DNA of 64,000 nucleotides from Hymenobacter busanensis (GTDB lineage: Bacteria; Bacteroidota; Bacteroidia; Cytophagales; Hymenobacteraceae), in assembly GCF_008727865.1 (NCBI RefSeq), contig NZ_VTWU01000006.1:62001-126000 (forward strand). The letters run 5' to 3'. A program made the position numbers and the translations under genes. The notes below the pieces were generated by a model, which searched no databases, had not been told where the DNA came from, and was given only the letters and a program-made list of their open reading frames with translations. This document shows positions 1 through 64,000 of the stretch, one piece after another. Each line of letters opens with the position of its first letter. Position 1 is the stretch's first letter.

Positions 1-36
1 AACGCTCAGGTAGATGAGGATGGAGTAGGGTCCCAT
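1..36 (-). CDS. Possible 5' end of a membrane protein gene leaving the left edge
   Basis: An ATG on the minus strand at 36-34 opens a frame that stays open to the window edge and reads MGPYSILIYLSV, a hydrophobic start like that of a small membrane protein. It would be divergent from the flavoprotein gene, whose promoter box lies at 93-100. Only 12 codons are visible, so no family can be named and the call could be chance. Confidence 0.3.
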   Translation of the reverse strand, partial: MGPYSILIYLSV

Positions 37-92
37 GGGGCCAACTTACGCAGCTCGGCCGCAAAGTGCCGAGACAAGCCGCCGCCGCGCCC

Positions 93-100
93 TATTTTTG
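93..100 (+). promoter_or_regulatory. Bacteroidota -7 box (TATTTTTG) of the flavoprotein gene
   Basis: TATTTTTG is an exact match to the Bacteroidota -7 consensus TAnnTTTG. It lies inside the longest possible reading frame (which opens at 35) and so argues that translation begins downstream, at an in-frame TTG at 110 or 161, not at the ATG at 35. Confidence 0.5.
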
Positions 101-160
101 CGCCCCGGCTTGCCCCTGTTTTGCTTCCAATTCTGCGGCTGTTCCGCCGCCCCGTTTCGT

Positions 161-1390
161 TTGACGCAGCACCCCACAGTAGCCATTATTGGCGGCGGAC
201 CCAGCGGCTTGCTGGCCGCCCAGCACCTGGCCGAAGCCGGCGTGCCGGGCGTGGCGGTGTACGAGGCGCAAGCCACGCCGGGCCGCAAGTTTCTGGTGGC
301 CGGGCACGGTGGCTTCAACCTCACCAACGGCGAACCGGCCGCGCACTTCGGCCCTCGTTACGGCGCCCGGCAACCCGAATTCGAGCGTTTCCTCGCCTAT
401 TTCAGCCCCGGCAGCCTGCGCCACTGGGCCGCCGACCTGGGCATTGCCACCTACGTGGGCAGTAGTGGGCGCGTGTTTCCCACCCCCGAGCACAAACCGG
501 CGCACCTGCTGCGCGCTTGGCTGCAGCGGCTCGAAGCGTTGGGCGCGCAGCTGCACACCCGCCACCGTTGGCTCGGCTTCGAGGGCACCCACGGCCTGCG
601 CCTGCGCGACGAGCGCACGGGAACGGAGCTTCGCATCGAGCCGCGCACTACGCTGCTGGCCCTGGGCGGCGCCAGCTGGGCCAAAACCGGCTCCGACGGC
701 CAGTGGGTACCGTTGCTGGCCGACATCGGCGTCAGCAGCGTGCCGTTTGAGCCAGCCAATTGCGGAGCCGAAGTAGCGTGGTCACCTTTCTTTCGCGAAA
801 AAGTAGGCCGTGCGCCGCTCAAAAACCTCGCCCTGCGCTGCGGCCCGGCGGAAGCCCGCGGCGAAGTCCTGCTCACCGAGTACGGCCTCGAAGGCACGCC
901 CGTGTATGCCCTCACGCCAGCCCTGCGCGCTGCGTTGCGCCACGCTACGCCCGCGCCGCTCTACCTCAACCTCAAGCCTGACCTCTCGCCTACCGAACTG
1001 CAAGCGCGCTTGCGGCAGGCCCGCGCCGGCCGCTCCCTGCCCGACATGCTGCGCCAGACCTTGAAGCTAGGCCCGCCAGTACCCACGCTGCTGCGTGAGC
1101 TGGCCACGCCCGCACAGTTGCAGGACCCCGCGCAGCTCGCGCAGCTACTTCAAAACCTGCCGGTACCAATTGCCGGCCTGCGCCCGCTCGACGAAGCCAT
1201 CAGCACCGCCGGCGGCGTGCCGTTTGCCGAAGTCGACGAGCTGCTGATGCTGCGCCGCCGCCCAGGCACATTTGTGGCGGGCGAAATGCTCGATTGGGAA
1301 GCGCCCACCGGCGGGTATTTGCTGCAGGGCTGTTTCAGTACCGGGGCCTGGGCCGCGCAGGGCATGCGGCAGTGGCTCGACAAATCCTAG
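161..1390 (+). CDS. NAD(P)/FAD-dependent oxidoreductase, HI0933/BaiN-like (TIGR03862-type) flavoprotein
   Basis: This is a flavoprotein of the HI0933/YhiN family, whose physiological substrate is usually unknown. The FAD-binding GGGPSG motif is at residues 11-16 if translation starts at TTG 161. It is followed by family signatures such as GRKFLVAGHGGFNLTN, an LALGGASW segment in mid-protein, and a C-terminal GEMLDWEAPTGGYLLQGCFS block that closes the FAD site. The frame is open back to an ATG at 35, but that adds 42 residues of low-complexity sequence before the Rossmann fold and overlaps a -7 box at 93-100, so I prefer TTG 161 (409 aa). TTG 110 is a second option. The family is clear; the start and substrate are not. 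Confidence 0.85.
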   Translation: MTQHPTVAIIGGGPSGLLAAQHLAEAGVPGVAVYEAQATPGRKFLVAGHGGFNLTNGEPAAHFGPRYGARQPEFERFLAYFSPGSLRHWAADLGIATYVGSSGRVFPTPEHKPAHLLRAWLQRLEALGAQLHTRHRWLGFEGTHGLRLRDERTGTELRIEPRTTLLALGGASWAKTGSDGQWVPLLADIGVSSVPFEPANCGAEVAWSPFFREKVGRAPLKNLALRCGPAEARGEVLLTEYGLEGTPVYALTPALRAALRHATPAPLYLNLKPDLSPTELQARLRQARAGRSLPDMLRQTLKLGPPVPTLLRELATPAQLQDPAQLAQLLQNLPVPIAGLRPLDEAISTAGGVPFAEVDELLMLRRRPGTFVAGEMLDWEAPTGGYLLQGCFSTGAWAAQGMRQWLDKS

Positions 1391-1402
1391 GCCGAGAGCG
1401 GG

Positions 1403-1657
1403 CTACAAGTGCCGCTCTACTTCGGCGGCCTCGGCTTCGGCCAATATGCGCTTGGCTTCTTCCACCAGCTTGTGGCCGGGGCTGAACTGCTCGCGGCAGA
1501 TGAGGCCCAGCAGCACGAAGAACGAGACGATGGGCAGCCCGCAGCCCAGCCCAAACCACAGCCAGAACGAGCGGCCGTAGCTGTACGCGCAATACCCCGT
1601 GACGAGCGGCAGCCACATCAGGGCGCATACAAAGCCAAAAAACAAATCGACCATCAT
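1403..1657 (-). CDS. Small two-helix membrane protein
   Basis: The 84-residue product has two hydrophobic helices (about residues 3-24 and 30-53) and a charged amphipathic tail rich in Glu, Ala and Lys that is probably cytoplasmic. It converges with the flavoprotein gene, with only 12 nt between the two stop codons. The first two codons are both ATG, so the start may be at 1657 or 1654. I do not recognise a family. The contrast between membrane segments and charged tail looks like a real protein, not a shadow frame. Confidence 0.6.
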   Translation of the reverse strand: MMVDLFFGFVCALMWLPLVTGYCAYSYGRSFWLWFGLGCGLPIVSFFVLLGLICREQFSPGHKLVEEAKRILAEAEAAEVERHL

Positions 1658-1893
1658 GGCATCACGGGGCTATGCGGGGGCTCACCTAAGATACAGTAAT
1701 CGGCAACCAAGCGCAAGCAAACCGGGCGCTGACTGTCTGGTACATCGGGCAAAAAAACAACCTGCGCGGGGCCCAAAAGTTGCCGGCCGCAGCCGCAGTT
1801 TCGGGGGCCGTGTACCTTGCAGCCGTGGTTTCGCGTACGAAGCCAACCATGCGGGCCTTTGCCGCCTTCCGGCCCGTTCGTTTTCGCCTGCCC

Positions 1894-3342
1894 ATGTGGG
1901 ATTACCAAAGCCTCTTTCGCGTCTCGGCCCAGCTGCTGGCCGAGGGTGTATTCAACCTGCTCGACCGCAACCTGCGCCCCGAAGTATTCTTGCTGGGCAT
2001 GGCGGCTGCCCGTGAGGCCGACGAGCCCGGCGCCGTGCGCATCGAGCCGGCCACCCACCGCTACTCCCCCGAAAACTTTGCGCAGGTGAAAGCCCGCGCC
2101 GCCAGCCTGGAGCCCGACGCGGCCCGCGAAGTGGTATACCACCTGCACGCCGACGACCAGGATCGGTTTGAGAAGATGCGCTGGTACGGGCTGGTGCGCC
2201 GCGCCGCCGAACTGGAGCTGCAAACCCTGAGCGCGGCCGAAGGCCGGGCCTCGTTCTGCTCCCTGCCGGTGCTGCTCAACGGCACCCTCGTCATGGTGGT
2301 GCTGCAGCTCGCCGCCGACACCTTTCACAGCTACTACGCCCTCAACGAAGACGCCACAAGCGAGTCGCGTCCGCCTTCGCTGCTGATGGCGGTGGTGCGC
2401 GAGGTGCTGCTGGAGTGCAGCAAGGCCCTGCGCGGCTCCGACGCCGAGGAAGGCCGCCCCCTGCTCGACCGCGACTACAACGAGTTGCTGCGTTCGGCCG
2501 GGCGCCGCTTCATGCACGCCCCGGCTGGCGGCAACCACGGCCTTTACGACGCCTGCAACGGCGTGGCGGCCCTGCGCCACGAGGGCATCGAAGGCCGCGG
2601 CACCATGCTGCTGGCCCGCCGCAACCACGCCGCCGTGGTGCCGGTGCTCACGCTCGAAACCCCGGTCCCCCTGCGCGACCACCGCTCCATCCGGAAGCTG
2701 CTGGAAATGAGCGAAGGCCGCACGGCCCTCATGTCGGACGCCACCAACGTGTTCGGCCTCGGATACCTGGTAGAGCCCACCGACCAGGCCTACGAACCGC
2801 TGTTTACCGTGCACTTCACCACCCACCACAACTGGGAGCTGAGCCACGACGGCCACGTGATGATGCGCGTGGTATCGGGCACGCCGCGGCTGCCGCAGGG
2901 GCGCATCGAGGAGCAATATTTCACCAACACCATCCGGCGCATGTGGCCGGCCATGACCGACGTGACGGTGCAAACCCTTTGGGAGTTGGCCCTGAAAGCC
3001 ACTACGCAGCCCACCGGCACCATCCTCATCGTGTCGGAAGGCGCGGGCTACGAGGCGCAGCGCCTCTCGCGGCAGTGCTTCCGGGTGGCGCCGCGCTTCA
3101 TGACGCCCTCGGTGCTGCGCTTGGTTACCAATATCGACGGCGCGGTGTTCATCAACCCGCACGGTACGTGCTTCGCCATCGGCGCGATTCTCGACGGGTT
3201 GGCCACCGAAAAGGGCGACTCGTCGCGCGGCTCGCGCTACAACTCGGCCCTGCGCTACATCGAGTCGAGCCGTTTCCCGGCTTTGGCCGTGGTGGTGAGC
3301 GAAGACGGCTGGATTGATTTGCTGCCGTCGGTGAAGAAGTGA
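1894..3342 (+). CDS. DisA_N (diadenylate cyclase-like) domain protein with a long N-terminal region
   Basis: The last 100 residues of this 482 aa protein resemble the DAC/DisA_N fold that makes c-di-AMP from two ATP. The nucleotide-site motif DGA is at about 415-417 (TNIDGAVFINPHGT), and the domain ends with an AVVVSEDGWIDLLPS strand. The second active-site motif, GTRHRxA in DisA and CdaA, reads GSRYNSA here (R448, Y449, N450), so the usual His and second Arg are replaced. The ~380-residue N-terminal part is not the DisA DNA-binding arrangement or a CdaA membrane region; computational work has described sensor-like domains fused to DAC, and this may be one of them. A weak -7 box (TACCTTG, 1813-1819) precedes ATG 1849 and ATG 1894. 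I chose 1894 because the conserved-looking sequence begins there. It could be a cyclase, a weak cyclase or a nucleotide sensor. Confidence 0.75.
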   Translation: MWDYQSLFRVSAQLLAEGVFNLLDRNLRPEVFLLGMAAAREADEPGAVRIEPATHRYSPENFAQVKARAASLEPDAAREVVYHLHADDQDRFEKMRWYGLVRRAAELELQTLSAAEGRASFCSLPVLLNGTLVMVVLQLAADTFHSYYALNEDATSESRPPSLLMAVVREVLLECSKALRGSDAEEGRPLLDRDYNELLRSAGRRFMHAPAGGNHGLYDACNGVAALRHEGIEGRGTMLLARRNHAAVVPVLTLETPVPLRDHRSIRKLLEMSEGRTALMSDATNVFGLGYLVEPTDQAYEPLFTVHFTTHHNWELSHDGHVMMRVVSGTPRLPQGRIEEQYFTNTIRRMWPAMTDVTVQTLWELALKATTQPTGTILIVSEGAGYEAQRLSRQCFRVAPRFMTPSVLRLVTNIDGAVFINPHGTCFAIGAILDGLATEKGDSSRGSRYNSALRYIESSRFPALAVVVSEDGWIDLLPSVKK

Positions 3343-3383
3343 AACGCCGGCCCGTCGCACGGAGGACAATCATATAAGTAGTC

Positions 3384-3483
3384 CGTCATGCAGAGGCGCA
3401 GCCGAAGCATCTCGCGTGCTGATGTGAGGTAGTGGTTTGCCTCCTTACTACACAAACGAGATGCTTCGGCTGCGCCTCTGACG
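3384..3483. repeat. Long inverted repeat (REP-like dispersed element)
   Basis: Arms of 24 nt at 3391-3414 and 3457-3480 are perfect reverse complements around a 42-nt loop, with a looser match outside (cgtcatg before, acg after). The arm contains GCAGCCGAAGCATCTCG. A half copy of the same sequence lies at 22051-22080. The element sits between two convergent genes and could fold as a strong RNA hairpin or be a mobile REP-type repeat. No ORF is inside it. Confidence 0.8.
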
Positions 3484-3546
3484 TTCTTTCACCATTGCCT
3501 AGCCGCTCCTCATTTGTAGGGAAACCAGCCGCTAGCTTCAGAAGGC

Positions 3547-4545
<999 letters not shown>

Positions 4546-4675
4546 AGCAGGTAGTGAGGTTGGAGGAAGGAAGTGTACGAATATGCACAACCGCGGGACG
4601 GGCAAAAGGATTAACGCGCCCCTTCACGCCCCCATCGACCGCGCAGTTGCGTTAAAAGCACAAACCTCCCCGATC

Positions 4676-5188
4676 ATGGCCGCTCCTACCCGCTCCCAAA
4701 CCGTCACCGCTTCTGCCGCCACCGACCCGCGCCTGCGCTGGGTAACGCAGGTGGCACAGCTCATGGACAGCCAGTTTCGACTGCCCGGGACCAACTTCCG
4801 CTTCGGCCTCGACCCCATTCTGGGCTTCATTCCCGTAGTGGGGGAGTTGGGCACGTTTGCCATTTCGGCCGCCCTCATCGTGACGATGGCCCGCTACGGA
4901 GCCAGCCGCAAGCTCGTCATTCTGATGGTGCTTAACGCCTTGCTCGACACCGTGGTGGGCAGCATTCCCATCATCGGCAACCTCTTCGACTTCACCTACA
5001 AGAGCAACGAGCGGAACGTGCGCCTGCTCCAGCGCCACTACCTCGAAGGGAAGCACCAGGGCAGTGGCACCGGCTTGGTGGTGGCCCTGGCCGTGGGGCT
5101 GCTGCTGGTGCTGGGTTTGCTGGGCTGGGGCCTGTGGAAGGTGTTACTCTGGCTCTGGGAATACGGCCAGCAGCATTGGACCTATTAG
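4676..5188 (+). CDS. DUF4112 membrane protein
   Basis: The 170 aa product matches DUF4112: a short N-terminal region, then LDPILGFIPVVGELGTF and a hydrophobic block, the signature GSIPIIGNLFDFTYKSNERN around the middle, and a C-terminal membrane helix (about residues 135-160). Members are widespread, small and of unknown function. The frame is open from 4469, but the upstream part overlaps the aldo/keto reductase start region, so the start is placed at ATG 4676. Confidence 0.85.
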   Translation: MAAPTRSQTVTASAATDPRLRWVTQVAQLMDSQFRLPGTNFRFGLDPILGFIPVVGELGTFAISAALIVTMARYGASRKLVILMVLNALLDTVVGSIPIIGNLFDFTYKSNERNVRLLQRHYLEGKHQGSGTGLVVALAVGLLLVLGLLGWGLWKVLLWLWEYGQQHWTY

Positions 5189-5245
5189 GTCCGGGCGCGC
5201 TATCCGTACGTCCGATTTCACGTAGCCACCTGTTACACCTTGCGT

Positions 5246-6139
5246 TTAGGCTTGAGCGTCGAGCAAGTGGCGCACGTCGGCCTCGGTGAAGGCGGGCGTG
5301 GCGCCCCGGTGCGTGGCCACCAAGGCCCCGGTGGCGCAGGCAAAGCGCAGCATCTCGCCCGGCTCCTGCCCGGCCAGCCAGCCTTTTAGCAACGCTGCCA
5401 AGAACGAGTCGCCGCTGCCGATGGTGTCGGTGACGGCCACGCGCACCCCAGGAGCCTGGTAGAGTTGCTGGTTGGTCCACAGCATGGCGCCGTCGGCCCC
5501 GCAGGTTGCGCACACGGCTTGGAGCCCGAACCGCTCGGCCAGCCATTGCATGGCAGCGGCCCGGTCGAGGTTCTGCCCCAGCCAGCCCATAAGCTCGTCC
5601 AGCTCGTGGTGGTTCAGCTTCACCATATCGGCCTTGCTCAACAGATCCAGCACCACTTCCGGCGTGTAGTGCGGCGGGCGCATGTTCACATCAAACACCC
5701 TGAAGCGGGCCCGTGGAAGCAGCCGGTGCAGCGTTTCGCGAGTGGCCGGGCTGCGCGCCGCCAAGCTGCCGAACACGAAAACGTCGGCCTGCGCCACCAG
5801 GGCATCGAGTTCCGGCTCGGGCTGAATGCAGTCCCAGGCCACGGGCTCAACAATGCGGTACGTCACCTCGCTGGCGTTGTCCACGTTGGCCTGCACGATG
5901 CCTGTCGGATAGGAATCGTCGGGCTGTACAAACGCCGTCGAGAGGCCTTTTGCGGCAACAAAACGCAGCAATTCGGCACCCAGCTCGTCGTTGCCGACGC
6001 GGCTGATGAGCTGGGCCGGCACGCCCAGCTGGTGCAGGTGAACGGCCACGTTGAACGGGGCGCCCCCCGCCTGCTTGCCCGACGGCAACAGGTCCCAGAG
6101 GATTTCGCCGAAGCAGACAACTTGGGTGGAATGGAGCAT
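5246..6139 (-). CDS. PfkB-family carbohydrate kinase (fructokinase-like)
   Basis: The 297 aa sugar kinase has the ribokinase/PfkB fold. The N-terminal signature GGAPFNVAVHLHQLG (about 25-39) forms part of the sugar site, and the anion-hole/catalytic motif GSGDSF is at 241-246 with D244 as the expected base. FGEILWDLLP at the N-terminus resembles bacterial fructokinases, so fructose is the likely but unproven substrate. The frame is open upstream to 6310; ATG 6139 fits the family N-terminus (VVCFGEILWD). It is divergent from the lipoprotein gene at 6354, with a 214-nt region between them. Confidence 0.9.
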   Translation of the reverse strand: MLHSTQVVCFGEILWDLLPSGKQAGGAPFNVAVHLHQLGVPAQLISRVGNDELGAELLRFVAAKGLSTAFVQPDDSYPTGIVQANVDNASEVTYRIVEPVAWDCIQPEPELDALVAQADVFVFGSLAARSPATRETLHRLLPRARFRVFDVNMRPPHYTPEVVLDLLSKADMVKLNHHELDELMGWLGQNLDRAAAMQWLAERFGLQAVCATCGADGAMLWTNQQLYQAPGVRVAVTDTIGSGDSFLAALLKGWLAGQEPGEMLRFACATGALVATHRGATPAFTEADVRHLLDAQA

Positions 6140-6335
6140 GATACTACGGTTGCGAAGACGCAGATATGGCATCTGTTTGCCTGCAAAATCAGGCAAATTT
6201 TGCTGATGCCACCCTCGCCCCTCGGTTTTCGCCGGCAGGCCCCAACGGCAATACCCGTTATGCTGAGGCCGGGGCCTGAATCTGGGACATACAGCAAGTG
6301 CTTGGCGCACGGCCCTGCATCCCGCGTCCGTGGCC

Positions 6336-6343
6336 TACCTTTG
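6336..6343 (+). promoter_or_regulatory. -7 box TACCTTTG of the lipoprotein/SCO/cytochrome genes
   Basis: An exact TAnnTTTG match ends 10 nt before ATG 6354. With the usual spacing the mRNA leader would be only about 5-7 nt long. Confidence 0.6.
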
Positions 6344-6353
6344 CGGCGTGAAG

Positions 6354-6752
6354 ATGTTTTGCCGTTTTGCCGCCCTGGTACTGCTGTTGCCGCTGCTGCC
6401 GGGCTGCCTGTCGCTGGAAAGCGACGAAGAAAAAGAAGCTGCCGCCGAGAAAAAGCTCATGGCCCGCCACGACGAGCTAATGGCGCGCATGGACGAGCTG
6501 TATACCCTGCGCCAGCAGCTGGGCCGGGTGCCCGATACCCTGGCCGCCGGCCGCCAGCGCCGCGCCCTGCTGCGCGCCGACGCGGCCATGATGGACTGGA
6601 TGCACCAGTACCGCAAGCCCGCCGATTCGGTCGACCACGCCCGCACGCTGGCGTATTTCGGCCAGCAGCAGCACCGCATCGACTCCGTTGGTGTTCTGAT
6701 GCAACACAGCATCGACTCCGCCCGGGTGTTGCTGCCCGCCGCCTCCCACTGA
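6354..6752 (+). CDS. Small predicted lipoprotein with charged helical domain
   Basis: The 132 aa product begins with a hydrophobic signal sequence and a lipobox-like LLPGC (Cys at about residue 18), so it is probably anchored in a membrane facing the periplasm or surface. The rest is highly charged and helical (EKEAAAEKKLMARHDELMARM), possibly a coiled coil, with a repeated HRIDSV/QHSIDSA pattern near the end. I do not recognise a family. It lies 17 nt upstream of the SCO gene on the same strand, which suggests a role linked to respiratory copper or cytochrome proteins, but this is context only. Confidence 0.7.
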   Translation: MFCRFAALVLLLPLLPGCLSLESDEEKEAAAEKKLMARHDELMARMDELYTLRQQLGRVPDTLAAGRQRRALLRADAAMMDWMHQYRKPADSVDHARTLAYFGQQQHRIDSVGVLMQHSIDSARVLLPAASH

Positions 6753-6769
6753 TTGTCATTCCTCTGCCG

Positions 6770-7450
6770 ATGATTCGCGCTTTCGTTTCCCGCTCCCTCC
6801 CGCTGCTCACGGCGCTGGCCCTGCTGGGCGGCACCCAGGCCTGCCAGTTCAACACCGACACGACCGCTGCCACCCAGCGCCTTCCCTACCTGGGCGAACC
6901 CGACGTAGTGGCGCCCGGCGACACGGTGTACCCCACGCTGCCCACGTTTACGCTCACCAACCAAGACCGCCAAACCGTGACGCCCGCCACCTTCGCGGGC
7001 AAGGTCTACATCGCCGACTTCTTCTTTGCCACCTGCCCCAGCATCTGCCCCAAAATGCAGAGCGAAATGCTGCGCGTGTACGAGAAATACAAGAACGACA
7101 AGCGCGTGGCTTTCCTTTCGCACACCATCGACCCCGAGCACGACTCGATTCCGGTGCTGCGCGAATACGCCGAGCGGCTGGGCGTGAAAGACGCCAGCCA
7201 ATGGCACTTCGTAACGGCCCCGCGCGACACTATTTTCCGCTTGGCTGGCAAGTACATGGTGGCCGCCCAGCGCGACGCTTCTGCCCCCGGCGGTGCCGTG
7301 CACAGCGGCGCTTTCGTGCTCGTCGACCCGCAGCGGCACATCCGCGGCAGCTACGATGGCACCAACGCCGAGCAAGTCGACCAGTTGCTGCGCGATTTGC
7401 CGGTGCTGCTGCAGGAAGTGTCGGGGGCATCGGCCACGGCGGCTAAATAA
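6770..7450 (+). CDS. SCO1/SenC/PrrC family copper chaperone/thiol protein
   Basis: The 226 aa protein has the thioredoxin-like SCO fold. The copper-binding CxxxC is at C89 and C93 (FFFATCPSICPKM), and the third ligand His is H178 in VHSGAFVLVD. A signal peptide with Cys at about 25 (GGTQAC) suggests a lipoprotein. SCO proteins deliver copper to or reduce the CuA site of cytochrome c oxidase, so it probably acts in the periplasm. The long open frame upstream (from 5465) belongs to other sequence; ATG 6770 gives the correct signal peptide. It is followed 16 nt later by a cytochrome c gene, which fits an operon. Confidence 0.92.
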   Translation: MIRAFVSRSLPLLTALALLGGTQACQFNTDTTAATQRLPYLGEPDVVAPGDTVYPTLPTFTLTNQDRQTVTPATFAGKVYIADFFFATCPSICPKMQSEMLRVYEKYKNDKRVAFLSHTIDPEHDSIPVLREYAERLGVKDASQWHFVTAPRDTIFRLAGKYMVAAQRDASAPGGAVHSGAFVLVDPQRHIRGSYDGTNAEQVDQLLRDLPVLLQEVSGASATAAK

Positions 7451-7466
7451 GCAACGCGCCAAACCC

Positions 7467-7895
7467 ATGCCGAGCTTCGTTGCGCGCTGTTGCGGGTCTT
7501 TAGCGGTTGTGGGGGCCGCCGTCGGGCTGCTGTCGGGCTGCTTCACCGACCGCCAAAACGAGGGCCAGCGCCTGTATGCCCAGCGCTGCGCCAGCTGCCA
7601 CGGCGACCAGGGCCAGGGGTTGCGCCGCCTGATTCCTCCCTTGGCAGGCGCCGACTACCTCAAAACCCACCGCACCCAGTTGCCGTGTCTCATCCAGCAC
7701 GGGCAGCAAGGGCCGATGGTGGTCAACGGCATCGAGTACAACCAAGTGATGCCCGCCCAGCACGACCTCACCGACGCTCAGATTACCAACCTGCTCAACT
7801 ACGTGCAAACGCATTGGGGCAACCGGCTGGAGCCCTACACCATCAGCGAGGTAACCACCCTGCTGGTGCCCTGCCACGGCATCGACGGCAAGTAG
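7467..7895 (+). CDS. c-type cytochrome lipoprotein
   Basis: The 142 aa product has a signal sequence with lipobox-like LLSGC (Cys about 25), a single heme c attachment site CASCH at residues 41-45, and a candidate axial Met at M95 (YNQVMPAQ), the arrangement of class I cytochrome c. It is probably a membrane-attached periplasmic electron carrier. The gene follows the SCO gene closely. Two later Cys (74 and about 136) are not part of the heme motif. Confidence 0.9.
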   Translation: MPSFVARCCGSLAVVGAAVGLLSGCFTDRQNEGQRLYAQRCASCHGDQGQGLRRLIPPLAGADYLKTHRTQLPCLIQHGQQGPMVVNGIEYNQVMPAQHDLTDAQITNLLNYVQTHWGNRLEPYTISEVTTLLVPCHGIDGK

Positions 7896-8018
7896 CGCCC
7901 GGCGGCAGCGGCTGGCTTGGCCCCGCCCTCGGCCATTTCTACTCCCGGAAAGCCTTGCCCGGAGGCTGCTTTCTTCGCCAATCCTCCTTAGCTTGCATCT
8001 TCATCCAGTTACTGACGC

Positions 8019-8990
8019 ATGGGTCTGTTCGATTTCCTGAAGAAAAAACCTGAAACCCCGGCCGCCACTCCGGCGCCGGTAACCCCTTCGGCGGCTCCCA
8101 CCGAGCCCGAAGCTCCCAAGCCCGCGGGCGGTCCGCGCTACCAGCGCCCCACGTTTGCCACCGAAGCCGCGCCCCAGGTGCAGCCGGTGATGCCTAACAT
8201 TCCGCCCATGCCGCCGCCCCTGCCCAACATGCCGCCGATGCCGCCCTTCGAGCCCACCACGGCGCTGGAGGAAATGATTTTGCGCGCCGCCCAGGAGCCC
8301 AACATGCGTCTGGCCTTCTACCACGAGCTGCTGCAGGCCGAGCTGCTGGTTCTCACGGTGCAGCCCGAAGGCACCGCGCCCGGCGAAGTCACCATCAGCG
8401 AAGGCACCGAGGTACAGCTGCACGTGCTGCACGACGGCCGGATTCCGGTGTTTTCCTCGGAAGACCGCGTGTACGAAGGCGGCGCCACGCCCGAGGATGT
8501 GTACTTCCTGCGCATTCGCGGCGAAGCCTTGTTCCGCATGGTGCAGGGTGCCGAATGCGTGCTCAACCCCTTCTCGGCGTTCGGCAAGCTGCTGGTGGCG
8601 CAGGAGCTCGACGACCTGCTTTCGGGCCGCATCTTCGGCACGGCCGAAGGCCAGGAAGCCCCGCAGGTGCAGCTGCACCAGGTAACCGATTTGCCCGAGG
8701 GCATGCGCGAGTCGCTGCAGACGTTCTGCGCCTCGCACGAGCCAATCAATGCTGCTCACCTAGCCGTGATGCAGCTGGCCGGCCAGCCCGCCCCGCCGCG
8801 GCTGCTCCTGGCTTTCGACGTGGACGGCGACAACATGGACTTTCTGCAGGAATTGGGCCCCGTGCTCAAAAACTACATTTCTGAGCAGGATTCCATCGAC
8901 GTGGTGCGCCTGAGCCCCGACCCCAACGAGCCGCTCACGCAGTACTTCAGCCAGCAAGAGCCGCTGTACCGCCGCGAAGCCACTGCCTAA
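8019..8990 (+). CDS. SseB family protein
   Basis: The 323 aa protein has a short N-terminus (MGLFDFLKKKPE), a long Ala/Pro-rich linker including a Met-Pro-Pro repeat at about residues 55-78, and then two SseB-type domains (about 80-200 and 210-315). SseB (enhanced serine sensitivity) proteins are cytoplasmic and poorly understood. The start is the only sensible ATG. A near-consensus -7 box, TAGCTTG, is just upstream at about 7989-7995, and a strong terminator follows at 9011-9044. Confidence 0.8.
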   Translation: MGLFDFLKKKPETPAATPAPVTPSAAPTEPEAPKPAGGPRYQRPTFATEAAPQVQPVMPNIPPMPPPLPNMPPMPPFEPTTALEEMILRAAQEPNMRLAFYHELLQAELLVLTVQPEGTAPGEVTISEGTEVQLHVLHDGRIPVFSSEDRVYEGGATPEDVYFLRIRGEALFRMVQGAECVLNPFSAFGKLLVAQELDDLLSGRIFGTAEGQEAPQVQLHQVTDLPEGMRESLQTFCASHEPINAAHLAVMQLAGQPAPPRLLLAFDVDGDNMDFLQELGPVLKNYISEQDSIDVVRLSPDPNEPLTQYFSQQEPLYRREATA

Positions 8991-9010
8991 CTGCTGCTTC
9001 ACAAATCCTA

Positions 9011-9044
9011 AAAAGCCCCGCCGGAACATACCGGCGGGGCTTTT
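9011..9044 (+). terminator. Rho-independent terminator after the SseB gene
   Basis: A 14-bp perfect stem (AAAAGCCCCGCCGG / CCGGCGGGGCTTTT) with a 6-nt loop is flanked by A and T runs, so it can work in both directions. It lies between the SseB gene and the convergent DUF2062 gene. Confidence 0.9.
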
Positions 9045-9090
9045 CTGTGGGTTATGCTAACGAGAGCATAGTGCTTAAAAGGTCACTATT

Positions 9091-9606
9091 CTAAGCGAAA
9101 GGACTGGGCGGCGAAGCAGCCTGCCGGCGAACAATACGCCGGAAAGCCGGCCGCAACACCCAATACAAGCCCAGCACCACCGGCACCGAGCCGGCCAGCC
9201 AGAGCAGCAGCGCCCCCAGCTCGGCCCGCCAAAACAGCTGAAAGGCTCCGGCCAGATCGTTAGTGAACAGGTATTTGAGGCGCGCCAGCGTGAGCTGTGC
9301 CGCGCTGGGGCCGCCCAGCAGGCCGGCACCAAACCGCATCAGCGGCAGCAGAATCAGGATTTGCACCGGGCTCATCAGGTGACTGACCAGCAGCATGGTG
9401 GCCACATTCAGGCGCAGCCACATGGCCACGGCCGTCCCCAGCAGAGTGGTGAGTCCCAGCACCGGCACCAGGCCGCACGAAGCCGCCAGGGCCACGGTGA
9501 GGGCCAGCTGCTCGGGCGCGAGGCCCTGCCGCAGCTGCCCCAGCACGGGCTCGACTACGCGGCGGCGGAAAAAGCCCGGAGCGGGCGCAACTGATTCAGT
9601 GGACAT
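9091..9606 (-). CDS. DUF2062 membrane protein
   Basis: The 171 aa product carries the DUF2062 pattern: an FFRRRVVEPVLGQLRQG amphipathic start, GLAPEQLALTVALAASCGLVPVLG and further hydrophobic helices, with a conserved NVATMLLVSHLMSP segment and three or four transmembrane helices in all. In other organisms DUF2062 domains are found alone or fused to glycosyltransferases; the function is unclear. Start at ATG 9606; the upstream extension to 9888 runs over the divergent BrkB gene and is rejected. Confidence 0.85.
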   Translation of the reverse strand: MSTESVAPAPGFFRRRVVEPVLGQLRQGLAPEQLALTVALAASCGLVPVLGLTTLLGTAVAMWLRLNVATMLLVSHLMSPVQILILLPLMRFGAGLLGGPSAAQLTLARLKYLFTNDLAGAFQLFWRAELGALLLWLAGSVPVVLGLYWVLRPAFRRIVRRQAASPPSPFA

Positions 9607-9718
9607 AGGCTTGACTCGGAACGACGTGGGCCACGGGCGGCAACAGGCGGCCTGCGCCAGCCGTTTGTAGCTACATTCGCCACCGGGCCGGCTTTGCTTA
9701 CGGCCCCTTTCGCCCCGC

Positions 9719-10666
9719 ATGACAAAGGTACGACCGGCACCGGACCGGCCCCACCATTTCTGGCTCGATTTCCTGCGCCTGCTGCGCCGCGCCGCCCGCG
9801 AGCTGTCGGCCCACGACCCGCTGCGGCTGGGCGCGGCCACTGCGTTTTTCACCACGTTTGCCCTGCCGCCCATCCTCATCCTGTTCACCAGCGTGCTGGG
9901 CGCCCTCTACCCCGCGTCCATCGTGCGCACGGCGCTGCTGGAGAAACTTTCCGACCTCATCGGCGACACCGGCGCAGGCCTGCTGGAGCAGATTGTGCAG
10001 AACGTGACCAACATCGAGCGGAGCCGGCTGGTAACGGTGCTGGGCATAGTGTTCTTGCTGTTTGTGTCGACTACGCTGTTCGTAGTCATCCAAAATTCCC
10101 TCAACGACTTATGGCAGGTGCGGCCCCGGCCCGCCAGCGGCCGGCTGGGCAGAGTGCTGCGCGAACGGGCCCGCTCCGGCAGTCTGCTGTTGGTCACGGC
10201 CGTGCTGGCCGTGGCCGCGCTGGTGGTCGATTCGCTGCTGCATTTGCTGGGCGACTACATCCACGAATTTGACCCCACGTTCACCTATTTCCTGTTTCAG
10301 ATACTGAATTTTGGGGCCTCGATGCTTATACTGATGCTGTGGTTTGGGGCCACGTTCCGCAACCTGAGCCACGCCCGCGTGCCCTGGCCGGCCTTGTGGC
10401 GCGGGGCCCTGCTCACGGCCGTGCTCTTCGAGCTGGGCCAGCGGCTGCTGGGCCTGCTGCTGCAGCCGCGCAACCTGGGCCCGATTTACGGCCCGGCCGC
10501 CTCGCTGGTGCTCTTGCTGCTGTTCGTGTTCTACTCGGCCATGATGTTTTATTTCGGCGCCAGCTTCACCAAAGCCTACGCCCAATACAGCGGGCAGCCC
10601 ATTCGGCCCAAGCCCTCGGCGGTGAGCTACCGACTGGTGAACCTGCCGGAAGCAGAAGAGGCGTAG
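9719..10666 (+). CDS. YihY/BrkB family inner membrane protein
   Basis: The 315 aa membrane protein has about six transmembrane helices and the YihY/BrkB landmarks: a basic N-terminus, LGAATAFFTTFALPPILILF in the first membrane segment, a long loop before VFLLFVSTTLFVVIQNSLNDLW, and the C-terminal NLGPIYGPAASLVLLLLFVFYSA. The family was once called ribonuclease BN by error and is now thought to be a transport or envelope protein. Its stop codon TAG is also the first three bases of the next gene's -7 box. Confidence 0.9.
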   Translation: MTKVRPAPDRPHHFWLDFLRLLRRAARELSAHDPLRLGAATAFFTTFALPPILILFTSVLGALYPASIVRTALLEKLSDLIGDTGAGLLEQIVQNVTNIERSRLVTVLGIVFLLFVSTTLFVVIQNSLNDLWQVRPRPASGRLGRVLRERARSGSLLLVTAVLAVAALVVDSLLHLLGDYIHEFDPTFTYFLFQILNFGASMLILMLWFGATFRNLSHARVPWPALWRGALLTAVLFELGQRLLGLLLQPRNLGPIYGPAASLVLLLLFVFYSAMMFYFGASFTKAYAQYSGQPIRPKPSAVSYRLVNLPEAEEA

Positions 10667-10671
10667 CTTTG
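10664..10671 (+). promoter_or_regulatory. -7 box TAGCTTTG overlapping the BrkB stop codon
   Basis: An exact TAnnTTTG match begins with the TAG stop of the upstream gene. ATG 10693 of the DEAD-box helicase is 21 nt past its end, so the helicase can have its own promoter although the genes are close. Confidence 0.55.
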
Positions 10672-10692
10672 CAGCTTACTTCTTTGCCGAGC

Positions 10693-12108
10693 ATGTCTGC
10701 CGAACCGACCCCAACGACTACCCCCACGCCCACCGATTTTGCCGCCCTCGGCCTTGCCGAACCGCTGCAACGTGCCCTGGCCGAGCTGGAATACACCCAG
10801 CCCACCGCCATTCAGGCGCAAGTGGTGCCGCTGGTGCTGGCCGGGCAAGACATTGCGGGCCAGGCGCCCACCGGCTCGGGCAAAACCGCCGCCTACGGCC
10901 TGCCCATTCTGCAGCAGGTTGATTTGCAGCTCGACGCCGTGCAGGCGCTCATTCTGGTGCCCGCCCGCGAGCTGGTATTGCAGGGCCGCGCTGAGCTGAA
11001 ACGCTTGGGCAAATACCTGCCGAACCTGCGCGTGGCCGCGTTCTACGGCGGCCACAGCTTTTCCGAGGAAGCCAAGTCGCTGAAGCAGGCGCCGCAGGTG
11101 GTTATTGCCACGCCCGGCCGCTTGTTCGACCACTTGGACCGCCGCACCATCGTGCCCAACAACCTCAAGGTGCTCATCATCGACGAGGCCGACAAGCTGC
11201 TGGAGCTGGGCTTTCAGGAGGTGCTGGCCAACATTGTGATGCGCCTGCCGCGCCGCCGCCAGACCCTGCTATTTTCGGCCACCATGCCCGACAAGGTGCT
11301 GGACCTGGTGCGCAAAAACCTCACCCGCCCCCGCCAGGTGCAGGCCGACGTAGAGCGCGAAACCTTGCCCGAGTCTTTGACGCTGCTGGGCCACGTGGGC
11401 ACGGCCGAGCAAAAGCCCGCCGCCCTCTACCACCTGCTGCAACGCCCCGAAACCGGCCGCGCCTTGGTGTTCTGCAACACCCGCCAACGTTGCGAGGAGC
11501 TGGCCCGGTTCCTCGTCAGCCGGGGTGTGGCGGCCGAGGTGCTGCACGGCAAAATGCCCCAGCCCGAGCGCGACAAGGCCCTGCTGAAGCTGCGCAACGG
11601 CTCGGCCCTGGCCCTTGTGGCCACCGACGTAGCCGCCCGCGGCGTCGATGTGCACGCCCTCGACACGGTTATTCAATACGAGGCGCCCGACAAGGTTGAC
11701 ACGTTCCAGCACCGCGCCGGGCGCACGGCCCGCGCCGGGGCCGCCGGCACCGCGCACATGCTGGCCACGCCCGCCGAGCAGGCCCACGTGCAGCGCTTCC
11801 CGCTCTCAAAGCCCGTGCAGTGGACCAAGATGAAAGTGGAGGCCCTGCCGCCCGCCACCAAAGCCGCCAAACCCACTTCGGTAACGCTGCACGTGTCGGC
11901 CGGGCGCAAAGACAAAGTCAGCGCGCACGATTTGGTGGGCGCCATGGTGAACGTGGCCGGCGTGGCCCGCGAAGACGTGGGCCGCATTGAGGTGTTCGAC
12001 CACTACAGCTACATCACGGTGCCGCGCCAGCTGGGCCCCGAGGTGCTGCAGCGCCTCACTGGCGCGCGGGTGAAGGGCAAGAAAATCCGCGTGAGCGAGG
12101 TGCGGTAG
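10693..12108 (+). CDS. DEAD-box RNA helicase with DbpA-type RNA-binding domain
   Basis: The 471 aa helicase has all core motifs: the Q-motif region at 17-53, motif I APTGSGKT at 58-65, PARELV, TPGRL, motif II DEAD at 164-167, motif III SAT, and HRAGRTARAG in motif VI. The C-terminal 75 residues (from about 397, SVTLHVSAGRKDK to GKKIRVSEVR) look like the RRM-like DbpA domain that binds 23S rRNA hairpin 92, so a role in large-subunit assembly is likely. The frame is open upstream to 10339, but ATG 10693 follows the promoter and gives the usual N-terminus. The phosphatase-like gene starts 4 nt after its stop. Confidence 0.93.
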   Translation: MSAEPTPTTTPTPTDFAALGLAEPLQRALAELEYTQPTAIQAQVVPLVLAGQDIAGQAPTGSGKTAAYGLPILQQVDLQLDAVQALILVPARELVLQGRAELKRLGKYLPNLRVAAFYGGHSFSEEAKSLKQAPQVVIATPGRLFDHLDRRTIVPNNLKVLIIDEADKLLELGFQEVLANIVMRLPRRRQTLLFSATMPDKVLDLVRKNLTRPRQVQADVERETLPESLTLLGHVGTAEQKPAALYHLLQRPETGRALVFCNTRQRCEELARFLVSRGVAAEVLHGKMPQPERDKALLKLRNGSALALVATDVAARGVDVHALDTVIQYEAPDKVDTFQHRAGRTARAGAAGTAHMLATPAEQAHVQRFPLSKPVQWTKMKVEALPPATKAAKPTSVTLHVSAGRKDKVSAHDLVGAMVNVAGVAREDVGRIEVFDHYSYITVPRQLGPEVLQRLTGARVKGKKIRVSEVR

Positions 12109-12111
12109 CCG

Positions 12112-12471
12112 GTGGCGCAAGACCTTTCTACCGCCCGCCAGCTGCTGTTCATCTGCAGCCAGAACCGCTGGCGCAGCCTTTCGGCCGAACGACTCTTCGA
12201 CGACCACCCACACCACGAGGCCCGCTCGGCCGGCACCGAGCCGGGCGCCCGCGTGCGCGTAACGGCCGGGCACCTGGGCTGGGCCGACGCGGTGTTTGTG
12301 ATGGAGCGCCGGCACGCCGACATCCTGCGGCAGAAGTTCGGCGAGGCGCTGGCCGGCAAGCCCGTCGTGTGCCTGCGCATCCCCGACAAGTTTCAGTTTC
12401 TCGACGCCGTGTTACTGGATTTGCTGCGCGAGCGGCTGCGGGAGCATTTGGGGCCGGCAGCTTTCGGCTAA
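12112..12471 (+). CDS. Low-molecular-weight protein tyrosine phosphatase-like protein
   Basis: The 119 aa protein starts with a P-loop CX5R motif, FICSQNRWRSLSAE (C15, R21), followed by the serine and the SAGTEPGARVRVTAGHL segment typical of the short LMW-PTP-like family in bacteria. It ends with a CLRIPDKF segment where classic LMW-PTPs have the catalytic DPY region, so the general acid differs. It starts at GTG 12112, three bases after the helicase stop, which suggests co-translation. Substrate unknown. Confidence 0.8.
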   Translation: MAQDLSTARQLLFICSQNRWRSLSAERLFDDHPHHEARSAGTEPGARVRVTAGHLGWADAVFVMERRHADILRQKFGEALAGKPVVCLRIPDKFQFLDAVLLDLLRERLREHLGPAAFG

Positions 12472-12546
12472 CGATTCATTTATATTCAGAGCGGCAGTCT
12501 CTTACTTAGTCGGTTATCGTTAAAACAACTATTTGCAGAGCTATTT

Positions 12547-12945
12547 ATGCAGGTTGAAGAAATAATCATAGGTCTGATAATTCACTTATTCGTGCCACTT
12601 ATCGGGTTATCATTTTTTTTGATTATTGTAAATCGAATGCAACGTGCACATGTTGGTGATGCGCCAATTCTGGAACTATTCGTTGTCTTCGCCACGTACG
12701 GCGGGCTTCTACTTATCGTCTTGACTGGCTTGTTTTGGCAATGGTCAGGCATGGCTTCTCTCGGAACGTTTTACTCGATTTTGGGCGGGCCAGTAGTTCT
12801 GGCTGCCGCTGCATATCGCCTCCGCCGCAAAAGGGATATTTCCGTTTACCATGAATTGACGTTTATATCTAGTATTTTATACCCCTTTATTGCCATCGGC
12901 TTGATATTAATAATAGCCGTGCTTATAGCATTATTTGGTAAGTAA
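12547..12945 (+). CDS. AT-rich four-helix membrane protein of unknown function
   Basis: The 132 aa product is almost entirely hydrophobic, with four predicted transmembrane helices (about 5-27, 42-62, 70-88 and 105-130) and a basic loop RLRRKRD near residue 92. No family is recognised. Base composition is clearly more AT-rich than its neighbours, with runs such as ATTTTTTTTGATTATTG, which suggests later arrival. It is flanked by AT-rich non-coding sequence on both sides. Confidence 0.65.
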   Translation: MQVEEIIIGLIIHLFVPLIGLSFFLIIVNRMQRAHVGDAPILELFVVFATYGGLLLIVLTGLFWQWSGMASLGTFYSILGGPVVLAAAAYRLRRKRDISVYHELTFISSILYPFIAIGLILIIAVLIALFGK

Positions 12946-13042
12946 TTTCTTCTAACGGCTATTTAAAACCGTGGATTAACAAGAATGTCTATCCAGCCAA
13001 GCGGCCACAACCCTAGCTTGCCGCCTCCCGTTTGCGCCCTAG

Positions 13043-13984
13043 ATGCTTTACTTCCTGGGTCTGGTCGTGCTGGCCGGCATTTTCTTCCTGATTTACCGCT
13101 ACGTAACCGGCGGCTCCCGTGAGCGGGCTGCGGTATTGCGGCAACCCTTTCCCGAGGCCTGGCGCACTATTCTTACCGAGCGCGTGGCCTTCTACTCGGC
13201 CCTCACCGACACCGAAAAGCTGCGCTTCGAGAAGCAGGTGCAGCTGTTTTTGGGCCGCACGCGCATTACCGGCATCAAAACCAGCATCGACGACGCCACG
13301 CGCCTGCTGGTAGCCTGCTCGGCAGTCATTCCCATTTTCGGCTTCCGCGGCGGCTGGGAGTACGATAACCTAGGCGAAGTGCTGGTGTTTCCCGATGCCT
13401 GGAAACTCGACCGCGACACCGAAAGCGAGGTCAAGCCGCTGGAAGGCACCCTGCTCGGCTCGGTGCAGAACTTCCAGACCGACCACTACATGCGCCTCTC
13501 CAAGGCCGCGCTGGAGCAAGGCTTTCGCGACGCCAAGGACAAGCAGAACGTGGGCATCCACGAGTTTGCGCACCTGCTGGACGAAGCCGACGGCCAGATC
13601 GACGGCGTGCCGCTGCTGATGCTGCCGCCCGCCCTCGTGCCCGAATGGAAGCGCCTGATGCACGAGGAAATTGAGCAGATACGGGCCGGCAAATCGAGCA
13701 TCGGCGACTACGGCGGCACCAGCACCTCGGAGTTTTTTGCGGTGGTGCTGGAGTATTTCTTCGAAAAGCCCGAACAGCTCGAAGCCAAGCACCCCGAGTT
13801 GTACCAGTTGCTCACCCGCACGTTCCGGCAAGACCCCGGCTTGCGCTTCGCCCGCTTCGACCCGCGCACCTTGCTCAAGAAAGCGCCCAAGCGCCTCGGG
13901 CGGAATGACCCGTGCCCCTGTGGCTCGGGCGAGAAGTTCAAGAACTGCTGCCAGCTGACGCAGGAGGCCGAAACGGCCGCGTAA
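13043..13984 (+). CDS. Zinc-dependent M90/MtfA-like peptidase with C-terminal SEC-C motif
   Basis: The 313 aa protein begins with one transmembrane helix (about 3-20). The MtfA-like domain follows, with the zinc motif HEFAH at 173-177 and a downstream Glu in SEFFAVVLEYFFE as the likely third ligand. MtfA in E. coli is a peptidase that also binds the Mlc repressor; Mlc is not present here, so the role is open. The C-terminus carries a complete SEC-C motif, GRNDPCPCGSGEKFKNCC, a small zinc domain first known from SecA. A weak -7-like TAGCTTG is at 13014-13020, about 20 nt upstream. Confidence 0.88.
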   Translation: MLYFLGLVVLAGIFFLIYRYVTGGSRERAAVLRQPFPEAWRTILTERVAFYSALTDTEKLRFEKQVQLFLGRTRITGIKTSIDDATRLLVACSAVIPIFGFRGGWEYDNLGEVLVFPDAWKLDRDTESEVKPLEGTLLGSVQNFQTDHYMRLSKAALEQGFRDAKDKQNVGIHEFAHLLDEADGQIDGVPLLMLPPALVPEWKRLMHEEIEQIRAGKSSIGDYGGTSTSEFFAVVLEYFFEKPEQLEAKHPELYQLLTRTFRQDPGLRFARFDPRTLLKKAPKRLGRNDPCPCGSGEKFKNCCQLTQEAETAA

Positions 13985-14026
13985 AAAGTAGGCTATCTGC
14001 CTGCAGCTAGTTCTGCAGAGGACCGT

Positions 14027-14554
14027 TCAGTTACTGAAAACACCCTCATTGACGAGCCCGTTGACGAATGACTCAAAATCCGGGGCCAACAAGGTGATTT
14101 TGTAGTCTCGCTCCTGATCGACATGCACCACCGCTGGCTCTCCGGTGGGGCCACAAGTAGAATAGTCAAGCATTATTATCTCATGACCGGCTGAAGGACA
14201 GTCGCAAATGCACACGCCAATGGCTGGGTAGCCCCACTCATCGAGCATGAACTGGCTCCCCAATTCTCCGCACAACGAATAAGGTTTGCGGTGCCCAATG
14301 GCAGCAATACCGCTGATAGCCACGTGGTCATCGGCCCAGGAAGTGGGCTCAGATGTCGGGAAGCATGTATTACGCGGGATTCCGCCGTTGTGGCTTTTCA
14401 TCAACTGGATGTAGAAAGCCGGCAGTTTGTACCCTAGTTTGGCTTCAATGGCCTGAATCAGTTCATCGGAAGGTGCGGGCTCCACAGAGGCGTCAAGTGC
14501 ATAGTCATTATCGTCCCAGAACGGTTGCGAATTGGAAATAGGATGCGTTTCCAT
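14027..14554 (-). CDS. SMI1/KNR4 family protein
   Basis: The 175 aa protein has SMI1/KNR4 features: the EAKLGYKLPAFYIQLMKSHNGG segment (about residues 38-60) and a later DEWGYPAIGVCICDCPSAGH region, with a C-terminal FESFVNGL helix. In bacteria this superfamily often includes immunity proteins of contact-dependent or polymorphic toxins, but no toxin gene is next to it here, so it may be a stand-alone copy. ATG 14554 is preferred over an extension to 14590. Confidence 0.8.
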   Translation of the reverse strand: METHPISNSQPFWDDNDYALDASVEPAPSDELIQAIEAKLGYKLPAFYIQLMKSHNGGIPRNTCFPTSEPTSWADDHVAISGIAAIGHRKPYSLCGELGSQFMLDEWGYPAIGVCICDCPSAGHEIIMLDYSTCGPTGEPAVVHVDQERDYKITLLAPDFESFVNGLVNEGVFSN

Positions 14555-14620
14555 GTTGAATAGGCGATGATGGCCGCAAATGAGGCGCAAGGTAATCAGC
14601 TCGGTAATCCGCTACGGTGC

Positions 14621-14628
14621 TACATTTG
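14621..14628 (+). promoter_or_regulatory. -7 box TACATTTG of the M2 peptidase gene
   Basis: An exact TAnnTTTG match ends 28 nt before ATG 14657. Confidence 0.55.
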
Positions 14629-14656
14629 GTTACCAAGGCCCTCACTCCTGCTTCCC

Positions 14657-16510
14657 ATGAAAAAACACCTGCTCCCGGTTCTCGCGGCTACGGCGCTGCT
14701 CGGCGCCTGCGCCCAAAAGGCCTCGGCGCCCGCGGCCACCGTTACGGTGCCGCCCGCCGAGCCTGCCGCCCAACCCGCGTCGCTCGACTATTCGGCCCTC
14801 ACCAACGATTTCCTCACAACGTATTCCACCGAATACCAGCGCCTCTACACGCAATCGAGTGAGGCGGAGTGGCGCTCCAACACGCACATTGTGCCCGGCG
14901 ACACAGCCAATGCCGCCGCCACGGCCCGCGCCAACGAGGCCTTTGCCGCCTTCACCGGCAGCGCCCAGAACATCGACGAGCTGCGCCGCCTGCTGCGGCA
15001 CCAAGACCAGCTGAACCCACTGCAGGTGAAGCAGCTGCAAACGGCCCTTTACAACGCCGCCGGCTCGCCCCAAACCATTGCCGACGTGGTGAAGCGCCGC
15101 ATCAAGGCCGAAACCCAGCAGACCGAGAAGCTCTACGGTTTCACCTACAAATACGGCGGCAAAGCCGTGACGACCAACGACCTCGACGAGCTGCTGCGCA
15201 AGGAGAAAAACGTGGCCAAGCGCCAGCAGGTGTGGGAAGCCAGCAAGGCCATCGGCCCTACGCTGAAGGAAGGCCTGCTGAACCTGCGCGGCCTGCGCAA
15301 CCAAACCGTGCAGGCCCTCGGCTACCCCGACTACTTCACCTACCAGGCCTCCGACTACGGCATGACGCGGGACGAGATGATGGCGCTGGTGCGTCGCATC
15401 AACGACGAACTGCGCCCGCTCTACCGCGAACTGCACACCTACGCCCGCTACGAGCTGGCCAAAAAATATGGGCAGAAACAGGTGCCCGATTACCTGCCCG
15501 CTCACTGGTTGCCCAACCGCTGGGGCCAAGACTGGAGCAGCATGGTGGACGTGAAAGGACTAAACCTCGACGCTGTGCTGGCCAAGAAGGGTGCCGAGTG
15601 GCAGGTGAAGCAGGCCGAGCGGTTCTACCAAAGCTTGGGCTTTCCGGCCCTGCCGGCCACGTTCTGGGAGAAATCGAGCTTGTACCCGCTGCCGGCCGGC
15701 GCTGCCTACAAGAAGAACAACCACGCCTCGGCCTGGCACATGAACCTCGACCAGGACGTGCGCAGCCTGATGAGCGTGGAAGGCAACACCGAGTGGTACG
15801 AAACCACCCACCACGAACTGGGCCACATCTACTACTACCTCACCTACACCAACCCCGACGTGCCCGTGCTGCTGCGCGCCGGCGCCAACCGCGGCTACCA
15901 CGAAGCCATGGGCAGCCTCATGGGCCTGGCCGCTACGCAGAAACCGTTCCTGGCCGGCCTGGGTTTGATTGACCCCAAAACCCAAACCGACCAGACGCAA
16001 ACGCTGCTCAAGGAAGCCCTCAACTACGTCACGTTCATTCCCTTTGCCTCGGGGGTGATGAGCGAGTGGGAAAACAGCTTTTACGCCGAAAACCTGCCCC
16101 AGGACCAGCTAAACGCCAAATGGTGGGCGCTGGCCAAGCAGTACCAGGGCATTGTGCCGCCCACCGCGCGCGGCGAAAATTACCTCGACCCGGCCACCAA
16201 AACCCACATCAACGACGACCCGGCGCAGTACTACGACTACGCCCTGAGCTACGTCATCCTGTTCCAGCTCCACGACCACATTGCCAAGAACATCCTCAAG
16301 CAGGACCCGCACGCCACCAACTACTACGGCAACCAGGAAGTGGGCAAGTTCCTGCGCGACATCATGTACCCCGGCGCCTCGGCCGACTGGCGTCAGCTCT
16401 TGCGCGAGAAAACCGGCGAAGACCTCTCCGCCCGCGCCATGGTCGACTACTTCCAGCCGCTGATGACCTACCTGAAGCAGCAGAACAAAGGCCGGAAATA
16501 CACGATGTAA
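14657..16510 (+). CDS. M2 family (ACE-like) metallopeptidase lipoprotein
   Basis: The 617 aa enzyme belongs to the angiotensin-converting-enzyme family of zinc dipeptidyl carboxypeptidases. It has a signal peptide with lipobox-like LLGAC (Cys about 17), so it is probably a periplasmic or outer-membrane lipoprotein. The zinc motif HELGH is at 386-390 (THHELGHIYYYL), and the third ligand Glu is in NRGYHEAMGSLM about 24 residues later. The length matches bacterial M2 enzymes with one catalytic domain. The next gene starts on the stop codon (TAATG), so the two are translationally coupled. Confidence 0.93.
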   Translation: MKKHLLPVLAATALLGACAQKASAPAATVTVPPAEPAAQPASLDYSALTNDFLTTYSTEYQRLYTQSSEAEWRSNTHIVPGDTANAAATARANEAFAAFTGSAQNIDELRRLLRHQDQLNPLQVKQLQTALYNAAGSPQTIADVVKRRIKAETQQTEKLYGFTYKYGGKAVTTNDLDELLRKEKNVAKRQQVWEASKAIGPTLKEGLLNLRGLRNQTVQALGYPDYFTYQASDYGMTRDEMMALVRRINDELRPLYRELHTYARYELAKKYGQKQVPDYLPAHWLPNRWGQDWSSMVDVKGLNLDAVLAKKGAEWQVKQAERFYQSLGFPALPATFWEKSSLYPLPAGAAYKKNNHASAWHMNLDQDVRSLMSVEGNTEWYETTHHELGHIYYYLTYTNPDVPVLLRAGANRGYHEAMGSLMGLAATQKPFLAGLGLIDPKTQTDQTQTLLKEALNYVTFIPFASGVMSEWENSFYAENLPQDQLNAKWWALAKQYQGIVPPTARGENYLDPATKTHINDDPAQYYDYALSYVILFQLHDHIAKNILKQDPHATNYYGNQEVGKFLRDIMYPGASADWRQLLREKTGEDLSARAMVDYFQPLMTYLKQQNKGRKYTM

Positions 16511-17382
16511 TGCGAAATCAGCTGCTGAAATCGGTGAAATCAATCCACTGGCTCGTTTTGCTGCTAGGCCTGCTATGCGCTCCGCCGGCAGCTAGGGCGC
16601 AAACCAAAGCCCCGTCCGCAGCCAAACCGCTGGTCATCGGCGAGACGTTTACGCTCGACTCCAAAGTACTGGGCGAAACGCGCACGCTGAACGTGTACCT
16701 GCCGGGCGGCTATGCCAAATCCACCACGATGCGCCTACCGGTGCTCTACATGCCCGACGGCGGCCTGAACGAGGACTTCCTGCACGTGGCCGGCCTCGTG
16801 CAGATTTCCGTCGACAACGGCACGATGCGGCCGTTCATTCTCGTGGGCATTGCCAACACCGAGCGGCGGCGCGACATGACCGGCCCCACCGACGTAGCCG
16901 AAGACCGGAAGATTGCGCCCCGCGTAGGCGGCTCAGCTGCGTTCCGCCAGTTCATTCGTACCGAGCTGATGCCCGCCGTGCGCGCCCGCTACCGCACCAC
17001 CGACGAAACCGCCATCGTCGGCGAGTCGCTGGCCGGGCTGTTTGTGGTGGAAACCCTGCTGCTCGAGCCCGACCTGTTTACCTCGTACATAGCCATCGAC
17101 CCCAGCGTGTGGTGGAACAAGAACGCCCTCGTAAACCAAGCCCCAAAACTACTGCATGCCCACGCCAGCCAGCTTGCTGGCAAAGCCGTGTACCTGACTG
17201 CCAGCAGTCATGGCGACGTAGCCACCATGCGCCAGCTCGCCGATGGGCTGAAAAGCACCGAGGCCCAAACCAAGTTGCGCAGCACCTACGACCCGCTGCC
17301 CGACGAAACCCACGGCACCATTTACCACCCGGCGGCGCTGCGGGCGTTTCGGCTGCTTTTCAAGCCGCCCGCTGCGAAGTAA
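16510..17382 (+). CDS. Exported alpha/beta-hydrolase, Fes/IroE-type putative esterase
   Basis: The 290 aa product has a Sec signal peptide ending AARAQ (about residue 31). The mature part resembles the putative esterase family (PF00756): LNVYLPGGY near the start, LPVLYMPDGG, FILVGIANTERRRDMTG, and the nucleophile elbow GESLAG (Ser at about 177). ETHGTIYHPA near the C-terminus supplies the catalytic His. ATG 16510 overlaps the peptidase stop by one base. Substrate is unknown; relatives cleave siderophore or acyl esters. Confidence 0.88.
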   Translation: MRNQLLKSVKSIHWLVLLLGLLCAPPAARAQTKAPSAAKPLVIGETFTLDSKVLGETRTLNVYLPGGYAKSTTMRLPVLYMPDGGLNEDFLHVAGLVQISVDNGTMRPFILVGIANTERRRDMTGPTDVAEDRKIAPRVGGSAAFRQFIRTELMPAVRARYRTTDETAIVGESLAGLFVVETLLLEPDLFTSYIAIDPSVWWNKNALVNQAPKLLHAHASQLAGKAVYLTASSHGDVATMRQLADGLKSTEAQTKLRSTYDPLPDETHGTIYHPAALRAFRLLFKPPAAK

Positions 17383-17411
17383 ATACCCTTCTCATTTTGA
17401 TTCAATAGTAT

Positions 17412-17451
17412 AAACAGAAAAAGCCAGGCAAACGCCTGGCTTTTTCTGTTT
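17412..17451. terminator. Bidirectional terminator between esterase and pirin genes
   Basis: A perfect 18-bp stem (arms 17412-17429 and 17434-17451) with a 4-nt loop AAAC has A and T runs on both sides. It separates two convergent genes and can end transcription from either side. Confidence 0.92.
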
Positions 17452-17465
17452 ACTGGTGCCTTCTA

Positions 17466-18185
17466 TTAATAATTGGCTTCCGCCGCCGGCAAGTCAATCA
17501 GGATGAACTGCGCGTCCTTGTCGGCCCGAATGTCGACCACGTGCTCGTCGGTCAGGCGGGCCTGGTCGCCAGCGCCCAGCTCGGTGCCGTTCACGAAAAT
17601 GGTGCCTTCGCGCACGTAAATGAACGTGAGCCGGATGGGGAAGGTTTTGAACTGCACTTCCTTACCCGCGCGCAGGTTGCTCCAATAAATGGTGCTGTTG
17701 GAGTTGATGTAGACCACGTCTTCCAGCACTTTCTGGCCCGACACGAGCGGCACCAGCTCGTTGGTAGAGTCCAGAAAATCGAGGTCTTTCTGCTCGTAGC
17801 TGGGCGAAAGGCCGCGCTGGTTGGGCAAAAACCACAGCTGGTACAGCTGCAGCGGCTTGTCGGTCTTGTTGTATTCGGAGTGGGCCAGGCCGGTGCCGGC
17901 CGTCATGCGCTGCACCTCGCCGGCCTTGATGGTGGTTTTGTTGCCCATCGTGTCTTCGTGGGCAATTTCGCCGTCGAGCACCAGCGTCACGATTTCCATT
18001 TCCGAGTGCGGATGCTGCGGAAAGCCCGAGTTGGCCGCCACCGCGTCGTCGTTGAACACCCGCAGCGGCCCGAAATGCATGTTTTTGGGGTCGTAGTAGT
18101 CGGCAAACGAGAACAGGAAGTAGCTGTTGAGCCAGGGCGCGGGCGAGGCATGGCGGCGCTCAGTGGCCGGAATGTAAGTGAGCAT
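17466..18185 (-). CDS. Pirin family protein (quercetinase-type bicupin)
   Basis: The 239 aa bicupin has the pirin metal site in the N-terminal cupin: HPHSEMEIVT (two His) and GLAHSEYN (His and Glu), four ligands for Fe or another divalent metal. Bacterial homologues such as YhhW oxidise quercetin in vitro, but the physiological role is unsettled. The length matches the family. ATG 18185 gives MLTYIPATERRHAS; an extension to 18278 is not supported. Confidence 0.92.
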   Translation of the reverse strand: MLTYIPATERRHASPAPWLNSYFLFSFADYYDPKNMHFGPLRVFNDDAVAANSGFPQHPHSEMEIVTLVLDGEIAHEDTMGNKTTIKAGEVQRMTAGTGLAHSEYNKTDKPLQLYQLWFLPNQRGLSPSYEQKDLDFLDSTNELVPLVSGQKVLEDVVYINSNSTIYWSNLRAGKEVQFKTFPIRLTFIYVREGTIFVNGTELGAGDQARLTDEHVVDIRADKDAQFILIDLPAAEANY

Positions 18186-18315
18186 GGTGGTGTCGGTTGT
18201 AAGGAGGTTCCGGTGGAACGCGGGAAAAGCTAGCCCGCATACGCACCGAAGCGGCGTGAAGTTAGACACGCCATCCACATTACATGCAGCAAACCCTATA
18301 CTCGCTCAAAAGAAA

Positions 18316-18341
18316 CCGCCCGAACCAAACGGCCCGGGCGG
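18316..18341 (-). terminator. Likely terminator of the S24 repressor gene
   Basis: A CCGCCCG / CGGGCGG stem lies 58 nt past the repressor's stop on the minus strand and is followed on that strand by TTTCTTTTG. The loop is 12 nt. Confidence 0.55.
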
Positions 18342-18398
18342 CTATCATGCGTGCGGTTTTGCTGCTGCGGCCGCCAAGAAACGGCGCGTCAGGTTCGG

Positions 18399-19250
18399 CT
18401 ACGCCTTTTTCATCGTCGTCACCTGCTTCTGCAAATCCAGCACGATGCTGGCCAAGCGGTTCAGCGACAGATCGGCAATCGGGAACGTGCTGCTGATGTA
18501 GCTCTTGGCTTCCCAGATTTCGAGCACGTCTTCCACGTCGATTTCGTAGGGCGAGTACACCGGGTTGTCGGAGTGCAGCGTGAGCGAGGCGGCTTCCTTC
18601 AGGCGGTTGAACACGCGCTTGAACACGATGCCCTCCTTCTTGCTCACCACAATGCAGGGCGTGCCGTCTTTCACCTCGTTCCAGTCCGACACGTAGCGGC
18701 CCACGATAACGGTGCCCGAGGCAATGGGCAGCATCGAGTCGCCCGAAATTTCGAAGGCCCGGAACGTGCCCGTCTGGCCCAGCATGGGCAGGCGGAACTT
18801 GGGCAGATCCTCGATGTATTCCTGGTCGGCGTAGCCGTTCAGGTAGCCGGCGGCGGCTTTCAACGGCACCAGTTCGATGTTTTCGTTCTGGTTTTTGTCG
18901 ACCGTAATGGCCAGCACGCGCAGGTTCTCACCCGAGGCTTTGTCGACGCCGGCCACAGCCGCGCCATCGGTACCGGCGACGGCAGTTGCGGCAGCATCCA
19001 AGGCGGGCACGTTCTGCAACTGACGCAGCACGGCCGCGGCCTGGCGCTTCTTGGAGAAGTCGGTGGTGACCAGCGCATCGAGCGAAATGCCGAACAGGCG
19101 GGCCATTTTCACCAGCGTGGTCAGCTTGGGCTCGGCGCGCCCTTCCTCGTAGGCCCCGATGAGGGAGCGTTTGATGCTGAGTTTATCGGCTAGCTGGGCC
19201 TGCGTAAGGCTCAGTTCGCGGCGCCAGAATTTCAGGTTCGTATTGATCAT
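18399..19250 (-). CDS. XRE-family regulator with S24/LexA-like C-terminal domain
   Basis: The 283 aa protein joins an N-terminal helix-turn-helix (about 5-60; LSLTQAQLADKLSIKRSLIG) to a LexA/CI-type domain with the catalytic serine motif FEISGDSMLP in the second half. The linker is long and rich in Ala and Val. VIVGRYVSDW and KEGIVFKRV continue the S24 fold. Such proteins are repressors that may be inactivated by self-cleavage, but I cannot identify an Ala-Gly cleavage site with certainty. The start at ATG 19250 gives the expected N-terminus. A 13-nt palindrome at 19330-19342 upstream may be its own operator. Confidence 0.88.
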   Translation of the reverse strand: MINTNLKFWRRELSLTQAQLADKLSIKRSLIGAYEEGRAEPKLTTLVKMARLFGISLDALVTTDFSKKRQAAAVLRQLQNVPALDAAATAVAGTDGAAVAGVDKASGENLRVLAITVDKNQNENIELVPLKAAAGYLNGYADQEYIEDLPKFRLPMLGQTGTFRAFEISGDSMLPIASGTVIVGRYVSDWNEVKDGTPCIVVSKKEGIVFKRVFNRLKEAASLTLHSDNPVYSPYEIDVEDVLEIWEAKSYISSTFPIADLSLNRLASIVLDLQKQVTTMKKA

Positions 19251-19329
19251 GGGGCAAAGTGGCCGGCTAACGTAATTCGCCCTCAACGGCTTACCGGCTC
19301 GTGAAGGTACCAACAACGCCCCTCTTTTA

Positions 19330-19342
19330 CTAATTCAATTAG
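19330..19342. promoter_or_regulatory. Palindrome CTAATTcAATTAG, candidate operator
   Basis: A perfect 6-1-6 dyad lies in a short AT-rich island 80 nt upstream of the XRE/S24 regulator start, between it and the gene ending at 19409. It is a plausible autoregulatory site. Confidence 0.45.
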
Positions 19343-19408
19343 CCAAAAGTTTTTTTACTTATTCCTGATTAATATGCACCGCCGCAGTTGGCGCTGATTT
19401 AGCGGCAT

Positions 19409-20236
19409 TTAGCGTCGCGCCAACGGTTTTTCTGCCCACCATTCCTCGTTTTCCCAATATGTATCCCAGCCCCGTGCGGCGTATTTGCGGTTGATGTGCA
19501 CGTCCCGCTCGCCAATTTCGAAGTCGGTGAGAATCTGGCGGGCCAGCCCAAAAATGTTGTCTTTCCAGATGACCGGCACCTGCTCCTTGCCGCTGCGCCA
19601 CTGCCCCTCGAACAGAATGCCGCCGCCCCGCGTCTCGTTGTCGGCGGCGCAGCACCAGGTTTGCACGCCGCGTTCTTTATCGGGCGCAATGTCCATGTCT
19701 ACTTCGCCGCTGAAAGTGCCGCGCCGGCCGCCGGCCTCCTGAAAAGCAAACGTGCCGCTAATGGTGGCCGCCTGCCAGGGCTGATGCGGCAGGTCGCTGG
19801 TGTTGGGCTTGGCCAGCGCCAGGTAGTCGGTGAAAGTGATAGTGCCGCTGAAGGGCGTGACTTTGCGGTGGTGGCGGCTCTTGCCGCGCACGTAATACAC
19901 GTTGGGATGCTCGGAGTCGCGCTTCACCGAGGTCAGCACAAATTCCAGCCGCCAGTAATCGTAGCTGTAGAACCCGTTGAAAATGTTGTTGCCTTCGGCG
20001 GCGTTGAAGCGCAGCAGGGGTGCCACGTTCACGCGCTTGAAAAACGCCATTTTGCGGCTACTGAGGGCATTGACGCTTGCTGCTTTGGTCTTAGCCACAA
20101 CGGCGGGCGCTTTTCTGACCGGCCGCACGACCGGCTTTTTGGAAGTTGCAGGGGTTTCGGCGCGATTGGGCGCAGCAGGAAGCGTGGGGGCTGCCGCCAG
20201 CAGGCCGGCAACCACCAAAACGAACGGTTGGTACAT
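19409..20236 (-). CDS. Exported tryptophan-rich protein of unknown function (paralogue 1)
   Basis: The 275 aa protein has a signal peptide (MYQPFVLVVAGLLAAAPTLP), a Lys/Ala/Pro linker, and a conserved domain from about 70 to the end. Landmarks are YDYWRLEFVL, VTPFSGTITF, a GTFAFQEAGG strand, and a C-terminal block with DFEIGERDVHI, RGWDTYWENEEWW and AEKP. The upstream gene (20304-21185) encodes a paralogue with the same blocks, and the two are in tandem 67 nt apart. I know no function. The Trp-rich end might bind carbohydrate or a partner. Confidence 0.75.
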   Translation of the reverse strand: MYQPFVLVVAGLLAAAPTLPAAPNRAETPATSKKPVVRPVRKAPAVVAKTKAASVNALSSRKMAFFKRVNVAPLLRFNAAEGNNIFNGFYSYDYWRLEFVLTSVKRDSEHPNVYYVRGKSRHHRKVTPFSGTITFTDYLALAKPNTSDLPHQPWQAATISGTFAFQEAGGRRGTFSGEVDMDIAPDKERGVQTWCCAADNETRGGGILFEGQWRSGKEQVPVIWKDNIFGLARQILTDFEIGERDVHINRKYAARGWDTYWENEEWWAEKPLARR

Positions 20237-20303
20237 GGGTATGGGGAGCTGGCCTGCGCCGCCGGCAGCGGGCAGAAGTGGAAAAGGCAGGCGAAAAATG
20301 TGG

Positions 20304-21185
20304 CTAGAGGCTGGCCGTGGGCGCTTCGGCCCACCACTCGTCGTTTTCCCAGAAACGGTCCCAGCCGCGCTTTACGTACTTGGGGCTGATGTTGATTTCC
20401 CGCTCGCCGATGTCGAAATCGGACAGCACTTCGTGGGCCAGGTAGTAGAAGTTGTCGGCCCAGAGCACGGGCTTCTGCCGGCCGTTGGCCCCGCGCCACT
20501 GGCCCTTAAACTCGTAGCCAAACGACTCGCGGGCATCTATGTCCGACTCAACGTAGCTTAGGGCAGTGGCTTGCCCGTGGGCATCCACCTCAAACTCGGC
20601 CCTGACGGTGCCGCTGAACTGCCCCGCTCCTGCTACCTGCGGGTTTTCGTCGAATACAAAACGTCCTGTTAGCGTGTAGTTGTGAACGCTGTCGGGAAAC
20701 GTGCCTTTGAATTTTAGCGGTTGCACCTGCTCGACGGTGATGGTACCGCTGAACGGCGTGATGCGCTGCTTGAAGCGGTTTTTACCGCTCACGCGCAACA
20801 GTTCGGGCCGCTGCGGGTCGCGCTCCACGCGCAGCAGCGCCATTTCGATGCGGTAATAATCGGCGCCGAAAAACCCGTTTTTGCTCACGTCGCTGTGCTC
20901 GTCCGCTCCGGGCTGCCAGATGGTAGCCAGATTGTACTGCCGCGCAAACCGTACCGCGTTTTCGGAAACCTTGGACTCGGCTGACGGAGCGGCACTAACT
21001 GCTTCCGCTGGGGCCGGCGACGCGGAAACGCGGCCTGCCGCAGCCGGCTCTGCAGCTGGTGCCGAGGCCGCAGTAGCCCGGCGGGCAGCAGCCGAAGAAA
21101 ACGGCCGGGAGGCTTCGGAAGCCTGCCGTTGGCAAGCCGCCGCAAGCAGCGCGGCGCTGGCCAGGAAGTAGAGCGACTTGTTCAT
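20304..21185 (-). CDS. Predicted tryptophan-rich lipoprotein of unknown function (paralogue 2)
   Basis: The 293 aa protein starts with a signal ending LLAAAC (Cys 18, lipobox-like), then a low-complexity Ala/Pro/Ser linker to about 75, then the same domain as the next gene: ADYYRIEMALL, ITPFSGTITV, and the C-terminal DFDIGEREINIS and RGWDRFWENDEWWAEAP. One copy thus keeps a lipidation Cys and the other does not. Its ATG overlaps the stop of the DUF2306 gene by four bases (ATGA), indicating translational coupling. Function unknown. Confidence 0.75.
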   Translation of the reverse strand: MNKSLYFLASAALLAAACQRQASEASRPFSSAAARRATAASAPAAEPAAAGRVSASPAPAEAVSAAPSAESKVSENAVRFARQYNLATIWQPGADEHSDVSKNGFFGADYYRIEMALLRVERDPQRPELLRVSGKNRFKQRITPFSGTITVEQVQPLKFKGTFPDSVHNYTLTGRFVFDENPQVAGAGQFSGTVRAEFEVDAHGQATALSYVESDIDARESFGYEFKGQWRGANGRQKPVLWADNFYYLAHEVLSDFDIGEREINISPKYVKRGWDRFWENDEWWAEAPTASL

Positions 21186-21898
21186 GCGGATACAGTGAGT
21201 GGTTGCAAGTGAGCGGGTCGGGCATTGGGTTGGCTCTGGTAAAAGTCGCGCAGCAGGCGGCGGGCCGCGCCGGCCTGAATCAGTACTTCGGCCAGCAGCA
21301 AGTTGCCGGTCCACGAAAGCCACACCACCGTGAGGTAGGTTTCGATGGGCTTGGTACCGAAGAGGTAAAACATGGTATAGCTTTCGAGGCGCAAGCTCAT
21401 GGCGGCCAGCGTCACCAGGAAGCTGCGCAGCATCCACTTGATGTGCTCTTCCCACTGCCGCTGCCGTGCCAGTCGGTACGCTTGCCAGGTGCACAGCCAC
21501 CACACCACGCACTGCAGCGTGAAGCCGACTTTGGCCGACAGCCCGCCGTTGGCATAGAAAGCCAGAATCAGCCCCGAGGGCGCGGCCAGGGCCAAAATGG
21601 AAGCCACGTAAATCTTGCCAAGCTGCTGATGCACTTTGCGGCGCTTACGCCAAAGGGCAGGAAAAAACTGCAGCAGCCCCGTCAGCAGTACCCACCAGCT
21701 GCTGGTGATATGCGTGTAGAAACCCGTGCGAAAAACCGTGTTGCTGTTGATGGCCGCCGACTTGGTCGTCAGAAAATGAATGCCCGGCTCGAAGCTCAGG
21801 TACGGCAGCACCATCTTGAGCATCAGCCCGGTGAACAGCGCAACGGCCACACCCGCCCCAATCTGGGCGCTGCGGTACACAGCGGAGGAAGACGACAT
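21182..21898 (-). CDS. DUF2306-like multi-pass membrane protein
   Basis: The 238 aa product has about six or seven transmembrane helices. HITSSWWVLLTGLLQFFP and KRRKVHQQLGKIYVASIL resemble DUF2306/YozB-like membrane proteins, in which conserved His residues could bind a cofactor. QWEEHIKWMLRSFLVTLAAM in the second half also fits. It is the first gene of a minus-strand group with the two Trp-rich genes. Function unknown. Confidence 0.78.
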   Translation of the reverse strand: MSSSSAVYRSAQIGAGVAVALFTGLMLKMVLPYLSFEPGIHFLTTKSAAINSNTVFRTGFYTHITSSWWVLLTGLLQFFPALWRKRRKVHQQLGKIYVASILALAAPSGLILAFYANGGLSAKVGFTLQCVVWWLCTWQAYRLARQRQWEEHIKWMLRSFLVTLAAMSLRLESYTMFYLFGTKPIETYLTVVWLSWTGNLLLAEVLIQAGAARRLLRDFYQSQPNARPAHLQPLTVSA

Positions 21899-22000
21899 AG
21901 CAGGGAGTGGGAAGGGCTTCTTCTAAAGTAGCAATTTGCGAAGCCAGAACAGCCTTATAACGGCGACTATATAGAAAATTGTGTAGGCTCGATAAAAATA

Positions 22001-22032
22001 AAACCCGCCGGACCGAAGCCGTTGGCGGGTTT
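22001..22032 (-). terminator. Terminator of recQ
   Basis: Arms AAACCCGCC (22001-22009) and GGCGGGTTT (22024-22032) form a stem; on the minus strand the 3' side continues TTATTTTTATC. It lies 64 nt past the recQ stop. Confidence 0.75.
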
Positions 22033-22050
22033 TGAAGGCTTAGGAAGAAC

Positions 22051-22080
22051 GCGATGCTTCGGCTGCGCCCCTGCATCACG
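22051..22080. repeat. Half copy of the REP-like element at 3384-3483
   Basis: GCGATGCTTCGGCTGCGCCC and the bases after it match the arms of the inverted repeat at 3391-3480 with three or four differences over 30 nt. Only one arm is present here, next to the end of recQ. Confidence 0.65.
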
Positions 22081-22095
22081 GGCCAGTACCGCGGG

Positions 22096-24366
22096 CTACA
22101 CTTCCACCGGCTTAGTGGGCAGCTGGCCGCGCAGACGCTTGTCGTAGATGAGGGCTACGCGGAGTTGGAAATAGTCGAACTGCTCGCGCAGGTGGTCGAA
22201 CAGGTCGCGAAGGCGGAACTCGGGGCCTAACTCGGCCACGGCCATACGGATGCGGGCGAAGTCGTCCATCGACAGAAACTCCTCGGTGCGTAGCTGGTAC
22301 CCTTTTTCGTAAAGCGCCTCCAGGTGCGACTTGATGGTGCTCTGCGAGAGGCCGCGCTGCTCGGCAATCTGCGCCACGGTGAGGCCCTGGCGGTGCAGCT
22401 TCCACGAATCGAGGTAGGTGCTGCCGGTGGCCGAAGGCGCGCCGGGGCTACGCTTTTTGGCCGGTGCGACGGGCGTATCGTCTTCGTCGGCAGGCACATC
22501 GGGCACGTCTTCCGGCGCCGGCGCGCCCGACTGCGCCGCAATCAGGTTGATGAACTCTTGGCCGTAGGTTTCGAACTTCTTCATGCCCACGCCCGAAATG
22601 GCCAACATGGCTGTGCGCGTACGGGGCCGCTCCACGGCCATTTCCTGCAGCGTAGTGTCGCTGAACACCACGTAGGGCGGCACGCCCTGGGCATCGGCAA
22701 TGCGCTTGCGCAGGTTGCGCAGCTTCTCGAACAAATCGTCGCCGACGGAGGGCAGGCGCTGACCGGCAGCGGCTTTGGCGGCGCGGCCTTTGGGTGCTTT
22801 CTCGGTTTTTTCGGGCACCTGGAACTGGCGCAGGTTCAGGCGCCGCTCGCCTTTGAGCACCTGCCAGCCCTGCTCGGTGAGCTTGAGCGCGTAGCCCTGC
22901 TCGTAGGCAATGTAAAGCAAGCCCGCGTTCAGCAGCTGGTGCAGGTAGCTCTGCCAGTCGAGGAAGGTCAGGTTGGCGCCGGCGCCGAAGGTCTTGATCT
23001 GGTCGTAGCCGCGCGAAATGACGCCCTGGTTGCGGCGGCCCAGCAGAATGTCGACCACCACGCTCAGCGGAGCGGCTTCGCGGGTGCGGGCCACGGCCGA
23101 CAGGGCTTTCTGGGCCAGCTCGGTGCCGTCGAAAGTGGAAGGCGGGTTGCGGCAGATGTCGCAGTTGCCGCAGTCGGTTTCCGACACCTCGCCGAAGTAG
23201 GCCAGCAGGATGCGGCGGCGGCACGAGCCGGCCTCGGCAAACTGCTGCATGCGCTCCAGCTTGGTGGTGTTCAGCTGCGAGAGGCGCGGGTCGGCGTCCT
23301 TGGTAATCATGTCGCGCAGCTGGGCCACGTCGGCGTAGCTGTAGAACAATACCGCCTCGGCGGGCGCCCCGTCGCGGCCGGCGCGGCCGATTTCCTGGTA
23401 GTAGCCCTCGATGTTTTTGGGCAGGTTGTAGTGAATCACCCAGCGCACGTTGCTCTTGTCGATGCCCATGCCGAAGGCCACCGTCGCGCAGATGATCTGC
23501 AAATCGTCGCGCAGGAACTTCTCCTGCACGTCGGAGCGGGCCTTGTCGGTCATGCCGGCGTGGTAGAAACCAGCGCGGTAGCCTTTCTCCTTGAGCTTGC
23601 CGGCCAGCGTTTCGCACTGCTTGCGCGAGAGGCAATACACAATGCCGGGCTCCTCGGGGTGGTTTTTCAGGTAGTTGATGATGCCCGTCACGCGGTCTTG
23701 GCCGGGCCGCACGCTCAGGTTCAGGTTCGGGCGGTCGAACGACGAGAGAAACACCTGCGGGTCGTTCAGGCGCAGCTGCTGCTGAATGTCGCGCTGGGTG
23801 AGGCGGTCGGCAGTGGCCGTCAGGGCAATGATGGGCACCGCGGGAAACTGCTGGCGCAGCACCTTGAGCTGGGTGTATTCAGGCCGGAAATCGTGGCCCC
23901 ACGAGGAAATGCAGTGCGCCTCGTCGATGGCGAACATGCTGACTTTGATGCGCTGCAAAAAGCTCAGGAAACCCTCCGACAGCAGCTTTTCCGGCGACAC
24001 GTACAGCAGCTTGAGTGCGCCGGCGTGGCAGGCCTTGGCAATGCTGTTCTGCTCGGCCTGCCCGATGCTGGAGTTGATGCAGGCCGCCGAAATGCCGTTG
24101 GCTTTCAGCGCCTCCACTTGGTCCTTCATCAGGGCAATGAGCGGCGAGACGACCACGCACACGCCCTCTTGCACCATGGCAGGCACCTGGAAACACACCG
24201 ATTTGCCGCCGCCCGTGGGCATGAGCACCACCGTGTCGCGCCCGCTCAGGATGCTCTCGATAATATCTTGCTGCAAGGGCCGGAAGTGGTCGTAGCCGTA
24301 GTACTGCTTGAGCACGCGGCGGGCCGAGTCGATGGTGGGCGCGAGGGGTTCCGGAGCGAATAACAT
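22096..24366 (-). CDS. recQ: ATP-dependent DNA helicase RecQ
   Basis: The 756 aa helicase has Walker A MPTGGGKS (about 49-56), DEAH in FAIDEAHCISSW, and motif VI GYYQEIGRAGRDG. The RecQ zinc-binding domain includes CRRRILLAYFGE and CGNCDIC, followed by the RQC winged helix, an HRDC domain (about 545-620; QGVPPYVVFSDTTLQEMA), and a C-terminal helix-turn-helix region (HRQGLTVAQIAEQRGLS). The length is usual for Bacteroidota RecQ. It repairs and restarts stalled forks. A TATTTTTA box is just 4 nt upstream of ATG. Confidence 0.96.
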   Translation of the reverse strand: MLFAPEPLAPTIDSARRVLKQYYGYDHFRPLQQDIIESILSGRDTVVLMPTGGGKSVCFQVPAMVQEGVCVVVSPLIALMKDQVEALKANGISAACINSSIGQAEQNSIAKACHAGALKLLYVSPEKLLSEGFLSFLQRIKVSMFAIDEAHCISSWGHDFRPEYTQLKVLRQQFPAVPIIALTATADRLTQRDIQQQLRLNDPQVFLSSFDRPNLNLSVRPGQDRVTGIINYLKNHPEEPGIVYCLSRKQCETLAGKLKEKGYRAGFYHAGMTDKARSDVQEKFLRDDLQIICATVAFGMGIDKSNVRWVIHYNLPKNIEGYYQEIGRAGRDGAPAEAVLFYSYADVAQLRDMITKDADPRLSQLNTTKLERMQQFAEAGSCRRRILLAYFGEVSETDCGNCDICRNPPSTFDGTELAQKALSAVARTREAAPLSVVVDILLGRRNQGVISRGYDQIKTFGAGANLTFLDWQSYLHQLLNAGLLYIAYEQGYALKLTEQGWQVLKGERRLNLRQFQVPEKTEKAPKGRAAKAAAGQRLPSVGDDLFEKLRNLRKRIADAQGVPPYVVFSDTTLQEMAVERPRTRTAMLAISGVGMKKFETYGQEFINLIAAQSGAPAPEDVPDVPADEDDTPVAPAKKRSPGAPSATGSTYLDSWKLHRQGLTVAQIAEQRGLSQSTIKSHLEALYEKGYQLRTEEFLSMDDFARIRMAVAELGPEFRLRDLFDHLREQFDYFQLRVALIYDKRLRGQLPTKPVEV

Positions 24367-24370
24367 GGGG

Positions 24371-24378
24371 TAAAAATA
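24371..24378 (-). promoter_or_regulatory. -7-like box TATTTTTA of recQ
   Basis: TATTTTTA differs from TAnnTTTG only in the last base and is separated from ATG by CCCC, the same distance as in murB. Transcription would begin at or next to the start codon. Confidence 0.4.
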
Positions 24379-24645
24379 CGGCGCTTTGGCGGGAGTTTGA
24401 CGGATAAGCTAACAGTTGACGGTGCAAAAACGTGCGCAGCAAGTAGCTCACCGAGGCTGGTTGCCGCGCTGGCCGCAATTCTTATCTTGGACCGGTCAGC
24501 GGGTTGCGTCTATCCGGCCATTGTTGAACGAATACCTGCTCTTTGCATCGTGCACCCAGCTATTGTGCGCCATTCATCATGACATAAGTCGGCAAACGAA
24601 AAGACTGGCTTCGTACCCAATTCAATAAATCAAAAAACGCATCAC

Positions 24646-25209
24646 ATGAAAACTAACACCAACTCAATAACAGGTTGCATGCTGAGCCTAATCTATTTGC
24701 TTTCCATAAGCGCATGCGACAATAAAACCCCAAGCATAAACGCCGTCGGCAATATAATTGCAGCAGACTCAGTCAACGTAAATACCCCTACGAACAACAA
24801 GCAGCTTGTTCTAAAGCTTTATCAGGCGCTGAACGACACCAATTGGGCACTGGCAAGGACGCTAATTGACAAGGACTTTAAGCATCATTTTGTTAAGGGC
24901 ACTGGCTTTGCCGATGTTCCCTGGAGTGGTTTTGAGCAAGGCTACAGGATGTCGCAACAAGCATTTCCCGACTGGAAGTTAACTCCAATTCAGGTAGTTG
25001 CAGAAGGCGAATACGTTTCTACTCTTTTAAGCGGACAAGGCACGCACCTGGGCTAATTCGCTGGCCTGCCCGCAACAAAAGTTATAGCAGGTGCTCCAAT
25101 CATGCTTTTGCACCACATAAAAAATGGCAAAATAGTAGCAGACTGGGAGGTCATGAATACCGATGCCTTTATCCAACAATTAAAAGACAAACCAAGCCGG
25201 TCGGAATAA
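24646..25209 (+). pseudogene. SnoaL/ester-cyclase-like lipoprotein gene interrupted by an in-frame stop
   Basis: The first 136 codons encode a lipoprotein-type signal (LLSISAC) and a SnoaL/NTF2-like domain (LVLKLYQALNDTNWALA, DVPWSGFEQGYRMSQQAFPDW, LLSGQGTHLG). A TAA at 25054-25056 ends the frame at the point where relatives read GTHxGEF. The same frame then continues for 50 codons with the missing family end (FAGLPATKV, HHIKNGKIVADWEVMN) to TAA 25207-25209. A single G-to-T change (GAA to TAA) would explain it. The region is much more AT-rich than its surroundings, which suggests recent transfer. It may also be a sequencing error. Confidence 0.8.
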
Positions 25210-25332
25210 AAATACCCAAACGCAGCAAATACACAATTCACCTCGGGACATTTAGTCGAACAACAGCTATTATAGGCGCGCCATAACACAGCACCCATAA
25301 TTAATAATTTATTTCCACCAGAATCCTATTGA

Positions 25333-26517
25333 TTATTCCTCCTTCGGGGCTTTCCGGCTGCCGCGGTACAGCTCGTATTTCAGCAGGCGGCAGTCGATGG
25401 GTCCGTTGTAGAGCGGCACGCGGCGCGAGGTACGCAGGCCGATGCTCTTGGCGGCTTCGAGGTTGCCGGTGAAGAGGTAGGCGTCGTAGCCCTGGAAATT
25501 GGTTTTCAGCGTGTCGCCGATGGCTTTGTAAAGCGCAGCCATTTCGGCTTCGGCGCCGATTCGTTCGCCGTAGGGCGGGTTGCTGAGGATGATGCCGGGC
25601 TGCTCCTCGGTTTTGGGCGGAGTGGCCTCGCGCACGTCGCGCACGGCCAGGCGGATGTAGTCTTCGAGGCCGGCGGCGGCTACGTTCTGGCGGGCCAGCT
25701 CAATGGTGTCGCGCGAGAGGTCGGAGCCGGCGAGGTAGGCTTGCGGCTCTTCGATGCGGGCCTGACGGGCGTCCATGAGCACGGTTTCCCAGAGGGCGCG
25801 GTCGAAATCGGGCCAGCGCTGGAAGGCAAAGTCGCCTTGGTGAAACAGGCCGGGCGCGATGCGCTGGGCAATCATGGCGGCTTCGCAGAGGATGGTGCCC
25901 GAGCCGCACATGGGGTCGATGAGCGGCTTTTTGCCGTCCCAGCCGCTGAGCAGCACCAGGCCGGCGGCCAGCACCTCGTTCAGGGGAGCTTCGTTGGTGA
26001 GCTGGCGGTAGCCGCGCCGGTGCAGCGACTCGCCGGCTGCGTCGAGCGACAGAAGGGCCTCGTTGTCGAGCAGGTGCAGGTGCAGGCGCACGTCGGGCTT
26101 CACCGGGTCGACGCTGGGGCGGCGGCCGGTGCGGGTGCGAAACTGGTCGACGATGGCGTCCTTGGTGAGCTGCGCGATATACAAGGAGTGCTCCAGGTTC
26201 GAGCGGTTGGTAACGGCAGTAATGGCGAAGGTCTGATCGGGCGTGAGGTAGTCGGCCCAGTTGATGCGGCTGACCTCGCGGTAGAGGCTTTGCTCGTCGG
26301 GGGCCGGAAAATCGGCAAAGGGCATCAGAATGCGCATGGCGGTGCGGCACCAGAGCACGGCTTCGTAGAGCAGCTGCTTGTTGCCGGTAAATTCCACGGC
26401 GCGGTTGCCCACCTGCACGTTGTTGGCGCCAAGCTGGCGCAACTCCTCGGCCAGCACTTCTTCGAGGCCGAACTGGGTGGTGGCGGTCAGGTACAATTCG
26501 GCGGAGCGGGAGGCCAT
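25333..26517 (-). CDS. THUMP-domain class I RNA methyltransferase (RlmK/L N-terminal type)
   Basis: The 394 aa enzyme methylates guanine N2 in RNA, probably 23S rRNA as in RlmL. The N-terminal THUMP region (about 45-160) contains ALWCRTAMRILMPFADF-like sequence; the SAM-binding motif is DPMCGSGTILCEAA (near 195-208), and the catalytic NPPYGER is near 313. Start ATG 26517; the extension to 26649 is upstream of a CACCTTTG promoter-like box and is rejected. The length matches single-domain YcbY-type enzymes. Confidence 0.93.
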   Translation of the reverse strand: MASRSAELYLTATTQFGLEEVLAEELRQLGANNVQVGNRAVEFTGNKQLLYEAVLWCRTAMRILMPFADFPAPDEQSLYREVSRINWADYLTPDQTFAITAVTNRSNLEHSLYIAQLTKDAIVDQFRTRTGRRPSVDPVKPDVRLHLHLLDNEALLSLDAAGESLHRRGYRQLTNEAPLNEVLAAGLVLLSGWDGKKPLIDPMCGSGTILCEAAMIAQRIAPGLFHQGDFAFQRWPDFDRALWETVLMDARQARIEEPQAYLAGSDLSRDTIELARQNVAAAGLEDYIRLAVRDVREATPPKTEEQPGIILSNPPYGERIGAEAEMAALYKAIGDTLKTNFQGYDAYLFTGNLEAAKSIGLRTSRRVPLYNGPIDCRLLKYELYRGSRKAPKEE

Positions 26518-26688
26518 AAGCGGAGAGCAGTCGGTGGGAAAGTGGCTGCAAAGGTGCGCACAAAAGCAGAAGGCACCCGCAGCGCAAACCGGGTAGTCCG
26601 GGCACCCCGCGCTATCCAGTCGTTCTGGCACGCAGCCCGGGCAAGTCACGTTGCTACGCGCTACAACCTGCTACGGCGCTATTTGACC

Positions 26689-26696
26689 TATATTTA
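26689..26696 (+). promoter_or_regulatory. -7-like box TATATTTA of the sugar permease gene
   Basis: One base away from TAnnTTTG, 31 nt before ATG 26728. Confidence 0.35.
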
Positions 26697-26727
26697 AGGC
26701 CTACTTTCCCCGAACCTGCTCCGCCGC

Positions 26728-28125
26728 ATGGCTGCTCCCGTCACCTCCGTTTCTTCTTCCGCCAGCCCCGTGGCCGCTCGCAGCTACGCCGTGCCCATGG
26801 TGGCCATGACGTCCTTGTTCTTCCTCTTCGGCGCCGTCACCAACTTCAACGACGTGCTCATGCCCTATCTCAAGGACGTGTGCCGCCTCACCGATCTGGA
26901 ATCGTCGCTGGTGCAGTTTGCCTTTTTCGGAGCCTATTTTCTGATGTCATTGCCGGCTGGCTACCTGCTCAAGCGCCTGGGCTACCAGCGCGGCATTGTG
27001 GTGGGGCTGCTCGTTATGGCTGCGGGCGCGCTGCTGTTTGTGCCAGCCGCCAACTCGCGCACCTTCGGCATGTTCTTGCTGGGTCTGAGCGTACTGGGCG
27101 CGGGCGTTACGCTGCTGCAAGTGGCGGCCAACCCCTACGTATCGGTGCTCGGGCCGGCCTCGCGTGCCGCCAGCCGCGTGAGCATTGTGGGCGTGGCCAA
27201 CAACTTCGGCGGCACCCTATCGCCCCTGCTCGGCGGCATGCTGCTCTTCGGCGGCACGGCCGTGCTGAAAGCCCGCTTGGCGGCGCTGCCCTTGGAACAG
27301 CGCCTGGCCGAAGAAGCTTCGCTGGTGAAGTCCCCCTACATCGGCTTGGCGGTGTTTCTGGCGGTGCTGGCGGGCGTGTTTTCGCTGCTGAAGCTGCCCG
27401 AAATCGAAGGCCTGCCCTCCGACGACGAAGCCGACACCTTCCCCTCTGCCGCCGGGCGCCGCTCGGCCCTCGACTACCCGCATCTGGTGCTGGGCGTGGT
27501 GGCCATTTTCCTGTACGTGGGCGTGGAAGTCGGCCTGGGCTCGTTCCTGATTCGCTACGGCGAGGCCCAGGGCATTACGCAGCTCAGCGGCTTTACCCAA
27601 GCTTTGGTGCGCGGCCTGAACGTGGCCACCAACTTCGTGGCGGTGCTGCTGGGCCAGGCCCCCGCACCCATCGACACCACCGCCGGCTTCACCAAAGCCG
27701 TGGGCGCCGTGCTGGTGGCCTCCTACTGGTTCGGCTCCCTGGTAGGCCGCGTGGTCGGCATTCCGCTGCTCAGCCGCATCAACGACCGAAAGGCGCTGGT
27801 GGCAGTGTGCGCGGCCGGTGTGGCCTTTGTTATTGCCTCCATTCTCAGCCAAGGCGAAGCGGCGCTGTGGCTCATCGTGCTCTGCGGGCTGATGAACTCC
27901 ATCATGTGGCCCGTCATTTTCCCGCTGGCTATTAAAGGCCTCGGCCCGTTCACCAAGCAAGGCTCGTCGTACCTGATTATGGCCATTGTGGGCGGGGCCA
28001 TCGTGCCGTTGCTCATGGGCTGGGTGGCCACCAACGGCGGCGGGCTGCGCGTGGCCTTCGTCATTCCGGCGCTCTGCTACGCCTACCTGCTCTACTACGC
28101 CCTGCGCGGCTACCGGGTGCGCTAA
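26728..28125 (+). CDS. FucP/GluP-type sugar:H+ symporter (MFS)
   Basis: The 465 aa protein has 12 transmembrane helices and the signature of the FHS family (L-fucose/glucose/galactose permeases): FFLFGAVTNFNDVLMPYLK in helix 1, GAYFLMSLPAGYLLKRLGY, the LQVAANPYVSVLGP segment, and a C-terminal half ending with a PALCYAYLLYYALRGY helix. It sits alone, with an unusual palindrome array after it. The substrate is likely a neutral hexose; glucose/galactose versus fucose cannot be separated by eye. Confidence 0.9.
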   Translation: MAAPVTSVSSSASPVAARSYAVPMVAMTSLFFLFGAVTNFNDVLMPYLKDVCRLTDLESSLVQFAFFGAYFLMSLPAGYLLKRLGYQRGIVVGLLVMAAGALLFVPAANSRTFGMFLLGLSVLGAGVTLLQVAANPYVSVLGPASRAASRVSIVGVANNFGGTLSPLLGGMLLFGGTAVLKARLAALPLEQRLAEEASLVKSPYIGLAVFLAVLAGVFSLLKLPEIEGLPSDDEADTFPSAAGRRSALDYPHLVLGVVAIFLYVGVEVGLGSFLIRYGEAQGITQLSGFTQALVRGLNVATNFVAVLLGQAPAPIDTTAGFTKAVGAVLVASYWFGSLVGRVVGIPLLSRINDRKALVAVCAAGVAFVIASILSQGEAALWLIVLCGLMNSIMWPVIFPLAIKGLGPFTKQGSSYLIMAIVGGAIVPLLMGWVATNGGGLRVAFVIPALCYAYLLYYALRGYRVR

Positions 28126-28142
28126 GTTCGCTCACCAAACCG

Positions 28143-28286
28143 CCGCAACATGTTGCGGCCCCTTTCCGGCTGCCCGGAAGTCACCTGCAACCGGTTGTAA
28201 TACGCTTTGGGGCAGCCGAAACCCTATCCCAACTGGTTGCAGGAGCCTTGCGCCCGCCCGCAGCCCCATCCCAACGGGTTGGGATG
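28143..28286. repeat. Four CAACnnGTTG palindromes with an exact 42-bp period
   Basis: The dyads are at 28146-28155 (CAACATGTTG), 28188-28197 (CAACCGGTTG), 28230-28239 (CAACTGGTTG) and 28272-28281 (CAACGGGTTG). Start-to-start spacing is 42, 42 and 42 nt. The first and last are parts of longer perfect palindromes (16 nt at 28143-28158; CATCCCAAC..GTTGGGATG at 28267-28286) with different flanking bases, so the symmetry is kept though the sequence changes. The 42-bp units are only weakly alike elsewhere; units 3 and 4 match at 11 of 14 positions left of the core. Positions one period before and after hold no copy. No T-run follows, so it is not an ordinary terminator. Confidence 0.85.
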
Positions 28287-28325
28287 CACTAGCGCCCCAC
28301 CAAAGCGCCCCCGCGCCGCCTGCCC

Positions 28326-28333
28326 TATCTTTG
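28326..28333 (+). promoter_or_regulatory. -7 box TATCTTTG of murB
   Basis: An exact TAnnTTTG match is separated from the murB ATG by four bases (CTCC). With the usual geometry the transcript starts at the ATG, so the mRNA would be leaderless. Confidence 0.6.
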
Positions 28334-28337
28334 CTCC

Positions 28338-29381
28338 ATGCCTGCTGCTCCTACCCTGCTCCACCACGTCTCCCTGCGTTCCTACAACACCTTTGGCATC
28401 GACGCCCAGGCCCGCCTGTTTGCCGCCTTTGCCTCGGTGGAAGAGCTGCAGGCGCTGCTGCGGCTGCCCGAGGTGCAGCAGACCGAGAAGCTGGTGCTCG
28501 GCGGCGGCTCCAACCTGCTCTTCACCCGCGACTTCGACGGCGTGGTGCTCAAAAACGAAATCCGCGGGCTCGACCTGCTGCCCGGCGAAGACGACCGTAC
28601 CGCCTTGCTGCGGGCCGGGGCGGGCGAGTCGTGGCACGGCGTGGTGGAGTATGCGCTGGGCCAGGGCCTGTCGGGCCTCGAAAACCTCTCGCTGATTCCG
28701 GGCACAGTAGGTGCCGCGCCGCTCCAGAACATCGGGGCCTACGGCGTGGAGCTGAAAGATGCCTTCGACCACCTGGAGGCGGTGGAAATCAGCAGCGGGC
28801 AGCTGCGCGCGTTTTCGCACGAAGAATGCGGCTTCGGCTACCGCGAGTCGGTATTCAAAGGCCCGCTCAAAAACCAGTACATCGTAACGGGCGTGGTGCT
28901 GCGCCTGCGCCGGGAGCACCGCCCCAACGTGTCGTACGGGGCCATTCGCACCACACTAGAGGAAATGGGCATCAGCGCCGACGAGCCCACGCCGCAGCAG
29001 GTCAGCCAGGCCGTCATCAGCATCCGGCGCAGCAAGCTCCCCGACCCGGCCCAGATTGGCAATGCCGGCTCGTTCTTCAAAAACCCCGAGGTGTCGCAGC
29101 ACAAGTTTGAGGAGCTGAAAGCGCGTTTCCCCGATTTGCCCGGCTACCCCGTGCCCGGCGGCGTGAAGGTGCCCGCCGGCTGGCTCATCGAGCAGTGCGG
29201 CTGGAAAGGCCACCGTGCCGGCCCCGGCGGCAACTACGGCGTGCACGCCCACCAAGCCTTGGTGCTGGTGAACCACGGCGGCGCCACCGGGGCCGAAGTG
29301 CGCGCCCTGGCCGAAGAAATTATGGCGTCGGTGCGGGAAAAATTCGGGATTGAGTTGCACCCCGAGGTGAATATTCTGTAG
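28338..29381 (+). CDS. murB: UDP-N-acetylmuramate dehydrogenase
   Basis: The 347 aa flavoenzyme reduces UDP-GlcNAc-enolpyruvate to UDP-MurNAc in the cytoplasm, an essential step of peptidoglycan synthesis. It has the FAD-binding segment VLGGGSNLLF (53-62), SLIPGTVGAAPLQNIGAYG (118-136), and GNAGSFFKNP (241-250) with S245 as the expected proton donor. The long insertion after residue 150 and the total length fit type I MurB, as in E. coli. There is no other plausible start. Confidence 0.96.
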   Translation: MPAAPTLLHHVSLRSYNTFGIDAQARLFAAFASVEELQALLRLPEVQQTEKLVLGGGSNLLFTRDFDGVVLKNEIRGLDLLPGEDDRTALLRAGAGESWHGVVEYALGQGLSGLENLSLIPGTVGAAPLQNIGAYGVELKDAFDHLEAVEISSGQLRAFSHEECGFGYRESVFKGPLKNQYIVTGVVLRLRREHRPNVSYGAIRTTLEEMGISADEPTPQQVSQAVISIRRSKLPDPAQIGNAGSFFKNPEVSQHKFEELKARFPDLPGYPVPGGVKVPAGWLIEQCGWKGHRAGPGGNYGVHAHQALVLVNHGGATGAEVRALAEEIMASVREKFGIELHPEVNIL

Positions 29382-29539
29382 TCACCCGGTTCAGGGGCAC
29401 AATTGGCGGCATTCTTGGTAATGCACCATTGCGGAATGTGCATTCGTTTGGTCCGGCTGCTGGCAGTCTGGCTGAAAATCAGCATATTTGTTGCCCTTTT
29501 TGCCCTCCATTCCTTCTTTGCCCTTAGTCCTTGCTTTCA

Positions 29540-30505
29540 ATGAAGAAATTTACCCTGTTGGCCCTCCTGAGCAGCGGGGCTTTAGTGCCGGCCCACGCGC
29601 AGCAAGTCATTTCCCTGAACGCAGCCCGTGCGGCCGGTCCCGGCACCACCGTTACGGTGCGCGGCGTGGTAACGAATGGCGCCGAGTTGGGCTTCATTCG
29701 CTACGTACAAGACAAAGACGGCGGCCTGGCGGCCTTTTCCAATAAGCTGGAAGGCTTTGCCAACCTGGCCCCCGGCGACAGCGTGGAGCTGCACGGCACC
29801 CTCAAAAACTACAACAGCCTGCTGGAAATGGACCCCGTCATTTCCTTCAAGAAGCTGGGCCCCGGCCACCTGCCCAAGCCCGAAACCGTGCCCGTAGCCG
29901 ACATCGGCAAAGTGCTGAACGAAGCCCACGAAGGCCGCTTGGTGAAAGTGACCGGCGTGAACAAGCTCACCACCATGGGCGGCGCCGCCGTAACCACCAT
30001 TGCCGGCAACTTCAACTACCTCATCGACGGCCAGGCCGGCTCCCTCACCCGCATCAGCGTGTCGTCGGAAGGCGAAAAAGGGCTGGTGGGCAAGGATGTG
30101 CCCACCGGTCCGTTCGACCTGGTAGGCATTGTGGGCCAACACTCGCCGGCGGGCACGCCCAACGGCTACCAGATTCTGCCCCGCTTGGCGCTGGACATGG
30201 TGCGCGGCGGCGGTATGCCCCTGATTGTGAGCGAGCCGGTGCCGGTAGGCGTCACCAAAAACAGCATCACCATCAGCTACGAAACGCTGAACCCCGGCAC
30301 CACCAAGGTGGAGTACGGCGCCTCGCCGGCCCTGGGCGGCGTGCTAACGGATGCAACCCCGACCAAGCAGCACACGCTGCAGCTCACCGACCTGGAACCC
30401 GGCACCACCTACTACATCAAGGTCAGTTCGACCAACTCGGTAGGTACCTCTACCTCTGAGGCCGTGCCCATGATTACGGCCACCAAGAATACCCGGGCCC
30501 GCTAA
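29540..30505 (+). CDS. Exported OB-fold/fibronectin III protein
   Basis: The 321 aa product has a signal peptide (MKKFTLLALLSSGALVPAHAQ). An OB-fold-like domain follows (about 22-225; TVTVRGVVTNGAELGFIRYVQD, VELHGTLKNYNSLLEMDPV), then one fibronectin type III-like domain (about 232-318; SITISYETLNPGTTKVEYG, TYYIKVSSTNSVGTS). It ends there, without a type IX sorting domain. The next gene encodes the same two domains fused to a nuclease and sorting domain. TTG 29531 is also in frame, but ATG 29540 fits the signal peptide. Probably secreted; function unknown. Confidence 0.8.
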   Translation: MKKFTLLALLSSGALVPAHAQQVISLNAARAAGPGTTVTVRGVVTNGAELGFIRYVQDKDGGLAAFSNKLEGFANLAPGDSVELHGTLKNYNSLLEMDPVISFKKLGPGHLPKPETVPVADIGKVLNEAHEGRLVKVTGVNKLTTMGGAAVTTIAGNFNYLIDGQAGSLTRISVSSEGEKGLVGKDVPTGPFDLVGIVGQHSPAGTPNGYQILPRLALDMVRGGGMPLIVSEPVPVGVTKNSITISYETLNPGTTKVEYGASPALGGVLTDATPTKQHTLQLTDLEPGTTYYIKVSSTNSVGTSTSEAVPMITATKNTRAR

Positions 30506-30513
30506 GCCCCGGC

Positions 30514-30556
30514 AACAGCGCGAGTAGTCTGGCCCCGGCCGGCTGCTCGCGCTGTT
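30514..30556 (+). terminator. Likely terminator after the OB-fold/FN3 gene
   Basis: Arms AACAGCGCGAG (30514-30524) and CTCGCGCTGTT (30546-30556) are perfect complements; TGTTTTG follows. The loop is 21 nt. Confidence 0.65.
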
Positions 30557-30650
30557 TGTTTTGCCCGGCGCCCGAACCATTGCCCGCCGCCGGCTGTCTG
30601 CCCAAGTGCCCTCCCAGGCTTTTCCCTTTGCCACAACCCATTTCCCTTTC

Positions 30651-32954
30651 ATGAGAACATATACCCTGTTGACCCTGCTGTGCGGTGGGGTGCTGGGCCT
30701 GACGCAAACCGCGGCAGCCCAAACGGCCATTACCATTGCGGCCGCCCGCGCCCAGCAGCCTGCTTTTAACCAGTCGGGGGCCACGGTGCGCCTGCGCGGC
30801 GTGGTAACCAACGGCGCCGAGTTGGGCGCCATCCGCTACATGCAAGACGGCACGGCCGGCATCGGGGTGTACTCGGCTACCATGCTCACCAACGTGGTGC
30901 CCGGCGACAGCCTGGAGGTGGTGGGTACGCTGAAAAACTACCGCGGCCTGCTGGAGCTCGACCCGGTTACGTCGGTGAACGTGCTGGCTGGCAACCGCCC
31001 GATTCCGGCGCCGGTGGTGTTTTCGGCGGCTAACTCCAACGCGGCGTATTCCGACCAGTACGAAGGTCAGCTGGTGAAGCTGCAGGGCGCCACGTCGGTA
31101 ACCACCCTCACGGGCGGGCCGGTGTCGGCGTTTGCCAGCACCACCTACCGCCTGAGCAACAACGCCACCCAGGTCATCTACATCAACGCGGCCTCCAACG
31201 GCGCCGACGGCCTGATTGGCAAGCCCGCCCCCACCGGCACGTTCGACGTGGTGGGCATCATGAGCCAGTTTACCAACACCTCGCCGGGTGTAGTCGGCTA
31301 CCAGCTGCTGCCCCGCAACTACCCCGACTTCCAGCAGGGCGCCACGCCCAACTTGCTGACGACGCCGGCTCCGACCAACATCACGACGTCGGGTTTCACG
31401 GTCAACTTCGTGACCAGCAACCCCGGCTCGACCAAGCTGGAGTACGGTACCTCGGCTACCGGCCCCTTCACCAGCGTGGATAATGCGGCCAGCGTAACGC
31501 AGCACAGCCTGGCTATTTCGGGCCTGCAGCCGGCCACCGTGTACTACGTGAAGGCCAGCTCGACCAACGCAGTGGGCCTGTCGGAGTCGCGCGTCATTCC
31601 GATGATTACGGCTTCGCTCTCGTCGGGCAAAATGCGCACCTACTTCACCAACACGGTGAACAACTCGGTGGCCCTGCCCGGCAACAACGCCGTGTACCTG
31701 CCCCTGGGCCGCGTGGCCGATACGCTGGCCAGCTACATCAACCGCGCCCAGCAGACGCTCGACATTGCCATCTACAACTGGAACAGCAGCACCATTCTGA
31801 ACGCGGTGAATGCCGCCCACGCCCGGGGCGTGCAGGTGCGTGTGGTGTACGAGAACGACAATGCCAACGTGAGCATGACCAGCCTGAACGCGGCCATTCC
31901 GCGCGTTGGGCGCACCACCACGCAGAACATCATGCACAACAAGTTTGTGGTGATTGATGCCAACAGCACCAACCCCAACCAACCGTGGGTGTGGACGGGC
32001 TCGACCAACTGGACGAGCGCTCAGCTGAGCACCGACCGCAACAACGCCATCCTGATTCAGGACCAGTCGCTGGCCCGTGTGTATTCGATGGAGTTCAACG
32101 AAATGTGGGGCGGCGGCACCCAGGCTACGGCCCTGTTTGGCTCGCGCAAAACCGACAACACCCCGCACTACCTCAACATTGGCGGCAAGCTGGTGGAGTC
32201 GTGGTTCTCGCCGACCGACAACGTGAACGGCCGCCTGATTGACCTCATCAAAACGGCCGACAACGACATGCACGTGGCCACCATGCTCATCACCCAGAGC
32301 GACATCGGCCGCGCCATCCGCGACCAGATTCAGCTCAAAGGCATTGCGGCTTGCTCGGAAGTGTTGGTAAACGACACGAGCTCGGCCGGTTCGGGAGCCA
32401 TCTTCCGCACCATCAAGCAGGCCATTGGCAACCGTGTGGAGTACTTCAGCCTCAACGGCATCATGCACCACAAGTACATCATCGTCGATGCCGGCGCGTC
32501 GCAGTCGGACCCCACGGTGTTTACCGGCTCGCACAACTGGAGCCTCTCGGCCAACACCGAAAACGACGAAAACACGCTGATTGTGCACGATGCCCGCGTC
32601 GTAAACCAGTACTACCAGGAGTTCCACCGCCGCATTGTGGACGAGAACCAGAACGGCGTGCTGCCCTGCAACCTGATTTTGGCCACCAAGACGGCCAAGG
32701 TGCAGGGTTCCAACGTGCAAGTGTACCCCAACCCCACGAGCGGCAAGTTCCAGCTGCGCGTGAACGGTGCCTCCTCGCGCACCGCCACCATCACCCTGCG
32801 CGACGCCACTGGCCGCGTGGTGCTGCAGCAAACCCAGCCCCTCGTATCGGGCCAGGAGCTGACGGTTGATGCGTCGATGCTGAAATCGGGCCTGTACCTG
32901 GTGCAGATTGCCACGCCCGAGGCGACGCAGGTTAGCCGCGTGGTGGTAGAGTAA
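30651..32954 (+). CDS. Secreted OB-fold/FN3/phospholipase D-type nuclease with type IX sorting domain
   Basis: The 767 aa protein has, in order: a signal peptide (about 1-23), an OB-fold-like domain, an FN3-like domain (to about 325), and a PLD-like domain with two HKD motifs (H429/K431/D436 in IMHNKFVVID and H606/K608/D613 in IMHHKYIIVD), each followed by a TGSxNW segment. A C-terminal domain begins VQVYPNPTSGKFQLRV (about 692). The last domain is the type A sorting signal of the type IX secretion system, so the protein is exported and probably attached or released at the surface. The PLD pattern resembles phosphodiesterases that cut nucleic acids or phospholipids. The first two domains repeat the upstream gene. 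Confidence 0.9.
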   Translation: MRTYTLLTLLCGGVLGLTQTAAAQTAITIAAARAQQPAFNQSGATVRLRGVVTNGAELGAIRYMQDGTAGIGVYSATMLTNVVPGDSLEVVGTLKNYRGLLELDPVTSVNVLAGNRPIPAPVVFSAANSNAAYSDQYEGQLVKLQGATSVTTLTGGPVSAFASTTYRLSNNATQVIYINAASNGADGLIGKPAPTGTFDVVGIMSQFTNTSPGVVGYQLLPRNYPDFQQGATPNLLTTPAPTNITTSGFTVNFVTSNPGSTKLEYGTSATGPFTSVDNAASVTQHSLAISGLQPATVYYVKASSTNAVGLSESRVIPMITASLSSGKMRTYFTNTVNNSVALPGNNAVYLPLGRVADTLASYINRAQQTLDIAIYNWNSSTILNAVNAAHARGVQVRVVYENDNANVSMTSLNAAIPRVGRTTTQNIMHNKFVVIDANSTNPNQPWVWTGSTNWTSAQLSTDRNNAILIQDQSLARVYSMEFNEMWGGGTQATALFGSRKTDNTPHYLNIGGKLVESWFSPTDNVNGRLIDLIKTADNDMHVATMLITQSDIGRAIRDQIQLKGIAACSEVLVNDTSSAGSGAIFRTIKQAIGNRVEYFSLNGIMHHKYIIVDAGASQSDPTVFTGSHNWSLSANTENDENTLIVHDARVVNQYYQEFHRRIVDENQNGVLPCNLILATKTAKVQGSNVQVYPNPTSGKFQLRVNGASSRTATITLRDATGRVVLQQTQPLVSGQELTVDASMLKSGLYLVQIATPEATQVSRVVVE

Positions 32955-32972
32955 TCCGCTTCACCTGGTCAC

Positions 32973-33009
32973 AAAAAAGGCAGCTCCTGAATCGGGAGCT
33001 GCCTTTTTT
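32973..33009. terminator. Bidirectional terminator between the nuclease gene and mutS2
   Basis: A perfect 15-bp stem (AAAAAAGGCAGCTCC / GGAGCTGCCTTTTTT) with a 7-nt loop sits between two convergent genes. Confidence 0.93.
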
Positions 33010-33027
33010 ATTGGTGCTTGGGGCGCT

Positions 33028-35448
33028 TTACTTCAGCACGGCCACCGTCACGCCGTCGCCGCCGCGGTCGGCGTGCTCGTTGGCCACGCTGGCCACGGCG
33101 CGCTGCGAGTAGAGGTAGTCGCGCACAATCTGGCGAAGTACACCGTTGCCGCGGCCGTGCAGGACCTTGATTTCGGGCACGCCCAGCATCACGGCGTCGT
33201 CCACGTAGTTCATCACGCGCTGCAGGGCGTCTTCGGCCCGCTCGCCGCGCAAGTCGAGCGTGGTGCTGAAGCCGGCCATGCGGCCGGTTACATCGAGACC
33301 AGCGCCGGCGGTGCGGGCTTCGGTCAGCGGGGCCTTGCGGGCCGCTTCCTTTTCCCGCTCCCGGATTTCGGAGCGCGTAAGCTTTTCGAGCTGGGCTACC
33401 TTCACCAGGGTTTTCATGCCACCGAAGAGCACTTCGGCGGTTTTGCCCTTCACGCTCACCAGTTCGCCGTGGCCCTCCTGCCCAATCAGCGCCACTTTGT
33501 CGCCGGGCTTAAGGGTGGTCGAGTCGGCGGCTTCGCGGTGGGCCTGGGCTTTGGGGCGCTCCTCCTTTAGCTCCTTCTGCACAAAGTCCTGCAGCTTCTC
33601 GCGGGCCTGCTTGGTTTGCTCCTTCTCGGCCCCAGCGGTGCGGATTTGCTGAATCGTGGCCTCAATCTGCTGGTTGGTGTCCTTCAGCAGCAGCTTGGCC
33701 TTTTGCTTGGCCTCGCGCAGCACGTCCTGCTTGGTTTCTTCGAGGTGGTTTTTGAGGTCCTGGTATTCCTGGGCAGCCTTTTTCATGCGCCGCTCGTGCT
33801 TCTCGGCCTCGGCGTTGCGCTTCTCGAAAGTGGCTTTTTCGGCCTCCAATTCTTCCAACAACCGATCGTAGCGCACTTTCTCCTTGCCCACGAGCTGCGT
33901 AGCACGGTCGACAATGGCCTTGGGCAGCCCGATGTTGCGGGCAATTTCCAGCGCAAACGACGAGCCCGGCTTGCCGATTTCGAGGCGGTAGAGCGGCTGC
34001 AGGTGCTTGGGGTCGTAGCGCATGGCCCCGTTCACGAGGCCCGGCGTGCGCTCGGCCAGGTTTTTCAGGTTGGTGTAGTGCGTGGTGATGACGCCGTAGG
34101 CCCGCACGCGGTTCAGCTCCGACAGCACGGCCTCGGCAATGGCGCCGCCCAGCGCGGGCTCGGTGCCAGTGCCGAATTCGTCGATGAGCACGAGGCTGCG
34201 CTTGTTCGCCAGGAGCAGAAACTGCTTCATGTGCGTGAGGTGCGAAGAGTACGTGCTCAAGTCGTTTTCCAGGCTCTGCTCGTCGCCGATGTCGAGGAAA
34301 ATATCGTCGAATACGCCGGCTTCGGAATGCTCTTCCACCGGAATCAGCAGGCCGCACTGCAGCATGTACTGCACCAGGCCCACCGTTTTCATGGCCACCG
34401 ATTTGCCGCCGGCGTTGGGGCCGGAAATAACCAGGATGCGCTGCTCAGGATTCAGTTCCACGTCGAGCGGCACTACGTCGCGGCCCTGCTCTTTGAAGTT
34501 CAGGTACAGCAGCGGGTGGCGGGCCTGCTTCCACTTGATGTACGGCCGGCTGCCCAGCTTGGGCAGCACGGCTTCCAGGTCGCGGGCAAAGCGGGCCTTA
34601 GCCCGAATAAAATCGAGCAGACCAAGGAACTGGTAGGCGCGGCGCAGATCGGGAATGTGGGGGCGCAATTGGTCGGTGAGGGCCAGCAGGATGCGCACCA
34701 GCTCCCGGTGCCAAGCGTTTTCGAGGTCCTTGATGTCGTTGTTCAACTCGAACACCGCTTCGGGCTCGATGTATACCGTCTGGCCCGTGGCCGATTCGTC
34801 GTGAATCAGGCCCTTCACGCGGCGCTTGTGCTCGGCAATGATGGGCAGCACCAAACGGCCACCCCGAATGGTGGGTTCAGCGCCTTCGGGCGTCCAGCCT
34901 TCGGAGCGTGCCTTGCGGAGCACGTCGGCAATCTGGCGGCGCAGTATGCCTTGGCGGTTGATCAGCTCCTGCCGAATCTGGCGCAGCAAGGGCGAGGCGT
35001 CGTCGCGCACTTTGCCGTCGTCGTCCACCACTTTGTCCATGGCGGCCAGCAGGTTGCGGTCGGCCTGAACGCCCACGCCCAGCAGGCGCAGCGTGGGATA
35101 GAGCCCCTCGGGAGCCTGGGTGAAGAACGTCAGCGCCTCGCGGATGGTGCGCAACGACATTTTCAGCTCGTGCACGGCGGCCACCTCCAAGTAGGCACCG
35201 GGCAGCTGCGCCCGCAGCAGGTGCGGGCCGGCGTCGTGGTAGTATTGGCTGGGGAAATCGGCGCCGCTGCTGAGCAGCTGGCGGAATTCGTCGGTTTGGA
35301 GCAGCAGCTTCTTCAGCTCGTCGGCGCGGGGCTGAAACTGCATGCTCTGCACGTAGTGGCGGCCCAGGGAGCTAAGGCACATGTCGGCCAGCCGCTCGCG
35401 CACCTGCTGAAAGCCTATTTTTTGCTCGAAAGTCTGCGGGTAAATCAA
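33028..35448 (-). CDS. mutS2: Endonuclease MutS2
   Basis: The 806 aa protein has the MutS2 core (ATPase with Walker A GPNAGGKSVAMK near 350, DEFGTGTEP, EIGKPGSSFALEIA), a coiled region, and a C-terminal Smr domain with LDLRGERAEDALQ and KVLHGRGNGVLR. MutS2 acts on recombination intermediates, and in some species on collided ribosomes, not in mismatch repair. The only start that gives the family N-terminus (MIYPQTFEQKIGFQQ) is TTG 35448; the frame upstream has no ATG or GTG before it. A TAGCTTTG promoter lies about 90 nt upstream. Confidence 0.94.
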   Translation of the reverse strand: MIYPQTFEQKIGFQQVRERLADMCLSSLGRHYVQSMQFQPRADELKKLLLQTDEFRQLLSSGADFPSQYYHDAGPHLLRAQLPGAYLEVAAVHELKMSLRTIREALTFFTQAPEGLYPTLRLLGVGVQADRNLLAAMDKVVDDDGKVRDDASPLLRQIRQELINRQGILRRQIADVLRKARSEGWTPEGAEPTIRGGRLVLPIIAEHKRRVKGLIHDESATGQTVYIEPEAVFELNNDIKDLENAWHRELVRILLALTDQLRPHIPDLRRAYQFLGLLDFIRAKARFARDLEAVLPKLGSRPYIKWKQARHPLLYLNFKEQGRDVVPLDVELNPEQRILVISGPNAGGKSVAMKTVGLVQYMLQCGLLIPVEEHSEAGVFDDIFLDIGDEQSLENDLSTYSSHLTHMKQFLLLANKRSLVLIDEFGTGTEPALGGAIAEAVLSELNRVRAYGVITTHYTNLKNLAERTPGLVNGAMRYDPKHLQPLYRLEIGKPGSSFALEIARNIGLPKAIVDRATQLVGKEKVRYDRLLEELEAEKATFEKRNAEAEKHERRMKKAAQEYQDLKNHLEETKQDVLREAKQKAKLLLKDTNQQIEATIQQIRTAGAEKEQTKQAREKLQDFVQKELKEERPKAQAHREAADSTTLKPGDKVALIGQEGHGELVSVKGKTAEVLFGGMKTLVKVAQLEKLTRSEIREREKEAARKAPLTEARTAGAGLDVTGRMAGFSTTLDLRGERAEDALQRVMNYVDDAVMLGVPEIKVLHGRGNGVLRQIVRDYLYSQRAVASVANEHADRGGDGVTVAVLK

Positions 35449-35540
35449 AAGCGTAAGAACTACTAAGGAAGTCGCGGGAAATACGCCGGGGAGCTTCCCG
35501 GCAGCCTTTTGTAACAGCCACGCGGGCCGAAAGATTCAGG

Positions 35541-35548
35541 CAAAGCTA
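35541..35548 (-). promoter_or_regulatory. -7 box TAGCTTTG of mutS2
   Basis: CAAAGCTA on the plus strand is TAGCTTTG read on the minus strand, giving a leader of about 85-90 nt. Confidence 0.55.
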
Positions 35549-35649
35549 TACCAGTATGTGCAAACCCGGCCGCGCCGGTGGGAGGGCCTGTGGCACGGTG
35601 AGCTTCGCAGCCGTGGCTTCGAAGCCGGAAGCAGCTTTCGGAGTACAAA

Positions 35650-35674
35650 AAAGCCCGGCCGAGGCGCGGGCTTT
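35650..35674 (-). terminator. Terminator of the DUF4136 gene
   Basis: AAAGCCCG and CGGGCTTT flank a 9-nt loop; on the minus strand T residues follow (TTTTTTGTACTCC). It lies 29 nt past the gene's stop. Confidence 0.8.
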
Positions 35675-35702
35675 AACTTGCCAATTGAAAGCAGTAGGTA
35701 GC

Positions 35703-36314
35703 TTAGCGGGCGTTGTAGCTGTAGCGTTCAAACACATCCGACACTGCCTTGTCGATGCGGGTGGCTTCTTTGTCCATCTGGTCGCCGTTGAGCAGCCCCG
35801 ACGCGTAGCCTTGCCACACCAGGTCGCCCCCTTTCACGTCCACCAGCTGCACAATCAGGCTGCCGGCATCGAGCTTGTAGGTGGGGCGGGCAGAGAAGCC
35901 GCGGGCCTCGTTGTTCGTCCAAAAGCCCTGCCCGTAGTTGCTCGGGTTCTTGATTTCGGTGGGCTGATCGAACACCCGAAAGTTGACCATGAAATCGGGG
36001 TTGGAGGCTTGGTAAGTATAGCCTCGCGCATTCAGCTCGTGTTCTACCGCGTCTTTGATGCGGGTTTTGTAGGCCGCGTCGTTGAGGAAATACGAATTGT
36101 TCTGGCTGTCCATCACCTGCGAAGCCCAGCCGTAGGTTTTGTAGGAGCGGAAGTTGCTGCTGTTGCCAGTCATGTCGATGTACGGCCCGCTCGACACATC
36201 GGCGCCGCCAGCCTGGGTGCTGCCGACTTCCACGGCAGACGAATCGGATGAGGCGCAGCCTGCGGCCAGGGCGCCGCTCAATAACAGACCGGCAGCTAAA
36301 CGAAGAATTTTCAT
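35703..36314 (-). CDS. DUF4136 lipoprotein
   Basis: The 203 aa product starts with a lipoprotein signal (MKILRLAAGLLLSGALAAGC). The rest fits DUF4136: a YKTYGWASQ segment near the start, IKDAVEHELNARGYTY, PDFMVNFRVFD and GSLIVQLVDVKGGDLVWQGYASG, with a C-terminal AVSDVFERY helix. Members are periplasm-facing lipoproteins of unknown function. ATG 36314 fits the signal; longer forms are not needed. A stem-loop just upstream (36331-36355) may be a regulatory site. Confidence 0.88.
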   Translation of the reverse strand: MKILRLAAGLLLSGALAAGCASSDSSAVEVGSTQAGGADVSSGPYIDMTGNSSNFRSYKTYGWASQVMDSQNNSYFLNDAAYKTRIKDAVEHELNARGYTYQASNPDFMVNFRVFDQPTEIKNPSNYGQGFWTNNEARGFSARPTYKLDAGSLIVQLVDVKGGDLVWQGYASGLLNGDQMDKEATRIDKAVSDVFERYSYNAR

Positions 36315-36330
36315 GAGGTGTGGTGGTGTG

Positions 36331-36355
36331 CGTTGGAGAATACTGATTCTCAACG
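36331..36355. promoter_or_regulatory. Stem-loop upstream of the DUF4136 gene
   Basis: CGTT-g-GAGAAT / ATTCTC-AACG forms a 10-bp stem with one bulge and loop ACTG, 17-41 nt upstream of ATG 36314. It may be an operator or an mRNA hairpin. Confidence 0.35.
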
Positions 36356-36469
36356 TACGAACTCGTAGCCAGCTGGTTACCCCCAAAACCCCATGAAGCC
36401 CCGCTGTATCCTACTTCTATCCTTCCCGCGCGCAGCCGACACCGGGCAACCGAGGGAAAGGCGTGCCAG

Positions 36470-37228
36470 CTAAAACTTCTCGTCAATACCCAGCCCAAAC
36501 AGCGCGAAGTCGTACTTCACCGGGTCGGCGGGGTCGAACTGGCGCAGGTTGTCGGTCAGCTCCGTGGCGGCCTGCCAGTCGGTTTGCTTGCGGGTGAGCA
36601 GACCGAGGCGCCGGGCTACGCGCTCCACGTGCACGTCGAGGGGGCAGACGAGGTCGGCGGGCGAGAGGCGCTGCCAGAGGCCGAAATCGACGCCGTACTC
36701 GTCGCGGCGCACCATCCAGCGCAGGTACATGTTCACACGCTTGCAGGCCGAGTTGCGGGCCGGTGTGGCCACGTGCTTGCGGGTGCGCTCGGGCGCGTCG
36801 GGCAGGCTAAAGAACAGGTTGTGGAAGTTGATGAGCCGCTCCCGCTGGGTCGCGCCGTTCAGAAACGCGTCTTCCAGCGAGTCATGCTGTTGGTAGTACC
36901 AGTTCAGCCAGTGCACGAAGTACAGCAGGTCGGTGTCGCAGAACGTGCGGTGGCAAAACCGCTCCAGCCGGCGCAGGTCATCGTCCTGATGGTGCCGGAT
37001 GAACTCGTAGGGCGCATTGTCCATGCGGGCCAGCAGTTCCGCCCCTTTGTTCAGAATGATGCTGCGCTTGCCCCAAGCCAGCAGGGCCGCAAACAAGGCA
37101 CTGATTTCTACGTCCTGCTTCAGCGAGAAGCGGTGCGGCAAGCTGATAGGGTCGGGCGCGATGAAAGCGGGCTGATCGTACCGGCGGTAGCGGTCCTCCA
37201 GCAGGGCGTGTATCTGGGCGTGGGTCAC
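36470..37228 (-). CDS. TIGR02757/DUF2400 family protein
   Basis: The 252 aa protein belongs to the DUF2400 (TIGR02757) family, common in Bacteroidota. Landmarks are SLPHRFSLKQDVEISALFAALLAWG near the start, CHRTFCDTDLLYFVHWLNW, ACKRVNMYLRWMVRRDEYGVDFGLW, and CPLDVHVERVARRLGL followed by DPVKYDFALFGLG. The second half recalls the helix-hairpin-helix DNA glycosylase fold, but no activity is known to me. It begins with GTG at 37228. Confidence 0.85.
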   Translation of the reverse strand: MTHAQIHALLEDRYRRYDQPAFIAPDPISLPHRFSLKQDVEISALFAALLAWGKRSIILNKGAELLARMDNAPYEFIRHHQDDDLRRLERFCHRTFCDTDLLYFVHWLNWYYQQHDSLEDAFLNGATQRERLINFHNLFFSLPDAPERTRKHVATPARNSACKRVNMYLRWMVRRDEYGVDFGLWQRLSPADLVCPLDVHVERVARRLGLLTRKQTDWQAATELTDNLRQFDPADPVKYDFALFGLGIDEKF

Positions 37229-37244
37229 GGAAAGTCGGCAAACA

Positions 37245-37270
37245 GAAAGCCCGACGAAGGTCGGGCTTTC
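37245..37270 (-). terminator. Terminator of the LysM gene
   Basis: GAAAGCCCGA / TCGGGCTTTC with loop CGAAGG lies between the LysM gene's stop at 37296 and the DUF2400 GTG at 37228. Confidence 0.75.
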
Positions 37271-37295
37271 CGCAAATCAAATGTGGAGGCGAGGA

Positions 37296-38294
37296 TTACT
37301 CCAGCAGGTACGACGTCTCCACCCGGAAGCGCTGATCGGGCGTGTTGAGTTTGGCCACGGCTCTGCGCGAGAGGCGAATCAGCACGCTGGCGTTGTCGCC
37401 GGTGTCGGGCAGCTTGCCAATGACGCGCACGTACACCGTTTGGCCGTTCATGATGTTGCGCACCATCATGAAGGTGCCCACGGGCGCGGTTTTGTGCAGG
37501 GCGAGGTATTTCTCCGAATTACCGCCTTCGATAACCGCGGCCAACCCGCTTTCCCTCACTTTGCGCACCACTTCGCTGGCGCGGGTGGGCTCTTTGGGCC
37601 CTTCCTCGGCAGGTGTTACGACGGGCGTAGTCACGGGCGCCTTATCGGCTTCCTCCTCGGTGCGCACCGGCTTCTTTTCCGGCTCCTCGGCCGCATCTTC
37701 CTGCTCGGGACGGGTGGCGGGCTTGGGTTTGGGCGTGGCTGCGGCCACAGGCTCGGGCGCCGAGGCAGGTGCACCGGCGGCCGCTACAATGATGAGCGTC
37801 TGGCCCGAGCGCACGGCGCCACCGGGCAGCTTGTTGAGCCGCTGCAGCTCGGCGGCACTCACATCGAACTTGCGGGCAATGGCAAACAGCGTTTGGCCGG
37901 GCGCCACTTTGTAAATGTGGTTGCCCTGGGCATCGGTGGGCAGCTTGCGGGCCGCGGCCGAGCCGTCAGCCTCGGCCGGGGAAGCCGCTGGTTTGGCAGC
38001 GGTTCCGCCGGAGGCGGGCAGCACCGCCCGCACGCGCGGCACCAAAATTTCCTGGCCCGACACCAAGGCCCCTTTCACCGTGGGGTTGGCTTCCATCAGT
38101 TGCTCCACGCTCACGTGGTAGCGGCGGGCAATGCCGTAGAGGGTTTCGCCGGGGGCCACGCGGTGGCGCACAAAGGTTTTGTTCTGGCGAACCACCACGC
38201 CCACCGAATCGGGCGGAGACGCGGGCAAGGCGGTGGCGGCGAAGGGAAGCAGGAAGGCGGAAAACGCGAGGAGTCGGTGGGCTAAGCGGGTCAT
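37296..38294 (-). CDS. LysM protein with C-terminal RlpA-like (DPBB) domain
   Basis: The 332 aa protein has a signal peptide (MTRLAHRLLAFSAFLLPFAATAL), two LysM domains that bind peptidoglycan (HRVAPGETLYGIARRYHV, about 43-87, and YKVAPGQTLFAIARKFDV, about 125-170), a Pro/Glu-rich linker, and a C-terminal domain like the RlpA double-psi beta-barrel (SGLAAVIEGG, HKTAPVGTFMMVRNI, VYVRVIGKLPDTGDNA). RlpA-type domains can be lytic transglycosylases, but the catalytic residues are not obvious here. It is probably periplasmic. Confidence 0.88.
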   Translation of the reverse strand: MTRLAHRLLAFSAFLLPFAATALPASPPDSVGVVVRQNKTFVRHRVAPGETLYGIARRYHVSVEQLMEANPTVKGALVSGQEILVPRVRAVLPASGGTAAKPAASPAEADGSAAARKLPTDAQGNHIYKVAPGQTLFAIARKFDVSAAELQRLNKLPGGAVRSGQTLIIVAAAGAPASAPEPVAAATPKPKPATRPEQEDAAEEPEKKPVRTEEEADKAPVTTPVVTPAEEGPKEPTRASEVVRKVRESGLAAVIEGGNSEKYLALHKTAPVGTFMMVRNIMNGQTVYVRVIGKLPDTGDNASVLIRLSRRAVAKLNTPDQRFRVETSYLLE

Positions 38295-38627
38295 ACGGAG
38301 CAGGCGCACGGCACGGGCGTTGGGCGCAGAAATCGGCAGCAAATCCAACGGGAACGTCTGGTGGTAGAGCGCCCGCGCTGCCGAAAGATACAGAAATCTG
38401 CCCGTGGCAACCGCCCGCAGGCCACTTTCGTGCCAATAAAGCGCGGCGGCAAACCCGGTGCGGCAGCCGCCCGGCCTGCGGGGTGTACTGGTGCGGCACC
38501 ACCGCGCCCAAGTAGCACAACCTGCTAGCTTTGTAGCCCCTAAGCCCTCCTTTCGCCCGGCCAAGCCCCATTCGCCGCCCGGTGGCAGGCGGCACCGCCC
38601 TGCCTCGTCATACTCATTTCCCCACTC
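38295..38627. other. 333-base intergenic region between divergent LysM and kdsB genes
   Basis: The region contains promoters for both genes, of which only the kdsB -7 box (38526-38533) is clear. It is GC-rich, and open frames in it lack family features. I see no RNA gene or repeat. Confidence 0.5.
38526..38533 (+). promoter_or_regulatory. -7 box TAGCTTTG of kdsB
   Basis: Exact TAnnTTTG match; the kdsB leader would be about 90 nt, a contrast to the very short murB leader. Confidence 0.55.
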
Positions 38628-39368
38628 ATGCTCAGTATCGGTATCATTCCCGCCCGTTTTGCCTCTACCCGTCTGCCTGGCAAGCCCTTGGTCGACATCG
38701 GCGGCAAAAGCATGATTCAGCGGGTGGTGGAGCAGGTGCAGCAGGCCAACCTCCACCGGGTGGTGGTGGCTACCGACGACCAGCGCATCTTCGACCACGT
38801 GCACGGCTTTGGCGGCGAGGCGGTGCTCACGCACCCCGACCACCCCAGCGGCACCGACCGCGTGTGGGAAGCCTACCAGCAGCTGGGCATCGAGGCCGAT
38901 TGCGTGGTCAATATCCAAGGCGACGAGCCGTTCATTCACCCGGCCCAAATCAACGCCCTGCTCGCGTTGTTTCACGAGCCCGTAACGCAGATTGCCACGC
39001 TGGTGAAGCCGGTGCTGTCCGACGAGGAACTGCTCAGCCCGCACCTACCCAAAGTGGTGTTGCGCGCCGATGGCAAGGCCTTGTATTTCAGCCGCCACCC
39101 CATTCCCTACCTGCGGCAATACCCCGTGGCCGAGTGGCGGCAGCACCACCGCTACCTGCGCCACATCGGCATGTATGCCTACCGCCCGGCCGTATTGCAG
39201 CAGCTCACGCGGCTCAGCCCCGCCCCGCTGGAATTGGCCGAGTCGCTGGAGCAGCTCCGCTGGCTAAGCCACGGCTTCGATATTCACACCACCGAAACCG
39301 AGCTGGAAACCATCGGCATCGACACGCCCAAGGACGTGGAACGGGCGTTGGCGCATCTGGCCTCCTAG
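38628..39368 (+). CDS. kdsB: 3-deoxy-manno-octulosonate cytidylyltransferase
   Basis: The 246 aa enzyme activates Kdo with CTP to form CMP-Kdo for lipopolysaccharide inner core. The nucleotide-binding start IIPARFASTRLPGKPL (5-20) is diagnostic, with VVVATDDQRIF, HPSGTDRVWEA and VVNIQGDEPFI following. The length is typical. The gene confirms a Gram-negative organism with Kdo-containing LPS. Confidence 0.96.
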   Translation: MLSIGIIPARFASTRLPGKPLVDIGGKSMIQRVVEQVQQANLHRVVVATDDQRIFDHVHGFGGEAVLTHPDHPSGTDRVWEAYQQLGIEADCVVNIQGDEPFIHPAQINALLALFHEPVTQIATLVKPVLSDEELLSPHLPKVVLRADGKALYFSRHPIPYLRQYPVAEWRQHHRYLRHIGMYAYRPAVLQQLTRLSPAPLELAESLEQLRWLSHGFDIHTTETELETIGIDTPKDVERALAHLAS

Positions 39369-39397
39369 CGCCATTGCCGACACTGGTGTGCAGCCTT

Positions 39398-39784
39398 TCA
39401 CGGCTGTTCGGTTTTCGATACCACGTGCTCTTCGGCCACCGAGGCTTGTTCTTCGCGCATTTCCTTCGAGAGAAATACGTTCAGTACGGTGCGAATCACG
39501 GCAATAGCTCCCAACTGGCCAATCTGCTGCCAGCTTGGGGCAATGGCGGTGGAAAGGATGTCGGCGCCCAGCTGAAACTCCAGCGCCAAGGCCAGGTAGC
39601 GCGCCAGCGAGAGGCGCACGGCCGTAAAATTGGCGGTGCGGCGCCGCAGCAGCATGGGCAGCAACTGCCCCAGTGCCATGAGAATACCCATGCCGATAAC
39701 ACCCGCGCCTACCGCTTCCACACCCAGCTTCAACCATTGCACGGCGCCGCGCACATGGGCCTCTATCAGCTCAAACTGCTTCAT
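39398..39784 (-). CDS. DUF1622 membrane protein
   Basis: The 128 aa product fits DUF1622: an amphipathic N-terminus, a first membrane helix (AVGAGVIGMGILMALGQLLP), RLSLARYLALALEFQLGADIL, and APSWQQIGQLGAIAVIRTVLNVFLSKEM, with a charged tail. Two or three transmembrane helices. Function unknown. It converges with kdsB, 29 nt apart. Confidence 0.82.
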   Translation of the reverse strand: MKQFELIEAHVRGAVQWLKLGVEAVGAGVIGMGILMALGQLLPMLLRRRTANFTAVRLSLARYLALALEFQLGADILSTAIAPSWQQIGQLGAIAVIRTVLNVFLSKEMREEQASVAEEHVVSKTEQP

Positions 39785-39819
39785 ACCGGTTTGGTAGCCG
39801 TAACTCGACCGTCCGCGGG

Positions 39820-40167
39820 CTAGCCGCCAATGCGCTTGGTGTTCTTGTAGCCAAGCTTCACCAACTCGCCCATCACTTTCTCGCGCACATCGCCCTGGAT
39901 GAGGATTTCGGCGTCTTTGGCGCTGCCGCCCACGCCGCACTTGGTTTTGAGCAGCTTACCAAGGGTTTGCAGATCGTCCTCGGTGCCGCGGAAGCCAGTT
40001 ATCAGCGTCACTTGTTTGCCCCCGCGCTGCTTCTTGTCGAGCTGCACGCGCAGCTGTTGCTGTTGTGGGGGCAGCGTGGTGGTTTCGGCCGGCTCGTCCT
40101 GTTGGTATTCGAAATCGGGGTTGGTGGAATACACCACGCCCTCCCGGTTGCCGTGTTTCTTGCTCAT
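39820..40167 (-). CDS. SUI1/eIF1-like translation initiation factor (YciH-type)
   Basis: The 115 aa protein has a flexible, Gln-rich start and a SUI1 domain (about 37-115): LDKKQRGGKQVTLITGF, KLLKTKCGVGGSAKDAEI and IQGDVREKVMGELVKLG. It is related to eukaryotic eIF1 and E. coli YciH, which can affect start-codon fidelity. It lies 36 nt upstream of the DUF1622 gene on the same strand and may be co-transcribed with it. Confidence 0.92.
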   Translation of the reverse strand: MSKKHGNREGVVYSTNPDFEYQQDEPAETTTLPPQQQQLRVQLDKKQRGGKQVTLITGFRGTEDDLQTLGKLLKTKCGVGGSAKDAEILIQGDVREKVMGELVKLGYKNTKRIGG

Positions 40168-40262
40168 GGTATGTAGTGGGTGAATGGCTGGATGGCTACA
40201 TGGCTGTTCATTTTTCTGTTCTCAGAACGGCCAGCCATGTTGCCATCAAACCATTTGACAAT

Positions 40263-41168
40263 TTACTTGACTTCAAACCCTTCCCCTACCACCACCGGCA
40301 GCGCCAAAGGCTCCAGGGCGACGGTAAAGTCGGTGGCGTCGCCGGCGTAGTCGCCGTCGAGGTGAAAACCCAGGGCTTGCTCGGCGCGCACGTGCACGGT
40401 CTGGGCCGTGTGGTAGTCGGCGGCGCCTGAGGTCGGCAGGTTGCCCGCCGCCAGCCCATACGCCACCCGAATGGCACGCGTGAAGGGCAGCTGGTTGATC
40501 AAACACACATCGAGCAGCCCGTCGCGAATATCAGCCAGCGGCGCGATGTAGGCGTTGTTGCCGTACTGCGCGGCATTGGCAAAAGCCAGCACGTAGCAGT
40601 CGGTTTGAATGTGCTTGTCTCCCAGCGTTATTTCCACCGGACACGGACGGTATCGTTGGTACTCGCGCAGGGCCACGCGCACGTAGGTGCTTAGGCCGCG
40701 GGTGCCGGCTTCGGCAAAGCAGCGGCTCACGTGGGCATCAAAACCCAGCCCGGCGGTGCAGAAAAACGGCCGGCCGTTCAGCCGCCCCACGTCGATGGGC
40801 AGCACGCGCGGGCGGCGCAGCAGGGCCACGGCAGCTTCGGGCCGCAGCGGAATGCCCAGGTGCCGGGCCAGGCCGTTGCCCGAGCCGCGCGGCAACACCG
40901 CCATAGCCGCGCCGGTGCCCAACAGGCCCCGCCCCACTTCGTTCACGGTGCCGTCGCCGCCCACGGCCACCACAATGCCGTAGCCTTGGGCGGCAGCTTC
41001 GCGGGCCAGCTCTTCGGCGTGGCCGGCGTACTGCGTAGGCCTGATTTCGTAGTGCAGGGCGTAATCCTTACTGAGCACCTGGTTCAGCAAGCCCTGCAAA
41101 TCGAAGTTTCGGTTGGTGCCCGAAATCGGGTTAAAGATGAAACACAGGCGAGACAGGTTGGGCGTCAT
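40263..41168 (-). CDS. Diacylglycerol kinase-family lipid kinase (YegS/LCB5-like)
   Basis: The 301 aa kinase has FIFNPISGTN near the start, the nucleotide-binding VVAVGGDGTVNEV (about 66-78), VLPRGSGNGLARHLGIP and a C-terminal lobe with ADIRDGLLDVCLI. It probably phosphorylates a lipid headgroup or sphingoid-type base with ATP at the membrane. Start at ATG 41168; the extension to 41306 is rejected. The gapA gene is upstream. Confidence 0.93.
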   Translation of the reverse strand: MTPNLSRLCFIFNPISGTNRNFDLQGLLNQVLSKDYALHYEIRPTQYAGHAEELAREAAAQGYGIVVAVGGDGTVNEVGRGLLGTGAAMAVLPRGSGNGLARHLGIPLRPEAAVALLRRPRVLPIDVGRLNGRPFFCTAGLGFDAHVSRCFAEAGTRGLSTYVRVALREYQRYRPCPVEITLGDKHIQTDCYVLAFANAAQYGNNAYIAPLADIRDGLLDVCLINQLPFTRAIRVAYGLAAGNLPTSGAADYHTAQTVHVRAEQALGFHLDGDYAGDATDFTVALEPLALPVVVGEGFEVK

Positions 41169-41260
41169 AGAGGCACGAAGAAGCGCAGCGGCTGAGCCGG
41201 TGGGCAAAGATGCACGGCCGGCGCCAAACGCCCGGTGGTAGTCACATGGATATACGCAAC

Positions 41261-41295
41261 GACGCCCGCCCCGCCGGGAAGGCAGAGCGGGCGTC
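41261..41295 (-). terminator. Weak terminator or attenuator after gapA
   Basis: GACGCCCGC / GCGGGCGTC form a 9-bp stem with a 17-nt loop. No clear U-run follows on the minus strand, so termination may be incomplete. Confidence 0.45.
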
Positions 41296-41316
41296 GGCAG
41301 GAGCAAGCGGAGCGGC

Positions 41317-42342
<1,026 letters not shown>

Positions 42343-42503
42343 TTAGCGGCCCACGCACTGGACCGACAGGTGAGAATGCGCGGACGAAGGTACGCGGCTC
42401 GAAATGAAAACCAAATTGGCCGTCAGTACGTGCCCCGACAGCATCTTTGGGCCGCCCCGAATGGCCGCCGCTCAAGCCGGCCCCTACCTCGTCTGCCGCC
42501 GCT

Positions 42504-43721
42504 TTATACCCCACAACTCGGCTCGGATACAACCACGTGGCGGTAGCGGGCCAGCGGCATGGTCGTCTCCGAATCGGACGCGGATACGTCGGCCTGGCGG
42601 GCGTGAATTGGCTCGTGGGAGTGGGTGAGCATGCCGCCGGTCCGCCCCTGCCGCACCGCCTGAATTTCAGCCACAATGGACAGCGCAATTTCCTCCGGCG
42701 TCTCGGCGCCCACATTCAGGCCAATGGGGCTGTAGAGGCGGCCGCGCAGTTGGGTAGCCGCATCGGGCACTGCCTGCGTCAGCTCTTCCAGCAGCCGAGC
42801 GGCTTTCTGGCGGGGTCCCAACAAGCCGATGTACGCCGTGGGCGCCGCCAGCAGGCATTGCAGCACGGCCAGGTCGTAGGCGTAGTTGTGGGTGAGCAGC
42901 ACGGCATAATCGGTGGTGAGCGGCAAGGCGGGCACGTCGGCCAGCGGCACCACGCGCACCGCGGCGGCCTCGGAGAAACGCTCTGGAGCTGCCTGGCGCG
43001 GGCGGCCGTCCACCACCGTCACGTGCCAGCCGAGCGTGGCAGCAAGGCGCACCAGCGGCTGGGCGTCGTTGCCGGCCCCGTACACGGTGAGGCGCAGCGG
43101 CGGGCGCAGCACTTCCAGGAAAACCCGCACCGTGCCGCCGCCCGGGGCCGGGTATTCGCGAATAAGGGACTGATCCTGGGCGCGGGCGTGGTCGGCGTCG
43201 CGGCGGATGTAGGCGGTAAGGTCGAGGTTGTCGAGGGCGGAGCCGCGCACCTGTCCGTCGGGCATCAGCAGCAGCCGCTGCCCCAAATCGGCCAGGGCTT
43301 GCCCGGCGGCACAGCGAAATACGGTGGCCAGCACGGCCGGCTCGGGGTGCTGGGCGAAGCCGCGCAGCAGCTCCAACGGGTTGTCGGGGTCCTGAAAATC
43401 GAGGGGCTCCAGCAGAATGCGCACCACGCCCTGGCAGCCGGGGCCGAGGCCGTGCCGGGGGTCGTCTTCGTCGCTGGTGTCGTAGGTAACGAGCGTGGGC
43501 TGGCGGCGCTGCAGGGCCTGGCGGGCACGTTGGCGGGCGTCGCCTTCGAGGCAGCCCCCGCTGATGGCGCCGGTGAGCTGGCCGTCGTCGGTGACGAGCA
43601 TACGGGCGCCGGGGCGGCGGTAAGCCGAGCCGTCCACTTCCACGACCGTGGCCAGGGCACAGGCGCGGCCGGCGGCGCGGTAGTCGTCGTAGGCAGTCAG
43701 CAGGCGTTGCAGTTCAGTCAT
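42504..43721 (-). CDS. XdhC/CoxI family molybdoenzyme maturation protein
   Basis: The 405 aa protein is a chaperone of the XdhC/CoxI/PaoD type that binds and modifies molybdenum cofactor (sulfuration, insertion) for hydroxylases of the xanthine dehydrogenase family. The N-terminal CoxI domain has SGGCLEGDARQRARQA (about 54-69) with the conserved Cys. A Rossmann-like domain follows (LTVYGAGNDAQPLVRLA, about 205-221), and NYAYDLAVLQ and YIGLLGPRQK lie in the C-terminal half. Its client enzymes are probably those at 48.4-52.3 and 60.3-64 kb, 4.7 kb and 16.6 kb away. It is shorter than PaoD-only types because both domains are in one chain. Confidence 0.9.
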   Translation of the reverse strand: MTELQRLLTAYDDYRAAGRACALATVVEVDGSAYRRPGARMLVTDDGQLTGAISGGCLEGDARQRARQALQRRQPTLVTYDTSDEDDPRHGLGPGCQGVVRILLEPLDFQDPDNPLELLRGFAQHPEPAVLATVFRCAAGQALADLGQRLLLMPDGQVRGSALDNLDLTAYIRRDADHARAQDQSLIREYPAPGGGTVRVFLEVLRPPLRLTVYGAGNDAQPLVRLAATLGWHVTVVDGRPRQAAPERFSEAAAVRVVPLADVPALPLTTDYAVLLTHNYAYDLAVLQCLLAAPTAYIGLLGPRQKAARLLEELTQAVPDAATQLRGRLYSPIGLNVGAETPEEIALSIVAEIQAVRQGRTGGMLTHSHEPIHARQADVSASDSETTMPLARYRHVVVSEPSCGV

Positions 43722-43987
43722 AAGGCAGGTAGGGCCGACGAGGTTGTGCGTAATCGAGAAGCGCCGCGCGCAACGAAGCCAGCCGGTGGCGGCAACAGGA
43801 TGGCGTTCGGGGAAGTACGCCGGGGCGCGGCGGGCGGTTGCCTGCATAGCGGCCGCGAACGAGCGGCGGCATGGATATTTATTCTTAAAAATCTATATTG
43901 GATAAACCCGAAGCGCGCTGCAGCCCTACCCTTCCGGCCAGGAAGGCCACCACCGTTTTTTTCCTCAATCATCATTCTTCAAACGGT

Positions 43988-44833
43988 ATGGAAGCTCAAC
44001 TTGAACAGATTCGCGAACAGCAGAAAGCCACCTGGAACAAGTTTTCGGCCGGCTGGCGCAAGTGGGACGATTTCACCATGGACTGGCTGCGGCCCATGGG
44101 CGACGAAATCATCCGGTCCCTGCACATCAAACCCACCGACCTGGTGCTCGACGTGGCTGCCGGTACCGGGGAGCCGGGCCTGAGTATCGCCTCGCTGGCC
44201 AAGGACGGCAAAGTCGTCATTACCGATCTGGCCGAGGACATGCTGGCCGTGGCCCGCGACAAAGCCACGGCTCAGGGCATCCGCAACTACGAAACCGTGG
44301 CTTGCGACGTGTGCGAGCTGCCTTTCCCCGACGACACGTTCGATGCGGTGAGCTGCCGCTTCGGCTTCATGTTTTTTCCCGACATGCTGGTGGCCGCCCA
44401 GGAAATGCGCCGCGTGCTGAAGCCCGGCGGGCGTCTGGCGGCGGCGGTGTGGGGTCCGCCCACTCAGAATGCGTGGATTACCGCCATCATGGGCACCATC
44501 GGTCAGAACATAGAAGTGCCCACGCCGCCGCCCGGCGCGCCGGGCATGTTCCGCTGCGCTGGCCCGGGTTTTCTTTCCGAGCTGTTTCGGCAAGCCGGTT
44601 TCCAGCAGGTGACGGAAAAGGAAATAACCGGCAAGCTGCGTTGCGGCAGCAACGACACCTACTGGCAGTTTATGAACGAAGTGGCCGCGCCCGTGGTCAT
44701 GGCCCTCAGCAAAGCCGACGAGGCTACCCGGGAGAAAATCAGGCAGGAAGTGTATGCCCGCGTCGACCAGCAATACCCCGACAAGCAGGCCGCGCTGGAT
44801 TACGGCACGGTGGTCGTATCGGGCACGAAGTAA
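43988..44833 (+). CDS. Class I SAM-dependent methyltransferase (UbiE/MenG-like)
   Basis: The 281 aa methyltransferase has SAM motif I VLDVAAGTGEPGLSIA (about 54-69), ITDLAEDMLAVARDKA, CELPFPDDTFDAVSCRFGFMF, and LKPGGRLAAAVWG. This resembles UbiE/Coq5-type C-methyltransferases, but the substrate is not certain. The next gene begins just one base after its stop (TAAGATG), so they form an operon. Confidence 0.88.
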   Translation: MEAQLEQIREQQKATWNKFSAGWRKWDDFTMDWLRPMGDEIIRSLHIKPTDLVLDVAAGTGEPGLSIASLAKDGKVVITDLAEDMLAVARDKATAQGIRNYETVACDVCELPFPDDTFDAVSCRFGFMFFPDMLVAAQEMRRVLKPGGRLAAAVWGPPTQNAWITAIMGTIGQNIEVPTPPPGAPGMFRCAGPGFLSELFRQAGFQQVTEKEITGKLRCGSNDTYWQFMNEVAAPVVMALSKADEATREKIRQEVYARVDQQYPDKQAALDYGTVVVSGTK

Positions 44834-44834
44834 G

Positions 44835-46550
44835 ATGCAGGGCCTGCCAGCTATTGCTCAGTTGCTTTGCCTTTTAGGGGGTGTCCTGCTTGTTCCGGCC
44901 TGCCGCCAATCCAACCGGGGCGACGCGCCCACGGCGGCCGAAATCCGCGCCATCGACCTGAAGCAGGGCAACCTGACGATGTGCGGCCCCGCCGACCAGC
45001 AATTGGGCACGGCGGTGTTTGAGACGTCGTGCCCCGCCAGCGTGCAGCCCGATTTCAACCTCGCCCTTTCCCTGCTGCACTCCTTTGAGTACGACGAGGC
45101 CGAGAAGGTTTTTGCCCGCATCATTGCCCGGGAACCGGGCTGCGCCATGGCTTATTGGGGCGTAGCCATGTGCAGCTACCACCCGCTCTGGACACCGCCC
45201 TCCCCGCCTGAGCTGCAGAAAGGCGCCGCCGCCCTGGCCCTGGCCCAGCGTCTGCCGCGCAAAACCACTCGGGAGGCCGCGTTCATTCAGGCATTAGGCG
45301 CGTTCTATCAAGACTGGGAACAGGTGGAGCACCGGGCGCGCAGCCTGCGGTTTGAGCAAGCCATGGCCAAGCTCCACGCCGATTTTCCCGCCGACCGCGA
45401 AGCCACCGTTTTCTACGCCTTGGCCCTGGATGCCGCCGCCGACCCGGCCGACAAGACGTTTGCCCGGCAGAAAAAGGCCGGCGCCCTGCTGCAGGCCCTG
45501 TACCCCGGCGAGCCAAACCACCCCGGCATTCTGCATTACCTCATTCATACCTACGACTACCCGGAGTTGGCCGCGCTGGCCTTGTCGGCGGCGCGCAAAT
45601 ATGCGTCCGTCGCGCCCTCGTCGGCGCATGCGTTGCACATGCCGTCCCATATTTTCACCCGGCTCGGGCTCTGGGACGACTGCATTGCGTCCAACCTGGC
45701 GGCCACGTCCTCGGCCCGCTGCTACGCCGAAAGTGCGGGCCTGAAAGCCCACTGGGACGAGGAGTTGCACGGCTTGGACTACCTGACCTACGCCTATTTG
45801 CAAAAGGGCGAAAACCAGCTGGCACGGGCCCAGTGGCGCTACCTCGACACCCTGAGCCGGGTGTCGCCGGTGAACTTCAAGGTGGCGTATGCCTACGCGG
45901 CTATACCTGCGCGCTACGTGCTCGAAAACAAGCAGTGGCCGCAGGCGGCCCGGCTTCCCCGGCAGCCCGGCAGCCTCGACTGGCAGCAGTATCCGTGGCA
46001 GCACAGCATCATTCATTTTGCCCGGGCTCTGGGCCAGGCGCACCTGGGCCAGCTCGATTCGGCCCGCGCGGAACTGGCCGACATGCGCCGGCTGCACCAG
46101 GCGTTGCTGGAGTTGAAAGACGCCTACAAGGCCAATCAGGTGCAGATTCAACTGCTGAGCGCCGAAGCCTGGATACGCTTAGCCGAACGCAACTCCGCCG
46201 AAGCCCTGCGCCTGATGCAAGCCGCCGCCGACCTGGAAGACCACACCGAAAAGCACCCCGTAACTCCTTCCGAAGTACTACCAGCCCGGGAGTTGCTGGC
46301 CGACATGCTGTTGCAGCTGGGCAAGCCGGGGCTGGCGCTGCAAGCCTACGAAGCCGACCTGCGGCAGCATCCGAACCGGTTTAATGGCTTATACGGCGCA
46401 GCTGTGGCCGCCGAGCAGACCGGAAACCTGGCCAAGGCGCACCGCTACTTTCAACGGTTGACGGAAGTGGCCGCGGCCCCCGGTGCCAACCGGCCGGAGC
46501 TGGCAGCAGCGCGGGCTTTCCTGGCGAAAAAACAGGACCGAATTATTTAA
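44835..46550 (+). CDS. Tetratricopeptide-repeat lipoprotein
   Basis: The 571 aa protein has a signal with lipobox-like LLVPAC (Cys about 23). Helical TPR-like repeats follow throughout: FNLALSLLHSFEYDEAEKVFARI (about 74-96), APSSAHALHMPSHIFTRLGLWDDC, and a C-terminal ARELLADMLLQLGKPGLAL repeat. The HALHMPSHIF block is typical of a family common in Bacteroidota, often described only as TPR proteins. It is probably in the periplasm. No catalytic site is seen. Confidence 0.85.
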   Translation: MQGLPAIAQLLCLLGGVLLVPACRQSNRGDAPTAAEIRAIDLKQGNLTMCGPADQQLGTAVFETSCPASVQPDFNLALSLLHSFEYDEAEKVFARIIAREPGCAMAYWGVAMCSYHPLWTPPSPPELQKGAAALALAQRLPRKTTREAAFIQALGAFYQDWEQVEHRARSLRFEQAMAKLHADFPADREATVFYALALDAAADPADKTFARQKKAGALLQALYPGEPNHPGILHYLIHTYDYPELAALALSAARKYASVAPSSAHALHMPSHIFTRLGLWDDCIASNLAATSSARCYAESAGLKAHWDEELHGLDYLTYAYLQKGENQLARAQWRYLDTLSRVSPVNFKVAYAYAAIPARYVLENKQWPQAARLPRQPGSLDWQQYPWQHSIIHFARALGQAHLGQLDSARAELADMRRLHQALLELKDAYKANQVQIQLLSAEAWIRLAERNSAEALRLMQAAADLEDHTEKHPVTPSEVLPARELLADMLLQLGKPGLALQAYEADLRQHPNRFNGLYGAAVAAEQTGNLAKAHRYFQRLTEVAAAPGANRPELAAARAFLAKKQDRII

Positions 46551-46616
46551 TCCCCGCCCCACCTTGCAAGGTCTGGAGCTGGTCTGCAACCCACGGAATA
46601 AATTTTTCGTTTTCTA

Positions 46617-46646
46617 CTTTGAAACTCAAAGAACTTTATAGATTTG
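46617..46646 (+). promoter_or_regulatory. Promoter (TTTG .. TAGATTTG) with overlapping dyad before the DoxX-like gene
   Basis: TTTG at 46618-46621 and an exact TAnnTTTG box at 46639-46646 are 17 nt apart, close to the Bacteroidota -33/-7 arrangement. A CTTTGA-aac-TCAAAG dyad (46617-46631) covers the upstream box and is a candidate operator. ATG 46684 follows. Confidence 0.55.
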
Positions 46647-46683
46647 CATAAACATTCCGATTCGCAGCCGCCCTTACTTCCCC

Positions 46684-47439
46684 ATGAACCTGGCTTCAAT
46701 CCTCGACCGACTACATGCCCAAGCCAGGCAAAACCGCTGGCTGCGCTACTTCGCCGTGTTTAACCGGGTGGCGTTAGCGGCGGGGTTCATCCCGTCGGGG
46801 TTTGTGAAAATTATGGGGGAGCGGTTTACGTCCTTGTCCAATAACCACCCGATGGGGCATTATCTGGAGGCCCTTCACCACACCGGCTACTACTACCCTT
46901 TTATCGGGGTGCTGCAGGTAACGGCAGCGCTTTTGTTGCTGCTACCCGGCACGGCCGTGCTCGGGGCGGTTCTGTACCTGCCCATCATCCTGAACATTTG
47001 CATCCTGTCGCTTGCGGTGCGCTTTGACGGCTCGCTGCTGACCTCGCCGCTGATGGTGCTGGCCAACCTGTACCTGCTTTGCTGGTATTACGACCGAATA
47101 AAATTTCTCTTTCCCTTCACCCAGCCGCCCGCACCGGCGGCCCTCCCGGCGCAGAATAGCAGCAACAAGTTCCCAACGGCCTTTTTTGCTGGGGTAGCGG
47201 CCACCGTCGCATTGGTAGTAGTGGGCATTACCTCCTTCGATATCAAGCCTTACAACACCCTGGCCGATTGCCGCATGCAGTTTAAAGGCGGCACCCGTAC
47301 CCAAGCGGGCAATCGGTTCTGTGAATGCATTCACAACCAAGGAATTCCGCTCGACCAAGCAATGGCCGAGTACCGCCAAGCCCCCGACGACCCCGCCAGC
47401 CCACCTCTGCCGGCAGTTAGTACATCGGTGGTCCGTTAG
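46684..47439 (+). CDS. DoxX-like membrane protein with C-terminal periplasmic extension
   Basis: The 251 aa product begins with a soluble stretch, then four or five transmembrane helices with a DoxX-like pattern (VALAAGFIPSGFVKIMGERF, YYPFIGVLQVTAALLLLLPGTAVLGA, LPIILNICILSLAVRF). A further helix at about 160-180 leads to a C-terminal region with two nearby Cys (CECIHNQG), which could bind metal or be disulfide bonded. DoxX proteins are often linked to thiol or quinone reactions. Function not proven. Confidence 0.7.
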   Translation: MNLASILDRLHAQARQNRWLRYFAVFNRVALAAGFIPSGFVKIMGERFTSLSNNHPMGHYLEALHHTGYYYPFIGVLQVTAALLLLLPGTAVLGAVLYLPIILNICILSLAVRFDGSLLTSPLMVLANLYLLCWYYDRIKFLFPFTQPPAPAALPAQNSSNKFPTAFFAGVAATVALVVVGITSFDIKPYNTLADCRMQFKGGTRTQAGNRFCECIHNQGIPLDQAMAEYRQAPDDPASPPLPAVSTSVVR

Positions 47440-47525
47440 CCCTTCTCTCCTGGGTAGCTAGTTGGACGACGCATCTGCCAAGCCTGCCTAACTGACTCAA
47501 CATCAACAACCACAAATAAAAAACC

Positions 47526-47864
47526 ATGACTGCTCAACCCCACCTCCCGACCAGCCTGCACCCCAGCCCCTTGAGCAAACGCTTAGCACAGGGTGCTGGC
47601 CTTGCCTTCGTACTGATTGCCCTGTTCATGGCGGTTTTTGCCAGCGGGGCAAACCTAAAATTTGGCCTTTGGGCGATACTGCCGCTACTCACGGTGCCGG
47701 TGGCGGGTGCCTTCGGAGGCCTGCTGTACTTTCTGCTGGATTACCTGCGCTGCCAGGGTAGCTGGCAGAAGGTAGTGGCCAACGTCTTCTGGGCACTGGC
47801 TTATTGCGCCGGGCTGTGGATCAGCTTGGTGGCGGCTTTTGCAGTAACCGGTCTTTGGGACTAA
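47526..47864 (+). CDS. Small three-helix membrane protein
   Basis: The 112 aa product has a soluble Pro-rich start and three transmembrane helices (about 22-42, 47-69, 85-108). It is in line with the DoxX-like gene, 86 nt downstream, and may be co-transcribed. No family is recognised. Confidence 0.65.
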   Translation: MTAQPHLPTSLHPSPLSKRLAQGAGLAFVLIALFMAVFASGANLKFGLWAILPLLTVPVAGAFGGLLYFLLDYLRCQGSWQKVVANVFWALAYCAGLWISLVAAFAVTGLWD

Positions 47865-47928
47865 CATTCCTTAACAATACCTGCTCATAAGTTATTGAGA
47901 GCAGCGCTTCACGAGCCACTTGGATCAC

Positions 47929-48309
47929 CTATTCCGATTTCTTGTGGTCCATGTAGTAAGCCAGATATCCTTCCTGCCGGCCTACAATTGCCGACATCAA
48001 GGCGCCCCACTCCCGCCACGTGTACCCAAAGGCTACTCCGTCGGAGAAAACGAAATACCAATCGTTGGCTTTTCTATCCGCCGTTTCCCCAACCCAGCCT
48101 AGTTCCTCAATTGCTCTCTTGATCAGTTCTAGGTGTGGCCTGTACTCTGCTGTAGTAGCCATCAGATAGTCGTTCCACAACGGGTCGTTATTCGACCACC
48201 AAGGTAGGTCGTCTGTTCCACCGACTGATCCATAGTCTCCCGGCTCATCTGTGGTAACGACTAACTCTAAACCAGATGTGTTCTTGATTTTTAAAGCATC
48301 CATAGCCAA
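47929..48309 (-). CDS. Hypothetical protein of unknown family
   Basis: The 126 aa product is acidic and rich in Trp and Tyr (DDLPWWSNNDPLWNDYLM, NDWYFVFSDGVAFGYTWREWG). It has no signal or membrane segment. Two in-frame ATG codons (48309, 48303) could start it. The composition is slightly less GC-rich than neighbours. I do not recognise it. Confidence 0.55.
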   Translation of the reverse strand: MAMDALKIKNTSGLELVVTTDEPGDYGSVGGTDDLPWWSNNDPLWNDYLMATTAEYRPHLELIKRAIEELGWVGETADRKANDWYFVFSDGVAFGYTWREWGALMSAIVGRQEGYLAYYMDHKKSE

Positions 48310-48350
48310 TCCAAGTTTGTTTCTGCTATTGAACCAGTTAAATTAACCAC

Positions 48351-48385
48351 AAACGCCCCGAAACCACTGCGGCTCCGGGGCGTTT
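48351..48385 (-). terminator. Terminator of the left molybdenum hydroxylase operon
   Basis: AAACGCCCCG / CGGGGCGTTT forms a 10-bp stem, loop 15 nt, just beyond the Moco-subunit stop; the 3' flank on the minus strand is TGTGGTTAATTT. Confidence 0.7.
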
Positions 48386-48407
48386 TCATTTGCTGCTTCA
48401 GCCGCAA

Positions 48408-50639
48408 CTACAGCAGCTTGTCCAGGTAAATCGGGAGTTGGCGCACGCGCTTGCCGGTGGCGTGGTACACGGCGTTGGTAATGGCGGCGGCCACGCCCAG
48501 CAGGCCTACTTCGCCGATGCCTTTCACGCCCAGCGGGTTGACGTGTGGGTCTTCCTCCTCCACGAACACCACCTCGATGTCGCGGATGTCGGCGTTGACG
48601 GGCACGTGGTATTCGGCGTAGTTGTGGTTCATGTAACGGCCAAAACGGTGGTCCATCACCGTTTCTTCCATCAGGGCCATGCTGATGCCCCACACAATGG
48701 AGCCCAGCACCTGCGAGCGGGCGGTTTTCTGGTTGAGGATGCGGCCGGCGGCCACCACGTTCAGCACCCGCGACACGTGTACGGTGCCCAATTCCTCGTC
48801 CACCTTCACCTCCACGAACACCACGTTGTGGGAGTGCATGGAGTATTTCTGCATGGTGAGCGGGTTGGGCATGGCCGAGGAATCGGCTTCGATTTCCCGC
48901 TCCCCGCTGGTTTGCAGCACGTCGCGCAGCACCACGGCTTGGTCGTGGTCCTGGCGCAGGCGGATCTGGCCGTTCACGAACTCCACGTCCTCGAACTTGG
49001 CGCCCTTGAGGGGCGAGTCGCCCAACTTCTGGGCCAGTTTGAGCAGCTTTTCGCCCAGGGCCTCGCAGGTGCTTTTCACGGCTGAGCCCACCGAAGCGGC
49101 CGTCCAGGAGCCGCCCTGCACGGGCGCTTCGGGCAGCGTGGTGTCACCGAGCTTGAACGTAACGGCCTCCATGGGCAGACCCAGGGTTTCGGCCGCAATC
49201 TGCGTCATGATGGTGTAGGTGCCGGTGCCGTTTTCGCCGGCGGCGCTGCTCACCGTCAGTTTGCCGTCGGCGGTGATGGTAGCCTTGGCGGCGGCTTTCT
49301 GCATGGAGGCATCCCACACGCCCCCGGCCACGCCCCAGCCCACCAGCATGTTGCCTTCCTTGGTGGCGCGCGGCGCCATCGGGCGCTTGTCCCAGCCGAA
49401 GCGGCGGGCGCCTTCGTCGTAGGCTTCGCGCAGCTTTTTGCTGCTGAAGGGCTTGTTCTCGTTCTGGTCTTCCTCGGCGTAGTTGCGGCGGCGGAACTCC
49501 AGCGGGTCGAGGCCGGCGGCGTAGGCCATTTCGTCCATGGCTACTTCCAGCGCGAAGGAGCCGGTGGCGGCGCCCGGGGCGCGCATGTCGAGCGGCGTGT
49601 ACACGTCGAGCGCGGCCACCTGGTAGTTGAGGTGCACGTCGGGGCACTTGTAGAGCATGCCCGACCAGTTGACCACGTTTTCGGTGTACTCCTCGAAACG
49701 CGAAGTTTCGTGCAGGGCCGAGTGCTTGAGGCCGAGCAAAGCGCCGTCGGGACCGGTGCCCATCTCCACGGTTTGCAGCGTGTGGGGGCGGTGGCCGAAG
49801 CTGAACATCTGCTGGCGGGTGAGCGAGAGGCGTACCGAGCGTTTCAGCTCCAGCGCGGCCAGCACTGATAAAAACAGCTCGTACTGGGGCCGCAGCCCCG
49901 CGCCGAAGCCGCCACCCATGTACAGGTTCACCACCCGGGCCTGCTCCTTGCTCAGCCCGAACACCTTGGTGACGTACTGCTGGCAGTTGTAGACGCCCTG
50001 GGTTTTGTCGTAGATGGTCAGCTTGCCGTTGGGGTGGTAGTGCACGGTGGCCCCAAACAGTTCCATGGGGTTGTGGTGCTGGGCCCCGTGAATGTACTCC
50101 TGCTTGATATGCTGCTCGGCCTTAGCCAAACCCTTGTTGGCGTTGCCGCGGCGCACGGGCGGCTTGTAGCCGGTTTTGCCCTTGCCGGGCTCGTGGCCGT
50201 CGTCGCGCTTGGCTTCGATGTCGGTTTCGTGCGTTGACTCCTTGTACTCAATGTCGAGGATGCTGGCCGCGTAGCGCGCCAGCTCAAAGGTATCGGCCAC
50301 GACCAGGGCCACGGGCTGCATGCTGAACTTGACCTCGTCGTCGTGCAGGGGGCGGAAGGGCGAGCCGCCGGGGGCCACGTCGTCCTTGTAGCTCTTGTCG
50401 AACCAGGCCAGGCCGGGCACGTTTTCGTGGGAGAAAACCTGGAGCACGCCCGGTATAGCCAGTACCTTGTCGGCGTGGATTTTCAGGATTTTGCCTTTGG
50501 CAATGGGGCTGCTGACCACGTAGCCGTACACGAGGTCGGGCACGTTGAACTCGGCGGAGTACTTGGCCGCGCCGGTTACCTTGGCCGGTCCTTCGACGCG
50601 GCTCGGCGCTTTGCCGACGTGATTGGTAGTGCTGCTCAT
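48408..50639 (-). CDS. Molybdenum hydroxylase, Moco-binding subunit (PaoC/YagR-like), left operon
   Basis: The 743 aa subunit has the xanthine dehydrogenase large-domain pattern: KVTGAAKYSAEF at the N-terminus, MELFGATVHYHPNGKLTIYDKTQGV, YMGGGFGAGLRPQYELF for cofactor binding, RAPGAATGSFALEVAMDE, and a C-terminal KGIGEVGLLG with the expected catalytic Glu. It has no signal peptide. ATG 50639 is chosen; a GTG at 50651 overlaps the upstream gene's TGA (GTGA) and would add four residues. It is the last gene of a three-gene operon. The substrate is likely an aldehyde or N-heterocycle. Confidence 0.92.
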   Translation of the reverse strand: MSSTTNHVGKAPSRVEGPAKVTGAAKYSAEFNVPDLVYGYVVSSPIAKGKILKIHADKVLAIPGVLQVFSHENVPGLAWFDKSYKDDVAPGGSPFRPLHDDEVKFSMQPVALVVADTFELARYAASILDIEYKESTHETDIEAKRDDGHEPGKGKTGYKPPVRRGNANKGLAKAEQHIKQEYIHGAQHHNPMELFGATVHYHPNGKLTIYDKTQGVYNCQQYVTKVFGLSKEQARVVNLYMGGGFGAGLRPQYELFLSVLAALELKRSVRLSLTRQQMFSFGHRPHTLQTVEMGTGPDGALLGLKHSALHETSRFEEYTENVVNWSGMLYKCPDVHLNYQVAALDVYTPLDMRAPGAATGSFALEVAMDEMAYAAGLDPLEFRRRNYAEEDQNENKPFSSKKLREAYDEGARRFGWDKRPMAPRATKEGNMLVGWGVAGGVWDASMQKAAAKATITADGKLTVSSAAGENGTGTYTIMTQIAAETLGLPMEAVTFKLGDTTLPEAPVQGGSWTAASVGSAVKSTCEALGEKLLKLAQKLGDSPLKGAKFEDVEFVNGQIRLRQDHDQAVVLRDVLQTSGEREIEADSSAMPNPLTMQKYSMHSHNVVFVEVKVDEELGTVHVSRVLNVVAAGRILNQKTARSQVLGSIVWGISMALMEETVMDHRFGRYMNHNYAEYHVPVNADIRDIEVVFVEEEDPHVNPLGVKGIGEVGLLGVAAAITNAVYHATGKRVRQLPIYLDKLL

Positions 50640-50647
50640 CGGGCTGC

Positions 50648-51667
50648 TCACGGATTACTGTTGTTGAATACGTTGGTTGCCTTTCCGCCCGCGGCGGCCT
50701 GCTTCAGAGCCCGCACAATGGCGCGCCGGGCCAGCTCAATCTTGAAGTCGTTGGCGCCCTGTCCCACGGCCCCTTCCACAGAGGCCTCGGCGGCCTTGCG
50801 GAACGTGGCCTCGGTAGCGGGCTGCCCCTTCAGCAGGTCCTCGGCGGCGGGACTGCGCCAGGGCTTGTGGGCCACGCCACCCAGGGCCAGCCGAGCATCC
50901 CGAATGGTGGTGCCGTCCAGCTCCAGGGCCGCCGCCACCGACACCAGGGCAAAGGCGTAGCTGGTCCGGTCGCGCAGCTTGAGGTAGCTGAAGTTTTTCT
51001 CAAACCCCTTCTTAGGCAGCTCCAGGGCCACTATCAGCTCCCCGGCTTTGAGGGTGTTGTCCTGCTCGGGCGCGTCGCCGGGCAGGCGGTGGAAGTCCTC
51101 GAACTTGATGCGCCGCTCGCCGCCGTTGCCGCGCACGTGCACCACGGCTTCCAGGGCGGCCAGGGCCACACACATGTCGGAGGGGTGAGTAGCAATGCAC
51201 TGCTCCGAAGCGCCCAGAATGGCGTGGATGCGATTGTAGCCGCCAATGGCCGAACAGCCCGAGCCGGGTTCCCGCTTGTTGCAGGGCGTGGCCAAATCGT
51301 AGAAGTAGTAGCAGCGGGTGCGCTGCATCAGGTTGCCGCCGTTGGTGGCCATGTTGCGCAGCTGCGGCGAGGCCCCGGCCAAAATGGCCTGGCTCAGCAG
51401 CGGGTAGCGCGCCTGCACATCGGGGTGCCAGGCGGTGTCGGCGTTAGTGGCGGTGGCGCCCAGGCGCAGGCCACCCTCGGCGGTGGTTTCGATGCTGGTG
51501 AGCGGCAGCTTGTTGAGCCCGACGAGGTGCGTGGGCCGGGCCACGTTTTCCTTCATCAAGTCCAGCAGATTGGTACCGCCGCCGATGTAAGCCGAACTAT
51601 CGTGGCCGCTGAAGTCGCGCACGGCAGCATCGACCGACTCGGCGCGTGTGAGGGTGAAGGGGTTCAT
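50648..51667 (-). CDS. Molybdenum hydroxylase, FAD/[4Fe-4S] subunit (PaoB/YagS-like), left operon
   Basis: The 339 aa subunit has the FAD-binding start YIGGGTNLLDLMKE (27-40) and NMATNGGNLMQRTRC. It contains four Cys at 119, 129, 138 and 157 (with CNKREPGSGC at 129-138), the PaoB pattern in which these Cys hold an extra [4Fe-4S] cluster not present in ordinary xanthine dehydrogenase FAD subunits. HRLPGDAPEQDN follows. It transfers electrons between the 2Fe-2S subunit and an acceptor. Start ATG 51667. Confidence 0.93.
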   Translation of the reverse strand: MNPFTLTRAESVDAAVRDFSGHDSSAYIGGGTNLLDLMKENVARPTHLVGLNKLPLTSIETTAEGGLRLGATATNADTAWHPDVQARYPLLSQAILAGASPQLRNMATNGGNLMQRTRCYYFYDLATPCNKREPGSGCSAIGGYNRIHAILGASEQCIATHPSDMCVALAALEAVVHVRGNGGERRIKFEDFHRLPGDAPEQDNTLKAGELIVALELPKKGFEKNFSYLKLRDRTSYAFALVSVAAALELDGTTIRDARLALGGVAHKPWRSPAAEDLLKGQPATEATFRKAAEASVEGAVGQGANDFKIELARRAIVRALKQAAAGGKATNVFNNSNP

Positions 51668-51748
51668 TGGTGTAGAGCTTAGAGCGAAGAGGTGAGAACG
51701 TAGATTGGACTGCAAGGCCAGACGCGGTGGGCCGGCTGTTTCTCAGCT

Positions 51749-52282
51749 CTAGCTTCTGAGTGCTATGCTCTTTTTATCTACAACTTCCTTCACGGCGTTG
51801 AGGATGCCCACATAGGCCCCGCAACGGCAGATGTTACCGCTCATCAATTCCCGAATTTCGTCTTCGGTGTGGGCCTTGCCCTCGTTGATGAGGCCCTGCG
51901 CCGAGCAAATCTGGCCCGGGGTGCAGTATCCGCACTGAAAAGCGTCGTGGTCGATGAAAGCCTGCTGCAGGGGGTGCAGGTTGCCTTCCTGGCCCAGGCC
52001 TTCGATGGTGGTAATGTCGGCTCCTTCCTGGAGCACGGCCAGCGTGAGGCAGCTGTTGATGCGCTTGCCGTCGACGAGCACGGTGCAGGCCCCGCACTGG
52101 CCATGGTCGCAGCCTTTCTTGGTGCCCGTCAGGCCGGCGTACTCGCGCAGGGCGTCGAGCAGCGAGGTCCAGGGCGCCAGTTCCAGGTGATGGTCCTGAC
52201 CATTGATGCGCAGCGTAACAGGGGCGGCTGGGGGCGGCGGCAAAGATTGGCCGGCGGATTTGGGGGTCGACGTTCCACTCAT
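51749..52282 (-). CDS. Molybdenum hydroxylase, [2Fe-2S] subunit, left operon (no Tat signal)
   Basis: The 177 aa subunit has plant-type cluster Cys 58, 63, 66 and 78 ([16 protein letters not shown]) and the second-cluster Cys 117, 120, 152 and 154 (QCGYCTPGQ, NICRCGAY). The N-terminus (MSGTSTPKSAGQSLPPPPAA) is short, Pro-rich and lacks a twin-arginine motif, unlike the paralogue at 60300, so this enzyme is probably cytoplasmic. It is the first gene of the operon. Confidence 0.93.
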   Translation of the reverse strand: MSGTSTPKSAGQSLPPPPAAPVTLRINGQDHHLELAPWTSLLDALREYAGLTGTKKGCDHGQCGACTVLVDGKRINSCLTLAVLQEGADITTIEGLGQEGNLHPLQQAFIDHDAFQCGYCTPGQICSAQGLINEGKAHTEDEIRELMSGNICRCGAYVGILNAVKEVVDKKSIALRS

Positions 52283-52470
52283 AGCACGAAGCGGGTGAGA
52301 AGGTTTGGGATTCGACGAAGCGGCGGAATGGACATGCCGCACTTCGGCATAGATGTTTCCTTACGCCCATTTGCCGCACTAGTTGTAGAGCTTGCCGTAG
52401 TTTGCGGGCATTATGGCATCTTTTTCGGCCTCCCTACCGGTATAGAGAAACGTCTGCCTTTACTGCTGCC

Positions 52471-53571
52471 ATGCTCACGCCTCCCGAACGCCACCGCTAC
52501 CGCCGCCACCTGCAGCTCGCCGAAATTGGGGAGGCCGGGCAGTTGCGGCTACGCGCAGCGCGGGTGCTGGTGGTGGGGGCCGGGGGCCTGGGCTGCCCGG
52601 TGCTGCAATACCTGGCGGCCGCCGGCGTGGGCACCCTCGGCATTGCCGATGCCGACCAAGTGGAACTCAGCAACCTGCAGCGCCAGGTTCTCTACGGCCC
52701 GGCCGACGTCGGTCAGCCCAAGGCCGAAACCGCCGCCCGCGCCGTGCAGCGCCTGAACCCGTTGGTGGCTTGCGAAATTCACAGCCTGCGCGTCGACCGC
52801 AGCAACGTGTGCACCTTGGTAGCAGCCTACGACGCGGTGGTGGACGGCACCGACAATTTTGCCACCCGCTACCTGCTCAACGACGCCTGCGTGAGCTTGG
52901 GCAAACCGCTGATTTCGGGCGCCATCTACAAGTTCGAAGGCCAGGTGTCGGTGTTCAACTACCGCGGCGGCCCTACCTACCGTTGCCTGTTTCCGGCGCC
53001 GCCCGGCCCCACCGAAGCCCCCAACTGCGACACTACCGGCGTGCTGGGCGTGCTGCCGGGGTTGGTAGGCACGGCCCAGGCCACCGAAACGCTCAAGGTG
53101 CTGCTCGACCTGGGCGAAGTGCTCAGCGGCCGGCTCTGGGTTATCGACGCGCTAACGTTTCAATCCCGCGCCCTGCGGTTTCCGCGCCACCCCGAGCGCA
53201 GCCTCATCAACCTCGACACGGCCAACCCCACCGATTACACCGACGCCATGTGTCCACCGGCCGTAGCCCCCATTTCGGTGGCCGAGCTGCGCCGCCTGCT
53301 GCATTCGGCCGCGCCGCCGTTTCTGCTCGACGTGCGCGAACCGGATGAATACGCTGCCGGCCACCTGCCCGGTGCCACATTGGTGCCGCTGGGGCTCCTG
53401 GCCGAAAACGCGGCCACCATCCCGCAGCACCAAACCGTGGTGGTGTATTGCCGCTCCGGTGCCCGCAGCGCCCGCGCCGTGGCCCAGCTGCAGACTGATT
53501 TCGGCTACACCAACCTGCTCAACCTCGAAGGCGGCATCAGCGCGTGCGACGCCGATTTGCTCGGAGCTTAA
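52471..53571 (+). CDS. moeB: MoeB/ThiF/HesA-type adenylyltransferase fused to rhodanese
   Basis: The 366 aa protein activates the C-terminal Gly of a MoaD/ThiS-type carrier by adenylation. It has the nucleotide site VVGAGGLGCP (34-43), DADQVELSNLQRQVLY, DGTDNFATRYLLNDAC, and the catalytic Cys186 (APNC). The paired CxxC zinc motifs of E. coli MoeB are incomplete: YRC172 has only one Cys. The C-terminal rhodanese domain (about 270-360) has the sulfur-transfer Cys327 in YCRSGARSAR. Such fusions can give the thiocarboxylate directly (like MOCS3). It starts the Moco cluster and is 3 nt from the permease gene. Confidence 0.9.
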   Translation: MLTPPERHRYRRHLQLAEIGEAGQLRLRAARVLVVGAGGLGCPVLQYLAAAGVGTLGIADADQVELSNLQRQVLYGPADVGQPKAETAARAVQRLNPLVACEIHSLRVDRSNVCTLVAAYDAVVDGTDNFATRYLLNDACVSLGKPLISGAIYKFEGQVSVFNYRGGPTYRCLFPAPPGPTEAPNCDTTGVLGVLPGLVGTAQATETLKVLLDLGEVLSGRLWVIDALTFQSRALRFPRHPERSLINLDTANPTDYTDAMCPPAVAPISVAELRRLLHSAAPPFLLDVREPDEYAAGHLPGATLVPLGLLAENAATIPQHQTVVVYCRSGARSARAVAQLQTDFGYTNLLNLEGGISACDADLLGA

Positions 53572-53573
53572 CC

Positions 53574-54737
53574 ATGCCGCAAACCGCCACGCCCCCCACC
53601 CGTCCGCGCCTGCGCTTCGACCGCCACGAGCTGGCCGGTGCCTTCGGCGACTTGGGCACCGACTTGCCGCTGCTCATCGGCGTCATTGCGGCCTCCGGCG
53701 CCGACAGCGCAGGCATTCTGATCATGTTTGGGCTGATGCAGGTGTTTTCGGGCCTGTGGTATGGCATGCCCATGCCGGTGCAGCCCCTTAAAGCCTTTGC
53801 GGCCCTGGTCATTGCCCAGAAGATTCCCGGCCGCATCATCTTCGGCGGCGGGCTGGCCATTGGCGTTTCCATGTTGCTGCTCACCATCACGGGGCTGATT
53901 GATGCCCTGGCGCGGCTGGTGCCCAAGCCCGTGGTGCGCGGCATTCAGCTGGGCCTGGCGCTGCAGCTGGCCACGCTGGCCCTCAAGGAATATGTGCCCG
54001 CCGATGGGTGGCCCGGCTACGCCCTGGCTGCCGCTGCCTTTGCTCTGACGGTGGTGTTGCTGGGGCACCGCCGCTGGCCGGCCGCGCTGGCTGTCATTGC
54101 CCTAGGCATCGTGTATGCTCTGGTGTTCAAGCTCGATCTGGCCACGGCCCAGCGCGCCGTGGCGCTGCATTTGCCGACCTGGCACCTGCCCGCCCGCGCC
54201 GACATCCTGACCGGCGCCGTGCTGCTGGCCCTGCCCCAGATTCCGTTGTCGCTCGGCAACTCCATTCTGGCCACCCACCAGGTAGCCGCCGATTACTTTC
54301 CCGAGCGCGGCCTGACGGTGCGCCAGATCAGCTTCACCTACGCCCTGATGAACTTGGTAAATCCGTTTCTGGGCGGCTTTCCGGTGTGTCACGGCTCGGG
54401 CGGCATGGTAGGGCACTATGCTTTCGGGGCGCGCACCGGCGGCTCGGTGGTGCTTTACGGCCTGCTGTTTCTCGTGCTGGGCCTTGTGTTCAGCCAAGGC
54501 TTTGCGCAAGTGGTGCAGCTATTCCCATTGCCCATCCTTGGCGTGCTGCTGCTCTTCGAAGCCCTGACGCTGGCTGCTCTGCTGCGCGACGTGGCCGAAT
54601 CCAGACCCGCTATGCTGGTGGCCTTGCTCGTGGGGCTGTTGTGCTGGGGCCTGCCCTACGGCTACCTCGTGGGCCTGACGGTGGGCACGGCCGTGCATTA
54701 CGCCATGCGCCGCGGTTGGGTAGGGCTCGGCAAATAA
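53574..54737 (+). CDS. MOT1-type molybdate transporter
   Basis: The 387 aa product has about ten or eleven transmembrane helices and the MOT1 (PF16983-type) pattern: [17 protein letters not shown] near the start, [19 protein letters not shown], a [33 protein letters not shown] block, and a hydrophobic C-terminus. MOT1 proteins take up molybdate with high affinity in algae and plants, and bacterial relatives are annotated as sulfate/molybdate carriers. Being between moeB and the moa genes fits molybdate uptake. No ABC-type ModABC is in the window. Confidence 0.88.
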
Positions 54738-54774
54738 CTTCGTGGGGCTGGGCACCCGCTTTTCCACTTCCGTC

Positions 54775-55158
54775 ATGACCCCGCAAGCACAGAACACCCA
54801 AACCGCCGTTGCCTTCTACCAGTTGATGTTCAACGACTGCCAGCCCGCCGAAGCCGTGGCGCGCTACGTGGGCGCCGAATACATTCAGCACAACCCGCAC
54901 GTGGCCGACGGCAAGCAGGGTTTCATCGAGTACTTCGAGCGGATGCAGCGCGAGTACCCCGGCAAGCACGTGGAAATTAAGCGCACCGTGGCCGAGGGGA
55001 ATTACGTGGTGCTGCATTGCCGCCAGCTCTGGCCCGGCGACCAGGATTGGGCCGGCATCGACATTTTCCGCTTCGACGACCACGGAAAAATTGTGGAGCA
55101 CTGGGACGTGCTGCAACCCATACCCGGCGAAGCGAAAAACAGCAATACCATGTTCTAG
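54775..55158 (+). CDS. SnoaL/NTF2-like protein
   Basis: The 127 aa protein has the SnoaL-type pattern: [42 protein letters not shown], and [23 protein letters not shown] near the end. Members bind small molecules or act as cyclases or isomerases, and no active site can be assigned. It lies on the same strand after the permease gene and may be transcribed with it, but a role in molybdenum metabolism is not shown. Confidence 0.8.
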
Positions 55159-55176
55159 CTTCCGCGTCGGCAGCTA

Positions 55177-56190
55177 TTATCCCCCAATGGTCGACATCGA
55201 CTCGAAGCTGAGCTGGTGCACCGGCCGGCGCTGCTCGGCCTCGAACCCATCGGCGGCGCGGGTATGAAAGGCAGCCGCCAGTGCGTCGCGCAGGTCATCG
55301 TCGGAAGCACCGCCGCGCAACAGGGCACGCACGTCGAGCACGCCTTGGTCGTAGAGGCAGGTCTTCACGCCCCCTTCGGCCGTGATGCGCAGGCGGTTGC
55401 AGGAGCCGCAGAATGTGCGCGAATACGCTGCAATGATGCCCACCCGGCCCGCATGGCCCGCCAACCTAAACTCGGAGGCCGTGGCGCCGGGGGCCGCGGG
55501 CAGCGGTAGCAAGGGGCCGAAGTGGTCTTCCAAGTGCTGCCGGATGCGGCGGTGGTTCCAGGGCAGCGTGGCCGGGGTGGCCTCGTGGCTGCCGCCGTTG
55601 AAAGGCATTTCCTCGATAAACCGCACGTTCACGGGTAAGTCGCGGGTCAGTTCGGCCAGCGGCACCAGGTCTTCGATGTTCTGCCCGTCCATTACCACGG
55701 CGTTGATTTTCACCTGCATGTCGGCGGCCAGCAGCGCGTGCAGCGTGTCGAGCACCTGCGGCAGCTCGTCGCGGCGGGTGATGCGCCGGAACCGGCTGCG
55801 GTCGAGGGTATCGAGGCTGAGGTTGACCGAGCGCACGCCCAACCGGGCCAGCGTGGGCACGTGCGGGGCAGTGAGTACGCCGTTGGTGGTCAGGCCGATG
55901 TCGTCGATGCCCGGAATCTGACCGAGCCGCTCGATGAAAGGCAGCAGGCCCCGCCGGACGAACGGTTCCCCACCGGTGAGGCGCACTTTGCGCACGCCCA
56001 GCCCGGCCAGTACGGCCACCACGCGCTCCATTTCTTCGTAGGTGAGCAGCTCCTGCCGCGGCACGTAGGCAATGCCTTCCTCGGGCATGCAGTAAAAACA
56101 GCGCAGGTTGCAACGGTCGGTTACGGCCAAACGCACGTATTCGAGCGGGCGGCCGTGGGCATCGTACAACTGGGTGGGCACTGCGGACAT
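55177..56190 (-). CDS. moaA: GTP 3',8-cyclase MoaA
   Basis: The 337 aa radical-SAM enzyme converts GTP to 3',8-cyclo-GTP, the first step of molybdopterin synthesis. The N-terminal [4Fe-4S] site is C27, C31 and C34 (TDRCNLRCFYCMP); the second cluster is in FCGSCNRLRITAEGGVKTC (near 262-280). The C-terminal Gly-Gly (TIGG) required for activity is present. Start ATG 56190. It converges with the SnoaL gene and is divergent from moaD. Confidence 0.96.
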   Translation of the reverse strand: MSAVPTQLYDAHGRPLEYVRLAVTDRCNLRCFYCMPEEGIAYVPRQELLTYEEMERVVAVLAGLGVRKVRLTGGEPFVRRGLLPFIERLGQIPGIDDIGLTTNGVLTAPHVPTLARLGVRSVNLSLDTLDRSRFRRITRRDELPQVLDTLHALLAADMQVKINAVVMDGQNIEDLVPLAELTRDLPVNVRFIEEMPFNGGSHEATPATLPWNHRRIRQHLEDHFGPLLPLPAAPGATASEFRLAGHAGRVGIIAAYSRTFCGSCNRLRITAEGGVKTCLYDQGVLDVRALLRGGASDDDLRDALAAAFHTRAADGFEAEQRRPVHQLSFESMSTIGG

Positions 56191-56306
56191 ACAAAGCGGG
56201 CTGCGCCGGTGCACTTGCCGGCTGCGTGTGCCACAAAGAACGCCACCACGGCTTTTGTGTTCACATTTGCACCACAAAACATGGGTTTTCTCCTCCTACT
56301 TCGTTT

Positions 56307-56549
56307 ATGAACCTCTCCATTGCCCTGTTCGGCATCACCCGCGAAATAGTGGGCAGCTCCGTGCTGCAGCTCGACGTGCCCGAGGGCCAATCGGTTGACG
56401 GGCTGCTGACCCAGCTGCGGCAGCACTACCCCGCGCTGGGCCAGCTCAGCAGCCTGGCGGTGGCCGTTAACAACGAATACGCCGAGCCCACCGACCGGCT
56501 GCACGAACGCGACGACGTGGCCCTGATTCCACCCGTCAGCGGCGGCTAA
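56307..56549 (+). CDS. moaD: Molybdopterin synthase small subunit MoaD
   Basis: The 80 aa beta-grasp protein ends in the essential Gly-Gly (PPVSGG), which is turned into a thiocarboxylate. VPEGQSVDGLLTQLRQHYP and LIPPVSGG are typical. An ATG at 56280 is on another frame. The upstream CACATTTG may be a variant -7 box. Partner MoaE is encoded 91 nt downstream. Confidence 0.94.
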   Translation: MNLSIALFGITREIVGSSVLQLDVPEGQSVDGLLTQLRQHYPALGQLSSLAVAVNNEYAEPTDRLHERDDVALIPPVSGG

Positions 56550-56640
56550 AAATCCAATTATCAAGTCATTGGAAGAGACTTCCGTACCCCGGTCCTAAGC
56601 CCGTTCGGTCAGTTCTTCCTTGCATTGCGCCTTACTCCAT

Positions 56641-57057
56641 ATGCTCATCCAACTCACCGACCAGCCCATCGACGTGGCCGCCGTGCTACAAGCCGCGCAG
56701 GCCGACGGCGCCGGAGCCGTTAATGCTTTCATTGGCACCATTCGCAACCAGAGCACCGGCCGGCGGGTGGTGCGCCTGCACTACGAAGCCTACGACCAGA
56801 TGGCCCTGCACCAACTGCGCCGAGTGGCCGAGCAGGCCGTCGAAAAATGGCCCATGCTCCAGCAGGTAGCTGTGGTGCACCGCAAAGGCACGCTGGAAAT
56901 CGGCGACGTAGCCGTGGTGGTGGCCGTGTCTACCCCGCACCGCGCCGAGTCGTTTGCCGCCTGCCAGTTCATCATCGACACCCTCAAGCAGGTGGTGCCC
57001 ATCTGGAAAAAGGAGGAGTACGAAGACGGCTCGGTATGGGTAGCCGCGCATCCGTAG
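56641..57057 (+). CDS. moaE: Molybdopterin synthase large subunit MoaE
   Basis: The 138 aa subunit adds the two sulfurs to precursor Z with MoaD. It has AGAVNAFIGTIRNQSTGRR, LHYEAYDQMA, VVHRKGTLEIGDVAVVVAV and PIWKKEEYEDGS, with the catalytic Lys in the last. Its stop TAG is directly followed by the stop (CTA on plus) of the convergent MobA-like gene, with no base between. Confidence 0.95.
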   Translation: MLIQLTDQPIDVAAVLQAAQADGAGAVNAFIGTIRNQSTGRRVVRLHYEAYDQMALHQLRRVAEQAVEKWPMLQQVAVVHRKGTLEIGDVAVVVAVSTPHRAESFAACQFIIDTLKQVVPIWKKEEYEDGSVWVAAHP

Positions 57058-58227
57058 CTATTGGCCACGCAGCTCCTGCTGGGCCGCCGCCCGCTCGGCC
57101 GGCGTGTTCACGTTGCGCAAATCCTGCGGCACCGGGGCTTGCAGCACCTCGGTATCGGAGTTGATGAGGACTTTGCGCGGACACGAATACCCCTGGCCCA
57201 GAAACTGCAGCAGCACCCCGTAGCTGCGCGGCTCCCAAATGGTGATAAGCGGCTCGGGAAACTCGTTTTCCGGGCTTTGGAAGGCGGTAGCCACGCGGCC
57301 GGCGTGCCGGTGCTCCACCAGGTAGCGTAGCGTCTCGGCGGAGAGAAACGGCAGGTCGCAGGCCACCACCAGCCACGCGGCGTTGGGGTCGTGGCGGAAA
57401 GCTGTCAGGATGCCGCTCATCGGGCCGAGGTCGAGAAACTGGTCTGGCAGCGGCGTCAGGCCGTCCGGCACGTGGGAAACCTGGTCGGGGCGGCAGGAGA
57501 TGAGCACGTCCTGGCAAAACGGCGCCAGCAGGGCGGCGGCGTGCGCCTGTTGCTCTTGCTGGTGGTAGCGCAGCCGGCTTTTGTCGGTTTGCATGCGCTG
57601 GCTCCGCCCGCCCGTCAGCACCAACCCACGCAACGGCGGCTGACGGTGCTGCCACCACTGTTGCACCCAGGTGGCAATGCCGGCAGTATCGGCCAGGTGC
57701 AGCACCGGCACCGAGCCGGCTTGAGCCAGGTGCGCTTCCAGGTACGCAGGCAACTCGGTTTGGCTCTCGGCCAGCAGCACGAGCTGCACATCGGTAAGGC
57801 GGTCGAGCTTTTTGTCGAGCGGTTTTTGGGCGCTGACGATGGCCACCTGCTGCCGGGCGCGAAAGTGGTTGCCGTTGACCAGCACCAGGCTTTGGTCGGC
57901 CAGCCACTGCTGCTGGGCAAACTTGTCGAAGCCCCGCCGCATATCGAGGCGCCGGAAGTGAATCTTGTCGGTCAGCTCGGCGGCTGCACCGGCTTGCAGG
58001 AGCGCATCGGCATCCCCTGCCCCACCCTGCGCCGCTGCGTCGCCGGCGGCGTGGTCGGCATCCACGTAGGCCACGCTTAGCTTGGGGCTAAGATGCGCTG
58101 CCAACTGCGCCGCCAAGTCTTTGATAACGCCGCAGGACGCGCCCAGAATGGCCAGTTCGTGGCGGCCGAATTCGCCTGCTGCCGGCCGGGCCAGCGCGGC
58201 GTGCTTCTGGTGCTGCTTGGGTTCCAT
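57058..58227 (-). CDS. MobB-like/MobA-like fused protein (molybdenum cofactor nucleotidyltransferase)
   Basis: The 389 aa protein has a C-terminal nucleotidyltransferase domain (200-389) starting LVLTGGRSQRMQTDK (203-217), where typical MobA/MocA has RMG-x-DK, so a Gly is replaced by Gln. VACDLPFLS and NVNTPAER fit the family. The N-terminal 195 residues look like a decayed MobB: the start AILGASCGVIKDL (26-38) is at the place of the P-loop but lacks GKT, and DADHAAG follows like MobB's metal region. The partner enzymes are hydroxylases, so the cofactor may be MCD (CMP) or MGD (GMP); the sequence cannot tell. It follows moaC at 42 nt spacing. Confidence 0.82.
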   Translation of the reverse strand: MEPKQHQKHAALARPAAGEFGRHELAILGASCGVIKDLAAQLAAHLSPKLSVAYVDADHAAGDAAAQGGAGDADALLQAGAAAELTDKIHFRRLDMRRGFDKFAQQQWLADQSLVLVNGNHFRARQQVAIVSAQKPLDKKLDRLTDVQLVLLAESQTELPAYLEAHLAQAGSVPVLHLADTAGIATWVQQWWQHRQPPLRGLVLTGGRSQRMQTDKSRLRYHQQEQQAHAAALLAPFCQDVLISCRPDQVSHVPDGLTPLPDQFLDLGPMSGILTAFRHDPNAAWLVVACDLPFLSAETLRYLVEHRHAGRVATAFQSPENEFPEPLITIWEPRSYGVLLQFLGQGYSCPRKVLINSDTEVLQAPVPQDLRNVNTPAERAAAQQELRGQ

Positions 58228-58269
58228 ACGTCTCGTTCAGCGCGGCCGAATCGAAAGCCGGCCTTGATG

Positions 58270-58773
58270 TTAGTTCTTTTGCTCGTCTACGTGCTGGAAG
58301 TCACGCTTGCCGCCGGTTTTGCTGAGCAGGCGCGTTTCCTGAATGACAATATTGTGCGACAGCGCCTTGCACATATCGTAAATGGTGAGGGCCGCGACGG
58401 AAGCTCCGGTCAGGGCCTCCATTTCCACGCCGGTTTTGCCCGTCACGCTGGTCGTGCATTCGATGACGACGGCGTCGGGCAGTTCCACTTCGATGGTCAC
58501 CTGGCAGTCGTCGAGACCCAGCGGATGGCAGAGCGGGATGAGGTCGGCGGTGCGCTTGGCGCCCATGATGCCCGCCAGAATGGCCGTTTGAAACACCGGG
58601 CCCTTGCGCGTGGGCAGGTCGCCGTGCTGCACCAGCGCCACAATATCGGCGCCGAGCACCACGCGGCTGCGGGCGCGCGCCACCCGGCGGGTTACGGCTT
58701 TGGCCCCCACATCTACCATGGCCGGTTGGCCGGCGGCGTTGAGGTGCGTGAGTTTTGAGGAAGTATCCGACAT
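58270..58773 (-). CDS. moaC: Cyclic pyranopterin monophosphate synthase MoaC
   Basis: The 167 aa enzyme converts 3',8-cyclo-GTP to c[51 protein letters not shown] and [22 protein letters not shown] are the family hallmarks, including the Lys in AKRT. Start ATG 58773 is divergent from moeA. Confidence 0.96.
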
Positions 58774-58945
58774 AGAAAGCAACAACAGCGAAAGAAGCCG
58801 GCAAGTTGACCAAAACCGCCGTAACAAGGCCCGCGGTTTCCGTTATTCGTGCCGTCCGCACCTTTGCGGCCCGCCTTTGCCGTGCTCCGGGTGCAAACCA
58901 CAACGGTTACACCGGGCGGCGAAGTGCCTGCCTTTCCTTCCGCGC

Positions 58946-60166
58946 ATGATTTCAGTTGCCGAAGCCACCCGCCTGGTTTTTTCCACCGTCGGCCCCCTGC
59001 CTGCCGAAACCGTGGCCCTGCCCCAGGCGGCCGGCCGCGTGCTGCGCGAGCCGCTGCATGCCGACCGCGACTTTCCGCCTTTCGACCGCGTAGCCATGGA
59101 TGGCATTGCCCTGCGCTTTGCCGCCCTGGAAGCCGGGCAGCGCGCTTTTTCCATTGCCCGCACCCAGTTGGCCGGCCAGCCGCCGCTGCCGCTCGAGGAG
59201 CCCCAGGCTGCCGTCGAAATCATGACCGGAGCCGCCCTGCCGGCTGGTACCGACACCGTTATTCGCTACGAAGACCTGGTTTTTACCTCCGAAGCGGGCC
59301 GCCGCGTGGCTGCCGTGCAGGTGCTTCCGCCTGCCCCCGGTCACAACGTGCACCGCCGCGCCACCGACCGCCGCCAGGGCGACTTGCTGCTGCCCGCGGG
59401 CACCTTGCTTGGCCCGGCCGAGCTGGGCGTGGCCGCCACCATCGGCGCCGGCCTGGTGACGGTTGCGCGCCGCCCGCGGGTGGCTGTGGTGAGTACCGGC
59501 GACGAGTTGGTGCCAATCGACCAAACGCCTTTACCGCACCAGATTCGGCGCTCTAACGGGCTGATGCTGCAAGCCGCGGCGCAACAGGCCGGGGCCGTGG
59601 CCGAGCTGTTTCACTTCGACGACGACCCGGCCGCGCTGCGCCAGGGACTACCGCCGTTGCTGCGTGAATTCGACGCGGTGCTGCTGAGCGGAGGGGTATC
59701 GAAGGGGCAAGCCGATTTTTTGCCCGCCGCCCTGCAGGATGCCGGCGCCGAGCAGCTCTTCCACGAGGTGCGGCAGCGGCCGGGCAAGCCGTTTTGGTTT
59801 GGGCGCCATCCTGCAGGCGCGGTAGTGTTTGCCTTGCCAGGCAACCCGGTTTCCACTTTCGTCAATTACTACCGCTACGCCGCCCCGTGGCTGCGCGCCG
59901 TGCAACAGCCCGCACTGCCAATGCTTCCAGTATTCCACGCAGTGCTGGCGACTGATGTGGTGTTTCGACCGGCCCTTACGCATTTCCTGTTGGTGCGCCT
60001 CGTCAGCGCGCCCGACGGCCGCTTGCTGGCCTACCCGCTCGACCGCACTCAGAATTCCGGCGACCTGGCCAGCCTGCTGCTCGCGGATGGTTTTGTGGAG
60101 CTGCCTGCGGAGCGCGAAACGTTTGCCGTGGGCGAGGCGGTACCCGTGTGGCGTTTCCGCTACTAA
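58946..60166 (+). CDS. moeA: Molybdopterin molybdenumtransferase MoeA
   Basis: The 406 aa enzyme inserts molybdate into adenylated molybdopterin. It has PPFDRVAMDGIALRF (residues about 46-60), IMTGAALPAGTDTVIRYED, STGDELVP and IRRSNGLMLQAAAQQAG, GGVSKGQADFLP, and ALPGNPVSTFVNYYR. The length is usual. The frame is open to 58604 upstream but ATG 58946 gives the normal N-terminus. A CACCTTTG box is at about 58858. Confidence 0.95.
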   Translation: MISVAEATRLVFSTVGPLPAETVALPQAAGRVLREPLHADRDFPPFDRVAMDGIALRFAALEAGQRAFSIARTQLAGQPPLPLEEPQAAVEIMTGAALPAGTDTVIRYEDLVFTSEAGRRVAAVQVLPPAPGHNVHRRATDRRQGDLLLPAGTLLGPAELGVAATIGAGLVTVARRPRVAVVSTGDELVPIDQTPLPHQIRRSNGLMLQAAAQQAGAVAELFHFDDDPAALRQGLPPLLREFDAVLLSGGVSKGQADFLPAALQDAGAEQLFHEVRQRPGKPFWFGRHPAGAVVFALPGNPVSTFVNYYRYAAPWLRAVQQPALPMLPVFHAVLATDVVFRPALTHFLLVRLVSAPDGRLLAYPLDRTQNSGDLASLLLADGFVELPAERETFAVGEAVPVWRFRY

Positions 60167-60299
60167 AGACCAATCAGGCAGTCCGAGTGCAGAGAATGTC
60201 CTCCGCTCATTAGATACAAAGAGTGGCGCCGAACGCATGACCATGATATGCGTACATGGGTGTTGGCCTTCCCAGCCCACCGCTTACGCTATTACCCTT

Positions 60300-60938
<639 letters not shown>

Positions 60939-60961
60939 CTGCCGCTTTATCGACCAGTTGT

Positions 60962-61945
60962 ATGAACCAGTTTCAATACGTTCGCCCCACCAAGCAGAAG
61001 GCCGCCATTGAGGCGCTGGCCCGTGACGCCAACGCCCAATTTATTGCCGGCGGCACCAACCTGCTCGACCTCATGAAGCGCGGCGTGATGCAGCCCCAGA
61101 AACTGGTCGACATCAACCGCCTGCCACTGAATAAGATCGAGCGGATGGACGGCGGCATTCGCATTGGGGCCCTGGCCCTCAACAGCGCCGTGGCCGAAGA
61201 CCAATTGGTGCAGCAGCAGCTGCCGTTGCTGGCTCAGGCCCTGAACGCCGGCGCCTCGGCGCAGCTGCGCAACATGGCCACCGTGGGCGGCAACATGCTC
61301 CAGCGCACCCGCTGCCATTATTTCTACGACACGGCCCTGCCCTGCAACAAGCGCGAACCGGGCTCGGGCTGCGGCGCGCTCGAAGGCATCAACCGCATGC
61401 ACGCCATCTTCGGCTTCTCCGACAAGTGCATTGCCGTGCACCCCTCCGACATGAGCGTGGCCCTGGCCGCCCTCGATGCCACGGTGCTGGTGAGCGGCCC
61501 CAAAGGCGAACGGCGCATTGCCTTCCTCGACTTTCACCGCCTGCCCGGCGACACTCCGCAGAAAGATACCAACCTGGAGCAGGGCGAACTGGTGGTGGCC
61601 GTGGAAGTGCCCGAAAACGCTTTCCCGAAGAATGTGCATTACCTGAAAGTGCGCGAGCGGGCCTCCTACGCCTTTGCGCTGGTGAGCGTAGCGGCCGCGC
61701 TCCAACTTGACGGCAACACCATCAAGGCCGCTCGCTTGGCTATGGGCGGCGTGGCCCACAAGCCTTGGCGGCTCACGGAAGCCGAAGCTGCCCTGGTGGG
61801 CAAGCCGGCTACCGAAGAAACGTTTCGGCAGGCGGCGGCCGTGGCCATGCAGGGCGCGAAGGCGTTCAAGCACAATGCCTACAAGCTGAAACTGGCCCCG
61901 AACTCGATTGTGCAAGCCCTGAAAAATGCCGCTGGCCTAGCCTAA
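60962..61945 (+). CDS. Molybdenum hydroxylase, FAD/[4Fe-4S] subunit (PaoB/YagS-like), right operon
   Basis: The 327 aa subunit has FIAGGTNLLDLMKR (27-40), NMATVGGNMLQRTRC, and four Cys at 118, 128, 137 and 156 for a [4Fe-4S] cluster (CNKREPGSGC). It is close in sequence to the left-operon copy. No signal peptide, so it would hitchhike on the Tat subunit. It starts 23 nt after the 2Fe-2S gene. Confidence 0.95.
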   Translation: MNQFQYVRPTKQKAAIEALARDANAQFIAGGTNLLDLMKRGVMQPQKLVDINRLPLNKIERMDGGIRIGALALNSAVAEDQLVQQQLPLLAQALNAGASAQLRNMATVGGNMLQRTRCHYFYDTALPCNKREPGSGCGALEGINRMHAIFGFSDKCIAVHPSDMSVALAALDATVLVSGPKGERRIAFLDFHRLPGDTPQKDTNLEQGELVVAVEVPENAFPKNVHYLKVRERASYAFALVSVAAALQLDGNTIKAARLAMGGVAHKPWRLTEAEAALVGKPATEETFRQAAAVAMQGAKAFKHNAYKLKLAPNSIVQALKNAAGLA

Positions 61946-61952
61946 GCTCCCC

Positions 61953-64000
61953 ATGAAAGAACAACTGCTGCAAGACGGCAAGGCCGTCGGCGACCGGATG
62001 AGCCGCGTGGATGGCCGCTTGAAAGTGACGGGTGCGGCTACCTATTCGGCCGAATACGCGCTGCCCAACCTTGTGCACGCGGTGCTGGTGGGCAGCACCA
62101 TTGCCAAAGGGCGCATCCGCAGCATCGACACCAAGGCTGCCGAACGGGCTCCGGGGGTGCTGGCCGTCATTACGCACGTGAACTCGCCCAAAGTACCCGG
62201 CTTTGCCGCCAAGCAGAACCCCGACGAGCCGCCCACCATCGGGCAGCCGTTGCGCGTGTTCTACGACGACAAAATCTACTTCAACGACCAGCCCATTGCG
62301 GTGGTGGTGGCCGATACGCTCGAGCGGGCCCGCTACGCGGCCGGCCTGGTGAAGACGCAGTACGCAGCCGAACCGCACCAAACCAATTTCGAAGCCAACA
62401 AGGCCCGTGGATTTCTGCCCACCCAGGCCAAGCGCAACCCCAAGTCCCCGCAGAACGACTACGACCGGGGCCAGAAAGACGGCTACCAGTCGGCGCCGGT
62501 GAAGCTGGAGGCCGAGTACGTGCACGAGTCGGAAATGCACAACCCGATGGAGCTGCAAAGCATCATTGCACACTGGGAAGCCCCCGACCGGCTGACGGTG
62601 TACGACAAGGTGCAGGCCGTGAAGGGCACCCAACGGGCCTTTGCCAAAGACTGGGCGCTGCCGGAAGAAAACGTGAAGGTCATTGCCACGTTTGTGGGCG
62701 GGGCCTTCGGCAACGGGCTGCACAACTGGCCGCACGAAACGGCCGCCATTATTGCCGCCAAAGTCACCAACCGGCCGGTAAAGCTGGTGCTGACGCGCGA
62801 GCAAATGTTTACGATGGTGGGCTACCGGCCCAAAACCTGGCAGCGCGTGGCCATGGGCGCTACCCGCGACGGAAAGCTGGTGGGCATCACCCACGAGTGC
62901 ATCGGCCAAACCTCAAGCTACGAAGAGTTTACGGAGTCGTCGGTGCAGCAGACACGCATGATGTACGCCGCCCCGAACGTCTCCACCCGCTACCGCATTC
63001 TGGGGCTCGACATCAGCACGCCCATCTGGATGCGCGGGCCGGGTGAGGCTACCGGCGCCTTTGCCCTGGAATCGGCTATCGACGAAATGGCCCATTTGCT
63101 GAACCTCGACCCGCTGGAATTCCGCCTGCGCAACCACACCGACACCGACCCGGAAAAGAATAAGCCGTGGTCGACCAAGTACCTGAAGGAGTGCTTCCAG
63201 GCCGGGGCCGAGCGCATTGGCTGGAGCAAGCGGCGCATGCAGCCGGGCACGCTGCGCGAAGGCGACTGGCTGGTGGGCTACGGCATGGGCGTGGGCACTT
63301 TTGGCGCCAACCGCGGGGTGGCCAAAGTGCGCGCCGTGCTCCGCGCCGACGGCTCGGTGCTGCTGCAAAGCGCCACCACTGACATTGGCCCCGGCACCGG
63401 CACCGCCATGGTGCAGATTGCCGCCGATGCCCTAGGCCTGTCTCCCGACAAAATCCGTTTCGAGTTGGGCAATTCCACCTTTCCCACGGCCCCTTCGCAG
63501 GGTGGCTCGTCCACCGTCAACACCGTGGGCTCGGCCGTGCTGGCCGCCTGCACCGAGCTCAAGCAGAAACTGCAACAGTTGGGCGGCGCGGCTTTTGCCG
63601 GCGCCGCGCCCGATCAACTCACGCTGGCTGGTGGGCAGTTGGGCCTGAGAACCAACGCGGCGGCAAAAGCGTCGTTGGCCGATTTGCGCAAGCAAAACAA
63701 CGGGCAGGATATCGAGGTAACCACCGAAGCCAAGCCCGGCGACGCCCGCCAGAAGTATTCGATGTATTCGTTTTCGGTGCACTTTGCCGAAGTGCGGGTG
63801 CACGCCCTCACGGGCGAGGTCAGAGTAACGAAAATGGTGTCGTGTGCCGACGCCGGCACCATCGTCAACCAGAAAACCGCCGGCAGCCAGATGATTGGCG
63901 GCGCCATCGGCGGCATTGGCATGGCTCTGCACGAAGGTGCCTTGATGGACGACCGGTTTGGGCGCTACGTAACCAAGGACCTGGCCGATTACCACGTGCC
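61953..64000 (+). CDS. Molybdenum hydroxylase, Moco-binding subunit (PaoC/YagR-like), right operon, truncated by window edge
   Basis: At least 682 residues are present with the C-terminus outside the window. The N-terminus MKEQLLQDGKAVGDRM leads into KVTGAATYSAEYALPN, HNPMELQSIIAHWEAPDRL, TFVGGAFGNGLHNWPHETA and MRGPGEATGAFALESAID, all typical of the Moco subunit. It starts 7 nt after the FAD gene. The catalytic Glu region (KGIGE in the left copy) lies beyond the window. Confidence 0.95.
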   Translation, partial: MKEQLLQDGKAVGDRMSRVDGRLKVTGAATYSAEYALPNLVHAVLVGSTIAKGRIRSIDTKAAERAPGVLAVITHVNSPKVPGFAAKQNPDEPPTIGQPLRVFYDDKIYFNDQPIAVVVADTLERARYAAGLVKTQYAAEPHQTNFEANKARGFLPTQAKRNPKSPQNDYDRGQKDGYQSAPVKLEAEYVHESEMHNPMELQSIIAHWEAPDRLTVYDKVQAVKGTQRAFAKDWALPEENVKVIATFVGGAFGNGLHNWPHETAAIIAAKVTNRPVKLVLTREQMFTMVGYRPKTWQRVAMGATRDGKLVGITHECIGQTSSYEEFTESSVQQTRMMYAAPNVSTRYRILGLDISTPIWMRGPGEATGAFALESAIDEMAHLLNLDPLEFRLRNHTDTDPEKNKPWSTKYLKECFQAGAERIGWSKRRMQPGTLREGDWLVGYGMGVGTFGANRGVAKVRAVLRADGSVLLQSATTDIGPGTGTAMVQIAADALGLSPDKIRFELGNSTFPTAPSQGGSSTVNTVGSAVLAACTELKQKLQQLGGAAFAGAAPDQLTLAGGQLGLRTNAAAKASLADLRKQNNGQDIEVTTEAKPGDARQKYSMYSFSVHFAEVRVHALTGEVRVTKMVSCADAGTIVNQKTAGSQMIGGAIGGIGMALHEGALMDDRFGRYVTKDLADYHV

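Follow-up and report, generated by a model that had tools for sequence, protein, structure and literature searches.

In partition and iteron systems (ParR/parC, TubR/tubC, StbA, omega, RepA iterons), which reside on plasmids and involve a partition ATPase or a role in replication, a helically phased array of sites lies beside the gene of a protein, and cooperative assembly has been proposed. Similarly, in type III toxin-antitoxin systems (ToxI-ToxN), a short tandem-repeat array is found directly beside a small protein gene. In the RAYT-REP/BIME system, the gene of a REP-associated tyrosine transposase is located beside its own palindromes (PMC2817692). We report a phased row of palindromes ahead of murB and its relation to arrays that adjoin the genes of a protein of ~230 aa, here called p230. 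This pairing of p230 genes with arrays is seen in Hymenobacter and some relatives, and a literature search, mostly at the level of abstracts, yielded no description of it.

The window, i.e., the whole 64-kb stretch of DNA analysed, carries between an MFS sugar-permease-like gene and murB the four CAAC-NN-GTTG palindromes of the original prediction, in steps of 42/42/42 bp (Table 1). The motif CAACNNGTTG was found six times in the window against 1.4 expected, a count reached in 0 of 100 shuffles, and Tandem Repeats Finder reported no array at the murB locus. Among the four copies, identity is 1.00 in CAAC/GTTG and 0.48 in the spacer. The first copy was rightly said to extend into a longer perfect palindrome; the last does so except at its two central bases (ATCCCAAC-GG-GTTGGGAT). 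Weaker intermediate dyads lie midway between the main ones and are clearer in another array of the host genome, on contig C7.

Table 1. Coordinates of the permease-murB locus in the window, with the palindrome of one further host array.
Feature	Positions	Strand	Remark
MFS sugar-permease-like gene	26728..28125	+	MFS_1 5.7e-25; array follows its 3' end
Dyad A1 CAACATGTTG	28146..28155	.	centre of an 18-bp perfect palindrome, 28142-28159 (GCCGCAACATGTTGCGGC)
Intermediate dyad B1 TTCCGG-N4-CCGGAA	28164..28179	.	centre exactly 21 bp past A1; by eye
Dyad A2 CAACCGGTTG	28188..28197	.	
Intermediate dyad B2, imperfect	28206..28221	.	21 bp past A2; by eye
Dyad A3 CAACTGGTTG	28230..28239	.	
Intermediate dyad B3, imperfect	28248..28263	.	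21 bp past A3; by eye
Dyad A4 CAACGGGTTG	28272..28281	.	arms lengthened to ATCCCAAC/GTTGGGAT (28268-28285)
-7-like element TATCTTTG before murB	28326..28333	+	candidate promoter element
murB	28338..29381	+	MurB_C 1.2e-29
Host C6 p230 array			palindrome GCCGTCTAGACGGC

The array occupies a 215-bp gap between the permease gene and murB. In seven other members of the genus that were sampled, this gap measures 101-117 bp and is filled, as judged by eye, by a GC-rich terminator-like hairpin; the array stands where these relatives have the hairpin. Conservation beside murB, which had been put forward as a check, is seen in H. gummosus, where a longer array (411 bp; L112) lies at the same position, but not in the seven others, in which the array is absent. 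Relatives carry TATCTTTG or the close TACCTTTG just before murB, with or without the array. We take TATCTTTG to be a -7-like promoter element; a sigma-70 scan near murB, which does not cover this type of promoter, found nothing. The array ends about 45 bp ahead of this promoter-like element. As noted originally, it resembles neither a standard terminator nor a CRISPR: a scan of 28050-28450 for a GC-rich hairpin followed by a T run returned 0 sites, and, unlike the identical repeats and unrelated unique spacers of a CRISPR, the conserved element over 59 p230 arrays spans ~14 bp with spacers 0.47 identical within arrays. Rfam gave no match at E 1 over 27000-29600, and PADLOC none above noise for p230.

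The suggested search for phased CAAC-NN-GTTG brought up further 42-bp loci both in the host genome and in relatives. When a spacer of 28-36 bp was permitted, the host genome contained one further place, on contig C7, where five copies, all exactly 42 bp apart, lie directly 3' of a p230 gene. With a spacer of 24-40, the pattern matched in 26 of 204 genomes of the family, and multi-copy arrays advance in steps of 42, rarely 41 bp; isolated pairs, at 42 bp or another spacing, were left out of the array count. A two-unit sequence model added a third host array, on contig C1, and arrays with other palindromes, e.g., CGGAGCTCCG in G037. On contig C36 of G001 (L042:6880-7110), CAACCGGTTG units give way to GGCACAGGTGCC units without any shift of the 42-bp register. 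In the bcp-tkt spacers of G056 and G131 (L183 and L193), words drift unit by unit with the 42-bp phase maintained.

Among genome contigs, 35 stretches have three copies, of which eight are Hymenobacter arrays. The other 27 three-copy CAACNNGTTG 42-bp stretches (non-Hymenobacter rows of L091-L125) look mostly like tandem repeats of near-identical units traversed by an open frame (66-1097 aa), a warning against the use of the bare CAAC-NN-GTTG pattern outside the order. On viral contigs, 46 stretches have the two-copy pattern, and a p230 profile scan of their ORFs found none.

The protein itself, basic (median pI 9.1) and predicted all-alpha, appears to be a fast-evolving helical protein without match in the libraries searched. 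For 22 diverse p230s, no credible relative was obtained from Pfam (best E 0.0042), NCBIfam (0.0047) or PADLOC (0.045), each best value coming from one member, nor from PDB sequences, where the best value (0.0024) belongs to a 31-residue haemoglobin match. Of two AlphaFold models, one was built from two sequences and the other from three; both are all-alpha, at modest confidence. The AF2 model is weak (pLDDT 70, pTM 0.43) and presents no recognised DNA-binding fold, and the best Foldseek match had an E of 0.56. In a VIA-align search with residues ~67-170 of model md92349020ac5, members of the Avd/S23 four-helix group took the first three places, at Z 8.1-8.2 where ~13 is advised for helical bundles.

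The p230 profile has 145 matches, some of them fragments only, in 44 of the 204 family genomes, with up to 11 in one genome; the host has three copies, on contigs C7, C6 and C9. At G060:C1:1954278-1954966, p230 is represented by two separate matches, of which one contains an internal stop, and looks like a broken copy. Among 390 genomes sampled from the order, four from two other families encode p230, and 395 genomes of the phylum beyond the order gave three marginal matches (E 2.7e-5 to 1.6e-4), beside which no array was seen and which were taken as noise. No match was found in 72,556 plasmid records with two p230 queries or in phages with one. The neighbours of 23 p230 loci, read by eye, include no common partner and no identified ATPase partner.

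Several arrays, that of contig C7 included, lie directly 3' of the p230 stop codon, and this linkage is well established by counts over 105 p230 genes, no two of them alike over the first 150 residues (97 belong to the family, eight lie outside it). One criterion applied throughout (period 41-43) places an array no more than about 0.5 kb away from 85 of the 105, downstream in 73 cases, upstream in 12 and called on both sides in none; four of the 20 genes without array by this criterion have no usable 3' flank. Nine further loci yielded seven arrays, all upstream. When any period of 30-60 was allowed, 85 of the 87 p230 flanks that passed thresholds had a period of 41-43. Control flanks were positive in 13 of 240 cases, all attributed, by locus, to loci known to hold arrays. 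Among the perfect-dyad distances that measure 20-60 bp, 83 of 104 are 41-43 bp in the 3' flanks of p230, 9 of 15 in its 5' flanks (all nine from four upstream-array genes) and 0 of 1 in the 3' flanks of 40 window ORFs.

The linkage is found in three families of the order. All 12 upstream-array genes, some of them from two further families of the order, fall within a single 17-row group of the tree (support 92/89), which contains no "down" gene, L293 and L294 being called not "down" and L331 and L337 sub-threshold. The linkage thus looks old, the side of the array having changed between clades. The notion that divergent p230s are devoid of arrays was rejected, as most of their arrays lie upstream. 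In G251, from another family of the order, the upstream arrays L335 and L334 exhibit 96 and 92 % tandem identity and are apparently young, unlike the eroded Hymenobacter arrays. Upstream of the third host p230, on contig C9 (L331), a sub-threshold 42-bp repetition (0.52-0.53) is possibly a decayed array. A search for own-motif sites, indicative of autoregulation, upstream of 59 p230 genes found none (own 0.190 vs 0.185).

Conservation was assessed on 59 downstream arrays of at least four units each (315 units), a set that includes the stretch downstream of L294, which is not that gene's real array. It peaks at offsets 1-6 on both sides of the dyad, the two central bases being relaxed. Identity of the half-sites (offsets 1-6) is 0.81 within arrays and 0.33 between arrays, which equals background, and that of the spacers 0.47 and 0.32, slightly underestimated where spacing varies because units were aligned on the dyad; the core is more identical than the spacer in 57 of the 59. 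Such a profile is the one expected where a symmetric dimer reads two half-sites. Recent duplication is excluded as its source, since spacers would then be equally alike, and so is a need for just any palindrome, since words would then drift within an array. The earlier statement that symmetry and spacing are kept as sequence drifts is right between arrays, whereas within an array the palindrome is mostly kept as well. Periods of 41/42/43 are maintained across very diverged arrays; within 27 of 39 arrays the spacing does not vary, and in some clades it is 43, so the period seems to belong to the protein lineage.

A simple tandem repeat, in which all unit positions decay alike, was rejected on the same difference between core and spacer. 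A neutral minisatellite of palindromic units, whose symmetry would be refreshed by template switching, could account for the degenerate spacers, for the unit-by-unit drift in L183 and L193 and for the excess of paired symmetric changes over independence, which structure-based models predict likewise. We nevertheless regard it as most improbable, given the better conservation of half-sites, the concentration of passing p230 flanks on a period of 41-43 and the linkage to a gene; the degenerate minisatellite, one of three roles first envisaged for the window array, is therefore disfavoured.

Palindromes differ between p230 lineages (e.g., GGTACGCGCGTACC, TGCACCGGTGCA, CCGCATGCGG, AAAACAGCTGTTTT, CTTCTTAAAAGAAG), a few words, such as CAACCGGTTG, recurring in distant ones. 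Paralogs within one genome mostly have different palindromes, which makes one genome-wide reader unlikely. Conserved half-sites, drifting spacers and divergence between arrays together point to array-specific recognition of duplex DNA, for which the adjoining p230 would be the simplest array-specific factor and hence the putative reader. The more alike two p230s are, the more alike their palindromes tend to be (Mantel r 0.30, 0 of 2000 permutations), though unevenly (palindrome similarity 0.31 at 50-60% protein identity), and this correlation may come from shared descent alone; mutual information between residues and bases, computed to locate specificity residues, is dominated by phylogeny (effective N 33), and covariation between the halves of a unit gave no signal (0.45 vs 0.46-0.49).

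Whether duplex DNA or RNA is read can be approached from the centre of the dyads. In 292 dyads chosen on offsets 2-7, offset 1 is paired at 0.75 and offset 0 at 0.43, with a background of 0.25; a first count gave 0.83 Watson-Crick pairing at offset 1, on dyads chosen partly on that position. Offset 1 lies inside any hairpin loop; its pairing would close a loop of two bases. G.T mismatches exceed A.C mismatches when offsets 1-7 are pooled (157 vs 109), but the strand-specific wobble signal expected of RNA pairing is not significant by array (34 vs 23, p 0.19), control positions behaving alike (36 vs 27). Four turns of B-DNA take 42 bp, and two take 21 bp. Pairing within loop positions, the lack of significant wobble and the match of 42 and 21 bp with four and two turns favour duplex DNA.

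The main rival holds that the arrays work as RNA, forming hairpins in tandem within 3' UTRs or leaders, which p230 would bind or which would act as serial terminators. Indeed, most arrays lie at transcribed 3' ends (73 of the 85 after the stop codon), ten p230 loci (L212-L217, L222, L223, L227, L228) have their first unit within a terminator-like stem with a T run, and the window array stands in for a terminator-like hairpin, its transcript being somewhat more stably folded than shuffled sequences (z -2.41). Moreover, some Avd/S23-type four-helix proteins, the nearest folds to p230, handle RNA. Against these observations stand the palindromy that continues where a loop must sit, the by-array wobble result, the negative terminator scan and Rfam search at murB, the upstream position of the array in one clade and a uniform 42-bp spacing for which RNA offers no rationale. 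We thus consider the RNA reading unlikely, including the row of hairpins suggested at first for the window; the cooperative protein-binding array, the remaining role proposed then, would fit best among the three, given conserved half-sites, a kept period and palindromy into the loop.

Orphan arrays, to which that of the window belongs, almost always occur in p230-bearing genomes. The window array and the p230 array of contig C7 have CAACNNGTTG in common, and the two arrays of H. gummosus, one of them 3' of a p230 gene, likewise share a palindrome. A match with a p230 array of their own genome is also seen for the orphans of G001 (contig C21 and the CAAC part of C36), G042, G037, G060 and G133, and partially for the host C1 array; agreement among the CAAC cases is biased, since they were found with a CAAC-trained model. 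Orphans of G056, G131 and G121 are mixed or partial, those of G056 and G131 mixing palindromes unit by unit, and G039 has a decayed array without p230 match. At the bcp-tkt locus, an array is present in 8 of 30 genomes, all eight with p230, whereas p230 occurs in 9 of the 22 without array, one of them (G026) having a fragment only (Fisher p 0.004); this test is blind to the palindrome, covers the best bcp matches of the 204 genomes and ignores kinship.

Other orphans have no match among the resolved p230 words of their genome, namely CAACCGGTTG in G084, GGTACGCGCGTACC in G117 and GGCACAGGTGCC in the second segment of G001 C36; G001 and G084 each have one p230 array with an unreadable word. The prediction of a cognate p230 for the GGCACAGGTGCC segment failed, as four of the five p230 words of G001 are readable and all differ; the fifth p230 (C36:31227) has a 42-bp repeat whose word is unreadable. 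Such unmatched orphans would be expected if another host regulator or a nucleoid protein read the arrays, the p230 linkage being incidental. This is very unlikely in our view, because differing palindromes in one genome would call for one reader per array and because the linkage extends over three families. The failed prediction, the unmatched orphans, the lack of an autoregulatory site and the covariation result limit confidence in recognition in trans more than confidence in the linkage.

With somewhat better than even confidence, we lean towards reading the murB array as a row of binding sites for a dimer that recognises a specific DNA sequence, most likely the C7 p230 acting in trans. The putative dimer would read two half-sites of ~6 bp placed 2 bp apart (CAAC-NN-GTTG and flanks), with a site every four helical turns and a weaker dyad every two. 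Owing to this four-turn repeat, bound dimers would align on one face of the DNA and could form a cooperative, filament-like complex; p230 as binder, its dimeric state and the cooperativity are what we infer from the conservation profile and the spacing. Each p230 copy and its adjoining array would have drifted to a palindrome of their own, and orphan arrays would recruit the matching p230 in trans. Since the array sits at the terminator's position and stops shortly before the promoter-like element, our guess is that the complex at this locus is a roadblock standing in for the permease terminator, and that it protects or tunes the promoter of murB.

More tentatively, and with well under even confidence, the p230-array modules of the order may be self-addressed nucleoprotein elements of a new class. 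Each p230 would have a private word, repeated 3-9 times with a site every four turns, both next to its gene and in orphans near housekeeping genes (murB, tkt); the filament formed there would serve as transcription roadblock, chromosome landmark or landing pad. A family unmatched in libraries is tied in 85 of 105 cases to a precisely phased array whose word varies by gene, and these gene-specific palindromes suggest what may be a private protein-DNA address system. If p230 reads the arrays, nature would have run a large-scale experiment on the diversification of DNA-binding specificity in the absence of cross-talk, in which each protein is encoded next to its targets. The arrays would then also offer parts for orthogonal DNA binding, the many mutually non-interfering copies per genome forming a natural set of orthogonal DNA-address systems. 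This raises the questions of why a genome with up to eleven p230 matches would keep several private address systems, and why orphan copies sit by cell-wall and central-metabolism genes.

A selfish or mobile module similar to RAYT-REP, in which p230 would copy or spread the arrays and itself and orphans would be its non-autonomous offspring, has also to be weighed. The patchy occurrence of p230 with up to 11 matches per genome, some of them fragments, the orphans in p230-bearing genomes and the presence or absence of arrays at orthologous spots fit this scenario. However, three libraries gave no Y1/HUH or other credible family match, few arrays per genome came out of the searches run, spacers within most arrays are too diverged for recent copying, and the plasmid (two queries) and phage (one query) searches were negative, which leaves such a module improbable. 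RAYT-REP/BIME resembles p230 and its arrays in its paralog-specific palindrome, in copies elsewhere in the genome and in alternating dyads at regular spacing (PMC2817692). It differs in that inverted REPs flank the gene on both sides and are many dispersed single elements, whereas p230 arrays lie on one side only (73 down, 12 up), keep a strict 42-bp period and are few per genome. Moreover, a Pfam search at E 1 with the 22 diverse p230s gave no match to Y1_Tnp. A Y1 transposase as partner was discarded, the two host Y1_Tnp genes (C6:59302 and C6:559694) lying >140 kb from the nearest p230 (C6:408753) and far from the arrays.

With type III toxin-antitoxin systems, p230 shares a repeat array directly adjoining a small protein gene; on the contrary, its repeats are DNA-palindromic and mostly downstream, the protein is predicted all-alpha, and no family of the ToxN/CptN/TenpN type is among the Pfam, NCBIfam and PADLOC matches of 22 p230s. 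The likeness to Avd and S23 (23S intervening-sequence) proteins is one of fold, the three top VIA-align matches staying below the advised Z; they have no sequence match to p230, and we know of no association of these proteins with arrays. Plasmid partition and iteron systems share with p230 a gene adjoining a helically phased array, a system-specific sequence and a proposed cooperative assembly. They differ from p230 in that the latter has no plasmid matches with two queries, lies on large contigs with several paralogs per genome, and is accompanied by orphan arrays and by palindromes set 42 bp apart.
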